Shown: piece by piece, positions 1 to 38,384 of the stretch
How the letters are laid out: each line of letters begins with the position of its first letter
Numbering within the stretch: the first letter of the stretch is position 1
Source of the DNA: a virus
IMG/VR virus record: IMGVR_UViG_3300025284_000004
Location: 1-38,384 of that record
Strand: one strand, 5' to 3'
Length of the DNA stretch: 38,384 nt
Made by a program: the position numbers and the translations under genes
The notes under the pieces: model-generated
Told to the model about the DNA's origin: nothing
The model's input: only the letters and a program-made list of their open reading frames with translations
Database searches by the model: none

Positions 1-155
1 GAATCTGGCTGCCTCGGGCGACTCCTCGAATCTGGCTGCCTCGGGCGACTACTCGAATCTGGCTGCCTCGGGCGACTACTCGAATCTGGCTGCCTCGGGC
101 AACTCCTCGAAGCTGGCTGCCTCGGGCAACTCCTCGAAGCTGGCTGCCTCGGGCA
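1..155 (+). repeat. 27-bp tandem coding repeats, left end
   Basis: There are about six copies of a 27-bp unit coding for NLAASG(D/N)(Y/S)S. Copies differ mainly at the D/N, Y/S and N/K positions. The same array continues at 38239-38384. The contig breaks inside it, as expected when an assembler cannot resolve near-identical copies. The true copy number is unknown. Confidence 0.9.
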
Positions 156-358
156 AGAAATCTATCGCTGTCGCATCCGGCCTCAATTGCAAGGCGTCTG
201 CTGGTGAGGATGGCTGCATTGCCTTGGCCTGGTGGGATGACGATGCCAAACGCTTCCGTCTGGAGGTTGCCTACATCGGTGAGAACGGCATCGAGCCCAA
301 CGTGACGTACGAGCTTGATGAAGACCACAAGTTTTCGAAGGTTGAGGACGAATCGTGA
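2..358 (+). CDS. DUF7666-type repeat protein, C-terminal part (partial)
   Basis: This is the 3' part of the gene whose 5' part lies at 37884-38384. It opens inside nine-residue repeats of the form NLAASGDYS, ends them at about base 155, and continues into a unique C-terminal domain (about 67 residues, rich in W, D and E, containing ALAWWDDDAKRF). In known DUF7666 proteins a head domain is followed by repeats of this kind and a short beta-rich tail; the function is unknown. The stop TGA overlaps the GTG start of the next small gene. Joining the two window ends directly breaks the frame, so bases are missing at the join. Confidence 0.8.
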   Translation, partial: NLAASGDSSNLAASGDYSNLAASGDYSNLAASGNSSKLAASGNSSKLAASGKKSIAVASGLNCKASAGEDGCIALAWWDDDAKRFRLEVAYIGENGIEPNVTYELDEDHKFSKVEDES

Positions 359-450
359 TCTTCGCCGCCGCCTACTACGCCGTATGCCTGACCGCAATCG
401 TGATCGGTGCGGTTGTGATGAACGACAAGTTGTTTGGGGACCGCAAATGA
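355..450 (+). CDS. 31-residue membrane peptide
   Basis: A GTG start overlaps the stop of the repeat protein (GTGA), and the stop overlaps the ATG of the next gene (ATGA). The peptide begins VIFAAAYYAVCLTAIVIGAV, which would form one membrane span of about 20 residues, and ends in a short charged tail (NDKLFGDRK). Coupling on both sides supports translation. The function is unknown. Confidence 0.55.
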   Translation: MIFAAAYYAVCLTAIVIGAVVMNDKLFGDRK

Positions 451-686
451 TTCCGAAAATGACCGATCTCAGGCACGTCTCCACCGGCATCCGCCTGACG
501 CACCAAGAGCGCATCGACGCGGACTACGCCCACCGCTGCGCACGGGTTATCTCCGAACTGCTGCGCGCCAAGATCGACAACGCGATCAACGGAATCAAGG
601 GTCCGCGTACGCCGATCTCCACCGGCCATGTGCCTGAGCGCGTGGCCCGAGCGTTCGCCTACGTCGCTGTGGGCGGGCTGAAGTGA
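447..686 (+). CDS. hypothetical early protein, 79 aa
   Basis: The ATG overlaps the stop of the small membrane ORF (ATGA), which favours this start over an in-frame upstream ATG at 315. The protein is basic and soluble (starts MIPKMTDLRHVSTGIRLTHQ). I recognise no domain. It lies in the pL operon upstream of the ERF recombination gene. Confidence 0.6.
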   Translation: MIPKMTDLRHVSTGIRLTHQERIDADYAHRCARVISELLRAKIDNAINGIKGPRTPISTGHVPERVARAFAYVAVGGLK

Positions 687-687
687 C

Positions 688-903
688 ATGGACCCGCACG
701 AGTGGTGGGCGCAGTGCGGCCAGCAGGAGGAATGGCAGGCCGCCGAAACATTAGCCTGGTACGAGAAACAGGCTCAGATCATGAAGGGGATTAGCGATGA
801 AAGTCTATCAAGCGATTGCGGCAATTGCCGGTCAGATGTCGAAGGAAGGCATCTCGAAAAATCGGAAGAACCAGCAGCAAGGTTACCAGTTCCGAGGCAT
901 TGA
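688..903 (+). CDS. hypothetical protein, 71 aa, overlapping the ERF start
   Basis: The start lies one base after the previous stop. The N-terminal ~36 residues (MDPHEWWAQCGQQEEWQ...) are acidic and Trp-rich and lie in free sequence. The last ~36 residues overlap the ERF gene by 107 bp in another frame and look like a shadow of it. It could be a real short gene with a run-on tail, or an artefact. The ERF ribosome site (AGGGG) sits inside this ORF. Confidence 0.4.
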   Translation: MDPHEWWAQCGQQEEWQAAETLAWYEKQAQIMKGISDESLSSDCGNCRSDVEGRHLEKSEEPAARLPVPRH

Positions 904-1426
904 TGACGTGTACAACGCTCTTGCTCCGATGCTGGCAGCCCATAACCTGGTGATTTTGCCTCGCATGGTAGGTCGTGAGGTAGTTGAGCGCCAGACGATG
1001 AAGGGTGGCACGCTGTTCTATGTGACGGTCGAAGCTGAGTTCGATTTTGTCAGCGCCGAGGACGGAAGCAAGCACACGGTGCGCACGTTCGGTGAGGCGA
1101 TGGACAGCGCCGACAAGGCCACCAACAAGGCTATGAGCGCCGCCTACAAGTATGCCGCCTTTCAGACGTTCTGCATCCCAACCGAAGGGGACAACGACGC
1201 CGACGCGACTACACACGAGGTAGCCGCACGCCCCAAAGCAGAGCCGAAGGCAGCGGTGAACATGGACGATGCAGCTACGGCCATCAAGGAAAGCGCCGAT
1301 TTGGACTTCCTGAAGAACGTTTTTGGCGCGCTCTACAAGGCGGCTACGGCGGATCAGCGATTGGAACTGAAGAAGTTCTACGACACCCGCAAGGCTGAAA
1401 TCGAAGCCACCATGGAGGCAGCATGA
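797..1426 (+). CDS. erf: ERF-family single-strand annealing protein
   Basis: ERF proteins (P22 Erf family) bind ssDNA and promote annealing for phage recombination and genome circularisation. The 209-residue protein has the family core in its first ~130 residues: NQQQGYQFRGIDDVYNALAP, then a beta-rich stretch, then the TFGEAMDSADKATNKAMSAA helix and YAAFQTFCIP. The C-terminal ~70 residues are a charged linker and helix, probably for oligomer or partner contacts. A strong AGGGG lies 6 bases before the ATG. The stop overlaps the Gp157 start, an arrangement common in Burkholderiales and enterobacterial phages. Confidence 0.9.
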   Translation: MKVYQAIAAIAGQMSKEGISKNRKNQQQGYQFRGIDDVYNALAPMLAAHNLVILPRMVGREVVERQTMKGGTLFYVTVEAEFDFVSAEDGSKHTVRTFGEAMDSADKATNKAMSAAYKYAAFQTFCIPTEGDNDADATTHEVAARPKAEPKAAVNMDDAATAIKESADLDFLKNVFGALYKAATADQRLELKKFYDTRKAEIEATMEAA

Positions 1427-1935
1427 GTCCCCTGAGCCTGTATTCCCTGTCCGACGAAGTAGAGCGACTGCTGTCCAGCGACGAGGCATACGACCCGGAA
1501 ACGGGTGAACTAAGCGCGGATCTGGTAGGCGCCCTGTCGGCGATGAAGGACAAATGCGCCAATGTGGCGGCCTACATCCTGAACCGTGACGCCGAGATCC
1601 AGGCTATCGAGCAGCACGAAGCCAAGATCGCAGCCTACAAGGCTGTGCTGGTCCGCAAGCAGGAGAAGCTTCGTGAGTATCTGGCCTTCAACATGAAGCG
1701 CACCGGCACGCACGAGATCAGCGCCAACGATGGCACGTTCAAGGCAAAGCTCTACGTCGACCGTGACGAAGCCGTGGATGTTTTTGACGAGAAGCAGATT
1801 CCGCAGGCCTACATGTCGAAGCCGAAGCCGCCTGAGCCGAAGCCGAGCAAGGCTGAGATCAAGAAGGCGATCAAGGCTGGCACTGAGGTACCGGGCGCCC
1901 GAATCGTCAAGCGCGACAGACTGGAGATCAAATGA
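1423..1935 (+). CDS. Gp157-like protein
   Basis: This 170-residue protein matches the siphovirus Gp157 family. It has an N-terminal helix (LYSLSDEVERLLSSDEAYDP), a long coiled-coil middle (about residues 45-85, IQAIEQHEAKIAAYKAVLVR) and a Lys/Pro-rich C-terminus with AEIKKAIKAGTEVPGARIVK. The family was first linked to phage resistance in Streptococcus thermophilus. In phages it usually neighbours recombinases, as here, and may act in recombination. It overlaps the ERF stop and the next start by 4 bp each, so the three genes are translationally coupled. Confidence 0.8.
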   Translation: MSPLSLYSLSDEVERLLSSDEAYDPETGELSADLVGALSAMKDKCANVAAYILNRDAEIQAIEQHEAKIAAYKAVLVRKQEKLREYLAFNMKRTGTHEISANDGTFKAKLYVDRDEAVDVFDEKQIPQAYMSKPKPPEPKPSKAEIKKAIKAGTEVPGARIVKRDRLEIK

Positions 1936-2276
1936 GCGACGACGCAGAAATCAACGTCTTCCGGTGCTTGGACTTCATTCGAGACAACGCACCGGGTTAC
2001 GCGCAAGCCAAGGCTAACCGCGTGTACCTGGAAGAGTTTCGCAAGAGCAAGAAGTCGCTGCTGATGAAGCAGGCCGAGGCAAATGGCCACAACGCTGTCA
2101 GCGCCCAGGAGCGCGAAGCATATGCCGATGCCGGCTACATCGAGCACTTGGAAGGCCTGAAGGAAGCAGTGGCTACCGAGGAAGAGCTGCGCTGGATGAT
2201 GATCGCCGCGCAAGCCAAGATCGAAGTCTGGCGCACCCTGGAATCGTCGCGTCGCACCGAAGCACGAACAGTCTGA
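1932..2276 (+). CDS. hypothetical protein of the recombination cluster, 114 aa
   Basis: The start overlaps the Gp157 stop by 4 bp. The protein is mostly helical and charged (FRCLDFIRDNAPGYAQAKAN near the start, a central EEELRWMMIAAQAKIEVWR helix). Proteins of this shape often sit beside ERF/RecT and Gp157 in phage left operons. I cannot assign a function; recombination accessory is a guess from position. Confidence 0.65.
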   Translation: MSDDAEINVFRCLDFIRDNAPGYAQAKANRVYLEEFRKSKKSLLMKQAEANGHNAVSAQEREAYADAGYIEHLEGLKEAVATEEELRWMMIAAQAKIEVWRTLESSRRTEARTV

Positions 2277-2286
2277 ACCCCCCGTT

Positions 2287-2322
2287 GCCGGTTCTTACGT
2301 CCCACGTCCGACCGGCTCTTTT
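2287..2322 (+). terminator. weak intrinsic terminator or attenuator
   Basis: Stem GCCGGT (2287-2292) pairs with ACCGGC (2311-2316) across an 18-base loop, followed by TCTTTT. It lies in the 64-bp gap after the recombination cluster and could lower transcription into the accessory genes unless the transcript is antiterminated. The loop is long, so this is tentative. Confidence 0.35.
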
Positions 2323-2340
2323 ACACGAAGTGAGGTTGTC

Positions 2341-2508
2341 ATGGACATCCTACAAAAGCTTGAGTTTGAACCGAGCTACTGGCTGCACAGCGACGAGCGG
2401 CAGATGCGCCGCGACGCTGCGGAAGAAATCAGGGCACTTCGCCGGCGCAATGATGAGCTCGAAGCAATGCAGCGAGCAGCGGAGGCCGATGCCAGGAGCG
2501 CGGCATGA
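2341..2508 (+). CDS. small helical hypothetical protein, 55 aa
   Basis: GAGG lies 6 bases before the ATG (GAGGTTGTCATG). The protein is acidic at the start (MDILQKLEFEPSYWLHSDER) and then forms a charged amphipathic helix to the end, which suggests a small dimerising protein. Its stop overlaps the next start (ATGA). The function is unknown. Confidence 0.6.
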   Translation: MDILQKLEFEPSYWLHSDERQMRRDAAEEIRALRRRNDELEAMQRAAEADARSAA

Positions 2509-2900
2509 TCGGCGACAGAACGGAGAAGCACAAGAAGGACGTGGTGTTCCACAAGGAGCAATGCCTTGCAGCCCTTCAAGTGATGGATGGCGCTACCGTC
2601 GTGCAAGTGGCGGACATGATCGGGAAGAACTACTACTCGGTCAAAAAGTGGATGCGCGACCTTCACAAATCGAGAGAGATCTACGTCCACAAGTTTGTTC
2701 GCTCGGAAGGATGTCCTAAGCCAGTCAGGATGTTCCGCGTAGGTAACCGGCCCGACGTTGCGAAGGAAATGACGTGCGGCCGCGTCAAGGACGAACATGA
2801 AGACATGGAACGAGCCTGGCGCAAGCACGAAGCGTGGAAGAAGACATGGGTGCCGCACTGCGATGTGGCCGCGCAATGGATGATGGAGAACGCAACATGA
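2505..2900 (+). CDS. possible winged-helix DNA-binding protein, 131 aa
   Basis: Residues ~15-75 read like a small winged-helix domain: a helix (KEQCLAALQVM), a helix-turn-helix-like stretch (TVVQVADMIGKNYYSVKKWM) and a basic wing (IYVHKFVRSEGCPKPVRMFR). The C-terminal part is a Trp-rich charged helix. It could be a transcription regulator of the left operon; this is inference from the fold pattern alone. It overlaps both neighbours by 4 bp. Confidence 0.6.
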   Translation: MIGDRTEKHKKDVVFHKEQCLAALQVMDGATVVQVADMIGKNYYSVKKWMRDLHKSREIYVHKFVRSEGCPKPVRMFRVGNRPDVAKEMTCGRVKDEHEDMERAWRKHEAWKKTWVPHCDVAAQWMMENAT

Positions 2901-3607
2901 CCACGAAACCGCAGGACCAGCGAGACATTGAGGCGCGCGAGGCGTTGAGCGCAGCGCCTACGGTTTCAGATCTACGCAGCTATGCACGCGCTATCCGCAT
3001 GATTGAAGACAATCAGGGCGCGGCTAACCGTGATTGCATCGAAGCAGCTTCAACAATGGAATGGGCCGCCCTGCAAATCGAAGGGTTGCAGCATCAATTG
3101 CACGAAGCGGTCATGTCCACTCATCGTCAAGCCATGTGCATTCATCAATGCGCGGCTGCGATTGGCTCTGATACGTCCGCGACAATTGATGGGCTGCCTC
3201 TAGCTGTAAAGCGCGTCGTAGAAGCCGCCCGCCCCGCCCCGGCAGCGTTGCCGAAACGGTATTTCCCGGACTTCGATGCTCGCGAAATGAAGGAATCGCA
3301 ATTCGGCGCTTATGTCCGCTACGAGGTGTCTTCAGAGTTCCCGTGCGTCAAGTCACCTTGTGACGGACATTGCAGGGACTGCTACAAGGCATCGCAGAAC
3401 GCCGCCCCGGAAGCGTTGGGCGCTGCGAAGGGGGAGTTGAGCGATGCGGAGATCGAGGAATTCGTAGCACCGCTGATTCAGGAACATCTGAGCGGCTATG
3501 CACGCCACTACGTCACTTACAACGATGGTCGATCCAATGACAGGGTTACGAGCGACATGCGAAACCTAACCCGCGCCATCCTCGCCAAATCCAAGGAGCA
3601 AGCATGA
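2897..3607 (+). CDS. mosaic early phage protein, 236 aa
   Basis: The ATG overlaps the previous stop (ATGA), which fixes the start. An N-terminal helical region with Ala-rich linkers (VEAARPAPAALPKRY) joins a Cys-rich patch (FPCVKSPCDGHCRDCYKA, four Cys at about residues 150-165, possibly metal-binding) and a C-terminal segment ending AILAKSKEQA. Such Ala/Pro-linked modules are typical of Ea22-like accessory proteins in phage left operons. No function can be given. Confidence 0.6.
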   Translation: MTTKPQDQRDIEAREALSAAPTVSDLRSYARAIRMIEDNQGAANRDCIEAASTMEWAALQIEGLQHQLHEAVMSTHRQAMCIHQCAAAIGSDTSATIDGLPLAVKRVVEAARPAPAALPKRYFPDFDAREMKESQFGAYVRYEVSSEFPCVKSPCDGHCRDCYKASQNAAPEALGAAKGELSDAEIEEFVAPLIQEHLSGYARHYVTYNDGRSNDRVTSDMRNLTRAILAKSKEQA

Positions 3608-4128
3608 GCCAAGACAACGCACGCCAAGCTGGGCTGACGGAACACCAATGGCGTGAAGCATTTGCAGCGAAAGCTATCAACGGCGCCATGCTGAATGTAC
3701 GCATGGCTGTAGAGATCGTGATGGAAACCCTCGCCGCCCATTCTGCGGATGCACGCCAAGCGGTGCTGACGGAGGAAAGACTTGGGGAACTGTGGCATGA
3801 AATCGGCCACGAAGAAAAGGGGAGAATTATCCGATATGCGCGCGCCGTAGAGCGTGAAGTCCTCGCCGCCCATTCTGCGGATGCCCGCAATGGGGAGGCG
3901 GGGTATTTCGTGCAGACATGGGATGGCCGCTGGATTCCCCAAGACAAAGCATTTCCAGTGATGGAGTTTCCTGCGGAAGAAGTTCCCGCTGAAGACGAAT
4001 GCCGCCTGACTAGTGAGCTATTGGACGAAGCTGTAGAGCAAGTGCGCGTTGCTTTGGTAAATGGCTGGGGTGCTTCTTATGCCGCAAACGTCCTACGGAA
4101 AGTTCTTAACTCTGGAGGTGTGAAATGA
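3604..4128 (+). CDS. mosaic early phage protein with LAAHSADAR repeats, 174 aa
   Basis: It overlaps the previous gene by 4 bp. Two short modules each end in the same peptide LAAHSADAR (around residues 43 and 87), encoded by near-identical DNA. The tail (SELLDEAVEQVRVALVNGWG) is helical. The next gene carries a third copy, so these genes seem to have been built by shuffling or duplication of cassettes. The function is unknown. Confidence 0.6.
   Translation: MSQDNARQAGLTEHQWREAFAAKAINGAMLNVRMAVEIVMETLAAHSADARQAVLTEERLGELWHEIGHEEKGRIIRYARAVEREVLAAHSADARNGEAGYFVQTWDGRWIPQDKAFPVMEFPAEEVPAEDECRLTSELLDEAVEQVRVALVNGWGASYAANVLRKVLNSGGVK
3729..3752 (+). repeat. 24-bp dispersed coding repeat, first of three copies
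   Basis: The word starting CCTCGCCGCCCATTCTGCGG is present at 3729-3752, 3861-3884 and 4397-4420. All copies are in the same frame and code for LAAHSADA. They fall at module borders of two neighbouring genes, where homologous recombination could exchange cassettes. Confidence 0.8.
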
Positions 4129-5066
4129 CTGACGGTTATCGAGCGGGATTCAAAGCTATCGTAGAGGCTTCTATTGCTGCTGCGCAAAACCGAGCTTCTG
4201 AGAAATACCGGCTTGAAGCGTGTCCGTTCTGCGGAGGGCAACCGGAAGACCCCGAGATTGAACAGGTTGAATACAACAGCTATGTCGCGAGCATCTGTTG
4301 CAATCACTGCGATACGACGTTTGCGCCGCAGTATATGGACTCATCAGAAGATGAAGCCATTCGTAAGGCTGTAGATGCCTGGAATCGCCGCGCCATCCTC
4401 GCCGCCCATTCTGCGGATGCCCGCAAGGGGGAGGGGGTGGCGCAAGGCTTCGTAATGGCGCCACTGGAAGCAACGGATGAAATGCTCGAAGCAACGCGCG
4501 GCCCCGGCATGTCTCCGGGAAGCTGGAACAACTACTCCAAGCGCCGGCATGCGCAACTTTACCGGCAAATGATTGGCGCCATAGCCGCACCAGCGCCGAA
4601 ACAAACGCCAAGCCCGGACTACATCCAAGGCTGGCAGGACTGTCTGAGTGTGCATCTGAATCCGGCACCCGCTGCGCAGGCGGACTATGAAGGACTGCGG
4701 CACAAGTTCGATGAGGCGCAACGCAACCGTTCGCCATTTCAGGCTGAAGTCGAGCGTATGACGCGCCAGCAATCCGCCACCCCGGCAGTGCCTGAACATG
4801 TTTGCAAATGCACGATGACGCAGAAATTGGTTGGCGATGGCTGCGTGGCATGCAACCCGGATCACCCTGACGCCAACCCGGCAGACGCGGCGAGCGAGGC
4901 GGACAAGAGGGATGCGGAGCGGTATCGGTGGCTGCGTGCATGTCGGCCGGAAGATTTGCCGCAATACAGCGTTTCGCGCGAACTGTACGAAGGCGATGAG
5001 CTTGATGCATTTGTTGACGCTGCCCTCCAGCGCGAGCGGCAACAGGGGGCGGATCGTGGCGAGTGA
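4125..5066 (+). CDS. mosaic protein with Lar-like zinc-ribbon N-terminus, 313 aa
   Basis: Residues ~25-90 resemble the Lar restriction-alleviation family: LEACPFCGGQPEDP, a second CCNHC pair, and the family ending AVDAWNRRA. Lar proteins of lambdoid prophages modulate host type I restriction. Further modules follow: LEATRGPGMSPGSW..., a GWQDCL segment, a second Cys cluster (CKCTMTQKLVGDGCVACNPD) and the phage module RDAERYRWLR. The start overlaps the previous stop. The restriction-alleviation role is inference from the N-terminal ribbon; the fused tail is unusual for Lar, which is normally a short protein. Confidence 0.6.
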   Translation: MTDGYRAGFKAIVEASIAAAQNRASEKYRLEACPFCGGQPEDPEIEQVEYNSYVASICCNHCDTTFAPQYMDSSEDEAIRKAVDAWNRRAILAAHSADARKGEGVAQGFVMAPLEATDEMLEATRGPGMSPGSWNNYSKRRHAQLYRQMIGAIAAPAPKQTPSPDYIQGWQDCLSVHLNPAPAAQADYEGLRHKFDEAQRNRSPFQAEVERMTRQQSATPAVPEHVCKCTMTQKLVGDGCVACNPDHPDANPADAASEADKRDAERYRWLRACRPEDLPQYSVSRELYEGDELDAFVDAALQRERQQGADRGE

Positions 5067-5397
5067 TAACGAAAAGTTCTACGACGACGAAATAGCACCC
5101 ATGCTGCGCGAGGTGTCGAAGAAGTGTGAGGCGCACGGAATGTCGCTTCTGGCCCTTGTCGAGTACGACAAAGGGGAGCGCGGGCGCACGACCCTGCTGC
5201 AACCAAGCGCGGGTCTCGAAATGATTATGGCGACGTTGTGCGCGAAAGCAGGCGCAAACATCGACTCGTACATGATCGGCCTGTCTCGGTACTGCCGGGA
5301 GAAGGGAATCGACTGTAGCCAAAGCATCGTCATGCGCCAGTTGCGCGGCGATAGCCTGAGTGCGCGCACCGAACCGGAGGGCGGGAACAATGGCTGA
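5056..5397 (+). CDS. conserved phage hypothetical protein, 113 aa
   Basis: The GTG start at 5056 has a strong GGGGGCGG just upstream and overlaps the previous gene by 11 bp. The protein begins MASDNEKFYDDEIAPMLREV, with LVEYDKGERGRTTLLQP in the middle. This pattern recurs in accessory operons of proteobacterial phages. It is soluble and mixed alpha/beta, of unknown function. Confidence 0.6.
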   Translation: MASDNEKFYDDEIAPMLREVSKKCEAHGMSLLALVEYDKGERGRTTLLQPSAGLEMIMATLCAKAGANIDSYMIGLSRYCREKGIDCSQSIVMRQLRGDSLSARTEPEGGNNG

Positions 5398-5905
5398 GAA
5401 ACTGGATTTGGACGAGCTGGAGAAGGCGTATGAGACGAAAGCCGATCATCCGGATTTTGCGCTGAACATGCTGAAGGCGATGCACTCATTTCCGGCTCTG
5501 ATCGCCCGCATCCGCGAACTCGAAACCGAACTGGAGCGCGCCAGCCAGCCTGGCAGCGAGCCGCCACTTGCATGGTTCGAAGCTGAAGAATCATGCCGCG
5601 GCGCTGATCTACGCAGCATCGTCAACGGAATGATGCATTCCACGCGATGGCATTGGCAGGCAGAACGCCCGCAGACTAACAACCCCGTGTGGCCGATCTA
5701 TGCAGGTAGCCAGCCTGGCAGCGGGGAGGCTACGCAAGACGCGTCGCGCTATCGCTGGCTTCGTGAAACAGCCATCAGGTGTCAAGCATACGTGCACGGC
5801 AAGCCGAACTGGCTTTTCGGCTTCGAGTTGCGAGGAACCACATTTGACGAAGCCATCGACGCAGCCCGCGCTTCGCTGGACGGGCGGAGGGAGGGGCATG
5901 AATGA
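5390..5905 (+). CDS. mosaic early phage protein with RYRWLR module, 171 aa
   Basis: It overlaps the previous gene by 8 bp. Residues 1-50 are helical (ending in a coiled coil, ALIARIRELETELERA). A middle module contains EPPLAWFEAEESCRGADLRS, and the C-terminus carries DASRYRWLRETAI, the same module type as in the preceding 313-residue gene. The phrase SQPGS occurs twice, at 5546 and 5708. Its stop lies inside the starts of the two overlapping ORFs that follow. Confidence 0.6.
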   Translation: MAEKLDLDELEKAYETKADHPDFALNMLKAMHSFPALIARIRELETELERASQPGSEPPLAWFEAEESCRGADLRSIVNGMMHSTRWHWQAERPQTNNPVWPIYAGSQPGSGEATQDASRYRWLRETAIRCQAYVHGKPNWLFGFELRGTTFDEAIDAARASLDGRREGHE

Positions 5906-6710
5906 GCTTCATCTTTTCGCGGGCGCTGGTGGAGGCATCCTTGCAGGTCAACTGCTCGGACGTCGATGCGTATGCGCCGTTGAGTTTGATCCCTACGCCC
6001 AAGCCGTCCTTGTCGCTAGGCAAAACGATGGCACCTTTCCTCCATTCCCGATTTGGAATGACGTTCGAACCTTTGACGGAAGACCTTGGCACGGAATTGC
6101 TGACGTCGTGGCTGGCGGGTTTCCGTGCCAGGACATCAGTGCAGCAGGAACCGGCGATGGCCTTGACGGCGAGCGAAGCGGACTCTGGACAGAAATGGCG
6201 CGCATCATTCGCGAAGTACGACCCCGCCGAGTCGAAGTGGAGAACTCCCCAATGCTCACTTCTCGGGGACTTTCCAGAGTTCTCGGAGACTTGGCCGAGA
6301 TGGGGTTCGATGCGGAATGGGGTGTCATATCTGCGGCCGACGTTGGCGCTCCCCACCTTCGGGAACGAATCTGGATTGTGGCCCACGCCAACGGTTTGCG
6401 GGAATTACAACAGGCCGGGAGCGAGTGCGAACAGCGGAATGGGGTTGGCTTCAGCAGTGAAGCTCTGGCCGACGCCGTGCGCGAGCGCGAGCAAGGGATC
6501 TTCGCCGGCAGCATTGGTTCGGAAGGACGGCAAGAGCCGATCGAACGATCGGATCGACCACGCAGTTATGGCATCAGACGGTGGCCAGTTGAACCCGGAG
6601 TGGGTCGAGTGGTTGATGGGATGGCCAATCGGGCACACCGCATTAAAGCCATTGGAAACGGCCAGGTATCAAGAGTGGCTGCAACAGCATGGCATCTTCT
6701 CGAACGCTGA
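5898..6710 (+). CDS. dcm: DNA (cytosine-5) methyltransferase
   Basis: The enzyme transfers a methyl group from SAM to cytosine C5 in DNA, probably to protect phage DNA from host restriction. In 270 residues the C5-MTase motifs are in order: motif I LHLFAGAGGG (4-13), the CAVEFDP strand (26-32), motif IV GGFPCQDIS with catalytic Cys77, motif VI VEVENSP (Glu115, Asn116), motif VIII APHLRERIW (151-159) and motif X AIGNGQV (251-257). The region between VIII and X, the target recognition region, is short. GGAGGGAGGGGC lies directly before the ATG. A second ORF covers almost its whole length in the +1 frame. Confidence 0.88.
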   Translation: MNELHLFAGAGGGILAGQLLGRRCVCAVEFDPYAQAVLVARQNDGTFPPFPIWNDVRTFDGRPWHGIADVVAGGFPCQDISAAGTGDGLDGERSGLWTEMARIIREVRPRRVEVENSPMLTSRGLSRVLGDLAEMGFDAEWGVISAADVGAPHLRERIWIVAHANGLRELQQAGSECEQRNGVGFSSEALADAVREREQGIFAGSIGSEGRQEPIERSDRPRSYGIRRWPVEPGVGRVVDGMANRAHRIKAIGNGQVSRVAATAWHLLER

Positions 6711-6717
6711 TGCCTAA
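5902..6717 (+). CDS. overlapping +1-frame ORF conserved with phage methyltransferases, 271 aa
   Basis: This ORF starts 4 nt after the methyltransferase ATG and stops 7 nt after its TGA, in the +1 frame. It is not a random shadow. Its protein has phrases I recognise from phage and prophage proteins found beside or in Dcm genes: SFAKYDPAESKWRTPQCSLL, FSETWPRWGSMRNG, SGLWPTPTV, LNPEWVEWLMGWPIG and LKPLET. The reading frame stays open for 271 codons. The ATG overlaps the stop of the upstream gene (ATGA), so it could be translated by coupling. The function is unknown; a partner or recognition subunit of the methyltransferase is a guess. Confidence 0.65.
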   Translation: MSFIFSRALVEASLQVNCSDVDAYAPLSLIPTPKPSLSLGKTMAPFLHSRFGMTFEPLTEDLGTELLTSWLAGFRARTSVQQEPAMALTASEADSGQKWRASFAKYDPAESKWRTPQCSLLGDFPEFSETWPRWGSMRNGVSYLRPTLALPTFGNESGLWPTPTVCGNYNRPGASANSGMGLASAVKLWPTPCASASKGSSPAALVRKDGKSRSNDRIDHAVMASDGGQLNPEWVEWLMGWPIGHTALKPLETARYQEWLQQHGIFSNADA

Positions 6718-6761
6718 CCGCTCTACCGCCGTTTATTCGGCGCTGATAAATGGGGAATGGG

Positions 6762-7091
6762 ATGAACGATAGAGAGATGCTGGTGCTGGCGGCGCGGGCG
6801 GCTGGTCAGGAGCGCTCATTTGCCGGCGATCCTTGGAGCAGTGCGCGCGGGCGATTGTGGGATCCGCTGAATGACGACGGCGATGCGCTGCGGCTGGCTG
6901 TGAAGCTGGGCCTCAACGTTGATGTGTATCGGCAGGAGCCACTTCGGGAGACGCCGTGCGTTGAAGTCCGTGGTTACGTGTACCGCCGAAGCCTTGCCAT
7001 CGAACAAGCCGCAGATAACGGCGCATCGCTTGAGGCCGCCACCCGCCGCGCCATCGTCCGCGCAGCCGCAGCCATCGGAGAGAAAACGTGA
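6762..7091 (+). CDS. hypothetical early protein, 109 aa
   Basis: ATG 6762 is preferred over 6750 because GGGGAATGGG lies just before it. The protein resembles a DUF2591-type phage protein: an N-terminal helix (MLVLAARAAGQ), the middle WDPLNDDGDALRLAVKLGLN, and a C-terminal EAATRRAIVRAAAAIG helix. In lambdoid phages similar proteins lie in the left operon and have no assigned function. The stop overlaps the next start. Confidence 0.65.
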   Translation: MNDREMLVLAARAAGQERSFAGDPWSSARGRLWDPLNDDGDALRLAVKLGLNVDVYRQEPLRETPCVEVRGYVYRRSLAIEQAADNGASLEAATRRAIVRAAAAIGEKT

Positions 7092-7354
7092 ACGAGGAAT
7101 TTGAGAAGTGGGCCGGAGCCAATGGCCTATGCCTCGAGCGTGATTTTGAGGCACCTGAGAACTATGTCGATGGAATGACTCAGGAAGCAGAATTGGCTTG
7201 GAACGCCGCATGGCAAGCCTCGCGCAAGCAGGCGCTTGAAGATGCGGCCAAGGAATGTGATCGCATCATGCAGGAGAACGATGCGGATTCTCCGTACCAC
7301 GCTGGCGGCGCTGAGCTTTGCGCCGACGCCATCCGAGCACTGAACAAAGACTGA
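7088..7354 (+). CDS. hypothetical early protein, 88 aa
   Basis: It overlaps the previous gene by 4 bp. The sequence combines a short N-terminal domain ending WNAAWQASRKQALEDAAKEC with ADAIRALNKD. The phrase (A)W.AAW.AS..QALEDAA is widespread in small early phage proteins from many phages. The function is unknown. Confidence 0.65.
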   Translation: MNEEFEKWAGANGLCLERDFEAPENYVDGMTQEAELAWNAAWQASRKQALEDAAKECDRIMQENDADSPYHAGGAELCADAIRALNKD

Positions 7355-7435
7355 ATGGAAGCCGCAGCAGAACGCATCATCGCGCTCACGCGCAAGCATT
7401 GGAACCTGGAGCAACGAGATGAAAATCAGCCTTGA
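7355..7435 (+). CDS. possible 26-residue peptide before xis
   Basis: A short ORF (MEAAAERIIALTRKHWNLEQ...) begins immediately after the previous stop and overlaps the excisionase start by 17 bp. It fills an otherwise empty 64-bp gap. There is no clear ribosome site. It may serve only to couple translation, or may be chance. Confidence 0.3.
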   Translation: MEAAAERIIALTRKHWNLEQRDENQP

Positions 7436-7616
7436 GAAGTGGGCCGAAAAGAACTTCGATCCGGCGCCGGCAGTGAAGACCGTTCGCACGTGGGCGCGGG
7501 ATGGCAAGATCTATCCCACCCCGGTCAAGGTCGGCCGGGCCTACTATGTCGAGGAAACCGCCATCTTCCAGAATGGCATCGCACGCCCTTCCCTTGCCAG
7601 CCGCATCCCCCAATAG
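7419..7616 (+). CDS. xis: excisionase (Xis-like)
   Basis: This 65-residue basic protein has the lambda/HK022 Xis pattern: MKISLEKWAEKNFDP, then TVRTWARDGKIYPTPVKVGR, then YYVEETAIF. Xis binds and bends attP DNA and directs the integrase toward excision. GGAGCAACGAG precedes the ATG. It lies directly upstream of int, the usual order in pL operons. Confidence 0.85.
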   Translation: MKISLEKWAEKNFDPAPAVKTVRTWARDGKIYPTPVKVGRAYYVEETAIFQNGIARPSLASRIPQ

Positions 7617-7619
7617 ACC

Positions 7620-8705
7620 ATGGCCGCCAGACCTCGCATCCGCAAGCGCGCACACTACCCGCCAAATCTCCATGAGCCGAGGCCAGGATATTTCACGTGG
7701 CGCGATCCGCGCGACGGCAAGACCCACATCATCGGCCGGGTGACGGCAGCCGAAGCCATCCACGAGGCGCAACAGGCGAATCTCGTGGCAGAGCGCGGGA
7801 TAGCCCGCAAGTCGTTGGCAGAGCGGCTAGAATCGGGCCGCGAGACGGTGTCCGACCTGCTCGACAAGATGCCGACCGAGGGTCTGAAGGCCAACACGCT
7901 GAAGGCGCGGGCAGACTACGATCGAACGATCAAGGCAGAAATTGGCAGCATCCTATGCGAGGACCTGACCACCAAGCACATCGCCGATATGCTCGAAGGT
8001 ATCAAGGCTCGCGGGAAGAACCGTTGGGCTCAGGCCATCCGCAGCCGAATCTTCGCCGCATGCACAAAAGGCGTAGCGCTCGGCTGGATGCAGACCAACC
8101 CTGCCGCCGTGACCGAGAAGGTCAAAGTGAAGGTCAAGCGCCAGCGGCTGTCGATGGAGCAGTTCCAGAAGATCCTGGACAAGGCGCCCGAGGTAGCCGC
8201 CTGGCTGCCGAACGCCATGCTTCTGGCACTAATCACCGGGCAGGACCGTTCGACAATCGCTGGCCTGCAGCGGTCGAATGTGGTCGGTGATTATCTGGTG
8301 CTGCAGCGATCGAAGACCGACGTTGTGATAGAGATCCCTTTGGCCCTGCGGATGGATGCCATTGGCCTGTCGCTGGCCGATGTGATCGCCAAGTGCAAGA
8401 CGACCGGCGTAGTCAGCAAGCACCTGATCCACCATATTCGCCCATACACCGGCGCCCCGAGCGGGGCTCCAGTCGACCTCGACACCATTTCGAAGTCATT
8501 CGCCAAGGCTCGGGTGCTGGCAGGGCTGGTTGGGGATACCGCCCCCACCTTTCACGAGCTACGGAGCCTGGCGAAGCGGACCTACATGGAACAAACCGGG
8601 GTCGATACTAAAGCCCTCTTAGGGCATCAAAGTGATCAAACTGCAGATATCTACGCCAATCCCCGAGGGATTGCACCAATTCGAGTGAAGGTGGCCCATG
8701 GCTAA
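7620..8705 (+). CDS. int: tyrosine integrase (lambda type)
   Basis: This is the site-specific recombinase for phage integration and excision. The 361-residue protein has an N-terminal arm-type DNA-binding region (residues 1-55, basic, GYFTWRDPRDGKTHIIGRV), a core-binding helical domain (about 75-160) and a catalytic domain (175-361). Catalytic residues seen are Arg210 (TGQDRSTIAGL), Lys232, His312 and Arg315 (HELRS), His336 (LLGHQ) and Tyr345 (DIYANP). It starts 3 bp after xis and overlaps the HNH gene by 8 bp. The arm domain implies a lambda-like attP with arm sites. Confidence 0.95.
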   Translation: MAARPRIRKRAHYPPNLHEPRPGYFTWRDPRDGKTHIIGRVTAAEAIHEAQQANLVAERGIARKSLAERLESGRETVSDLLDKMPTEGLKANTLKARADYDRTIKAEIGSILCEDLTTKHIADMLEGIKARGKNRWAQAIRSRIFAACTKGVALGWMQTNPAAVTEKVKVKVKRQRLSMEQFQKILDKAPEVAAWLPNAMLLALITGQDRSTIAGLQRSNVVGDYLVLQRSKTDVVIEIPLALRMDAIGLSLADVIAKCKTTGVVSKHLIHHIRPYTGAPSGAPVDLDTISKSFAKARVLAGLVGDTAPTFHELRSLAKRTYMEQTGVDTKALLGHQSDQTADIYANPRGIAPIRVKVAHG

Positions 8706-9192
8706 AGAACTTGATATTACCCGCCTACGCGGAATGATCGGATACGACGTAGAAACTGGCGAGTTCACATGGCTGGTGAGTCGCGGAACAGTCAAGGCAG
8801 GCCGTAGCGCTGGTCGCATCTGCAGACAGGGGTACCGCGTCATCAAGATTGACTCTCAGTATTGGCAGGCACACCGACTTGCATGGGCAATCGCATACGG
8901 GTCATTCCCTGAAAATGAAATTGACCACATCAATGGCAATCGCTCCGATAACCGCATTGCAAACCTCCGTGACGTGTCCAAGGAAGTGAACCAACAGAAC
9001 AGACACCGAGCGCGTTCGGACAACATTTCGGGGTTCCAGGGAGTCTTCAAGCACAAGGATTGCGACCGTTGGGTAGCTCAAATTATGGCCGGCAAAAAGC
9101 AACGGTACTTGGGGCTTTTCCAGACTCCAGAAGAGGCTCATGCCGCCTACCTACGTGCCAAGTCCGAACTTCACGCCACACGCGAATTTTGA
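8698..9192 (+). CDS. HNH endonuclease with AP2 domain
   Basis: This 164-residue protein is a free-standing HNH-AP2 homing-type endonuclease. The HNH core is at about residues 60-105, with HRLAWAIAYG, EIDHINGNRSDNRIANLR and an Asn-rich end. A C-terminal AP2-like DNA-binding domain follows (GFQGVFKHKDCDRWVAQI, YLGLFQTPEEAHAAYL). Such genes are selfish elements that cut DNA in related phages lacking them. It overlaps the int stop by 8 bp, so it lies between int and the likely attP. Confidence 0.92.
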   Translation: MAKELDITRLRGMIGYDVETGEFTWLVSRGTVKAGRSAGRICRQGYRVIKIDSQYWQAHRLAWAIAYGSFPENEIDHINGNRSDNRIANLRDVSKEVNQQNRHRARSDNISGFQGVFKHKDCDRWVAQIMAGKKQRYLGLFQTPEEAHAAYLRAKSELHATREF

Positions 9193-9397
9193 TCGTATTT
9201 TGAACACCTGTTGAACACCCCACGGTAAATCAATGGCTGGCGGGCGATAGTGCATGCAGCGACCTTAGGCTCGAAAGACAGGCGCTTTCCCCTTTTATAT
9301 CAAGAGGTTAAGTGCCTTTTTATATGGGTTCGCACACCCGTAAAGCGCCCTAATCAGCCCTATATAAATCAATGGGTTAGATGCCTGTTATAAACGG
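9193..9397. other. non-coding segment, candidate attP region
   Basis: About 200 bp without a gene between the int-HNH module and the SOS-box gene. It holds direct repeats: TTGAACACC at 9200-9208 and 9211-9219, TAAATCAATGG at 9226-9236 and 9365-9375, and two CTTTTATAT-like words near 9291-9320. An AT-rich segment with paired direct repeats next to a lambda-type integrase is where attP and its arm sites are expected. No tRNA end was recognised, so the core is not assigned. Confidence 0.35.
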
Positions 9398-9601
9398 TCA
9401 ATCCACCCCCATTTCCCGCTGCCAGTCGTCGCACCCTTTCAGCGGACACGGATTCCCAAGTTGGCAGTCCAGACGCATCCTGGGGTGGGGATATTCCTGC
9501 GCCATAGTGATCTTGAGGCGCGAACAGGTACGGCATGCCCATTCCTTGGAGATCACATAGGAAGGCATGGGCGGGGCTGGAGGTTGGAAGCCGGTCGACA
9601 T
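9398..9601 (-). CDS. small Cys-rich protein under a LexA-type box, 67 aa
   Basis: This ORF reads against int and the acyltransferase. The protein has two Cys groups (WACRTCSRLK at about 21-30, LDCQLGNPCPLKGCDDW at about 44-60), suggesting a small zinc-binding protein. A perfect CTGT-N8-ACAG palindrome begins 8 bp before its ATG, and the -10-like TATACA in that box would place the RNA start one or two bases before the ATG. The transcript may thus be leaderless; no ribosome site is seen. An SOS-induced antirepressor or host-modifying role (compare Tum of phage 186) is speculation. Confidence 0.5.
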   Translation of the reverse strand: MSTGFQPPAPPMPSYVISKEWACRTCSRLKITMAQEYPHPRMRLDCQLGNPCPLKGCDDWQREMGVD

Positions 9602-9608
9602 CGGAGCA

Positions 9609-9624
9609 CTGTATATCTGAACAG
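9609..9624 (-). promoter_or_regulatory. LexA (SOS) box
   Basis: The 16-bp word CTGTATATCTGAACAG fits the gamma/betaproteobacterial LexA consensus CTGT-N8-ACAG. It ends 8 bp from the start of the minus-strand Cys-rich gene and overlaps its likely -10 (TATACA at 9615-9610). LexA binding here would block that promoter until DNA damage. Confidence 0.6.
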
Positions 9625-9690
9625 TTGTCCATTCAACTTAACGGCGCCCTGTGGCATCATCGCGGACGTTTCAAAATTGACACGATTCGG

Positions 9691-11682
9691 ATGAAATACG
9701 CCAATCCCACCACAATTGCTCATCCCCCATACCGCGACGATATTGATGGCCTGCGCGCCGTGGCAGTGCTGGTCGTGGTGGCATTCCATGCTTTCCCGGA
9801 CTGGTTGCCGGGCGGGTTCGTCGGCGTCGACATCTTCTTCGTCATCTCGGGCTTCCTGATCTCCACCATCCTGTTCAAGGGCCTGGAGCAGGGTTCGTTC
9901 TCGTTTGGCGACTTCTACGCGCGCCGCGTGCGCCGGATCTTCCCGGCTCTGGTCATCGTGCTGGGCGCCTGCCTAGCGTTTGGCTGGGGCATCCTGCTGA
10001 CAGACGAATACACGTCGCTGGGTGACAGCGTGCTGGGCGGAGCATCGTTCCTTGCCAACTTCCAGCTGTGGCAGCAGGCCGGTTACTTCGACACCAAAGC
10101 CGAACTAAAGCCATTGCTGCATCTCTGGTCGCTGGGGATCGAGGAACAGTTCTACATGGTATGGCCGCTCCTACTCTGGCTGGGGTATCGACTGCGCGCC
10201 AATCTTCTTATGGTGACGCTTTTGGTGTTGGGCGCCTCGTTTTTCCTGAACATCGACACCGTCCATCTTGACCGGACGCGGACCTTCTATCTGCCGGATA
10301 CACGTTTCTGGGAACTGCTGTCTGGCAGCCTGCTGGCGTACGTGACGCTGCACCATTGGCGCCTGAAGATGTCGCGCGCGCTGTCCGAGCTGCTGTCGGT
10401 CGCCGGTATCGGCCTGTTGTTCGCTGCCGTGGCGCTTGTGCGCGCCGAAGACTATTTCCCCGGCTGGTGGGCGCTGCTGCCTATCGGCGGCGCGGCGCTG
10501 TCGATTGCGGCCGGTCCCGACGCATGGCTAAATCGCTACGTCCTGGGCAGCTTGCCAATGCGCAGAATCGGTCTGATCAGCTTCCAGCTGTATCTGTGGC
10601 ACTGGCCTTTGCTGGTTTTCGCCCGTCTGGTCTATGGCGACACGCCCTCAGATGCTGTCCGCGCCGGTGCCGTGGCGCTGGCCTTTGTTCTCGCCTGGCT
10701 GACGGCACGAATAGAGAAGCCACTTCGCTTCGGCGCTTTCCCGCGCATGAAGGTCGCTCTGCTTTGCACCGCCATGGTCGCGGTGGCGGGCACTGGCTAT
10801 CTAATCTCCGAACAGCGCATCGTGCCCTACTCCAAATCGGCCGGACTGGAGAAGATCATGGCGGCTGCCGGCGAGTGGGATTTCCCCAGCAAGGAAATGA
10901 AACAGGTGGAGTTCCAGAAGAAGGTGCTGTTCGTGAGCGATAGCGGCAGTCCGGAGACCACGCTATTCCTTGGCGACAGCAACATGGAACAGTACGGGCC
11001 GCGGATCAACCAGCTTGTCAGCCAGCAATCCGGGAAGGTGAATACGGCGGTGTTTGCCACGGCGCCAGGTTGTCCACCGATTCCGAATGTAACGGATAAG
11101 GACCACCCGCAATGCGGACATTCTCTGAATACTTCGCTGGAGTACGCTGCAAGACCAGAGGTCACCACGGTGGTGATCGGCGCGCTGTGGGACGTCTACT
11201 ACGTGATGGGCAACTTCTACCAGTATGAGACTGGTGGAAAGCCCGAACGACTGGCGCCGAATTCTCTCGGAACGGCACAATCGATGGACTCGCTGGCGGC
11301 GATGATCGAAGGGCTGGTGAAGTCAGGAAAGAAGGTATATCTAGTCCTGACGATCCCGAATGGGCAGAAGGTCGACCCGAAGTTCATGGTGAAGCGTTCG
11401 CTCTACCCTATCGGCTTCAATGTTGATCGCGACGGCCTGCCAGTCGGCTACTACCTGCACTCCTGGTACAACCAGGTGGGAAATCTGCGGGCCCAACTGA
11501 TCGACGCCGGGCGCCGCGGTGGCGCCACGATCATCGACCCGTTGGAACACCTGTGCGACAAGAAGATATGTCCGTCAGTCACAGCAAACGGCGAACCGAT
11601 CTATAAGGACTCTGGCCATCTGCGTCCAAGCTTCGTACGCGACCACGTGCTTTACTTGGACGAGACGCTCGACGCCGGCTGA
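9691..11682 (+). CDS. O-acyltransferase (acyltransferase 3 family) with SGNH domain
   Basis: This 663-residue membrane enzyme is of the OafA/YrhL type and probably acetylates a cell-surface polysaccharide, such as O-antigen. About ten membrane segments fill residues 1-370, with the family motif Arg22-x10-His33 followed by GGFVGVDIFFVISGFLIS. The periplasmic C-terminal half is an SGNH hydrolase-like domain with FLGDSNMEQ (about 428) and DSGHLRPS (His about 643). Phages encode such enzymes for lysogenic conversion and to block superinfection. ATG 9691 is chosen because homology begins at DDIDGLRAVAV; the ORF is open upstream. It is convergent with the lysis genes and overlaps Rz1 by 31 bp. Confidence 0.88.
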   Translation: MKYANPTTIAHPPYRDDIDGLRAVAVLVVVAFHAFPDWLPGGFVGVDIFFVISGFLISTILFKGLEQGSFSFGDFYARRVRRIFPALVIVLGACLAFGWGILLTDEYTSLGDSVLGGASFLANFQLWQQAGYFDTKAELKPLLHLWSLGIEEQFYMVWPLLLWLGYRLRANLLMVTLLVLGASFFLNIDTVHLDRTRTFYLPDTRFWELLSGSLLAYVTLHHWRLKMSRALSELLSVAGIGLLFAAVALVRAEDYFPGWWALLPIGGAALSIAAGPDAWLNRYVLGSLPMRRIGLISFQLYLWHWPLLVFARLVYGDTPSDAVRAGAVALAFVLAWLTARIEKPLRFGAFPRMKVALLCTAMVAVAGTGYLISEQRIVPYSKSAGLEKIMAAAGEWDFPSKEMKQVEFQKKVLFVSDSGSPETTLFLGDSNMEQYGPRINQLVSQQSGKVNTAVFATAPGCPPIPNVTDKDHPQCGHSLNTSLEYAARPEVTTVVIGALWDVYYVMGNFYQYETGGKPERLAPNSLGTAQSMDSLAAMIEGLVKSGKKVYLVLTIPNGQKVDPKFMVKRSLYPIGFNVDRDGLPVGYYLHSWYNQVGNLRAQLIDAGRRGGATIIDPLEHLCDKKICPSVTANGEPIYKDSGHLRPSFVRDHVLYLDETLDAG

Positions 11683-11927
11683 GATTTCGGCTTCCAGTTG
11701 CAACGCTTGGAGCCTGTCTCGTTGTGGGCGCGAATCTGGTCAGCGGTGCCATCTGTCAAGACGTCGGCCTTGCTGACCATGATGGGCTTGGCCCAGTCGC
11801 AACCTGTATCGACAATCCGGGTCCTGGTGATGATCTGCGGTTCCGGTTCAGTCGTCGCGGCTCCATTCGTCCCGCAGGATGCGAGAAGACTCGCCAGAAG
11901 GGCCAGCAGCAATCCTGTTTTCGGCAT
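11652..11927 (-). CDS. Rz1-like outer-membrane spanin lipoprotein
   Basis: This 91-residue lipoprotein has signal peptide MPKTGLLLALLASLLAS and lipobox Cys18. The mature part contains DTGCDWAKPIMVSKADVLTD and a second Cys, a pattern common in betaproteobacterial o-spanins. With the inner-membrane spanin it would fuse the membranes at the last step of lysis. Its start lies inside the Rz-like gene in another frame (80-bp overlap), the classical Rz/Rz1 arrangement. Its 3' end overlaps the convergent acyltransferase. Confidence 0.75.
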   Translation of the reverse strand: MPKTGLLLALLASLLASCGTNGAATTEPEPQIITRTRIVDTGCDWAKPIMVSKADVLTDGTADQIRAHNETGSKRCNWKPKSQPASSVSSK

Positions 11928-12168
11928 CTGTTCTCTCCTTCACCGCGGCGCCGCCCTCCTGCGCGGCTGCGGCATTTGCGTCCGCTTCGGACTTCTGGAT
12001 GATCGCCACCTTGGCGGCAGCTTCGGCTTCCTTCTGCTTGGCCTCGGCTGTCGCAGTCTTGGCCTGCTGGTTGCGCGCCCAGCCCCACAGGAGGCTGCCG
12101 ATTGCCAGCAGCCCGGCCAGCAGCGCCGGCCACGCGTCCGACAGCATGGATATAAGTGTAGCGATCAT
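11848..12168 (-). CDS. Rz-like inner-membrane spanin
   Basis: ATG 12168 is chosen for the strong GGAGG 7 bases upstream (GGAGGTTATTCGATG) and its overlap with the endolysin stop. The 106-residue protein has one N-terminal membrane span (about 9-28, AWPALLAGLLAIGSLLWGWA) followed by a long Ala/Lys/Glu coiled coil, as in i-spanins. The nested Rz1-like ORF supports the assignment. Confidence 0.7.
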   Translation of the reverse strand: MIATLISMLSDAWPALLAGLLAIGSLLWGWARNQQAKTATAEAKQKEAEAAAKVAIIQKSEADANAAAAQEGGAAVKERTDAENRIAAGPSGESSRILRDEWSRDD

Positions 12169-12659
12169 CGAATAACCTCCAGGCGCGCGACAGAATGGTT
12201 TGCTGGCCACGATTCAGGCCGTGGCTTCCCAGGGCGCCAAGTGCGCAAGTACAAGCCCCACGCACCATCCGCGTCATCCATGGCTGGCAGCCGTTTCGGG
12301 TCTGTGAACAGCAGCAGCCGAGCCACACCCGCAGCCAGCACATCATCCGTCTCCAGTGCGCGCCAGATAGAGTCCGGCAGGAATTGGACGCCCCGGGCGG
12401 CGCAAAGCTTGTCCAGCCAGAAGCGGCTGGCGTCGTGGAGATAGACTCCCCAGACGCCGCCGCGCGACTGTCGCGTGCCCAGCTCGAACTGTGCAAAGCC
12501 ACGAGCTGGACCGTTTCCAAGCTGGCGCCGATGCTCCAGCCCTGATTCTTGCAGACAGATGGCCACCACCATCACCCGAGCTTGTGGCGTATCCATGCCC
12601 GACGGAAGGAGCGCCAACGCATCGGCCAGCGGGCCACGCACGAAATCATGCGCCAGCAT
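12165..12659 (-). CDS. putative endolysin (lysozyme/transglycosylase-like)
   Basis: This 164-residue protein lies between the holin candidates and the spanins, where the endolysin is expected. It contains VVAICLQESGLEHRRQ (candidate catalytic Glu38) and ARGFAQFELG, reminiscent of the lytic transglycosylase/lysozyme fold, where a Glu and a GxxQ motif line the active site. ATG 12659 is preferred over 12665 because GGAGG touches the first ATG but is 6 bases from the second. No signal peptide is seen, so release would need the holin. The family match is by pattern only. Confidence 0.6.
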   Translation of the reverse strand: MLAHDFVRGPLADALALLPSGMDTPQARVMVVAICLQESGLEHRRQLGNGPARGFAQFELGTRQSRGGVWGVYLHDASRFWLDKLCAARGVQFLPDSIWRALETDDVLAAGVARLLLFTDPKRLPAMDDADGAWGLYLRTWRPGKPRPESWPANHSVARLEVIR

Positions 12660-12906
12660 CGTCATCCTCCTTCTTCCTGACCGACGTGTACCGCAGAGAA
12701 ATGAACGTCAGCCCGAACATGGTATAGGCGATCCACTGCTGGAAGTTCTGCGGGATCACCGCCTTCATCTCGGGCGGCATCGTGTTCCACGTCTGTACCA
12801 GTAGCGGGCCGAAGCCCATGAACACGGTGAACAGCCATCCGAAGATGACCGTCCCTTTCTTGTGAAGCTGGCGCCAGTTATCAGCAAGACCAAGTTTCCA
12901 GTTCAT
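12646..12906 (-). CDS. putative holin, two membrane spans
   Basis: GGAGGTGGTCGCG precedes the ATG. The 86-residue protein has a charged N-terminus (MNWKLGLADNWRQLHKKG), two hydrophobic segments (TVIFGWLFTVFMGFGPLLV at about 19-37 and WIAYTMFGLTFISLRY at about 59-74) and a charged tail (KKEDDDAGA), a class II holin pattern. It would form the lysis hole that releases the endolysin, whose gene it overlaps by 14 bp. Confidence 0.7.
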   Translation of the reverse strand: MNWKLGLADNWRQLHKKGTVIFGWLFTVFMGFGPLLVQTWNTMPPEMKAVIPQNFQQWIAYTMFGLTFISLRYTSVRKKEDDDAGA

Positions 12907-13226
12907 CGCGACCACCTCCGCATGTCTGGCCGATTTCCAGCCGCGTTGTCCATCAGGTAGCCGCGAATCTCCTTCACGTCCTGCCCGATCCCGTTCAGTT
13001 GCTCCTTCACGTCCGCGCGCTGCTGCCGTAAATCCGCCTCGATGCGCGAAAAGTGCGCAGCATGGTCGATGTCCTTCAACTCCAGCGCTTGGACCCTGCC
13101 GACCAGGCTGAACCAAACGGCAGCCGTAGCTCCCGCCGCCGCAATGGCGCTGATTGCGGCACCGACCAGCCACTGAAGGCTGATCGTGGTGTCGAACCAT
13201 TTTCGCTTGCCCTGTACTGCTTCCAT
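12903..13226 (-). CDS. single-span membrane protein with coiled coil, lysis cassette
   Basis: This 107-residue protein has one N-terminal membrane span (about 20-43, VGAAISAIAAAGATAAVWFS) and then a long charged coiled coil. It is the first gene of the lysis cassette and overlaps the holin by 4 bp. Proteins of this shape next to holins are annotated as holins, antiholins or DUF7201-like proteins; a role in lysis timing is inferred. Confidence 0.6.
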   Translation of the reverse strand: MEAVQGKRKWFDTTISLQWLVGAAISAIAAAGATAAVWFSLVGRVQALELKDIDHAAHFSRIEADLRQQRADVKEQLNGIGQDVKEIRGYLMDNAAGNRPDMRRWSR

Positions 13227-13249
13227 GACTTCCCCCGGATCTAACTACT

Positions 13250-14881
13250 TCAGACGCCGACCGTGTATTCGAACTCCAATCGGTATGTATCGCCGACCGC
13301 CGATGTGCCTGGCGAAGTTGCGATGACAGAGCCAGTCGTATCGCGCGCCATCGTCACGTATTGGGTAAGGGGCGGCACGATGCATACCGCCGAGTAGAAG
13401 GTGCCACTGCGCACGAGTGCTGCGACCCCGCAGATTTGGTTCAGTTCGTGCGTATTGGGGGCTTGTGTCGGAAGGCTGAAGCGAAGATCTCCAGTGCCCA
13501 GCGACGTGGTGCCGCCGACGGTCAACTCAATGACAACGGCAACCCGATTGCCTTGGCGAGACCAGCGCCCGTTCAGAACACCGTTCCCAAGCGATGGCTG
13601 CGTGCCGCCAGAGGTGAAGGCCGGCGTGTAGTTCACGTTCCAGTGGGAAATCTGATTGCGCCCATTGCCGCTGTTATCGATCACCGGGATGTTGTTAAAG
13701 CTGCCCGGTCCGATATGGATGTTGTCAGCGCCCGGCGTGATGGTGACCTGAGGATTGATGTCGCACCCCACAATAGCGTGGTTGTGCCCGAAGATGGACA
13801 GGGCCGACTGGTTTGCAATCCGGCTCTCGTTGATCAGCACACCTCGAGAGTTCAGTGTGAAATTCAGATCCCCGAGGAAGCAAGCGCTGATGAAAAGGTC
13901 ATTGCAGCCCCCGAAGTTGAACGACGGGGAGCCCTGGAACTCGCAACCGATGAATTTGCGCGGGACAGCGCCCAGCTGCACGCCGTCCACGATGTTGATG
14001 GCGAACTTGCCGCTGCCCGTCGCCGCGTTGTACTGGTTGAATTCGCAGTTGACCGCAGCGAACTGTGACCCTGCCGTGGTGGTGGTGAACGTCACGCAGT
14101 CGGCAGGGAAGTCGACCACCCGGCAGTTGATAAGGTTCTGATGGCCATCGCTGCCCGTGATCAGGACGCCCCGGCCTCCCGTATTGACGTCCCCCTTACC
14201 CTCCAGAAACAGGTCGCGCAGCACGGCCCCATCGCCCAGCGAGAACATGTCGTTGTTGCCGCTCTTGTCGATCCGGGTCGAGAACTTCGATTCGCCGTAG
14301 AGCGACGTGTTTGCTGGGAGCGTGACCAACGAGCTCAGGATGTACTTGACTGGCGGGTCAGGCACGAAGATGGCCTTACCTGCCATCGCCGTCACGGCTG
14401 CCACGAATGCGGCTGTGTCGTCAGCCACCCCATCGCCAACCGCGCCGAAGTCCAAGACGCTGATGATTTCCGTGTTCTTGGTGTGCTGGGTGCGCGCAAC
14501 AGAACCTGCGACAGGCTGCTTGACGCCCACCAGTGCATCGCCCTTGCCTACATCGCTGGTGTTGGCCAGATCGGCCCGTAGCGCGGCGATTGCGTCATCC
14601 AGCGCTGAGCCTGGCGCCTGGATGTTGTCCCGATCCCAGATCGTTGCGTCGAAGGAATTCTTCAGGATGAAGCGGTAAGTGCCGGTTCCCCAGACCGTGG
14701 CTTCCCCGCGCTCGTTCAGGATGATCGGGTTCGTGTTGGGGATCGTGCCGGCCTGGTCCTGATAGGTGGCCTTGGGCGTGGTGGTGCCCGCAGCATACGT
14801 GTACAGCTTGCCTCCATTGAGGGGACGACCGTTGCTGTCCTCATAGGATTGCACCGGTTCAGGGAGCAGGCTCATTACCAT
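13250..14881 (-). CDS. tailspike / tail fibre with pectate-lyase fold
   Basis: This 543-residue receptor-binding protein has three parts. The N-terminal virion-anchoring domain (1-95) reads NGRPLNGGKLYTYAAGTTTP and NPIILNERGEATVW. Then comes the pectate-lyase-superfamily start DFGAVGDGVADDTAAF (about 145-160), a right-handed beta-helix region, and a C-terminal beta domain (RLEFEYTVGV end). Such spikes bind and often cut the O-antigen or capsule. The first ATG is chosen because GAGGT lies 7 bases upstream. Two terminators lie just upstream, so expression needs read-through. Confidence 0.88.
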   Translation of the reverse strand: MVMSLLPEPVQSYEDSNGRPLNGGKLYTYAAGTTTPKATYQDQAGTIPNTNPIILNERGEATVWGTGTYRFILKNSFDATIWDRDNIQAPGSALDDAIAALRADLANTSDVGKGDALVGVKQPVAGSVARTQHTKNTEIISVLDFGAVGDGVADDTAAFVAAVTAMAGKAIFVPDPPVKYILSSLVTLPANTSLYGESKFSTRIDKSGNNDMFSLGDGAVLRDLFLEGKGDVNTGGRGVLITGSDGHQNLINCRVVDFPADCVTFTTTTAGSQFAAVNCEFNQYNAATGSGKFAINIVDGVQLGAVPRKFIGCEFQGSPSFNFGGCNDLFISACFLGDLNFTLNSRGVLINESRIANQSALSIFGHNHAIVGCDINPQVTITPGADNIHIGPGSFNNIPVIDNSGNGRNQISHWNVNYTPAFTSGGTQPSLGNGVLNGRWSRQGNRVAVVIELTVGGTTSLGTGDLRFSLPTQAPNTHELNQICGVAALVRSGTFYSAVCIVPPLTQYVTMARDTTGSVIATSPGTSAVGDTYRLEFEYTVGV

Positions 14882-14900
14882 TTAGGTGACCTCAGAAATG

Positions 14901-14923
14901 AAAAAGCCCGCTCTGTGGCGGGC
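14901..14923 (-). terminator. intrinsic terminator before tailspike (second)
   Basis: On the minus strand: GCCCGC, loop CACAGA, GCGGGC, then TTTTT. It is a clean hairpin plus U-run about 20 bp before the tailspike start. Confidence 0.7.
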
Positions 14924-14926
14924 ATG

Positions 14927-14950
14927 AAAAAAGCCGGCGCAGGGCCGGCT
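14927..14950 (-). terminator. intrinsic terminator before tailspike (first)
   Basis: On the minus strand: AGCCGGC, loop CCTGC, GCCGGCT, then TTTTT. It stands in tandem with the next hairpin, about 100 bp after the ejection-protein gene ends. Confidence 0.75.
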
Positions 14951-14974
14951 CGGTGGTGTGCTACTCTTTCGGGT

Positions 14975-15181
14975 ATGGAATGGTTTGACCCCAAAATCCT
15001 TCAAAAAGGCTTGTGGATACTCGCCTTCGTGGTGGCCTGGAACTTCGTTTTAGGGCTTATTGAAGGCGTTCGCTCCCGTCGTCGCCCCGGCTGGGACCAG
15101 ATATGGAGCGAGCCGATTTACAAGCGCGTTCTGCGGCGCGGCAAGGGCACCATTACCGTTGAGAGTCGCCGGGTTGATTGA
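14975..15181 (+). CDS. possible small membrane protein, convergent with the ejection gene, 68 aa
   Basis: This plus-strand ORF lies inside the minus-strand late operon. It begins [12 protein letters not shown], has a clear membrane span ([20 protein letters not shown], about 13-32) and a basic tail. The N-terminal third and the span are in otherwise free sequence; the last 132 bp overlap the 3' end of the 830-residue gene. No strong ribosome site or promoter is seen. The coding-like composition and a bounded position make a moron gene possible. Confidence 0.35.
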
Positions 15182-17542
15182 CCTGTCGATCAGGGACTGG
15201 ACCAGACGATTACTGCCCAAGGCAGCATTGGCCGTGCGTCCAGCAGTCAAGCCCACCCCCACCGATAGGGGGTCTATTACGGCGCCACTTCCAAGCAACC
15301 CATAGATCCCAGCGCGTTGTGCCGTGCCGGAATCCCCCACCCGCTGCTTCAAGAATTGCGCCGAGATGTCGGCTAGCTCTCCAAGATCCTTGGAGCGGAT
15401 GTTCTTGGCATTGGCAAGGCGCCCGGGCGATATATCGCCCTCCGCGCCGCGCGGCACAATCTTGCTGAGTTCCCGCAGGTTTCCCCATTGCTGACGAGTC
15501 TTGGCAAATGCCTCCCCGCCATCCGGAAGCGAGCGATTCAGTGCATCCAAGAGCGCCCCCCGGAGATCCCGAGAGTAGTGTGCGAGCGTCGAATCGTTGC
15601 TGTTGCTGAGGCGGTCGAGTCCCTTTTTGATGTTGTATGCCGCATCTGACGGGATGACATCTCCATCCTTTACCTTATTCAGGATGTTGTTGATCTGCTT
15701 CGTCAACACGCCAAACTGCTGCTCAGTCATCTCGTTCTGCGCGTCCCCTACGATGCGCGCCAAGTCATCCTGGAATGCGTTGTCGGCATTCACCGCGGTG
15801 TTCTTCAGAACACGGTCGAATTCGCCTCCGAGACGCTTTTCGGCATTGCCAATTGCAGCGGCCACGTTATCGGTGTTCTCCCCGATGGTGCGGGAGACGG
15901 CCATGTTGAATTGCTTCTGCTGATTCGACATGGCCGCGCCTTTACCACTGAACGGCACGTAATCAAGTGCGGCTGATAAAGCATTTAGCGGCTTGCTGTT
16001 GGCTACCTGATCCGCGCGGAGGTTGATCCCCAGATCTGTCGCCCGCTGCGCGAGTGCCCCGACCTCCGGCGACGCTGCGGTTGGCGTGACAGCGCGCGCG
16101 ACGCCGCGTCCAGCGGCACGGGCGGCGGCGCCAGCAACGGGAATTGCCCCGCCAATGCCGGCACCGGTGGCAACCTGCAAGAGTTTGTTTCGCGCGAAGT
16201 CACCATCATCCTTGGTCACAGGGGTCACTGCGCCTGAGATTGCACCCTGCGCACCGGCTCGTAGCGCGGTGCCGGCCAATGAGGAAGCACCCCCAATTGG
16301 CACCAACCGGTTCAGTGGGTTCGCTACCGAGCCAGCGATTTCCCCAACGACCCCGGTAACCGGGTTGGCATCCGCGTATGGCTTGGCTTGGGCCTCCAGG
16401 CGGCGAGCTCCTTCCGTGGCGTCCTTCACCAGCCAATCACCCGCGGTCGTAGCTCCGACTTGCTGCAGCCCTTTGCCGATCAGTTGCTGTGCGCCTAGTA
16501 CGGCATTGCCAAAGCCCTTACCGGCCGTGGCGCCGAGCGTGGCGAGCATGCCAGGCTGCTCCGGCTTCGGGCCGGCACCATAGGCGTCAGCCTGCTGGTT
16601 GTGCAGCGATTCCGCATAAGCGGTGGCCTCATCTGGCGTACGGAAGGTGCCGAGATTGCGGCCAGTGCGGCGAAATTGGTCGATGGCCTCCTGATTCGAC
16701 ATGATCCGGCCGTCGTCGCTCACGGTCGGAATTAGCACTTCGCCTTGATCCGTGCCGATGGACATCGAGCGCACCGTGCTAATGCTGCCGTCCTTGTTCT
16801 TCACCACCGGACGCGCGTTGATGTCGATATTGCCGGGAGCGACAAGCCCGCCGGGCTTCCCAACTACGAAGGACCGACCCGATGCGCTTGCTGGTGCGGT
16901 CGATGTCGGGGATGCAGAGCCAATCCCGAAATGCTGCCTGATTTCCGCATCGCTGTATCCTGCGTCGCGCGCTTGCTTCAGCTTGTCCGCAAAGCCCTGG
17001 CTCTGGCCCAGATGCTGGAAAATCTCGTCGTCGGAGTAGCCTGCATCCTTGGCCTGCTTTACCTTGGCCGCCAGATCGCCGCCCGTTGCCGCGTTGGCCG
17101 TGCCGGATACGGAACTGAGTGCCATGTCTGCGAATTTCCTTACGAGGTTCGTGGCGCCTGCCAGCTTCGACACATAGGCTGGGTCTTCGGCATAGCCGCC
17201 AGCCTTCAGCGCACTGGCGAATTTGCTGGCATCAGCGCCTGCACCGACGGCGCCGCGGTACCGGCGCGAGATCAGGTCGGCAAAGTCGCTCCCGAAGGCG
17301 TCAGGCGTGGCGTAGGCCCGGTAGGCGTCGTTCGAGCCCGTCATGTTGTCCACCGCGCGACGCCCGCCGCCAGCGAAGTCCTTGATGTTCCCGAGGTTGT
17401 TGGTTCCGGGAATCACCGACTTGCCCCAGCCGGTTTCCAGTCCCCACTGGCCGAGCAGAACGTCCGGCGCTACGCCGATGCGCTGTCCAACCTGTGTCGC
17501 CAGCGGCGCGTACTGCTCCGCGAATCGCTTGACGTTGTCCAT
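15050..17542 (-). CDS. internal virion / DNA ejection protein with glucosaminidase-type domain
   Basis: The 830-residue protein starts with a FlgJ-like endo-beta-N-acetylglucosaminidase domain (about 1-140: [14 protein letters not shown] with candidate catalytic Glu36, NNLGNIK). Two repeats follow ([14 protein letters not shown] and [14 protein letters not shown], about 165-210), then a beta-rich domain (about 225-310), a glycine/alanine-rich helical region and long helices. It probably locally opens the cell wall and forms part of the ejection channel, like T7 gp16 or P22 gp16. It lies last of three ejection genes. Confidence 0.8.
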
Positions 17543-17544
17543 AC

Positions 17545-18645
17545 TCAGTTGCCGAAGATGTCGGAAAGGGATGGCTTAGGCTTCGGGGTGGAGGCACTGG
17601 TCGAGCCGGCCGCGTATTTCTGCTGGATCTGGCGTACGGTGTTTAGCGCTGCGCGACGAGTGGCAACAGGAAGGTTGGCATCACCGATCTGAGCGGCCAT
17701 TTGACGATAAAGCAGCACGTCCTTGTCCGACTGCGGCCCGCTCATCTTCGGCATCTTCGATACCAACGCACCTTCCAACGCTTTCAGTTGGGCGCCAGCT
17801 TGAGCCCCCGGCGTCGAGATACCCAGCGCGCCAGCCCCAACATCGATGGCATTGCCTAGACGGCTTCCGGTCGCGTCATTGAGCAGCTTGTCGGCCATAT
17901 CGATGATGCCGAGGGCGTCGTTCGCATCCTGCGTGCGCGTCTTTTCTGCCTGCGAATCTTTGGTCTTTGCCGCCTCGCCCGCGCGTGCATTCGTCAGATC
18001 CTGGCCCCGGCGCGCGGTGTCCGCACTCAGGTCTTGGCCGCGCATGGTGATCTGCTGCCCTTGCAACTGGACGCCCCTGTTGGCCGCATCGTTTTGTTGC
18101 TGGTAGCCAAACTTCTGCTGCTCCAGATCGTAGCCCTTCTGCTTCCACATCTGCTCGATCTGTTGCGCAGCGGTAAGCGCCTTTTGCGTGGCCTGCTGGA
18201 CAAACGCCGGATCGTATTGCGGCGGCAACTGGCTGACGTCGATGCCGGCATGCGATGCCATCTGCCGCGCCTGGTCATAACTAGCTTGGTCGCGCACGCC
18301 ACCGAGCAACTGGCCCTGAAGCTCCACGTGCTGCTTGATGTTCTCGAGCTTCGCCTTGTCAGCCTCGCGTAGCGCCTTGTCCTGCGAAGCAAACTGCGTC
18401 TGCAACGCCGGGATCTTCGATCCGAGTCCGCCTTGCGCGAATCCGGTTACCAACTTCGTGCGGTCAATCGTGCCATCCGGACCTACCGCAGCTGCATAGA
18501 GCCGGTTCGCATTCTGCTCCTGCTGGTATTGGTCCTCCGCGCGCTGGAAGGCGAGTTGCTGTAGGCGGTTCTGGCGCGCGTCGTTGACAATGGACTGCGT
18601 AGCCTGGAAGCCGCGCTGAAACGCTAGTGGGTCAAGTTCAGCCAT
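17545..18645 (-). CDS. DNA ejection protein (P22 gp20/gp16-like position), 366 aa
   Basis: This is a long helical, Gln-rich protein without membrane spans. It begins [20 protein letters not shown] and contains a coiled coil (about 90-115) and a Gln-rich stretch ([15 protein letters not shown]). It sits 3 bp after the p32-like gene and 3 bp before the wall-cleaving protein, as ejection proteins do in P22-like and BcepC6B-like podoviruses. The call comes from composition and position. Confidence 0.65.
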
Positions 18646-18648
18646 ATT

Positions 18649-19389
18649 TTATCCCCCGAATCCACCAAAACCCATGCCACCGGAACTGCCGCCTAACCCA
18701 TAGCTAAATGCTCCGGCCACGGAGCCGATACCCTGGTTGATCGCATTCGCCCGGTTGGTATAGCCGGATGCGCGAGCGTTGCCGGCAAACAAGAGGTTAT
18801 TCCCAGCCGCGGTCGAATAATTTTGCCCAGCTTGGCCGATGTTGCTTGTTGCTGTTTGCCCAACGCCGGAAAGCGTTGCTAAACGATTGAAGATGTTGCT
18901 CTGATCTTGATTGAATCGGTTATAGGCGTTCTGGTACTCGTTGGATGCGAAGCCTTGGTTGTACTTCGTCAACGCCTTGGCGGCTGCACCGGAAAGCAGG
19001 CCGCCGCGCGCTGCCGCAGACGATTCGATCCCCTTTTGCCCCTGCTCCAGTCGGAACTGGTAGCCCGGATCTGCCTGGAAATCGTCCATCGAGAACCGGC
19101 GAACCAGATCATCCGAACTGCCCGTGCCAATACCGAGCCGATAGGCCAGCTGGTTTAGCGCGCCAAGCCCAGTCTGCCGCCACGGCTCCTGGTCCTCGCG
19201 ATTCTGCTGGTACATGTCCCACTGCAACTGGTTGGAGTCGGCTGCTGCTTGTTGTTGGGCAGCTGACGCCTTACCTGCCGCCTTTGCACTAACGGCGGAA
19301 CTGGCCACCCCAGCTACAGCCGCTGCGCCCACAGCGGCCGCAACCTGCGGTCCGCTGAGAGGCAGGAGTTTCCGTTTCCATTCGAACAT
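18649..19389 (-). CDS. DNA transfer/ejection protein (P22 gp7-like), 246 aa
   Basis: It has an N-terminal hydrophobic Ala-rich helix (about 14-36, GPQVAAAVGAAAVAGVASSA), then a Gln/Asn-rich helical body with PWRQTGLGALNQLAY, DPGYQFRLEQGQKGIESSAA and GGLLSGAAAKAL, and a Gly-rich tail. These are hallmark phrases of the phage DNA transfer protein (p32-like) carried in the virion and injected into the cell. Confidence 0.75.
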   Translation of the reverse strand: MFEWKRKLLPLSGPQVAAAVGAAAVAGVASSAVSAKAAGKASAAQQQAAADSNQLQWDMYQQNREDQEPWRQTGLGALNQLAYRLGIGTGSSDDLVRRFSMDDFQADPGYQFRLEQGQKGIESSAAARGGLLSGAAAKALTKYNQGFASNEYQNAYNRFNQDQSNIFNRLATLSGVGQTATSNIGQAGQNYSTAAGNNLLFAGNARASGYTNRANAINQGIGSVAGAFSYGLGGSSGGMGFGGFGG

Positions 19390-19390
19390 G

Positions 19391-19849
19391 TTAGTCCCCC
19401 AGCCACTTCACATGAATTTCTTCGAAGGGCGCGAATCCGAGGTGGCCGAATAGCTTCGTCACATCGTGTGCGACCTTGCTCCCCACCATCCACGCCTTCA
19501 CTCCCCGCCGACGAAGCTCAGCCTCTACGAACTGGAACATGCCCATCGCCGCGCCACCCCTGCGGTATTCCTGCTGCACGTAGAAAATGTCCGGCGAGCA
19601 TGTCAGGCACGACCTGTAGTGAAGAGCGGGGGCGATGATCGCGACGAAGTAGCCGATAATCCGGCCGCTGTCCCGAGCAATAACCATCAGCAGGTTGCCG
19701 CTGTCCTCGCGCGCCTGGTAGACCTCGGCCTGCGGATCGAGAGGTATCTCCTGTTCCTTGTGCTGGCTGATCTCGTCGTAGTGCTCGACCAGCAGCGGGT
19801 ACATCTCGGCATATACGTCGGCGAAGCGTTCGATGTGGAAGGTGATCAT
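19391..19849 (-). CDS. GNAT-family N-acetyltransferase
   Basis: The 152-residue protein fits the GNAT fold. Strands with DSGRIIGYFVAIIAP precede the acetyl-CoA loop, here YRRGGAAMGMFQFVE (variant of R/Q-x-x-G-x-G/A, about 95-109), and a final KLFGHLGFAPFEE motif. Its start overlaps the hydroxylase-like gene by 4 bp. The substrate is unknown. Acetylation of a virion protein or host target is possible. Similar genes occur among the tail genes of some podoviruses. Confidence 0.75.
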   Translation of the reverse strand: MITFHIERFADVYAEMYPLLVEHYDEISQHKEQEIPLDPQAEVYQAREDSGNLLMVIARDSGRIIGYFVAIIAPALHYRSCLTCSPDIFYVQQEYRRGGAAMGMFQFVEAELRRRGVKAWMVGSKVAHDVTKLFGHLGFAPFEEIHVKWLGD

Positions 19850-20427
19850 TGCGAGGTCCGAATATCGACAATCATATGGATGCGAGCGACGGCGCTGTTA
19901 TTCACAACTTCATGCTCGAGTTTGTTGTTGAACCACCAGACTTCGCCTTGCTTCATGTTCACGTGCTCGTTCTCGCACCGGAAGTCGGAGCCAGGCGCAG
20001 ACTGAAGAACGATGTGGAAGCGGCTGTAGTAGTTCGCGTGCTCAGGCGTGTCGGCATGCGGGTAGATCCGGCCGCCAGGGTTGATCTTGTTGATCATCAC
20101 GCGGCCCAGGCGCTCACCCTGAACACGAGCCATGAGGTTCATCACCAAGGGGCGAGCCTCATGCAGCGTGGCGTAGGCCGGGTAATCGATCGATTCGTGC
20201 TGATCCCATCCGGGCAGCATGTTTTTCTTGTAGCGCTCGACATCCTCATCGGAGATCCCAACCAACCGCTTCGGGAAGCGCAGGAAGATCGTTTCCACCT
20301 CGCCAAACGGGCCCTGCGGGTAGTTCCGGAGGAAATCATCTTCCTGCCACAGTTCCGGGCGCCGCTGAATGGCCAGCAGCAAAGGGAGAACGTCGACGCC
20401 TCCGGCGAGTTGCATGAAATTCTTCAT
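19846..20427 (-). CDS. aspartyl/asparaginyl beta-hydroxylase-like 2OG-Fe(II) oxygenase
   Basis: In this 193-residue protein the double-stranded beta-helix residues are visible: the HxD motif PHADTPEH (His124, Asp126), the RFHIVLQS strand, WWFNNKLEHEV with His172, and Arg182 for 2-oxoglutarate binding. The family hydroxylates Asp, Asn or Pro residues in proteins. It is embedded in the tail gene block and coupled to the GNAT gene, so it may modify a virion protein. The substrate is unknown. Confidence 0.8.
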   Translation of the reverse strand: MKNFMQLAGGVDVLPLLLAIQRRPELWQEDDFLRNYPQGPFGEVETIFLRFPKRLVGISDEDVERYKKNMLPGWDQHESIDYPAYATLHEARPLVMNLMARVQGERLGRVMINKINPGGRIYPHADTPEHANYYSRFHIVLQSAPGSDFRCENEHVNMKQGEVWWFNNKLEHEVVNNSAVARIHMIVDIRTSQ

Positions 20428-20771
20428 GGGGTGAAATAGGCTCCGCTGATGAACTGGATGTTGATGGACGAAGCGGCCCCAGCGCGCGCCAGCATGGCGT
20501 CGCCATTGACCAGAGTCGGTAGATCGATGTCGATGAAATCGAGCGGGCCGAGAGACTTATCCTTCGGGGAAATGTTGGTGTCGGACGCCGATCCGCCGCT
20601 GGGGACGAATGTCAGGCGGTAGGTCTGCGGGCTCGTCGTCACGTTCGTGAGCCGCACGCGTGCGCCACGTAGCAATGCGGTAGGCGGCACGCCAGATCCA
20701 GCCGTGAAGATCGTCACATCCGACGTGGTTAGCATCGTCGGCTGGAATAGCTTCGTGTATGTGATTGCCAT
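20424..20771 (-). CDS. virion-associated hypothetical protein, 115 aa
   Basis: It is beta-rich with no Cys (MAITYTKLFQPTMLTTSDVT ... FISGAYFTP). It looks like a small structural or decoration protein from composition and from its place between the fibre-like gene and the oxygenase, which it overlaps by 4 bp. No known family was recognised. Confidence 0.6.
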   Translation of the reverse strand: MAITYTKLFQPTMLTTSDVTIFTAGSGVPPTALLRGARVRLTNVTTSPQTYRLTFVPSGGSASDTNISPKDKSLGPLDFIDIDLPTLVNGDAMLARAGAASSINIQFISGAYFTP

Positions 20772-20779
20772 GGTATTTC

Positions 20780-21427
20780 CTATGCGGCCCGGAAGGTGAT
20801 TCCGTCCAGGCTGAAATAGACGTTGCTACCCTTGTAGGCGATGACATCGCCGTTCGAATCCACGTAGCACGCGCCGAACAGATCATTGCTGACCACAGCA
20901 AAGAACTCTCGCAGCGTCGGCCGATACCCGACAGGCAACGTGAAGATTGCATTTCCGATTGTCCCGGACTTAAGAAATCCGCGAAGGTGCACACGCCCGA
21001 ACGGATCCTTGTAATAGCCGGGAAGGCTGTTCGAGCCGAAGTACACCCACGAATTCAGAAGGGTCGGCGACGAAAACGACTCCACCTGATTCGGTACAGC
21101 CGGCGTCGGCAGCGACAGAAGCAGGTCTTCCAGTTCCGACACCTTCGAGCGCAAGCCCGTCAGGTTCTCGGCATCCCGCAGGCGCGTTGCCAGTTCCTCG
21201 ATCTGCTGGAGCGCTTCTAGTGCGGCTGTCGGCTGTAGCGAAACCTCCTGCTCTTGCACCTGGCCACGCAGGTCAGCAATCGCAGCAATGATCGCGCTCA
21301 GGTCCGGGATGTTCCCTCCACCTGTAAGCGTCGCCAGCCCTTGGAAGAAGCGCCACCACGCGCGCGAAATGTTGCCGTCAGGATCTGTCAGCGGCTCCCG
21401 GTAGCCGGGAAGCGAGATCTGCGCCAT
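20780..21427 (-). CDS. tail fibre-like / structural protein, 215 aa
   Basis: The N-terminus (MAQISLPGYREPLTDPDGNI, then AWWRFFQGL) is typical of podovirus tail adaptor or fibre proteins. A coiled coil follows (about 50-105) and then a beta-rich C-terminal domain (DPFGRVHLRGFLKSG, FTLPVGYRPTLREFF) like those of fibre tips and hydrolase-linked domains. The TGATG overlap couples it to the gp10-like gene. It may be a second receptor-binding protein beside the tailspike. Confidence 0.65.
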   Translation of the reverse strand: MAQISLPGYREPLTDPDGNISRAWWRFFQGLATLTGGGNIPDLSAIIAAIADLRGQVQEQEVSLQPTAALEALQQIEELATRLRDAENLTGLRSKVSELEDLLLSLPTPAVPNQVESFSSPTLLNSWVYFGSNSLPGYYKDPFGRVHLRGFLKSGTIGNAIFTLPVGYRPTLREFFAVVSNDLFGACYVDSNGDVIAYKGSNVYFSLDGITFRAA

Positions 21428-22845
21428 CAGTTACCCACCCCGGGCACCACGTTCACGAATGCCCCACTGAACGAGATCCGCGCGTTGGCGCTCGTGCCGA
21501 CGCGGAAGATGCGGTCCTGCCCGGAACCGCAACGCGTCACGTCGACCTGCTTCTTCGTCTCGCCGATCTTGCCCAACGAGCGGATCACTGACGACGACCA
21601 TGAATAGCCGCCATCGTCGCTCCACTGAATCCAGACATTCGGGTCGGAGCCGGTTTCGTTGCCAACGCCTACCTCGCAATCGAGCCGGAAGCGTGAATAG
21701 AAGGTGCGCACGCCATTGGATGTGTGCGCTGAGTCCTTGAACCGCTCGATGTCGTCTCCGTTGTCCTGGTAGACGTCCATGCTCAGCTGGTAGACGTTTC
21801 CGTTCTCGAAGTCGCCGACCAGGTGCTTGCTGTCGAAATATGCATGGCAGTTGCCGCGGTGCCTAATCAGCGTGCCGTCGAACTTCCGATACGCGCGCTC
21901 ATGCCACAGGCCGGTGGCCACATCGAATACCCACGTCTTGCTGGCAGTCGGGAAAACCAACACGTAGAAGGTGTGACCCTCCTGCTGGTAGGTCCACGAG
22001 AACGCGTCGTCGGTGCGGCTGTAGCCGTCGAATTCCTTCTCAATCGCGTGCGTGCTCACCCGCTGCGGCTGGTAGTTCGCGGCTCGGAACACGATGTTTC
22101 CGCCGTTGCGGTCACGGCCCAGCCAGTAAATCGTGTTGTCCAGACGATTCACAGAGTGCGGCGCAACGCACCCCACTTCGTTGAATGCACCCTGCACACG
22201 CTGGTATGGAGCATCAGCGTCGCCACTGTCGTAGAAGATTTCCAGGCTCTGCGGCCCCCAGAACCACAGTTCGGCGTGGTCAACCAGCATTGCCACGATG
22301 GAATCCGGCGATCCTTCCGCGCTGGAGAAGTCCAGCGGATCTAGCGTCAGCGCGTAGAGGCCGGTCCAATAGAACTGCTGCGTGCCAGGCTTGTTGAACA
22401 CCAGCCGGCCGTTCAGGAAGTAGACGAAATCGGCGCCATACCAACCGTCACCACTCATCGCCCCAACCGTGAAGGTTGTCAGGTTGACGGTAGGAGCTAG
22501 CACGGTCCCATCGACAAACACTGCATTGGTGCCGTTGTCGGCGGCCACCACACGGCCATCCGTCGTGCCCAGCGCACCGGCCTGAACCCATGCCCCCGCG
22601 TTGTAGCGATAAACGCGCGCACCGCGCACAGCAAACAAAATGCCGTTGCTCGACACATACTCTAGCCGTACCGCCCCATCACCCGGCACTGTGCTCCACA
22701 GGGTGTATCCAGGCGTTCCGTAGAACGTGAACGGCGCTGGTGCATCCTGGGGATTCTGTTCGGGGAACAGGTTCACGCAGCGCTGGGCAGACGCCTTCTT
22801 GCTGCGCGCGGTGTAGGCGGCAGTGACCAGAGGATAGCGGGCCAT
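21427..22845 (-). CDS. packaged-DNA stabilisation / tail hub protein (P22 gp10-like)
   Basis: This is a 472-residue beta-propeller-like protein. RCVNLFPEQN near the start and repeated W/Y-rich strands (WYGADFVYFLNGRLVFNKPG, WGPQSLEIFYDSGD, YWLGRDRNGG) match the P22 gp10 family, which closes the portal after packaging and builds the tail hub. ATG 22845 is used because TAATG joins it to the previous stop; in-frame ATG 22851 and GTG 22860 are alternatives. Confidence 0.8.
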   Translation of the reverse strand: MARYPLVTAAYTARSKKASAQRCVNLFPEQNPQDAPAPFTFYGTPGYTLWSTVPGDGAVRLEYVSSNGILFAVRGARVYRYNAGAWVQAGALGTTDGRVVAADNGTNAVFVDGTVLAPTVNLTTFTVGAMSGDGWYGADFVYFLNGRLVFNKPGTQQFYWTGLYALTLDPLDFSSAEGSPDSIVAMLVDHAELWFWGPQSLEIFYDSGDADAPYQRVQGAFNEVGCVAPHSVNRLDNTIYWLGRDRNGGNIVFRAANYQPQRVSTHAIEKEFDGYSRTDDAFSWTYQQEGHTFYVLVFPTASKTWVFDVATGLWHERAYRKFDGTLIRHRGNCHAYFDSKHLVGDFENGNVYQLSMDVYQDNGDDIERFKDSAHTSNGVRTFYSRFRLDCEVGVGNETGSDPNVWIQWSDDGGYSWSSSVIRSLGKIGETKKQVDVTRCGSGQDRIFRVGTSANARISFSGAFVNVVPGVGN

Positions 22846-23249
22846 TACCATCCCCACCACTGGTAACCGTAGTCATTCGGCCATGCATACGGCCCACAAT
22901 CACCGTGCACGACGATGAATCCTTGCGCGACAACGCGCCGGCGGTCGTTTGTCGTCACGCGCATGATCCACGGCGCACGACCCCAATAACGGTTGAAGTC
23001 AACGCCCGACAGATCGAACGTGATCTGGCCCGTCAGAGGATCGACCGCACCTGCGATCGTATTGCCAGGGGGAACCCAGCGGAAGCCCACTAGGATATCG
23101 ACCGTGGTGCCGGTGAAGTCCATCACCGGATCGACGTCGCCGTCCTTGGCAAAGAGCTTTGCGACAACGTTGAAGTCGTCGCCAACATACGCTTCCATGT
23201 CCCGGCGCCCCGGCGGCTCGTTCAGGGCGATGCTGAAGGCATAGTCCAT
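22845..23249 (-). CDS. head-tail structural hypothetical protein, 134 aa
   Basis: It is beta-rich with a strongly aromatic end (PYAWPNDYGYQWWGW). The middle (AGAVDPLTGQITFDLSGVDF, WIMRVTTNDRRRVVAQGF) resembles immunoglobulin-like or BppU-like N-terminal structural domains. It lies between the gp4-like connector and the gp10-like protein and shares a stop/start base with both. Virion assembly role inferred. Confidence 0.6.
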   Translation of the reverse strand: MDYAFSIALNEPPGRRDMEAYVGDDFNVVAKLFAKDGDVDPVMDFTGTTVDILVGFRWVPPGNTIAGAVDPLTGQITFDLSGVDFNRYWGRAPWIMRVTTNDRRRVVAQGFIVVHGDCGPYAWPNDYGYQWWGW

Positions 23250-23581
23250 CAGAAGTACTCCCCAGCCGCAGGCGCGTCGGTGATGGGCGCGGAATTTACC
23301 GAGTTCAGGAGCGATTCACCGGCCTGCCAGATACGGATATCTGGCGGAACGCTGAATTCCGGAGCAGCCAGGAACGCGCCCATCATGGCGTAGGGCTCGT
23401 TGGCATACACCGGCACGTCATCCCACGTCCAATGCAACTTCCGCTTGGCGAGCAGGATGGCGTGCACGGCGTCAAGCTTTTCCTCGGCGATCTGAATGTC
23501 CGAGGCGTCAGGCGTTTGCCCGTCGCCCACGACCCCGAGCTTTCGCAGGAGCGTGATCGCCAGATCGCGTTTCGTTGCCAT
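23249..23581 (-). CDS. head-tail connector (P22 gp4-like)
   Basis: This 110-residue helical protein begins MATKRDLAITLLRKLGVVGD and contains DIQIAEEKLDAVHAILLAK and LHWTWDDVPVYANEPYAMM, the pattern of the P22 gp4 tail accessory factor family that binds the portal. GAGGA lies 7 bases before the ATG, although the start is 74 bp inside the previous gene. Confidence 0.65.
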   Translation of the reverse strand: MATKRDLAITLLRKLGVVGDGQTPDASDIQIAEEKLDAVHAILLAKRKLHWTWDDVPVYANEPYAMMGAFLAAPEFSVPPDIRIWQAGESLLNSVNSAPITDAPAAGEYF

Positions 23582-23771
23582 TGTTGTCTTCCTCGGCGGG
23601 CGCTGCCGCCTCTACCGGTGAGTCGCTCACCATGAAGTGGGAATTGGCGCGCAGCTTGGCCGCGACATCCTCCGAGACTGTGACCGGCACACCAATGGGG
23701 AACACCACGCCCCGGAACGTGACTTGCTCCGGGTCGTGGCGCCCTTCACCGGTAAAGGTGACGTCAGGCAT
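23508..23771 (-). CDS. small virion-region hypothetical protein, 87 aa
   Basis: A beta-rich N-terminus (VTFRGVVFPIGVPVTVSEDV) is followed by a disordered Lys/Arg/Ala tail (APAKARGRGRRANA). The N-terminal pattern is shared with many small head genes next to capsid proteins. It overlaps the decoration-like gene by 8 bp and the connector gene by 74 bp. Confidence 0.6.
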   Translation of the reverse strand: MPDVTFTGEGRHDPEQVTFRGVVFPIGVPVTVSEDVAAKLRANSHFMVSDSPVEAAAPAEEDNNGNETRSGDHAPAKARGRGRRANA

Positions 23772-24201
23772 TGGGGGGCAGGAAAATCACGGTCACTGCG
23801 ACAGTTCCGGTGGTGGCTCCGGTCGCGGGGGCAGCCTTGACGAGCACGTCAACCGTGTCGTTGTCGGTCAACGTCAGCGGCGCGGCGGTGGCAGCGCTGG
23901 AACGCACGACTCCGCCCGTCTGACCGATAGTGGATGCCTGGACGAAGTAGTCCGGGTCCACGCCATAGCCCACATCCAGCGTGATAGCCGGCGAACCGCC
24001 AGTGTCCAGATCGGTCACGTTGACGATCACGTCAAGGATCGTCGCCCCCTTGGGGATGACCGGGCTTTGAATCACATCGTTGATGACCAGTGCAGCGGCC
24101 AGCGAAAAGACGCCGCACACAGCCTTGATGCCATGACCATCGCCGATGCCCGGTACGGCGTTCGCCGCACCCGTGTTGGTGGAGTTGAAAGTAGTTGCCA
24201 T
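23764..24201 (-). CDS. decoration-like capsid protein, 145 aa
   Basis: This beta-rich, Thr/Ala/Val-rich protein lacks Cys apart from one (SPVIPKGATILDVIVNVTDL, ALTLDN-type strands). It lies directly after the major capsid gene, the usual place for a decoration or head protein. Family assignment is by composition and position. Confidence 0.55.
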   Translation of the reverse strand: MATTFNSTNTGAANAVPGIGDGHGIKAVCGVFSLAAALVINDVIQSPVIPKGATILDVIVNVTDLDTGGSPAITLDVGYGVDPDYFVQASTIGQTGGVVRSSAATAAPLTLTDNDTVDVLVKAAPATGATTGTVAVTVIFLPPNA

Positions 24202-24229
24202 TTCAGGTTCCTCGAATCAGGTGGAAGAA

Positions 24230-24243
24230 GGCCCCGAGGGGCC
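24230..24243 (-). terminator. GC hairpin after the capsid gene
   Basis: On the minus strand GGCCCC-TC-GGGGCC is followed by TTCTTCC. The loop is tiny and the U-run poor. It lies at the capsid stop and could be a partial terminator or an RNA-stabilising hairpin for the abundant capsid message. Confidence 0.35.
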
Positions 24244-24248
24244 ATTCA

Positions 24249-25343
24249 TCAGGCGTCGGCGACGGCGGCGTTGTACATCGTGAAGACGCCGTGCTGGATC
24301 AGGTCATCGGTGTCACCGGTGCCCTTGCCGAACAGCAGCTTTTCGATGCCGCGAATCTCTTGCAGACCCACGCCATTGCGGAAGCCGTAGTCGCGGACAT
24401 CCGTGGTGGTCTTGGTGCGCTGCGCCCAGGCCACGCCGAGCGCCTGCGCACCGACGAGGAAGTTGGCGCCGACTTGGATGCCGCCAGCGCCGACGCCCGG
24501 CAGGTACGGGATTTCCGGGATTTCGCGGATGATCACGCCGTCCCACACCAGCGAGCCGCCGGTGAAGATCGGGTTGTCCTTCATCCCGCTGCCCTCCCGA
24601 GCGCGTGCGTCGCGGTTTGCTTGCTGCATCGCCGTGTCCAGTTGCAGGTCACGGAACGCCAGCGAATTGGCGAACAGCACGTACCATTCCTCGTCCTCGT
24701 TCAGACGGATCGGGCGGATAGCCGGCGATGCGGCTTGCGCGCGACGCTTGGCGAGCGAGATCGTGGCGGTGGACAGCTTGTCAGCCGTGTTGTCGATGTT
24801 CGCGAGCGACGCCGAGTGATCGTTGCCGCTGTTGTTGCTCACCGATGCGCCGAACAGCACGCGGTCAGCGTTGTCAGCCAGCCACGCATCCTTTTGTGTT
24901 TCCGATGCCGAACCATAGGCAACGCCGTTGATCGAGTGGAGCGCGGCAATGATCTGGTCGCGCATCTTCTCCATGGCCCACAGCTTGAGCGCCATGCGGC
25001 CAGCGTCACGCAGCTCGATTGCCGACTTCTGTTCGTCCCAATTGGTGACGACGACGGCGTTACGCAGGGGTGCGACCGTCACAGCCATGGAGCGGCTGTC
25101 GAGTTCTTCCTCGTTGCCTTCCAGAACTTGGTTACCGGTCACGCCAGCGCCGCGCAGCTTGCGGACATTGGCAAACGTTACCTTGTCACCCGGCTTGCGG
25201 GTCAGGTCGTCCTTCAGTTGGATGATCGAGTTTTCGTCCGTGCCCATGTACCGCTTGAAGCGGTTGTCACGAACGTACTCCATGAAAAACTTGTCGTCCC
25301 ATTGCTGGGGCGTCAAGCCGGTGCGGGCGGTGGTTTCTGCCAT
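24249..25343 (-). CDS. major capsid protein (N4-gp56 family)
   Basis: This 364-residue protein is of the N4 gp56-like HK97-fold capsid family. It starts MAETTARTGLTPQQWDDKFF, with DLTRKPGDKVTFANVRKLRG, a LEGNEEELD loop, NAVVVTNWDEQKSAIELRDA and a C-terminal ALGVAWAQRTKTTTDVRDYG. These are family hallmarks. It follows the scaffold gene by 8 bp, as expected for the capsid. Confidence 0.9.
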   Translation of the reverse strand: MAETTARTGLTPQQWDDKFFMEYVRDNRFKRYMGTDENSIIQLKDDLTRKPGDKVTFANVRKLRGAGVTGNQVLEGNEEELDSRSMAVTVAPLRNAVVVTNWDEQKSAIELRDAGRMALKLWAMEKMRDQIIAALHSINGVAYGSASETQKDAWLADNADRVLFGASVSNNSGNDHSASLANIDNTADKLSTATISLAKRRAQAASPAIRPIRLNEDEEWYVLFANSLAFRDLQLDTAMQQANRDARAREGSGMKDNPIFTGGSLVWDGVIIREIPEIPYLPGVGAGGIQVGANFLVGAQALGVAWAQRTKTTTDVRDYGFRNGVGLQEIRGIEKLLFGKGTGDTDDLIQHGVFTMYNAAVADA

Positions 25344-25351
25344 GATTTACC

Positions 25352-26095
25352 TCAACGAGATTTCAGAATGGATTCGAGCGACGACGGCCCGGTCCACGCC
25401 GGCGCAGTGCGCGTGGCGGCGGAGCGAGCAGTAGCCAGGGATTGGGGAATCTGTGCGGCGGGTGCGGCAGGGGCAGCCGGAGCAGGCGCGGCGGCAGGCG
25501 TCTGGCCGAGTTCGGCCATCAGCTTTTCGCGTAACTCCTTCTCGAGCCTCTCGCGGTAGGTAGTCGGGTTGCCCCCGATTTCCTGCATGAGCTGGATCTT
25601 CTGCGCTTCCTTGTACATCCAGTCCCACGGATGGGGCTGCCGTTGCAGTTGCGCGGCCAGTGCAGGGTTCGCCTGCGCGGCCTTCTCGAAGATTTCGAGC
25701 TTCTCGTCCAAGTCCGTGTAGTCGCGGCGCGCGATCATTTCGGACATGTTGAAGCGCTCGTTCAGCACCTGTGCCTGTACAACTTGCATCGGATCGGCTG
25801 GCTCTTGGGGCTCCTGCGGCTGCTGTTGGGCTTGCTGGCGGCGGTATGCCTCCATCTCACCTTCCAGTCGCAGTGCCTTTTCCTTCCAGTCCTTCCGCTG
25901 CTTCCGCTCAGCTTCCAGAGCGTCCAAAGGAACAGTCTTCGGTTCTTGTGCGGCCGCCGGCGGCGCAGCAGGTGCAGGTGCAGGTTCCGAGGCAGGTTCG
26001 GCGGGTGCCGGCTCCTGCTGCGGTTCTTGCATCTGCGGTTCGCCCATCGGCTCATCCGTCGCGGATTCACCGTTCAGCACTTGATCGAGTTCCAT
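25352..26095 (-). CDS. scaffolding protein
   Basis: This is a 247-residue acidic, Pro/Ala/Gln-rich protein. The N-terminus is disordered (repeated PEPA-type segments, about 15-60), the middle is coiled coil (LEAERKQRKDWKEKALRLEG, about 60-85) and there are more helices up to a basic C-terminus (SSLESILKSR). Composition, length and its place between portal and capsid identify it as a scaffold. GAGGTAAG lies upstream of the ATG. Confidence 0.8.
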   Translation of the reverse strand: MELDQVLNGESATDEPMGEPQMQEPQQEPAPAEPASEPAPAPAAPPAAAQEPKTVPLDALEAERKQRKDWKEKALRLEGEMEAYRRQQAQQQPQEPQEPADPMQVVQAQVLNERFNMSEMIARRDYTDLDEKLEIFEKAAQANPALAAQLQRQPHPWDWMYKEAQKIQLMQEIGGNPTTYRERLEKELREKLMAELGQTPAAAPAPAAPAAPAAQIPQSLATARSAATRTAPAWTGPSSLESILKSR

Positions 26096-26119
26096 CTTTC
26101 GCTTACCTCAACGCCCGAT

Positions 26120-28222
26120 TCAGCCCGGCGGCAGCCCAACGCCCGAGTCCCCGGCGGCGGGGCCGGGAAGAAGCCCGGCGCTTTCTTGCGGCAAAGAAAA
26201 ACCCGCCTCGGTGGGCGGGTTCGTTTGCATTTCTTGCGGTGGAATCGGTGGCGGATCCGGCGGCGGCATTGGCTGGCCGCCCATCAGGCCGGCACCTTGC
26301 ATCGCCTCCATGAACGCCTGCGTTGCCAGTTGGATCACCTGCTCAGGCGTCATGCCCGGCGCGGTGGCCGTCAAGCGCTTCGTCTCAGCGTCGTAGCGTC
26401 CCGTCTCGGCCTTGTACTGCTCCACCTCGTTCTTTGCGCTGTTGTCATCGGCCTGCTGCTGCAACTCGTTGAACTTCTGGCCCAACTCTTGCAACTGCTG
26501 CTCAAGCTGCGCGACCTGCGGCGACTTCTTGCCCTCGCCGCGCATTTCCTTGAGGATCGCATCCTTGTTGCGAAGGCTCGATGCCTCAATGATCGCGTCC
26601 GGCGGGATCGGAAGACCCTTGGAGGCCAAGTCCGCCAGCTGGGCGAACTGCTCAGCCTGGATCGTCACGACGTCCGCGCCTTCCTCGATGATGATGTCCA
26701 CGTCGAGCCCGGAAATGTCGTTCTCGGTACGCACCACTTCTTCAAGTCGCGGGTCATTCGGTTGCAGCCCCATCTGCTGGACGATCTGCTCGGCCTTCTG
26801 CGGGTCCATGCGGCTCAATTCTTCCTTCAGAGTCACGGGGCGGTTCAGGCCCACCCACTTCAGGTTCTTGTCGCTGTCAGTGACGCGAATCCACTTCTCT
26901 CCGGTCCAGAACTGGCGTACGCGCAGCCAGACGGCCTGATAGATATCGCGCGTCCACTGGCGCAGCGAGTCCATCTGCGGTTCTATCTCGACCGAGCCGC
27001 CCTGCTGCTGCGCCTGGATGGCACGCCCGGACTGGTCGCGTGGGTCCTTGCCGGCCAGCGCCGCGTTCGGGCCTGATGCCTGCATTTCGATGGTGGCCTG
27101 CTGCAACATCTGCAAGTTGCCGGACGCCATATCCTGCGTCTGGGCAATCTCCAGCTTCATGGATGGATTGACCTCAACGTAGCCATCCGGCTTGGCCAGT
27201 TCGATCTTCGCCTTGTTGACATCGTCCACAGCGCCGCGCTCGGCGATCACCTGCCGCATGTTCATCAAATGCAGGGCCTTGCTGCGGCGCTTGTTGATCT
27301 CGTCTTGCAGGGAGATGAGGTCGCGCACGGAGCCATAGCGGTTGTTCTCGCGGTCCATGTATGCCGACCGCATGATCAGCGAGCAGGCCGACTGGCCGTA
27401 TTCGTCCAGATACGGAGACCGCTGCGGATCGATCAGAGCGCCGCCCTTGGTGTACGTGCACACCCACCATTCGCCTCGCTCTTGCCAGTGGATCTGGACG
27501 ATTCGCACGCGTGAGCGGCGGTTGTCACACCACATGAAGCGGGGACGGTCGTCATAGGTGTCCGAGATCGAGACTGAGGCGAGAGTAGATTCAATCGCAT
27601 CCTCTCGGCCAGGGAACAGGGCATAGGCATCGTCCTTGTCCATCCAGATGACGATGCCCTTGTACTTGGCGTCCGAGAAATCCGGCTTGCGCGAGTGCGG
27701 GTCGTAGAACAGGCGATCCCACGGGACGTATTGGATCGACACGTCAACGCCCGACGGATGCTGCTCGACAACAACGTCGGCGCCACCATACCCCTCGATC
27801 AGCAGGTTTTCATAGACCTGCGAGCGCACCTCATCGAAGTCGTTCTGGTCGGCAACGAAACGCAGCGAATCCGTCGCGGCGTCCGCCATGTCGGTGTGCT
27901 GCGGCGTGCGAGGGTATGCCTTCGGGTCGCTACGCTGGCGCCGCTCATAGCCCCGGAGGAACTCGACCTTCCGCTTGATGTAGTTGATCGTCAGGGCGGG
28001 CTGCTTGCGCTTGCGCAGGATCGCCAATTCCTCGCGCGTCCACTGGTCGTTGTCATAGTAGTCGCGGTCGCGCTCCGCCAGTTGGCGTGCGTCGTAGGTC
28101 TCGTTCTCGGCTTCCTCGAACCACCGGCACAGACGAGGAATGACGTCGTCACCCATGCCGTAGCTATCGACGCTCTGCGCGGCGCGATCAGCTTCAGCCA
28201 TGGGAGCGCCCCGCCGGATCAT
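26120..28222 (-). CDS. portal protein (P22-like)
   Basis: The 700-residue protein forms the dodecameric ring for DNA entry. The N-terminus carries DRDYYDNDQWTREELAILRK, then QPALTINYIKRKVEFLRGY; the body has FVADQNDFDEVRSQVYENLL and PWDRLFYDPHSRKPDFSDA, characteristic of P22-type portals; the C-terminal third is a coiled coil with a Pro-rich tail. ATG 28222 overlaps the terminase stop (ATGA) and has GGAAGG upstream; in-frame ATG 28201 is an alternative. A terminator-like hairpin lies inside its last codons. Confidence 0.9.
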   Translation of the reverse strand: MIRRGAPMAEADRAAQSVDSYGMGDDVIPRLCRWFEEAENETYDARQLAERDRDYYDNDQWTREELAILRKRKQPALTINYIKRKVEFLRGYERRQRSDPKAYPRTPQHTDMADAATDSLRFVADQNDFDEVRSQVYENLLIEGYGGADVVVEQHPSGVDVSIQYVPWDRLFYDPHSRKPDFSDAKYKGIVIWMDKDDAYALFPGREDAIESTLASVSISDTYDDRPRFMWCDNRRSRVRIVQIHWQERGEWWVCTYTKGGALIDPQRSPYLDEYGQSACSLIMRSAYMDRENNRYGSVRDLISLQDEINKRRSKALHLMNMRQVIAERGAVDDVNKAKIELAKPDGYVEVNPSMKLEIAQTQDMASGNLQMLQQATIEMQASGPNAALAGKDPRDQSGRAIQAQQQGGSVEIEPQMDSLRQWTRDIYQAVWLRVRQFWTGEKWIRVTDSDKNLKWVGLNRPVTLKEELSRMDPQKAEQIVQQMGLQPNDPRLEEVVRTENDISGLDVDIIIEEGADVVTIQAEQFAQLADLASKGLPIPPDAIIEASSLRNKDAILKEMRGEGKKSPQVAQLEQQLQELGQKFNELQQQADDNSAKNEVEQYKAETGRYDAETKRLTATAPGMTPEQVIQLATQAFMEAMQGAGLMGGQPMPPPDPPPIPPQEMQTNPPTEAGFSLPQESAGLLPGPAAGDSGVGLPPG
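26194..26221 (-). terminator. terminator-like hairpin inside the portal 3' end
   Basis: On the minus strand: AACCCGCC (26221-26214), loop CACCGA, GGCGGGTT (26207-26200), then TTTCTTT. It has an 8-bp stem and a U-run, yet it lies about 75 bp before the portal stop and upstream of the scaffold and capsid genes. It may act as an attenuator. Confidence 0.6.
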
Positions 28223-29820
28223 GAAACCTTCCAGCTGTCTTCATCGTCGTCGTTCCTGTTGAATGCTCTGTCCCACCTGTCGCCAGATGGCTTCTTCTCT
28301 TCGGGTGGCACAATCCCGGGGTGCGCGTCTGCCAGTGCGCGGCCAATCAGGCTTGCTGCATCGACCTCGTCGTCGTTCTTGCCGGCCGGGAACTTCAGGT
28401 ATTGCTCGATGACGTCGTCACCTTCCGGGCCTTCTGGAATCCACACGCGGCCCATTGACGCCATCGCCTGAAACGCCTGCGCCTTCACCTGCTTGTTGCT
28501 GCCGTGCGGCGAGATCGGATCGATGCGGCATGCCTGGCGCTCGAACCGCATCTGCTTCGCCACGAAGCCAGCCACCGATTTCCAGTTGTTATCGTCTTCC
28601 GGAAACCACGCGAATGGCTTGTGCTTCTCGATAAGCCCTTTCTTCGCCTCGGCCCGCACGCCAATCACACGCTCGGCCAGCACGTCCATCTTGATCTGCC
28701 CACGGAAGCCGTCCAGCATGTACAAATCGCCCTCCGGATCGACGCCCCACACACGCACGCACTGGTAATCGCTGTCCGCGTCGCCCTGCGGCGCATGGTC
28801 GCTAGTCATGTACCGGTGCAGGTTCTTCGGCTGCTCGCCTGGGCGGTATCGCCTGAACCAGTCGCGCTGGAAGTACGTGCCATCATCAGGCGATGGCTTC
28901 TGCTGGTACAGGCTCGACCACGTGCGCTTGTTGCGCTTGAACGGCTCCCAATGCGCGAGACTGAACCACTCAGGCCATAGCGTTTCGCCTATCTGCCGCC
29001 CTAGCGGGTCGTCCAAGCGGTCGGCAATCGCCGGCAGGCAGATGACATACCAGCGTCGGCCGTCTCGCCCATCGAACCAGCCCGACTGCCCGTCCCACCC
29101 TTCCGGCAGGATGCGGCCGGCTGGGTCATTCTCGTGCCAGCGAGTCAGGATCATGACCTGCGGCGCACCGGGGATCAGGCGCGAGCAGAAGTCATCGATG
29201 TATGCGTCCCACGTCTTGTTGCGGATCGTTTCCGACTCCGCTGCCTCGCGCCCCCGGATCGGATCGTCCAGGATGCCAAGCGCCGCGCGGTTACCAGTCA
29301 GGCCAGACAGTAAGCCGCCCGACATGTACTCGGAGCCGTTCGACAGCGCCCACTCATCCGCCGCCTTCTGGTCTTCCTTCAGGGTTTCGCCCATCAGGTT
29401 GTAGAACGACTTCGACTGGATCAACTGCCGAGCCCGCCTGCCCTGCTTCTTCGCGATGTCACTGGCGTAGCTGGCGAGGATGACGTTTCGCCTCGGCTTG
29501 CGCGCCATGAACCACGGCACGAACACTACGTCGCTGTACGTCGATTTCGCGCTACCCGGCGGCATCAGCACCATCAGGTTTGGAATCGAACCATCCTCGA
29601 TTCCCTGCAACTTCGACAGCAGCAGCGCGTGGTGCGTCGCCAACTTGTCGAGCTTCATGACGCTGAACGCGTCTTCGTCGGCCTCGTCCGTCAATGGCAC
29701 GGTCGGAATGTCCACCATGCACGAAAAATCGGTGAGGCTTCGTTGCGCCAACTCGCGGCGCGCGGACATCACATCATTCGCTGTCAAGCGGGATAGAGCT
29801 GATGGCGCGCAGTTGCTCAT
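28219..29820 (-). CDS. terL: terminase large subunit
   Basis: This is the ATP-driven DNA packaging motor and nuclease. The 533-residue protein has Walker A MPPGSAKST (86-94), Walker B-type ALGILDDP (180-187), a TRWHENDPAG motif (about 227-236) and a C-terminal RNase H-like nuclease with acidic clusters at TSDHAPQGD and KNDDEVDAASL. It overlaps the small-subunit gene by 47 bp; an in-frame ATG at 29769, 5 nt after that stop, is another possible start. No strong ribosome site is visible at either. Confidence 0.93.
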   Translation of the reverse strand: MSNCAPSALSRLTANDVMSARRELAQRSLTDFSCMVDIPTVPLTDEADEDAFSVMKLDKLATHHALLLSKLQGIEDGSIPNLMVLMPPGSAKSTYSDVVFVPWFMARKPRRNVILASYASDIAKKQGRRARQLIQSKSFYNLMGETLKEDQKAADEWALSNGSEYMSGGLLSGLTGNRAALGILDDPIRGREAAESETIRNKTWDAYIDDFCSRLIPGAPQVMILTRWHENDPAGRILPEGWDGQSGWFDGRDGRRWYVICLPAIADRLDDPLGRQIGETLWPEWFSLAHWEPFKRNKRTWSSLYQQKPSPDDGTYFQRDWFRRYRPGEQPKNLHRYMTSDHAPQGDADSDYQCVRVWGVDPEGDLYMLDGFRGQIKMDVLAERVIGVRAEAKKGLIEKHKPFAWFPEDDNNWKSVAGFVAKQMRFERQACRIDPISPHGSNKQVKAQAFQAMASMGRVWIPEGPEGDDVIEQYLKFPAGKNDDEVDAASLIGRALADAHPGIVPPEEKKPSGDRWDRAFNRNDDDEDSWKVS

Positions 29821-30313
29821 CGGTCAGTTTCGATACGTCCAACGTGTGAGCGGCCTGGATCGGTCCGCCGTCCTTGCCAACATGCTCTGCGGTCACCTTC
29901 TCGCCGTACTTCTTCGGGTGCCACTTGGCCAGCAGCTTCAGGCGCGTGTCGATGCGTAGCTTCGAGCGTTGGACGTGCTCGCCGTTGAGCTTCCAGCCAG
30001 GCGCCTCGTCTTCCTCGACCTTCTGCATCCAGTCGTTCCGCCCGTCATCCGCGATTTCCAGCGTTTCCTCGGCAATGGCGTCGTAGCCAAGCTGTCGGGC
30101 TACCTCCATTCGCTCGGCGAACTCCGGATCAGCCTTGATCCAGTCGTAGACGGTCCGCCACTTGGGCATTCCCTCTTCTCGGCAGATCACCTTCAGTGGC
30201 TCACCGTCGGCGATGCGCTCGCAGATCTTTTCCTGCACCGCCAGCTTTGCATCGCCCTCCAACACCAGCGGCGTCGGGCCGGCCGGCTTGTTGGGGTCGC
30301 GCTTGCGGGGCAT
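29774..30313 (-). CDS. terS: terminase small subunit
   Basis: This 179-residue protein recognises the packaging site. The N-terminal HTH region is seen in QEKICERIADGEPLKVICRE and GMPKWRTVYDWIKADPEF; then comes the family phrase RQLGYDAIAEETLEIADDGR and LRIDTRLKLLAKWHPKKYGE. This is the typical proteobacterial TerS pattern. GGAG lies 8 bases before the ATG. It is the first late gene after the pR'-like region. Confidence 0.88.
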   Translation of the reverse strand: MPRKRDPNKPAGPTPLVLEGDAKLAVQEKICERIADGEPLKVICREEGMPKWRTVYDWIKADPEFAERMEVARQLGYDAIAEETLEIADDGRNDWMQKVEEDEAPGWKLNGEHVQRSKLRIDTRLKLLAKWHPKKYGEKVTAEHVGKDGGPIQAAHTLDVSKLTDEQLRAISSIPLDSE

Positions 30314-30330
30314 TTCAGGACTCCGGAAAT

Positions 30331-30352
30331 AAAAAACCGCCCGGAGGCGGTT
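30331..30352 (-). terminator. intrinsic terminator before terS
   Basis: On the minus strand: AACCGCC, loop TCCG, GGCGGTT, then TTTTATTT. It is the last and strongest of three stem-loops between the pR'-like promoter and terS. Confidence 0.7.
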
Positions 30353-30357
30353 GGAAA

Positions 30358-30374
30358 CTAGCCTTTCGGGCTAG
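30358..30374 (-). terminator. stem-loop in the late leader
   Basis: On the minus strand CTAGCC, loop CGAAA, GGCTAG, followed by TTTCC. This is the middle of three hairpins in the untranslated leader of the late transcript; its U-run is weak. Confidence 0.4.
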
Positions 30375-30419
30375 TGATGAGACAAGTTGAGGGGGTGGCC
30401 TCCGCTGAGGCCGGAACGC

Positions 30420-30452
30420 AAAAACCCGGCGAGGATTGCTCCAGGCCGGGTT
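30420..30452 (-). terminator. first terminator of the late leader (tR'-like)
   Basis: On the minus strand AACCCGGC pairs with GCCGGGTT across a 14-base loop, followed by TTTTTG. It lies about 25-55 nt after the predicted pR' start. An upstream small hairpin (GGGGA/TCCCC, 30458-30472) lies in the first transcribed bases and could act as a pause signal. Confidence 0.6.
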
Positions 30453-30483
30453 ATTTTGGGGACACTTTCCCCCTCTGGCCGCG

Positions 30484-30512
30484 ATGATAGTACAGATCAG
30501 AGCGGCTTACAA
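30484..30512 (-). promoter_or_regulatory. late promoter, pR'-like
   Basis: On the minus strand TTGTAA (30512-30507), a 17-bp spacer, then TATCAT (30489-30484; 5 of 6 match). It starts 6 bp after the Q-like stop and points to terS. Its place, directly after Q and before terminators, copies lambda pR'-tR'. Confidence 0.55.
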
Positions 30513-30518
30513 GGGGTT

Positions 30519-30932
30519 TCACCATTCCACCCCTTTCCGCCGCAGGATTACCGAAACCGCCAGTTTAGCCCCTGCATACGCAGCCGGCTGATTCGCACCA
30601 GCCCGTGGATTCCGCCATACCTGCGGCCCCATCCGGTTGCGCATCTCGATCATTATCGCCAGCCGATCATCCCCGTCCAGTTCGTCAATGGCTGACCGGA
30701 TCGTCGGCAGGACGTATGCCCGCACGCGCTGTTCGATCAGATCGCCGATGTCCTGGTATTGGTCTGACGCCCGAGCGTTTGCGCAGGTCGAGTCCGCCCG
30801 GGCGTACCCCTCCACCGGCTGGTATCCCTGCTCGCTGCAAAACCAGTCGTACAGAAGCTCGTCCAGCGCATCGTATTTGTACGCGGCAAGGGCCGACTGT
30901 CTGACCTCTCTGGTTGGCATAGCTGTGTACAT
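30519..30932 (-). CDS. putative late-gene regulator (Q-like antiterminator)
   Basis: This 137-residue protein has a helical central part and the end phrase MIEMRNRMGPQVWRNPRAGA, which resembles the C-terminal part of Q-like or late transcription regulators from betaproteobacterial phages. GGGGAG precedes the ATG. Position is the stronger evidence: it is the last gene of the pR operon and is followed at once by a promoter, three terminators and terS. It would bind near pR' and let polymerase pass the terminators. Confidence 0.45.
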   Translation of the reverse strand: MYTAMPTREVRQSALAAYKYDALDELLYDWFCSEQGYQPVEGYARADSTCANARASDQYQDIGDLIEQRVRAYVLPTIRSAIDELDGDDRLAIMIEMRNRMGPQVWRNPRAGANQPAAYAGAKLAVSVILRRKGVEW

Positions 30933-30948
30933 TCCCGCTCCCCGTCAA

Positions 30949-31123
30949 TCAAGCCACTTCCAACAGTCCGCGCTCCACCAGCGCGACGCTCGTCTTGGCG
31001 ATCCACTCCATCTGTGCGTTGTACTTCTCGGCCTTTGTCATCGACCGGCCTTGGTCTAGTTCTGCATGGCATGCGCAGCAGAGCGCCATGATCGCGGCGT
31101 AGCTTATCGCTGCGGTAGGTCAT
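30949..31123 (-). pseudogene. DUF1364 (HNH-like) gene remnant with internal deletion and frameshift
   Basis: The start MTYRSDKLRR (ATG 31123, ATGA overlap with the gene before) is the hallmark N-terminus of DUF1364 phage proteins. In that frame the rest is nonsense that runs antisense-like into the Q gene. In the next frame the family's C-terminus appears: ALCCACHAELDQGRSMTKAE, then EWIAKTSVALVERGLLEVA, stopping at 30949. The Cys/His middle (VAAHSN...GKG type) is absent. A short 46-residue ORF from ATG 31089 could still be made. Confidence 0.6.
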
Positions 31124-31398
31124 GCCGGGAACAGGTCTTCGAGGATCTTGCGGTACTGCTTCCGGCGCCGCTCTGCCAAGTCGTATTTGTCCATCAGCCT
31201 CAGCAGCTTGTCGAAGTCGATCTGCTTCTGCGAGCACAGTTCCTGAATTTCCGCCTCGGTCGAGATCAACGTCTCATCGATCTTCGCCATTTCCAGTTCT
31301 GCCTGCGTCTGCACCTGCTTGGCGCGGATGGGCGCGAGTGCTTCGTCCAGCTTTTCCTTGGACATGGCGATGATTTCTTTGAAGGGCTTCAGACGCAT
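31120..31398 (-). CDS. coiled-coil hypothetical protein, 92 aa
   Basis: It is charged and helical almost throughout (about 10-85; IIAMSKEKLDEALAPIRAKQ, LMDKYDLAERRRKQYRKILE). The stop overlaps the ATG of the DUF1364 remnant. The function is unknown; it lies in the nin-like part of the pR operon. Confidence 0.65.
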   Translation of the reverse strand: MRLKPFKEIIAMSKEKLDEALAPIRAKQVQTQAELEMAKIDETLISTEAEIQELCSQKQIDFDKLLRLMDKYDLAERRRKQYRKILEDLFPA

Positions 31399-31401
31399 AG
31401 G

Positions 31402-31587
31402 TCAATCTCCAGTTAGTAAGACGAGTAGTTCGGAATCGGCGGCTTCTTTGGTCTGTCCGCCACCGAATATGTTGTTCAGCGCCTGTGCTTGTGCCAGTGG
31501 CCCCAAGCCAGAACCAAGATTCTGTTGACTACGTAGCAGGCTTTCGTAGTAGTCGCTTGGCAGCGACGGGTATCCGATTCCAAACAT
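31402..31587 (-). CDS. small hypothetical protein, 61 aa
   Basis: ATG 31587 shares a base with the previous stop (TGATG). The protein starts MFGIGYPSLPSDYYESLLRS with a Gly-rich middle (NNIFGGGQTK). No domain recognised. Confidence 0.55.
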   Translation of the reverse strand: MFGIGYPSLPSDYYESLLRSQQNLGSGLGPLAQAQALNNIFGGGQTKEAADSELLVLLTGD

Positions 31588-31769
31588 CACGCCCCTTTGT
31601 TCAGCCGCTGCAACACCACGCCGTCCGGAACCTGTTCCACCTCGCGTTCCTCCCACTGCCACCGAGGCGAGTTCTTCTCGACGTAGGCGTAGTCGTCAGT
31701 CCAGACACCGGCCGGCACACGCTCCTTTTTGAAGCCGTCGGCGGTTTCGTAGGTCACCCAGATACGCAT
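31587..31769 (-). CDS. small hypothetical protein, 60 aa
   Basis: ATG 31769 lies in TGATG with the 18-residue ORF upstream. The protein MRIWVTYETADGFKKERVPA... is beta-rich with Trp residues, soluble, and ends VLQRLNKGA. This start is preferred over an upstream in-frame ATG because of the coupling. No family recognised. Confidence 0.55.
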   Translation of the reverse strand: MRIWVTYETADGFKKERVPAGVWTDDYAYVEKNSPRWQWEEREVEQVPDGVVLQRLNKGA

Positions 31770-31825
31770 CACCACCCCCGCATAACGAAGTAGAAGGCCA
31801 GCCACGGCCAGAAAATTGGGTGCAT
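31769..31825 (-). CDS. 18-residue hydrophobic micropeptide
   Basis: MHPIFWPWLAFYFVMRGW is encoded after an ideal AAAGGAGG seven bases upstream. Start and stop both share bases with neighbours (TGATG on each side), so the gap between two genes is filled exactly. The aromatic, hydrophobic composition suggests membrane insertion. It is too short for standard gene finders. Confidence 0.55.
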   Translation of the reverse strand: MHPIFWPWLAFYFVMRGW

Positions 31826-32007
31826 CAGCAGCCTCCTTTGATCGAACACCAGACGCCGGTGCAGATTAGGAACAGCAGCGCCCCGCCACCAACCACCAGC
31901 CAGCCAACCAGGCTAACGATGTTCCACCGCTCCACATATTCACGCTGCTCGCGCATTGTGTTGACCACGTAGTCATGCACCGATTCGTCTTCCCGCTGAT
32001 GTCGCAT
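31825..32007 (-). CDS. small membrane protein, 60 aa
   Basis: The N-terminal half is charged (MRHQREDESVHDYVVNTMRE) and one strong membrane span follows (about 35-55, IVSLVGWLVVGGGALLFLIC), with a short CSIKGGC tail. Its last codons carry the ribosome site of the micropeptide. The function is unknown. Confidence 0.6.
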   Translation of the reverse strand: MRHQREDESVHDYVVNTMREQREYVERWNIVSLVGWLVVGGGALLFLICTGVWCSIKGGC

Positions 32008-32011
32008 CGCC

Positions 32012-32215
32012 CTACTCCACATGCGGCGCCTTGGCGCCGGCGTTGACCCACTGGTTCCGCGCGGGGGTGCTTTCGCCGTCCTGGTCGACCTTTACACGGT
32101 CAAACGGCAAGTCATCCTCGCCAAGCCTAGCCGCGCCCTGAATGAACGCCATGACGGATACGCCCAACAGTGCGCCGATCAGCAGGCCGGCCGTGAAAAT
32201 CAGGGTGGCGGTCAT
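32012..32215 (-). CDS. small membrane protein, 67 aa
   Basis: ATG 32215 has GGAG 6 bases upstream and lies one base after the previous stop. There is an N-terminal membrane span (about 4-26, TLIFTAGLLIGALLGVSVMA) and a soluble acidic tail with a conserved-looking EDDLPFDRVKVD. A DUF3789-like small membrane protein is possible; not certain. Confidence 0.55.
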   Translation of the reverse strand: MTATLIFTAGLLIGALLGVSVMAFIQGAARLGEDDLPFDRVKVDQDGESTPARNQWVNAGAKAPHVE

Positions 32216-32216
32216 A

Positions 32217-32372
32217 TCAGTCTCCAATCCGGTAGTTCGGCACCTTGGATGCGAGCGAGATCATCGGCGGTTGAACCTTGGCAGCCCGCTCCTGAGCCAT
32301 CCTCAGCGCCTTGTCCGCGCGGTATTCCGGGTACTTTGGGCTCGGGCACTTGGTGATCTTGGGATTGGTCAT
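32217..32372 (-). CDS. small basic protein, 51 aa
   Basis: GGGAGA lies 4 bases before ATG 32372. The protein MTNPKITKCPSPKYPEYRAD continues as a basic helix (ALRMAQERAAKVQP). It ends one base before the next ATG. It was too short for the usual length cut-off, but the ribosome site and spacing support it. The function is unknown. Confidence 0.5.
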   Translation of the reverse strand: MTNPKITKCPSPKYPEYRADKALRMAQERAAKVQPPMISLASKVPNYRIGD

Positions 32373-32386
32373 GGGTTCTCCCTTGG

Positions 32387-32512
32387 TCAGTTGGTGGTCT
32401 TACAGACGGGCGCATGCGGCCCGTAATAGATTCGGAAGTGGCCGATCCCCATCGCGCCGGCAATTGCGAGAACAGTCACGAAGGCGCCGATGAATGTCAG
32501 TAGCCACCTCAT
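32387..32512 (-). CDS. small membrane protein, 41 aa
   Basis: ATG 32512 overlaps the RusA stop by 4 bp (ATGA). The peptide MRWLLTFIGAFVTVLAIAGA forms one membrane span or signal anchor; the tail (HFRIYYGPHAPVCKTTN) would be periplasmic if it exports. The function is unknown. Confidence 0.5.
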   Translation of the reverse strand: MRWLLTFIGAFVTVLAIAGAMGIGHFRIYYGPHAPVCKTTN

Positions 32513-33216
32513 GCCGATTCCCCTTCCAGGATTTGCAGCAACACTTGGACGCCAGGTGCATCGCTGTACGTCTTCCGAACGGTCAGCAGCACGATCTGCG
32601 AGTCATCGCCGTATGCGATCCCGTTCATGCCGTCGCACAGCCCCTTGACCACGTTGTCTAAGTCGGGCTTCTTCGTCGGCCGTACGATGCCGGCACGCGC
32701 CTTCTCCTGCTTCTTCTTCGACCAAGAGGCGGGGATCAACACGCGCATGTCGATGTCGAGCTTCAGCGGGCCAGACATGGGCGCCATGCCCTTCATCGCA
32801 CCGTGGCAGGCATGGGCAACCAGCCCTTCGTAGGCAACCGTCTTCTCCGGCGTGCGCATCGTCACGCGACCACCGTAGCCACGGCCAGCAATCGGGCGCC
32901 CCTTCGCAACGGGCTGTCCCGGCACGAAAAAGCCGACCGTCATTCCGGGAATCTCGTTCTCGCGCGCGCGGGATGCTTGCGCCGTACCCGTTTCTGCGTT
33001 CCTTGTCGGCCATGCATCGACATCTGCATCGGTGAGCGGGCGGCACGGATCGCCAACCATCGCGCCACAATCACACGCCCCATTTCGATACGCCGGCTCG
33101 TTGTGCACAGCACAGTCGCTCGCGTGGATAGCACCGCCCTTGCAAGCGCCGCACTGGCAGTGCTGCGCCACCGGATCAGCGCACGTCAGGATGCGTTGGA
33201 ACTCTGCGTCGGTCAT
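32509..33216 (-). CDS. rusA: RusA-type Holliday junction resolvase with Cys-rich N-terminal extension
   Basis: RusA is a dimeric Mg-dependent endonuclease that cuts Holliday junctions. The C-terminal ~140 residues carry the family pattern: FFVPGQPVAKGRP (about 95-107), KKPDLDNVVKGLCDGMNGIA with catalytic-type Asp residues, and YGDDSQIVLL. The first ~90 residues add a Cys cluster (HCQCGACKGG, NGACDCG, DPCRP) that looks metal-binding and is usually a separate or absent domain. ATG 33216 overlaps the 27-residue ORF (ATGA); an internal ATG at 32943 would give a normal-length RusA. Confidence 0.85.
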   Translation of the reverse strand: MTDAEFQRILTCADPVAQHCQCGACKGGAIHASDCAVHNEPAYRNGACDCGAMVGDPCRPLTDADVDAWPTRNAETGTAQASRARENEIPGMTVGFFVPGQPVAKGRPIAGRGYGGRVTMRTPEKTVAYEGLVAHACHGAMKGMAPMSGPLKLDIDMRVLIPASWSKKKQEKARAGIVRPTKKPDLDNVVKGLCDGMNGIAYGDDSQIVLLTVRKTYSDAPGVQVLLQILEGESA

Positions 33217-33296
33217 AGGAAAGCCCACTTGACCAGCACAGCCGATACGGTCAGAAAGCAGATACCGGCGCTGTAGTTCAGGAAGGCGGTGCTCAT
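33213..33296 (-). CDS. 27-residue membrane micropeptide
   Basis: MSTAFLNYSAGICFLTVSAV plus LVKWAFL forms one membrane span. Both ends overlap neighbours by 4 bp (ATGA with the helicase stop and with the RusA start), so it exactly bridges the two genes. Double coupling supports real translation. The function is unknown. Confidence 0.5.
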   Translation of the reverse strand: MSTAFLNYSAGICFLTVSAVLVKWAFL

Positions 33297-34213
33297 TCGT
33301 CGCTCCCAAACGAGATCTGGTGCGAGGTTTCTCCGGTCGTCTCCAGGTACTGCAGCGACGCCGGGTGGAACCAAAATCGGTAGTGGCCTTCCGTTTCCCC
33401 GTTGCGCTGCTTCTCCAGCTGGAGCATGGTGTCGGGCTCGTTGCGGTCATAGTTCAGATTGCCGGCGCGGATCGCCTCTTCCTTGGCCTTGTTGCGCCAG
33501 ACAATGAACACGTTGTCCACCAGATCGGTGATCGAGCCTGCGCCCTTCACGTCGAACTTGCCGGGTTGATCCTTCTCGGACCTCCCCTTGCGGACGTGGG
33601 CGACCAGATGGATGTGCACGCCGGTATCGTGGGCGACCATGCACAGCTGGTTCACGAAGTCCTTCTGCGCGTTGTAGTTGTCCTCACCGTCGACCACCTT
33701 TGTCAGGTTGTCCACCACGAACTGGTCGATCCCGAACGTGTCTGCCGCGTAGCGGATCAGGGCGACGATGATTTCCGGTCGGCACGGGCCTACGTGGTCG
33801 TACAGCCAGAGCTTGCCGTCGGTCCAGCGGTGAAACGTGCGAATGAACTCTTGGGTCGGCCGGTCGTCACCGAAAGCCTGGCGCGACATGCGGGCCATTG
33901 TCCGGGCCGGCGCCATTTCCAGCGAGGCCACGCAGACCTTTTGGGCGCGCAGGATCTGGTTCAGCACGACCTGCCCGACGAACTGCGACTTGCCGTGGCC
34001 ATTGATCCCCGCCCACAGCGTGACCTCACCGCGGCGAATCTCGAAGTCGAAATCCGTCTTGGAAAACCCCAAAACCGCATTCGGGGCGTTACGCGGCTTG
34101 TAGAACGAGTTGATCACGTCGTCCGCCCAATCCGCCGCGCTGCGGATCTTGTGGGCTTCCTGCGGTGCCTGCAGGTATTCGCTCAGGTCGAGATCATCAT
34201 CGAGCAGTTGCAT
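33293..34213 (-). CDS. DnaB-like replicative helicase (RecA fold)
   Basis: This 306-residue protein is a DnaB C-terminal/Twinkle-type helicase that unwinds DNA at the phage origin. Walker A is GINGHGKS (69-76); the Walker B region is IDQFVVDNLTKVVDGEDNYN (about 165-185); HIHLVAHVRKG and DLVDNVFIVWRN follow, as in family motifs. There is no DnaB N-terminal domain or primase domain, so it would use host primase. ATG 34213 is chosen (TGATG, GAGGA upstream). It takes the place of lambda P. Confidence 0.85.
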   Translation of the reverse strand: MQLLDDDLDLSEYLQAPQEAHKIRSAADWADDVINSFYKPRNAPNAVLGFSKTDFDFEIRRGEVTLWAGINGHGKSQFVGQVVLNQILRAQKVCVASLEMAPARTMARMSRQAFGDDRPTQEFIRTFHRWTDGKLWLYDHVGPCRPEIIVALIRYAADTFGIDQFVVDNLTKVVDGEDNYNAQKDFVNQLCMVAHDTGVHIHLVAHVRKGRSEKDQPGKFDVKGAGSITDLVDNVFIVWRNKAKEEAIRAGNLNYDRNEPDTMLQLEKQRNGETEGHYRFWFHPASLQYLETTGETSHQISFGSDE

Positions 34214-34599
34214 CACACGTCCTCAAAATCTCGGTTTGCTATCCGGCCCCACGGTTCGATGTCCAGCACGTAGTCATCGATCGTGAAGCGCTTCTTGTCG
34301 ATCTTTTCCGGGTCCAGCAGCAGGCGTACCGTCGCCCCTTCCCGGTTTTCCACGTCCCACAACCACAGCGCCTGCGGGCCGTTGTAGGCGATCTGCTTGC
34401 ACAACTCGCGGAACGGCTTGCCCCGCTTCGTGAACACGCAGATTTGCAGCCCTTCCACAAACCGCCAGTCGTTGCCGTCAGCCAGGATCACCGGGTTCAC
34501 CTCGTTCAGCCTGCCGACCATCGACACGATCAGCAGATCGGCGGGGCGTTTGCCTTGAATTCGGGCTTGCAGGATCGGGGCGGCACCGGTGGGGGTCAT
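34213..34599 (-). CDS. replication-region hypothetical protein, 128 aa
   Basis: It is a mixed alpha/beta protein (SMVGRLNEVNPVILADGNDW, VFTKRGKPFRELCKQIAYNG, DDYVLDIEPWGRIANRDFED). It lies between the initiator and the helicase, with 2 bp to the first and a shared base with the second. A role as helicase loader or replication accessory is inferred from place only. Confidence 0.65.
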   Translation of the reverse strand: MTPTGAAPILQARIQGKRPADLLIVSMVGRLNEVNPVILADGNDWRFVEGLQICVFTKRGKPFRELCKQIAYNGPQALWLWDVENREGATVRLLLDPEKIDKKRFTIDDYVLDIEPWGRIANRDFEDV

Positions 34600-34601
34600 G
34601 G

Positions 34602-35342
34602 CTACTTGGCTCCGGCAAATCTGTTTTGCATCTGTTGCGGCGCAGCGGCTTGGTTATTCATCCAAATCGCTTTAAAGCCAGCCCAGTTCGATCCCACTGC
34701 GTATGCAACCGTCTGAGCCGGATTCATCCCGACCTTGCCGCCCTCGGTCTTCACGTGGTCCCAAGCACTCGGCGTCAGCGGAAGCTTCTTTGCCTTCCTG
34801 AGCGTCAACCAATCCTTGGCCTGTTGCTTGTCCACACCCTCCGCAACCAACTCCGAAACACCAAGCACATCGGAGCGGTCACGCGACGGAGTATTTACGG
34901 TTCCTTCCTTTTCTGACGGTTCCGTGTCCCGTTTTTGGGACTGTTTCAAGGGAAAAACGGTACTGTTTGACGGGAAAATTGGGACTATTCCGTTTTTGGG
35001 ACTGTTCCGTTTTTGGGACTGTTTAACTGTCCCGTTTTCGGTACTGTTTGATACCGTCGAAACAGTCCCAATTTCGGGATCGTTTAACCGATAGACGGGG
35101 ATCTGTTTCGTATCGCCTTTGCGTTCCCCTGTGTCGGCAATGAAGCCCATTTCACGAAGCACTGTGAGGTTCTTCAACACCGTCTTGCGATCTTGCCCGG
35201 TTGCCTCCGCGAGATACGCCGTGGAAGGCCACGCGATGAATTCCTTCCCGTCGGCGCAGTTGGCCATGACCACCAAAACAAACTTGGCGGACGATTGTTT
35301 GATGGGCTGTTTCAACGCCCAGGCAATGGCCTCAACGCTCAC
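34602..35342 (-). CDS. replication initiator (lambda O-like, winged helix)
   Basis: The 246-residue protein has an N-terminal winged helix (helix-turn-helix 36 type, about 15-85: KFVLVVMANCADGKEFIAWP, TAYLAEATGQDRKTVLKNLT, LREMGFIADTGERKG). A low-complexity linker (about 88-145) follows, coded by the iterons, and then a C-terminal domain (AWDHVKTEGGKVGMNPAQTV, about 190-225). This is the build of O-type initiators, which bind iterons in their own gene and recruit the helicase. Confidence 0.8.
   Translation of the reverse strand: MSVEAIAWALKQPIKQSSAKFVLVVMANCADGKEFIAWPSTAYLAEATGQDRKTVLKNLTVLREMGFIADTGERKGDTKQIPVYRLNDPEIGTVSTVSNSTENGTVKQSQKRNSPKNGIVPIFPSNSTVFPLKQSQKRDTEPSEKEGTVNTPSRDRSDVLGVSELVAEGVDKQQAKDWLTLRKAKKLPLTPSAWDHVKTEGGKVGMNPAQTVAYAVGSNWAGFKAIWMNNQAAAPQQMQNRFAGAK
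34928..35080. repeat. iterons, candidate replication origin inside the initiator gene
   Basis: Copies of CCCGTTTTTGGGACTGTTT lie at 34928-34946, 34990-35006, 35007-35024 and 35031-35049 (the last one variant), weaker ones near 34950-34967 and 34971-34988, and an inverted copy at 35058-35080. Neighbouring copies are 17 bp apart, so the coding frame changes between them: one is read KQSQKR, the next NSPKNG. The repeats are conserved as DNA, as expected for initiator binding sites. Confidence 0.75.
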
Positions 35343-35348
35343 TGTGCG

Positions 35349-35663
35349 CTACCCCTGTGCGGCGATCTGCTGCAGGTCTGCTTCCAAGTAGCGGAGCGCC
35401 ATGCGCTTCAGCGACCGCAGATCCTCGGAGTCGACCACCATCGAGCCGACAGGAGCGATCTGCAGTCCAAGGCATGCAAGCAGCTGGGACCAGCGTTGAA
35501 GGTCTTCGAGCGTGCGGCTGATCGTGCTGGCTGAAACGCCCATGCAAGTCGCTGCATGCGCTTGCGTCACCCGTGCAACCGCGCGCAAAACCTCGCCTTC
35601 ATTGCGTGCAGCCAACTTCCGTGCGCTTTCAACCTCATCGGCCGAAACTGTTTCCGTGGTCAT
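35349..35663 (-). CDS. cII: CII-like transcription activator
   Basis: This 104-residue protein has the CII-family pattern: ARNEGEVLRAVARVTQAHAA, then the HTH TCMGVSASTISRTLEDLQRW, then LLACLGLQI and a C-terminal helix for tetramerisation. CII activates lysogeny promoters (pRE, pI) and its level decides lysis or lysogeny. ATG 35663 is chosen since GAGGA lies 5-6 bases upstream. It lies between the Cro-like and initiator genes, as in lambda. Confidence 0.78.
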   Translation of the reverse strand: MTTETVSADEVESARKLAARNEGEVLRAVARVTQAHAATCMGVSASTISRTLEDLQRWSQLLACLGLQIAPVGSMVVDSEDLRSLKRMALRYLEADLQQIAAQG

Positions 35664-35671
35664 CGCAGTCC

Positions 35672-35911
35672 TCACACGGAAACGGGATCGGTGCCGTGGC
35701 GCAAATAGCTCCAGTCGACTTCCGAGTTGAGGTCTTCGCACCGGACCTTGCCGTCAGTAAGACGTTCGATGGCCGGGCAATGTTTGGCGGGGACTTTGCG
35801 GTCCTCATCGGTCCACTGATCAACAGCGGACTTGGTAACTCCAAGAGCCCGGCCCAGAGCGGCTTTGGACCCAACAATCGAAGCAGCTACATCAATGGGA
35901 TGTTCTTTCAT
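35672..35911 (-). CDS. cro: Cro-like repressor (YdaS-type HTH)
   Basis: This 79-residue DNA-binding protein has the HTH IVGSKAALGRALGVTKSAVD followed by QWTDEDRKVPAKHCPAIERL, the YdaS/Cro pattern (a small domain with a K-x-P-A turn). It is the first gene from pR and divergent from CI. It would repress CI expression and favour lytic growth. Confidence 0.82.
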   Translation of the reverse strand: MKEHPIDVAASIVGSKAALGRALGVTKSAVDQWTDEDRKVPAKHCPAIERLTDGKVRCEDLNSEVDWSYLRHGTDPVSV

Positions 35912-35940
35912 GGCTCGCGCTCACAAGTACATTTGGCCCA

Positions 35941-35969
35941 AGTATAGAAAATGTGGAATCAACGGTCAA
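35941..35969 (-). promoter_or_regulatory. promoter pR
   Basis: On the minus strand TTGACC (35969-35964), 17-bp spacer, TATACT (35946-35941). It points to cro about 30 bp away. Palindromic TTGGCCCAA (35933-35941) touches the -10, and a similar TTGCCCAAC lies at 35977-35985; both are candidate operator parts. Hexamers equal those of pL. Confidence 0.75.
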
Positions 35970-36014
35970 GACAATATTGCCCAACATGGTCAAGCGATTC
36001 TGTACCCTCCGAAC

Positions 36015-36668
36015 ATGGAACTTAAGGACTGGGTGCGCGAAGCGCGCGAGAAAGGAAATCTCACGCAGACGCAGATGGGCGAAGCCCTTGGCGTCTCAAA
36101 GGCCAACGTGTCTGCTTGGGAGAATGGGCGGCACGAACCGAGCTGGTCGCAGATGCTGAGAATCCGGAGCATCACCGGCATGCCGTTGCCTGTAGACGAT
36201 AGGACCGACAGCGAACTACTGGAAGAGACTGAGGGCGTGCCTCCTGACTTCGCCATGCTGCGGCGCTTGGATGTAAAGGCGTCAGCTGGGGCCGGTAACT
36301 TGGTATTCTACGAAACCGAAAAGGGACGATTGGCCTTCCGACGCGACTTCCTGCGCCAGAGTGGGGTAAGCGAAGCCGATGCCGTAGTGATCTACGCAGA
36401 TGGCCAGAGCATGGAGCCGCGTATCCCGGATGGCGCGGTTCTATTGGTGGACACCAGCCGTCGCGAGCTTGCGAATAATGAGGTCCATGTGGTACGTCTG
36501 GAGCACGACATCCTCGTGAAACGCCTTAGAAGAGAGATAGGCGGCGGCGTTTGGATCGTCTCAGACAATCCGGACAAGGCCAAATACCCGGACATCCTTG
36601 TTACGCCCGACAAGGAAGATCTGGTTGCCATAATTGGGCGCGTCTTTTGGATGGGAGCACGTCTGTGA
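36015..36668 (+). CDS. cI: CI-type repressor (HTH + S24 peptidase)
   Basis: This 217-residue lysogeny repressor has an N-terminal HTH (about 16-38, LTQTQMGEALGVSKANVSAW) and a C-terminal LexA/S24 domain with nucleophile Ser132 (DGQSMEP), Lys169 (ILVKRL) and a likely cleavage site Ala91-Gly92 (ASAGAG). RecA-stimulated self-cleavage on DNA damage would induce the prophage. No ribosome site precedes the ATG, so a leaderless or poorly initiated message, as for lambda cI from pRM, is possible. Confidence 0.9.
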   Translation: MELKDWVREAREKGNLTQTQMGEALGVSKANVSAWENGRHEPSWSQMLRIRSITGMPLPVDDRTDSELLEETEGVPPDFAMLRRLDVKASAGAGNLVFYETEKGRLAFRRDFLRQSGVSEADAVVIYADGQSMEPRIPDGAVLLVDTSRRELANNEVHVVRLEHDILVKRLRREIGGGVWIVSDNPDKAKYPDILVTPDKEDLVAIIGRVFWMGARL

Positions 36669-37225
36669 AGAAAACGATCCTCATGCCCAAGAAAGCGCCA
36701 GGATGGATGAAGGCTGCCTTCGCGTCTGCATGTCTGATATCCCAAACCGCAAACGCTGCGAAATTTGGAGACTGGGAGTCAGGCACGACGTCCGAAGGTA
36801 ACCTATACGTTGCGTCATTCAATGACAGCATGAGCGGGCTCATGAAGGCTTGCCTTCCAAGAACCGGCATGTGCTATTGGTATTTGGTGACAGCGACCCG
36901 ATGTGAACCAGGCGCCGAAATACCCACCCTCATTAATTCAAAGATTGGGTCGGCGACCATTTCGCTTGTGTGTGATAGAGAAGTGGGTACCTATGCGGGC
37001 GCGAAGCAGTATCGCTATCTGATCACAAATCACGACACCATGGACAAGGTCGCTCAGACGGAAAATCCCATTGGCCTCGCTGTTGCCTTGGAAGGCGGTC
37101 GCTTCAACGTGTATCGTTTTTTGACTTCCGGGGCAACGCGCGCGATCTCGACGCTTGAAGAAGGGACACTCCGCCTATTTAACAAAGCGAAGCCGGGAGG
37201 CGACACCAGGGACTCATCCTTGTAA
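36665..37225 (+). CDS. secreted hypothetical protein coupled to CI
   Basis: GTG 36665 overlaps the CI stop (GTGA) and has GGGAG 7 bases upstream; ATG 36683 is the alternative. The protein has a signal peptide (MKAAFASACLISQTANA, cut before AKFGDWE) and a mature part of ~150 residues with paired Cys (KACLPRTGMC, TRCEPGAEIP, SLVCDRE). It is exported, perhaps disulfide-bonded. Being on the repressor message and followed by a terminator, it should be made in the lysogen: a candidate lysogenic-conversion gene. The family is not known to me. Confidence 0.7.
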   Translation: MKKTILMPKKAPGWMKAAFASACLISQTANAAKFGDWESGTTSEGNLYVASFNDSMSGLMKACLPRTGMCYWYLVTATRCEPGAEIPTLINSKIGSATISLVCDREVGTYAGAKQYRYLITNHDTMDKVAQTENPIGLAVALEGGRFNVYRFLTSGATRAISTLEEGTLRLFNKAKPGGDTRDSSL

Positions 37226-37246
37226 CGCTCTCCCCGCGTTCACCTA

Positions 37247-37272
37247 GCCCGCCTCCGAGCGGGCTTTTTTTT
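37247..37272 (+). terminator. intrinsic terminator of the cI operon
   Basis: GCCCGC, loop CTCCGA, GCGGGC, then eight T. It lies 20 bp after the secreted-protein gene and closes the immunity transcript before pL. Confidence 0.88.
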
Positions 37273-37347
37273 CGTCCGGTTTTTCTAACTTTCCTGCCTC
37301 CCCACGAAAGGGGTACAGAAAACCGCGCCTTCTCGGGACACTTTTTC

Positions 37348-37376
37348 TTGACCTTATAGGCCAGCTTTTCTATACT
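37348..37376 (+). promoter_or_regulatory. promoter pL
   Basis: TTGACC (37348-37353), 17-bp spacer, TATACT (37371-37376). The sequence TTTTCTATACT at the spacer end is the same as in pR, and so is TCTTGACC. It starts the left operon about 30 bp before the first gene. Confidence 0.78.
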
Positions 37377-37411
37377 GCAGTCATCGAAGCAACGAACCAC
37401 CGGAGCAAGCG

Positions 37412-37666
37412 ATGCACAACCTTCACCCCGTAATGCAGTCGGCCCTGCGCGGAATCATTGCTCCGCTGCCCGACGTGACCTGCCGCCAGACGCGCTCGGG
37501 CCGCGTGACCGAATACACGTTCTCCGGCTCGGAGTTGGCCGCAGTGCGCCGCGCAGCTGACGTGCGCATGTCGCAGATCGATCCGTATCGCTCGCCGGCC
37601 GTGGTGGCGCAGCGTCCTACGGCGGATGGGTTCGAGGTGGTGCTCAGGTACTACACCGCAGATTGA
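37412..37666 (+). CDS. first pL-operon protein, 84 aa
   Basis: GGAG lies 8 bases before the ATG. The protein (MHNLHPVMQSALRGIIAPLP ... VVLRYYTAD) is basic, mixed alpha/beta, without a recognised domain. As the first pL gene it could be an early regulator (in lambda this place holds N), but it has no clear Arg-rich N-like motif. Confidence 0.6.
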   Translation: MHNLHPVMQSALRGIIAPLPDVTCRQTRSGRVTEYTFSGSELAAVRRAADVRMSQIDPYRSPAVVAQRPTADGFEVVLRYYTAD

Positions 37667-37857
37667 GGCCCCGGATCGTGATCCTCCACCACTACGGCGA
37701 CCGCAGCTACCCGATGGTCTTCGACGTGATCGATGACTTCGGCAATGTGCTGCAGATCGAAAGGCGTCAGGAAGTCTGCGGGCAAGCGTGCATCTACCGC
37801 ATGTCCGCACTGGATGACGCCGATCTGGCTGCGAACTTTTACGGCAGCAAGCAGTGA
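37663..37857 (+). CDS. hypothetical protein, 64 aa
   Basis: The TTG at 37663 overlaps the previous stop (TTGA); GTG 37678 is an alternative. The protein is acidic and beta-rich (ILHHYGDRSYPMVFDVIDDF, YRMSALDDADLAANFYGSKQ). The start is uncertain because no ribosome site is seen. The function is unknown. Confidence 0.5.
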   Translation: MRPRIVILHHYGDRSYPMVFDVIDDFGNVLQIERRQEVCGQACIYRMSALDDADLAANFYGSKQ

Positions 37858-37883
37858 CCAACCAAAAACACGAGGGGAAGAAA

Positions 37884-38384
37884 ATGCAAGAGCAAGAAAA
37901 GCAAGAAGTCGTAGTCGCATACAAGGCCTTCAACAAGGACCTGACCTGCCGCGATTTCCAGTTCGAAATCGGCAAGACCTACGAGCATGACGGCAAGGTC
38001 GTGGCCTGCGAATCTGGTTTCCATGCCTGCGAAAATCCGATGGATACCTGGGGCTACTACGATCTCACGCAATCGCGCTTCTGCACTGTCGAGCTTTCCG
38101 GCGAACTGTGCCGCCATGGTGAAGACTCGAAGGTCGCTGCTGGCCGCATCACGCTGAAGGCTGAAATCGGTCTGCCGCAGATCATTACCGAAGCCGTGAA
38201 GTGGATGCTGGCGTTCGTGAAGGACATGCCGGCTGCTGAAACTGCCTCGGGCGACTACTCGAATCTGGCTGCCTCGGGCGACTACTCGAATCTGGCTGCC
38301 TCGGGCGACTACTCGAATCTGGCTGCCTCGGGCAACTCCTCGAAGCTGGCTGCCTCGGGCGACTACTCGAAGCTGGCTGCCTCG
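37884..38384 (+). CDS. DUF7666-type repeat protein, N-terminal part (partial)
   Basis: GAGGGGA precedes the ATG. Residues ~10-110 form the DUF7666 head: VVVAYKAFNKDLTCRDFQFE, IGKTYEHDG, CESGFHACENPMDTWGYYDL, FCTVELSGEL and a helix KWMLAFVKDM. The 9-residue repeats start at about residue 119 and run off the window. Proteins of this build are common in phages and prophages; no activity is known. The rest of the gene lies at 2-358. Confidence 0.82.
   Translation, partial: MQEQEKQEVVVAYKAFNKDLTCRDFQFEIGKTYEHDGKVVACESGFHACENPMDTWGYYDLTQSRFCTVELSGELCRHGEDSKVAAGRITLKAEIGLPQIITEAVKWMLAFVKDMPAAETASGDYSNLAASGDYSNLAASGDYSNLAASGNSSKLAASGDYSKLAAS
38239..38384 (+). repeat. 27-bp tandem coding repeats, right end
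   Basis: About five copies of the unit coding for LAASGDYSN or variants, in the order DYSN, DYSN, DYSN, NSSK, DYSK. The copies at the left end run DSSN, DYSN, DYSN, NSSK, NSSK, so the two arrays are similar but not the same. Confidence 0.9.

Follow-up and report, generated by a model that had tools for sequence, protein, structure and literature searches.

Two overlapping frames in a viral cytosine methyltransferase gene: dual coding under selection and a proposed two-subunit enzyme

Do two reading frames that share about 815 bases of one viral genome both encode proteins, and if so, what does the second contribute to the enzyme whose gene it occupies? The question is raised by the window analysed here, the whole of a virus record of 38,384 bases that carries an integrase at 7620-8705. 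Within it a C5-cytosine methyltransferase gene (M; 5898-6710, 270 aa) is overlapped by an open reading frame (X; 5902-6717, 271 aa) lying in the +1 frame relative to M; these and all other features of the locus given below are on the plus strand. Both frames were located where the original prediction, made from the sequence alone, had placed them, with starts offset by 4 nt and ends by 7 nt. Its further claim that the stop of the upstream gene lies within the same start cluster also holds, as this upstream ORF (5390..5905; 172 aa counted from its ATG, with an alternative GTG start possible at 5360) ends in a TGA at 5903-5905 that overlaps the ATG of X (5902-5904). Because a +1-frame TGA at 5899-5901 directly adjoins the ATG of X on its 5' side, X must initiate independently. 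A single strong Shine-Dalgarno-like run, GGAGGGAGGGG (5886..5896), read from the sequence and with its use inferred, stands 5' of both ATGs (that of M at 5898) and is common to the two starts. No sigma-70-type promoter was found around the junction, and the upstream ORF has no Pfam family and only a weak PHROG match. A short phage protein, conserved but without a known function, is encoded just 3' of M and X (6750-7091; phrog_5086, 2.5e-26).

The openness of the X frame was compared with what the codons of M would give by chance. When the synonymous codons of M are shuffled, 4.3 stops are expected across the span of X in the window, where none is observed, and 0 of 1000 shuffles were free of stops. 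Among 71 unique relatives, 4.65 stops are expected in the X frame, and in 70 of these X spans more than 85% of the length of M; the outcome that was to have refuted the original prediction, homologues whose +1 frame freely admits stop codons, was looked for and did not materialize. The X protein is also more conserved than selection on M alone would make it, with an identity of 0.467 against the 0.279 expected under synonymous resampling with the M protein held fixed (56 homologue pairs with M identity below 72%; median z 8.2, minimum 2.5). The start of X leaves its own mark on the codons of M: in unique relatives whose M begins with M-N, the asparagine codon is AAT, which creates the ATG of X, in 60 of 60 cases, and never AAC, which would abolish it, whereas elsewhere in the genes of those relatives AAT accounts for only 191 of 513 asparagine codons and AAC is the commoner (322). 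By tblastn, almost all of 146 loci carry both M and X, with X identity similar to that of M, and homologues of X were found in 80 loci at 40–70% identity, most of them full-length.

In 18 independent close pairs, the window among them, substitution counts that allow for the overlap put omega under 1 in M and X alike. We define omega_X as SN/SS and omega_M as NS/SS, and rely on SN/SS because the alternative, NN/NS, errs on the low side (0.47 in controls); the +1 frame of neighbouring ordinary genes gives an SN/SS omega of 1.10. The constraint is divided by region. Over motifs I-V (codons 3–95) omega_M is 0.021 and X is only weakly constrained (omega_X 0.30), and over motifs VI-VIII the values are 0.10 and 0.23 respectively. 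From motif VIII to motif X the order is reversed, with omega_X at 0.027 (CI 0.005–0.098) and omega_M at 0.69 (CI 0.39–1.8), and in the final 48 codons the two are alike (omega_X 0.16, omega_M 0.18). For the exchange of constraint from the first region to the third, a Fisher test on pooled substitutions gives p 1e-97. A second set of 38 further close pairs, drawn mostly from other loci and including bacterial genomes, shows the same pattern, with omega_X 0.21 and omega_M 1.1 past motif VIII; in this wider family constraint on residues 1–95 of X is not clear (0.59, CI 0.35–1.26). On these regional values the M frame is near neutral where the recognition domain of a C5-methyltransferase would be expected, and X is strongly conserved there. 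M and X are both under purifying selection, which meets the criterion for same-strand overlapping genes that such selection act in both frames across the overlap. That both frames are selected at the protein level had been surmised from phrases resembling those of other phage proteins, and the codon shuffles, the identity null, the omegas with their ordinary-gene controls and the second set of pairs all bear this out. In prokaryotes, claims of long dual coding on one strand are commonly contested; here such coding can be read straight from the substitution patterns, at hundreds of loci, and each frame holds a region that the other lets drift.

What the second frame may supply is suggested by what M lacks. 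Motif I (LHLFAGAGGG; 5907..5936), motif IV with the catalytic PCQ (GGFPCQDIS; 6114..6140), motif VI with its EN (VEVENSPML; 6231..6257) and motif VIII (HLRERIWIVAHA; 6354..6389, from the same DNA as which the X frame reads LWPTPT) all lie within the single M chain, which ends with motif X and a C-terminal helix (HRIKAIGNGQVSRVAATAWHLL; 6636..6701) that are constrained in M. Between motifs VIII and X is a spacer (6390..6563) in which the M frame is near neutral (omega ~0.7–0.9) and the X frame strongly constrained. The pattern of motif IX was not found in the M frame, and M is without any conserved recognition domain, so that it does not meet the criterion of a monomeric C5-methyltransferase, in which the recognition domain and motif IX stand in the same chain. 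The original prediction had credited M with all C5-methyltransferase motifs; motifs I, IV, VI, VIII and X are indeed present, motif IX is not, and this error about a complete set is the key to the arrangement. M matches PF00145 with 2.7e-32 only over profile positions 3–167 of 324, aligns to M.HhaI only through residues 4–168 (M.HhaI 15–176), and matches phrog_363 with 6.6e-69, a family labelled DNA methyltransferase. The same truncation recurs in 26 genomes whose dual-coded methyltransferases match PF00145 only to about position 160–181, whereas the ordinary enzymes with the best scores in those genomes mostly cover positions 1–323.

The missing parts can be traced in X by way of relatives in which the whole enzyme occupies one frame. 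Three segments of X are distinguished here: a conserved block, GQKWRASFAKYDPAESKW..TWPRWGSMRNG (6187..6321); a proposed target-recognition region with WPTP repeats (6376..6579), which is constrained and homologous to the PTP-repeat region of the one-frame enzymes; and motif IX (GGQLNPEWVEWLMGWPIGHT; 6580..6639). The one-frame relatives run from motifs I-VIII through PTP repeats to motif IX and then motif X. X matches phrog_1008 (6.8e-28; also labelled DNA methyltransferase), and this same family matches the C-terminal part of three one-frame enzymes, L162 (1.3e-49), L166 (1.1e-34) and L185 (1.2e-18). A profile of the C-terminal part of the one-frame relatives, which also took in X of the Mycobacterium phage Catdawg, is matched to X by HHalign at 99% and 2.5e-18, and the IX-X segment of the one-frame relatives is matched to that of classical methyltransferases with an E of 8.2e-5. 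Set directly against classical methyltransferases, the X profile places motif IX correctly, without reaching significance (E 0.046). One PADLOC model for single-chain orphan methyltransferases (oMTase) is divided between the two proteins, M matching columns 5–159 (3.2e-21) and X residues 182–241 matching columns 292–351 (E 0.0024). In Catdawg itself, M ends just past motif VIII, without spacer and tail, and X has both motif IX and motif X. A PDB sequence search with X returned no relative, and X belongs to no Pfam family. Its AlphaFold model, built on an 85-sequence alignment, is poor (pLDDT 59) and was left out of the fold search.

We therefore propose, with a probability of roughly 0.87, that M and X are the two subunits of one C5-cytosine methyltransferase, M carrying motifs I-VIII and X, and the X protein carrying the recognition region and motif IX, the two being encoded in nearly fully overlapping frames. 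What has been observed in its support is dual coding under selection, the regional division of that selection, the homology of X to the recognition and motif IX part of one-frame enzymes, and the conservation of the layout. The original prediction had floated a partner or recognition subunit encoded inside the enzyme gene, and that idea is now well supported by the homology of X and by the near-neutral M frame over the same DNA; the expression and activity of X remain inferences. In the proposed mechanism M would supply the pocket for AdoMet and the catalytic loop (motifs I-VIII) together with the C-terminal motif X, the sequence of its spacer hardly mattering, and X, started on its own 4 nt further 3', would bring the target-recognition region and the motif IX that M is missing. 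The adjacent starts would favour near-equal synthesis of the two, which probably assemble into one enzyme methylating a specific site, and this methylation probably protects phage or prophage DNA against restriction. In the absence of expression, binding or methylation data, the translation of X, the formation of the complex, methylation, the target site and the biological role are all inferred.

Other readings of the locus must be weighed against this one. It could be held that X is not a gene, its frame being kept open by GC content and the codon use of M and its conserved phrases merely mirroring the motifs of M. Some phrases of X do share their DNA with M motifs (WPTPT with motif VIII), and the conserved M protein by itself would yield an X identity of 28%; yet the absence of stops where 4.3 are expected, the observed identity of 0.467 against 0.279, the AAT codon in 60 of 60 relatives, and an omega_X of 0.03 where M drifts, set beside about 1.1 for the +1 frame of ordinary genes by the same estimator, leave this reading with hardly any standing. 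Somewhat more room, though still little, is left for X as a real and selected protein that is no subunit of the methyltransferase, for instance an anti-restriction or regulatory protein: there are no activity data, X is without a Pfam family, and a neighbouring ORF (4125-5066) carries a Lar-like restriction-alleviation domain. We regard this as unlikely in view of the homology of X to the C-terminal recognition and motif IX part of one-frame enzymes, the lack of motif IX in M, the neutrality of the M frame exactly where X is constrained, and the X of Catdawg ending in motif X.

It is also conceivable that ribosomal frameshifting fuses the N-terminal half of M to the C-terminal half of X in a single chain, as the existence of rare one-frame versions (L162, L163, L166, L185) might suggest, and a few relatives do have runs of 8–11 G past motif IV at which a slip would swap the frames. 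The window has no such run, however, the ATG of X is conserved (again the AAT of 60 in 60) with a +1-frame TGA directly before it, and a single chain would require two shifts, motif X being read in the M frame again; we consider a frameshifted fusion very improbable. Such runs of 8–11 G after motif IV occur in 4 of 83 genes of the near family. Runs of 9–10 G right after motif IV, in L165 and L167 (~2437-2446) and in L403 (~3246-3254), coincide with the point at which the M and X halves switch frame, and these switches could be phase variation or an error of sequencing or assembly.

A C5-methyltransferase of two polypeptides is of a kind already known. The small subunit of M.EcoHK31I is encoded in another frame inside the gene of its large subunit, both subunits being required in vitro, and M.EaeI is a two-polypeptide C5-methyltransferase akin to M.EcoHK31I (YGGCCR). 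X likewise lies in another frame within the M gene. In M.EcoHK31I the large subunit holds motifs I-VIII and X, the small subunit holds only motif IX, and the predicted recognition domain has been placed in the large subunit; M.AquI is split after motif VIII, its second polypeptide comprising the recognition region, motif IX and motif X (PMC3404938). The window resembles M.EcoHK31I in that M has motifs I-VIII and X without IX, and in that motif IX falls to the second polypeptide, at the C-terminus of X, as judged from the one-frame relatives and the divided PADLOC oMTase match. Unlike in M.EcoHK31I, the X frame spans the whole gene, and selection assigns to X both motif IX and recognition. With M.AquI the window shares the separation of the catalytic motifs I-VIII from a second polypeptide with recognition and motif IX, but its motif X is in M and not in the second polypeptide; relatives of the Catdawg type, with motif X in the second polypeptide (Catdawg gp5), are closer to M.AquI. 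In one known case of an overlapping frame within phage DNA methylase genes, that frame belongs to a mobile endonuclease insert and is a third one, whereas X is no insert and extends along the methylase gene proper. The labels of phrog_363 (M) and phrog_1008 (X) are silent on overlapping frames and on two halves of an enzyme, and the open-access papers searched contained no account treating this layout as a general class, subscription papers being outside the search. What is new here is the near-complete overlap, the assignment of both recognition and motif IX to the second frame, and evidence for this layout as the norm throughout a large family.

The extent of that family was surveyed in 327 loci with profiles of motifs I-VIII of M and of the C-terminal part of X. 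In 317 of these, X overlaps M on one strand and in the +1 frame; in none of the 327 was it found in the +2 frame or apart from M. The other ten comprise the four loci with M and X in one ORF (L162, L163, L166, L185), two frame-switched copies of a single sequence (L165, L167), and four that match one profile only, at least two of which are cut by contig ends. Among 95 further loci the +1-frame overlap is found in 91, the exceptions being one tandem (L400), one frameshifted locus (L403), one with the same one-frame sequence as L185 (L328) and one fragment. The loci are not fully independent, and some contigs were fetched twice. The dual-coded layout occurs across many bacterial phyla, among others in Pseudomonas, Acinetobacter, Halomonas, Spirochaetia, Planctomycetota and Verrucomicrobia hosts, in phages of Lacticaseibacillus, Paenibacillus and Mycobacterium, and on an archaeal plasmid of Methanomethylovorans. 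Many phage records annotate one frame only, those of K1ind2 and Leyra annotating both. It is probable, in our judgement, that dual coding is the rule in a large, old and widespread class of C5-methyltransferases from phages and bacteria, in which catalysis occupies one frame and recognition the second along almost the entire gene, with a neutral spacer in the catalytic protein and an annotation that usually reports a single protein. Such a class would explain the many phage methyltransferases that apparently have neither recognition domain nor motif IX, and recoding these as single ORFs for expression would destroy the partner subunit. The arrangement also offers a system in which to ask how specificity might change in one frame without harm to catalysis in the other.

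Several individual loci deserve mention. In a Pseudodesulfovibrio MAG, two dual-coded M/X genes stand in tandem (L400, 1826-3730). In L185 (2128-3330; the L328 sequence is the same) the one-frame methyltransferase has both motif IX and the PTP repeats in frame 0, yet the conserved block from the N-terminal part of X persists in its +1 frame (48.6 bits), which is unexplained. In the predicted structure of this enzyme (alignment A4) the recognition region is also poorly modelled, and its match to M.HhaI (Z 26.5 over 234 residues) mainly reflects the catalytic part; alignments A2 and A3, which combined the one-frame relative with fragments of X, were dropped, the fragment rows being apparently set against the N-terminal half. 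Elsewhere in the window, the Lar-like domain of the ORF at 4125-5066 is N-terminal (PF14354, 5.7e-8) and lies about 0.8 kb upstream of the methyltransferase, and an acyltransferase-3/SGNH protein at 9535-11682, like phage O-antigen acetylases (phrog_6705, 9.6e-151), is likely the product of a serotype-conversion gene.

What the first reader, a model, noticed from the sequence alone, without database searches (positions are those of the whole stretch)
9398..9624. SOS-box gene with a nearly leaderless start, placed against int
A perfect CTGT-N8-ACAG LexA palindrome (9609-9624) overlaps a -10-like TATACA and lies 8 bp before the ATG of a 67-residue Cys-rich ORF. The predicted RNA start falls at or just before the ATG, so the message may have no leader. 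The phage would then have two SOS responses: CI self-cleavage and LexA-controlled expression of this small protein. Tum of phage 186 sets a precedent for a LexA-controlled antirepressor, but this protein looks unrelated.
Basis: partly seen in the sequence, partly recalled or inferred. Interest (0 to 1): 0.72.

Follow-up and report, generated by a model that had tools for sequence, protein, structure and literature searches.

The report
SOS-controlled four-cysteine microprotein in prophages
A tiny, previously unannotated phage gene sits directly behind a DNA-damage (LexA) switch, and the same switch-plus-gene pair recurs in many phages, plasmids and genomes of Burkholderia-type bacteria, often next to DNA-repair genes, so it is probably a small damage-response protein that these mobile elements carry rather than a trigger of phage induction.

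Summary
A perfect CTGT-N8-ACAG box (9609-9624) lies 7 nt (not 8) before the ATG of a 67-aa ORF (9601-9398, minus). The box alone is not significant: 0.48 are expected per window. Conservation is. Box-blind protein searches found 14 further relatives, 32-85% identical at protein level, and 14/14 carry the box (at most 1 mismatch) directly before the start codon. Seven host genomes have two such boxes before lexA. The window's best promoter (TTGAAT-N17-TACAGT) puts +1 on the A of ATG, so a leaderless start is plausible for this subfamily. The proteins share C-x2-C...C...C and R-E-x-G-x-D and match no Pfam, NCBIfam or significant PHROG family. The genes sit at prophage ends, several beside tRNA attachment sites, on Cupriavidus plasmids and on chromosomes. 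Recurrent neighbours are SRAP (HMCES/YedK type, divergent, sharing the box) and an ATP-dependent DNA ligase; in this window the neighbour is an O-antigen acetylase. The phage's CI is a self-cleaving S24 type, so an antirepressor is not needed. Best reading: a LexA-repressed cargo gene for a zinc-type microprotein of the DNA-damage response. LexA control is well supported; the protein's biochemical role is inferred.

The parts
9398..9601 (-). 67-aa four-cysteine microprotein ORF (stop codon 9398-9400)
   Evidence: conserved in 14+ relatives found without using the box; dN/dS 0.09-0.16
9609..9624 (.). LexA operator (SOS box) CTGT-N8-ACAG
   Evidence: conserved before the start codon in relatives; same operator before lexA in 7 host genomes
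9608..9613 (-). predicted -10 TACAGT: last 5 bases of the box plus a T conserved outside the palindrome in the close relatives
   Evidence: score 8.7, best in the region; predicted +1 = A of ATG
9631..9636 (-). predicted -35 TTGAAT, 17 bp from the -10
9694..11682 (+). divergent neighbour: O-antigen acetylase (Acyl_transf_3 + SGNH), serotype-conversion type cargo
   Evidence: 94% identical neighbour in L001
7620..8705 (+). tyrosine integrase, convergent with the small gene
8698..9192 (+). HNH/AP2 homing-endonuclease-like ORF overlapping the int stop codon
9193..9397 (.). presumed attP region (inferred, not demonstrated)
   Evidence: inference: in L001-L003 a tRNA-His 3' end follows the small gene within about 100-190 bp
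36015..36668 (+). CI-type repressor, HTH_3 + Peptidase_S24

Best explanation
The gene is a LexA-repressed, monocistronic cargo gene at the attachment-site end of a temperate Burkholderiales phage. In a lysogen LexA sits on the box, which overlaps the -10, and blocks RNA polymerase. DNA damage removes LexA, and a message that starts at or within a few bases of the ATG is made and translated without a Shine-Dalgarno leader. Its product is a small, mostly mildly acidic protein in which four invariant cysteines probably hold a structural zinc. It most likely works as an accessory factor of the DNA-damage response, in the same pathway as the SRAP (abasic-site crosslinking) protein and ATP-dependent ligase that neighbour its relatives, and helps the damaged lysogen, plasmid host or induced phage. 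Shown: ORF, box, conservation, host operator, four-Cys signature, context. Inferred: LexA binding, the exact +1, zinc binding, and the role in repair.
For: Box-blind retrieval: 14/14 relatives of the window subtype have the box with at most 1 mismatch at the start codon (with 13, 25, 28, 30). A distant look-alike family found by protein profile has a perfect box upstream in 15 of about 16 credible hits and in cultured phages AP3 and IPK. Non-member ORFs of like size: 6/4667 with a perfect box in that position, at least 5 of them at member, look-alike or lexA loci. Host lexA genes carry two such boxes in 7/7 genomes. SRAP lies divergently beside the box in 6 of 20 member records (52-57 bp from box to SRAP ATG), in L078, in phage AP3, and in L166/L167, which are terminase relatives of this phage. 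An ATP-dependent ligase is beside the gene in L036, L038 and L076 and near it on pMOL30-type plasmids and in L081; ligase is in 0 of 26 control records. Invariant C, C, C, C, R, E, G across 27 members.
Against: No biochemical clue: no Pfam or NCBIfam match, no significant PHROG match, no PDB sequence match, weak AlphaFold models (pLDDT 61 and 64) and no fold match. In the window itself the neighbour is an O-antigen acetylase, with no SRAP or ligase. SRAP also occurs in 3 of 26 control records, all terminase relatives of this phage. Repair context could reflect a shared SOS-cargo slot rather than shared function. One member (L076) has no box, although it lies directly upstream of a ligase gene.
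Confidence: 0.5

Rival explanations
1. SOS-triggered host-takeover or growth-inhibiting protein (for example a division or replication inhibitor), made at induction to prepare the host for lysis.
For: Small, LexA-controlled, mobile-element-borne; several members lie beside lysis genes (endolysin in L025, L082-L084).
Against: Stably kept on chromosomes and plasmids without a phage; repair-gene neighbours; purifying selection on the whole ORF.
Confidence: 0.2
2. Modulator of the SOS switch itself: a feedback protein that binds RecA or LexA and limits or tunes SOS, as phage GIL01 gp7 does with LexA.
For: Direct LexA control in mobile elements; precedent gp7 (PMC4551915). Two prophages with the gene lie within about 2 kb of host lexA.
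Against: No sequence link to gp7, DinI or PsiB was found or tested; closeness to lexA is explained by the tRNA-His att site, shown in L004 and not identified in G108.
Confidence: 0.15
3. LexA-controlled antirepressor, like Tum of 186 or GfoA/GfhA/GftA of the Gifsy phages.
For: Small LexA-controlled phage proteins of that kind exist, and some act on other prophages' repressors (PMC3121763).
Against: This phage has a self-cleaving S24 CI, whereas the Gifsy repressors are non-cleavable; members occur on plasmids, and the gene is absent from most relatives of this phage.
Confidence: 0.08
4. SOS-controlled excision factor (recombination directionality factor), since the gene lies next to att.
For: Position beside the attachment site in L001-L003 and L022.
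Against: It is at the end opposite to int in the integrated state; it occurs on plasmids; no HTH; integrases in the member loci are unrelated to each other while the protein is conserved.
Confidence: 0.05
5. Chance palindrome; the gene is not under LexA.
For: About 0.5 such palindromes are expected in a window of this size.
Against: Conserved position and sequence across a family with saturated synonymous sites.
Confidence: 0.02

Closest known systems
SRAP (DUF159/HMCES/YedK) neighbourhoods of Aravind et al. 2013 (PMC3765255)
   Same: SOS-linked loci with SRAP and ATP-dependent ligase that also encode small uncharacterised Zn-chelating proteins; SRAP noted in a Burkholderia thailandensis prophage.
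   Different: Their Zn proteins occur in SRAP/Ku neighbourhoods; Ku was not searched for here, and I could not read their alignments to test identity. The single shared LexA box with a near-leaderless start is not described in the passages read.
LexA-controlled antirepressors of Gifsy phages (GfoA, GfhA, GftA) and Tum of 186
   Same: Small phage proteins outside the immunity region under direct LexA control.
   Different: Those act on non-cleavable repressors; here CI is of the self-cleaving type, and relatives live on plasmids.
Burkholderia phage AP3 genes AP3_0003 / AP3_0004 (DUF159)
   Same: Perfect SOS box between a small Cys-x2-Cys protein and a divergent SRAP gene.
   Different: The AP3 protein belongs to the distant look-alike group (hhalign E 0.0008, probability 25%); the AP3 paper (PMC5247547) does not mention LexA, SOS or DUF159.
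Phage GIL01 gp7
   Same: Small phage protein tied to LexA and SOS.
   Different: gp7 binds LexA; no sequence relation tested or seen.

Membership tests
LexA (SOS) regulon of Burkholderiaceae | CTGT-N8-ACAG operator overlapping the promoter | tested here: met
   the same operator, twice, before lexA in 7/7 genomes
LexA (SOS) regulon of Burkholderiaceae | Operator conserved with the gene | tested here: met
   14/14 box-blind relatives; exception L076, found later by pattern scan
LexA (SOS) regulon of Burkholderiaceae | LexA binding and recA-dependent induction | not testable with these tools
   needs gel shift and expression data
LexA-controlled antirepressor | Partner repressor is non-cleavable | tested here: not met
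   CI carries Peptidase_S24
LexA-controlled antirepressor | Binds and inactivates a phage repressor | not testable with these tools
   needs an induction or binding assay
Zn-ribbon-like small proteins of SRAP neighbourhoods (PMC3765255) | Four conserved metal-ligand residues in a small protein | tested here: met
   C23, C26, C46, C57 invariant in 27 members
Zn-ribbon-like small proteins of SRAP neighbourhoods (PMC3765255) | Encoded with SRAP | tested here: inconclusive
   SRAP adjacent in 6 of 20 member records plus L078, but not in the window
Zn-ribbon-like small proteins of SRAP neighbourhoods (PMC3765255) | Sequence homology to the published domains | not testable with these tools
Zn-ribbon fold | Predicted structure matches solved zinc ribbons | tested here: inconclusive
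   short strands around CxxC in the window model, pLDDT 61 and 64, no fold match for the second model
Leaderless transcript | +1 at the start codon and no Shine-Dalgarno sequence | tested here: inconclusive
   predicted +1 = A of ATG in window, L001, L022, L071 and -1 in L068; other members favour a TATACT -10 with a 15-24 nt leader

The most novel reading that the evidence does not exclude
An undescribed superfamily of LexA-controlled, four-cysteine microproteins, with leaderless or very short-leader messages, forms a divergent SOS unit with SRAP (or with a small ATP-dependent ligase) through one shared operator, and works with SRAP on abasic sites or broken DNA. It is a portable SOS-repair module of Burkholderiales phages and plasmids.
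Probability: 0.35. Interest if true: 0.78.

Novelty: new variant of a known kind. Interest (0 to 1): 0.6.

Why it matters
LexA-controlled phage genes are known, but mostly as induction switches or as repair enzymes. Here a small protein family with no significant match in the libraries searched is tied to LexA in nearly every member and recurrently shares its operator with SRAP, whose partners in bacteria are poorly known. That makes a concrete, testable candidate for an SRAP or ligase partner and suggests that the attachment-site end of these prophages is a slot for SOS cargo. It also offers natural near-leaderless SOS promoters in which LexA covers the -10.

Tried and rejected
Box significance from the window alone: rejected, since chance gives 0.48 per window. 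Pfam, NCBIfam and PADLOC: no useful match; PHROGs only scattered weak ones (best E 0.003). PDB sequence profile: only chance E 2-3 matches. AlphaFold twice (pLDDT 61 and 64); Foldseek against the PDB with the second model: nothing usable. Phage-collection tblastn with window-type proteins: none; with the look-alike type: AP3 and IPK. Order-level genome search: only G001, and only 15 candidates per genome were scored, so it is not informative on absence. Acetylase under the same box: the best plus-strand promoter is weak and does not overlap the box, and the distance differs in L001, so not claimed. Chance pattern hits L060, L063, L064, L075 and one frame of L067 were discarded after reading them; L016, L189, L190, L192 and L194 were discarded as spurious or degenerate. 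The gene as a core gene of this phage group: rejected (0 of 37; the model finds 7 of 7 positive records).

Full report
Observation. A palindrome of this kind is expected 0.48 times in the window, so it carries no weight alone. The ORF is under purifying selection: dN/dS is 0.14, 0.09 and 0.16 against L001, L002 and L003, with dS of 0.8-2.

Conservation. Searches that used only the protein found relatives in phages (L001-L003, L022), in Cupriavidus sp. 2SB (L004), on Cupriavidus plasmids including pMOL30 and in other Burkholderiaceae genomes. All 14 distinct ones have the box, 11 perfect and 3 with one mismatch, directly before the start codon. A pattern search (box, CxxC, R-E-x-G-x-D) widened the set. 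Box-blind pattern scans gave 7 true hits already known with a box, one chance hit (L075) and one member without a box, L076. That member instead stands directly upstream of an ATP-dependent ligase gene, with 3 bp between them. Alignment A3 of 27 members has C23, C26, C46, C57, R62, E63 and G65 invariant. Most members are mildly acidic, pI 5-6.

Operator. In seven host genomes with members, lexA itself is preceded by two perfect CTGT-N8-ACAG boxes, so the motif is the right one for these hosts. LexA binding was not measured.

Promoter. With a sigma-70 score, the window's best promoter is TTGAAT-N17-TACAGT with +1 on the A of ATG; L001, L022 and L071 give the same and L068 gives -1. Many other members favour TATACT at the upstream edge of the box, which implies a 15-24 nt leader; in those with the box 1 nt from the ATG, TATATT inside the box would give a 2-nt leader. 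I saw no Shine-Dalgarno sequence in the boxed members listed; L076, without a box, has AAGG. 'Nearly leaderless' is therefore a good prediction for this gene, not a rule for the family.

Place. In L001-L003 the 3' half of a tRNA-His gene follows the small gene, and in L022 the 3' end of another tRNA: the gene is the last one of the prophage, next to att. Whole tRNA-His and tRNA-Ser genes lie beside the members in G342 and in the genome with pMOL30. Many proviral records end within about 1 kb of it.

Neighbours. The divergent gene is an O-antigen acetylase in the window, L001, L050 and L054 (one also lies near the gene in L038), a membrane protein in L003, L022 and L077, SRAP in L027, L028, L033, L042, L049, L051 and L078, and an ATP-dependent ligase in L036 and L038. 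On pMOL30-type plasmids and in L081 both ligase and SRAP are near. The one box lies 52-57 bp from the SRAP ATG. In L166 and L167, phages whose terminases resemble the window's, a box 51 bp before SRAP also fronts, on its other side, a small protein of the plan C-x2-C...C...C-x2-W-x-R-x-x-G-x-D. Profile comparison with A3 is weak but aligns all four cysteines and the tail (E 0.0013 and 0.0008, probability 19-25%), so I call these look-alikes, perhaps distant relatives. They occur in 20 of 398 Burkholderiaceae genomes; I judge about 16 hits credible, and 15 of these have a perfect box upstream. They also occur in cultured phages AP3 (beside DUF159/SRAP) and IPK.

Mechanism. The phage's CI has an S24 peptidase domain, so damage already inactivates it; a LexA-controlled antirepressor would be redundant. 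The recurrent partners point to DNA damage processing. Aravind et al. 2013 (PMC3765255) reported SRAP/Ku neighbourhoods with small Zn-chelating proteins and SRAP in a Burkholderia prophage; whether this family is one of theirs could not be tested. I therefore favour an SOS-induced accessory protein of repair (0.5), ahead of a host-takeover protein (0.2) and a RecA/LexA modulator (0.15). Structure prediction did not help.

Limits. Family counts come partly from a pattern that contains the box; the statements on box conservation rest on the box-blind searches only. SRAP enrichment is modest at record level (6/20 against 3/26) and rests on adjacency; the six SRAP loci are closely related to each other. 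Absence in other orders was not tested with enough depth.

Noticed in passing
window 1-154 and 38242-38384: Both ends of the record lie in the same kind of 27-bp tandem array (about 5.5 copies each, 95-96% matches), so the record may be a circular genome broken in a repeat.
   Followed up: no
window 34979-35049: Short tandem repeats (17 bp TTGGGACTGTTCCGTTT and 25 bp) inside ORF 34602-35342, possibly iterons of a replication origin.
   Followed up: no
window 8698-9192: HNH/AP2 homing-endonuclease-like ORF overlaps the last 8 bp of int and lies between int and the presumed attP.
   Followed up: no
L004 5001-7411; G108 contig C38: Two prophages with the gene lie within about 2 kb of host lexA; in L004 the tRNA-His att site is next to lexA.
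   Followed up: partly
L001 and L002, just after the small gene: Conserved inverted repeat CGTTGGAAGATCCCGAAAA ... TTCCAACGAACTGAGCCAAG between the stop codon and the tRNA 3' end; a similar but different one in L003.
   Followed up: no
L166 2655-3614, L167 2777-3788: Terminase relatives of this phage carry SRAP with a perfect SOS box at the prophage end, divergent from another small Cys protein.
   Followed up: yes
L006, L007 (Cupriavidus plasmids): The plasmid copies of the small gene bear no listed annotation in PLSDB; a single-domain ATP-dependent ligase nearby is called hypothetical.
   Followed up: partly
window 5890-6143: 76% DNA identity to a cytosine/adenine methyltransferase stretch of two Salmonella phages.
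   Followed up: no
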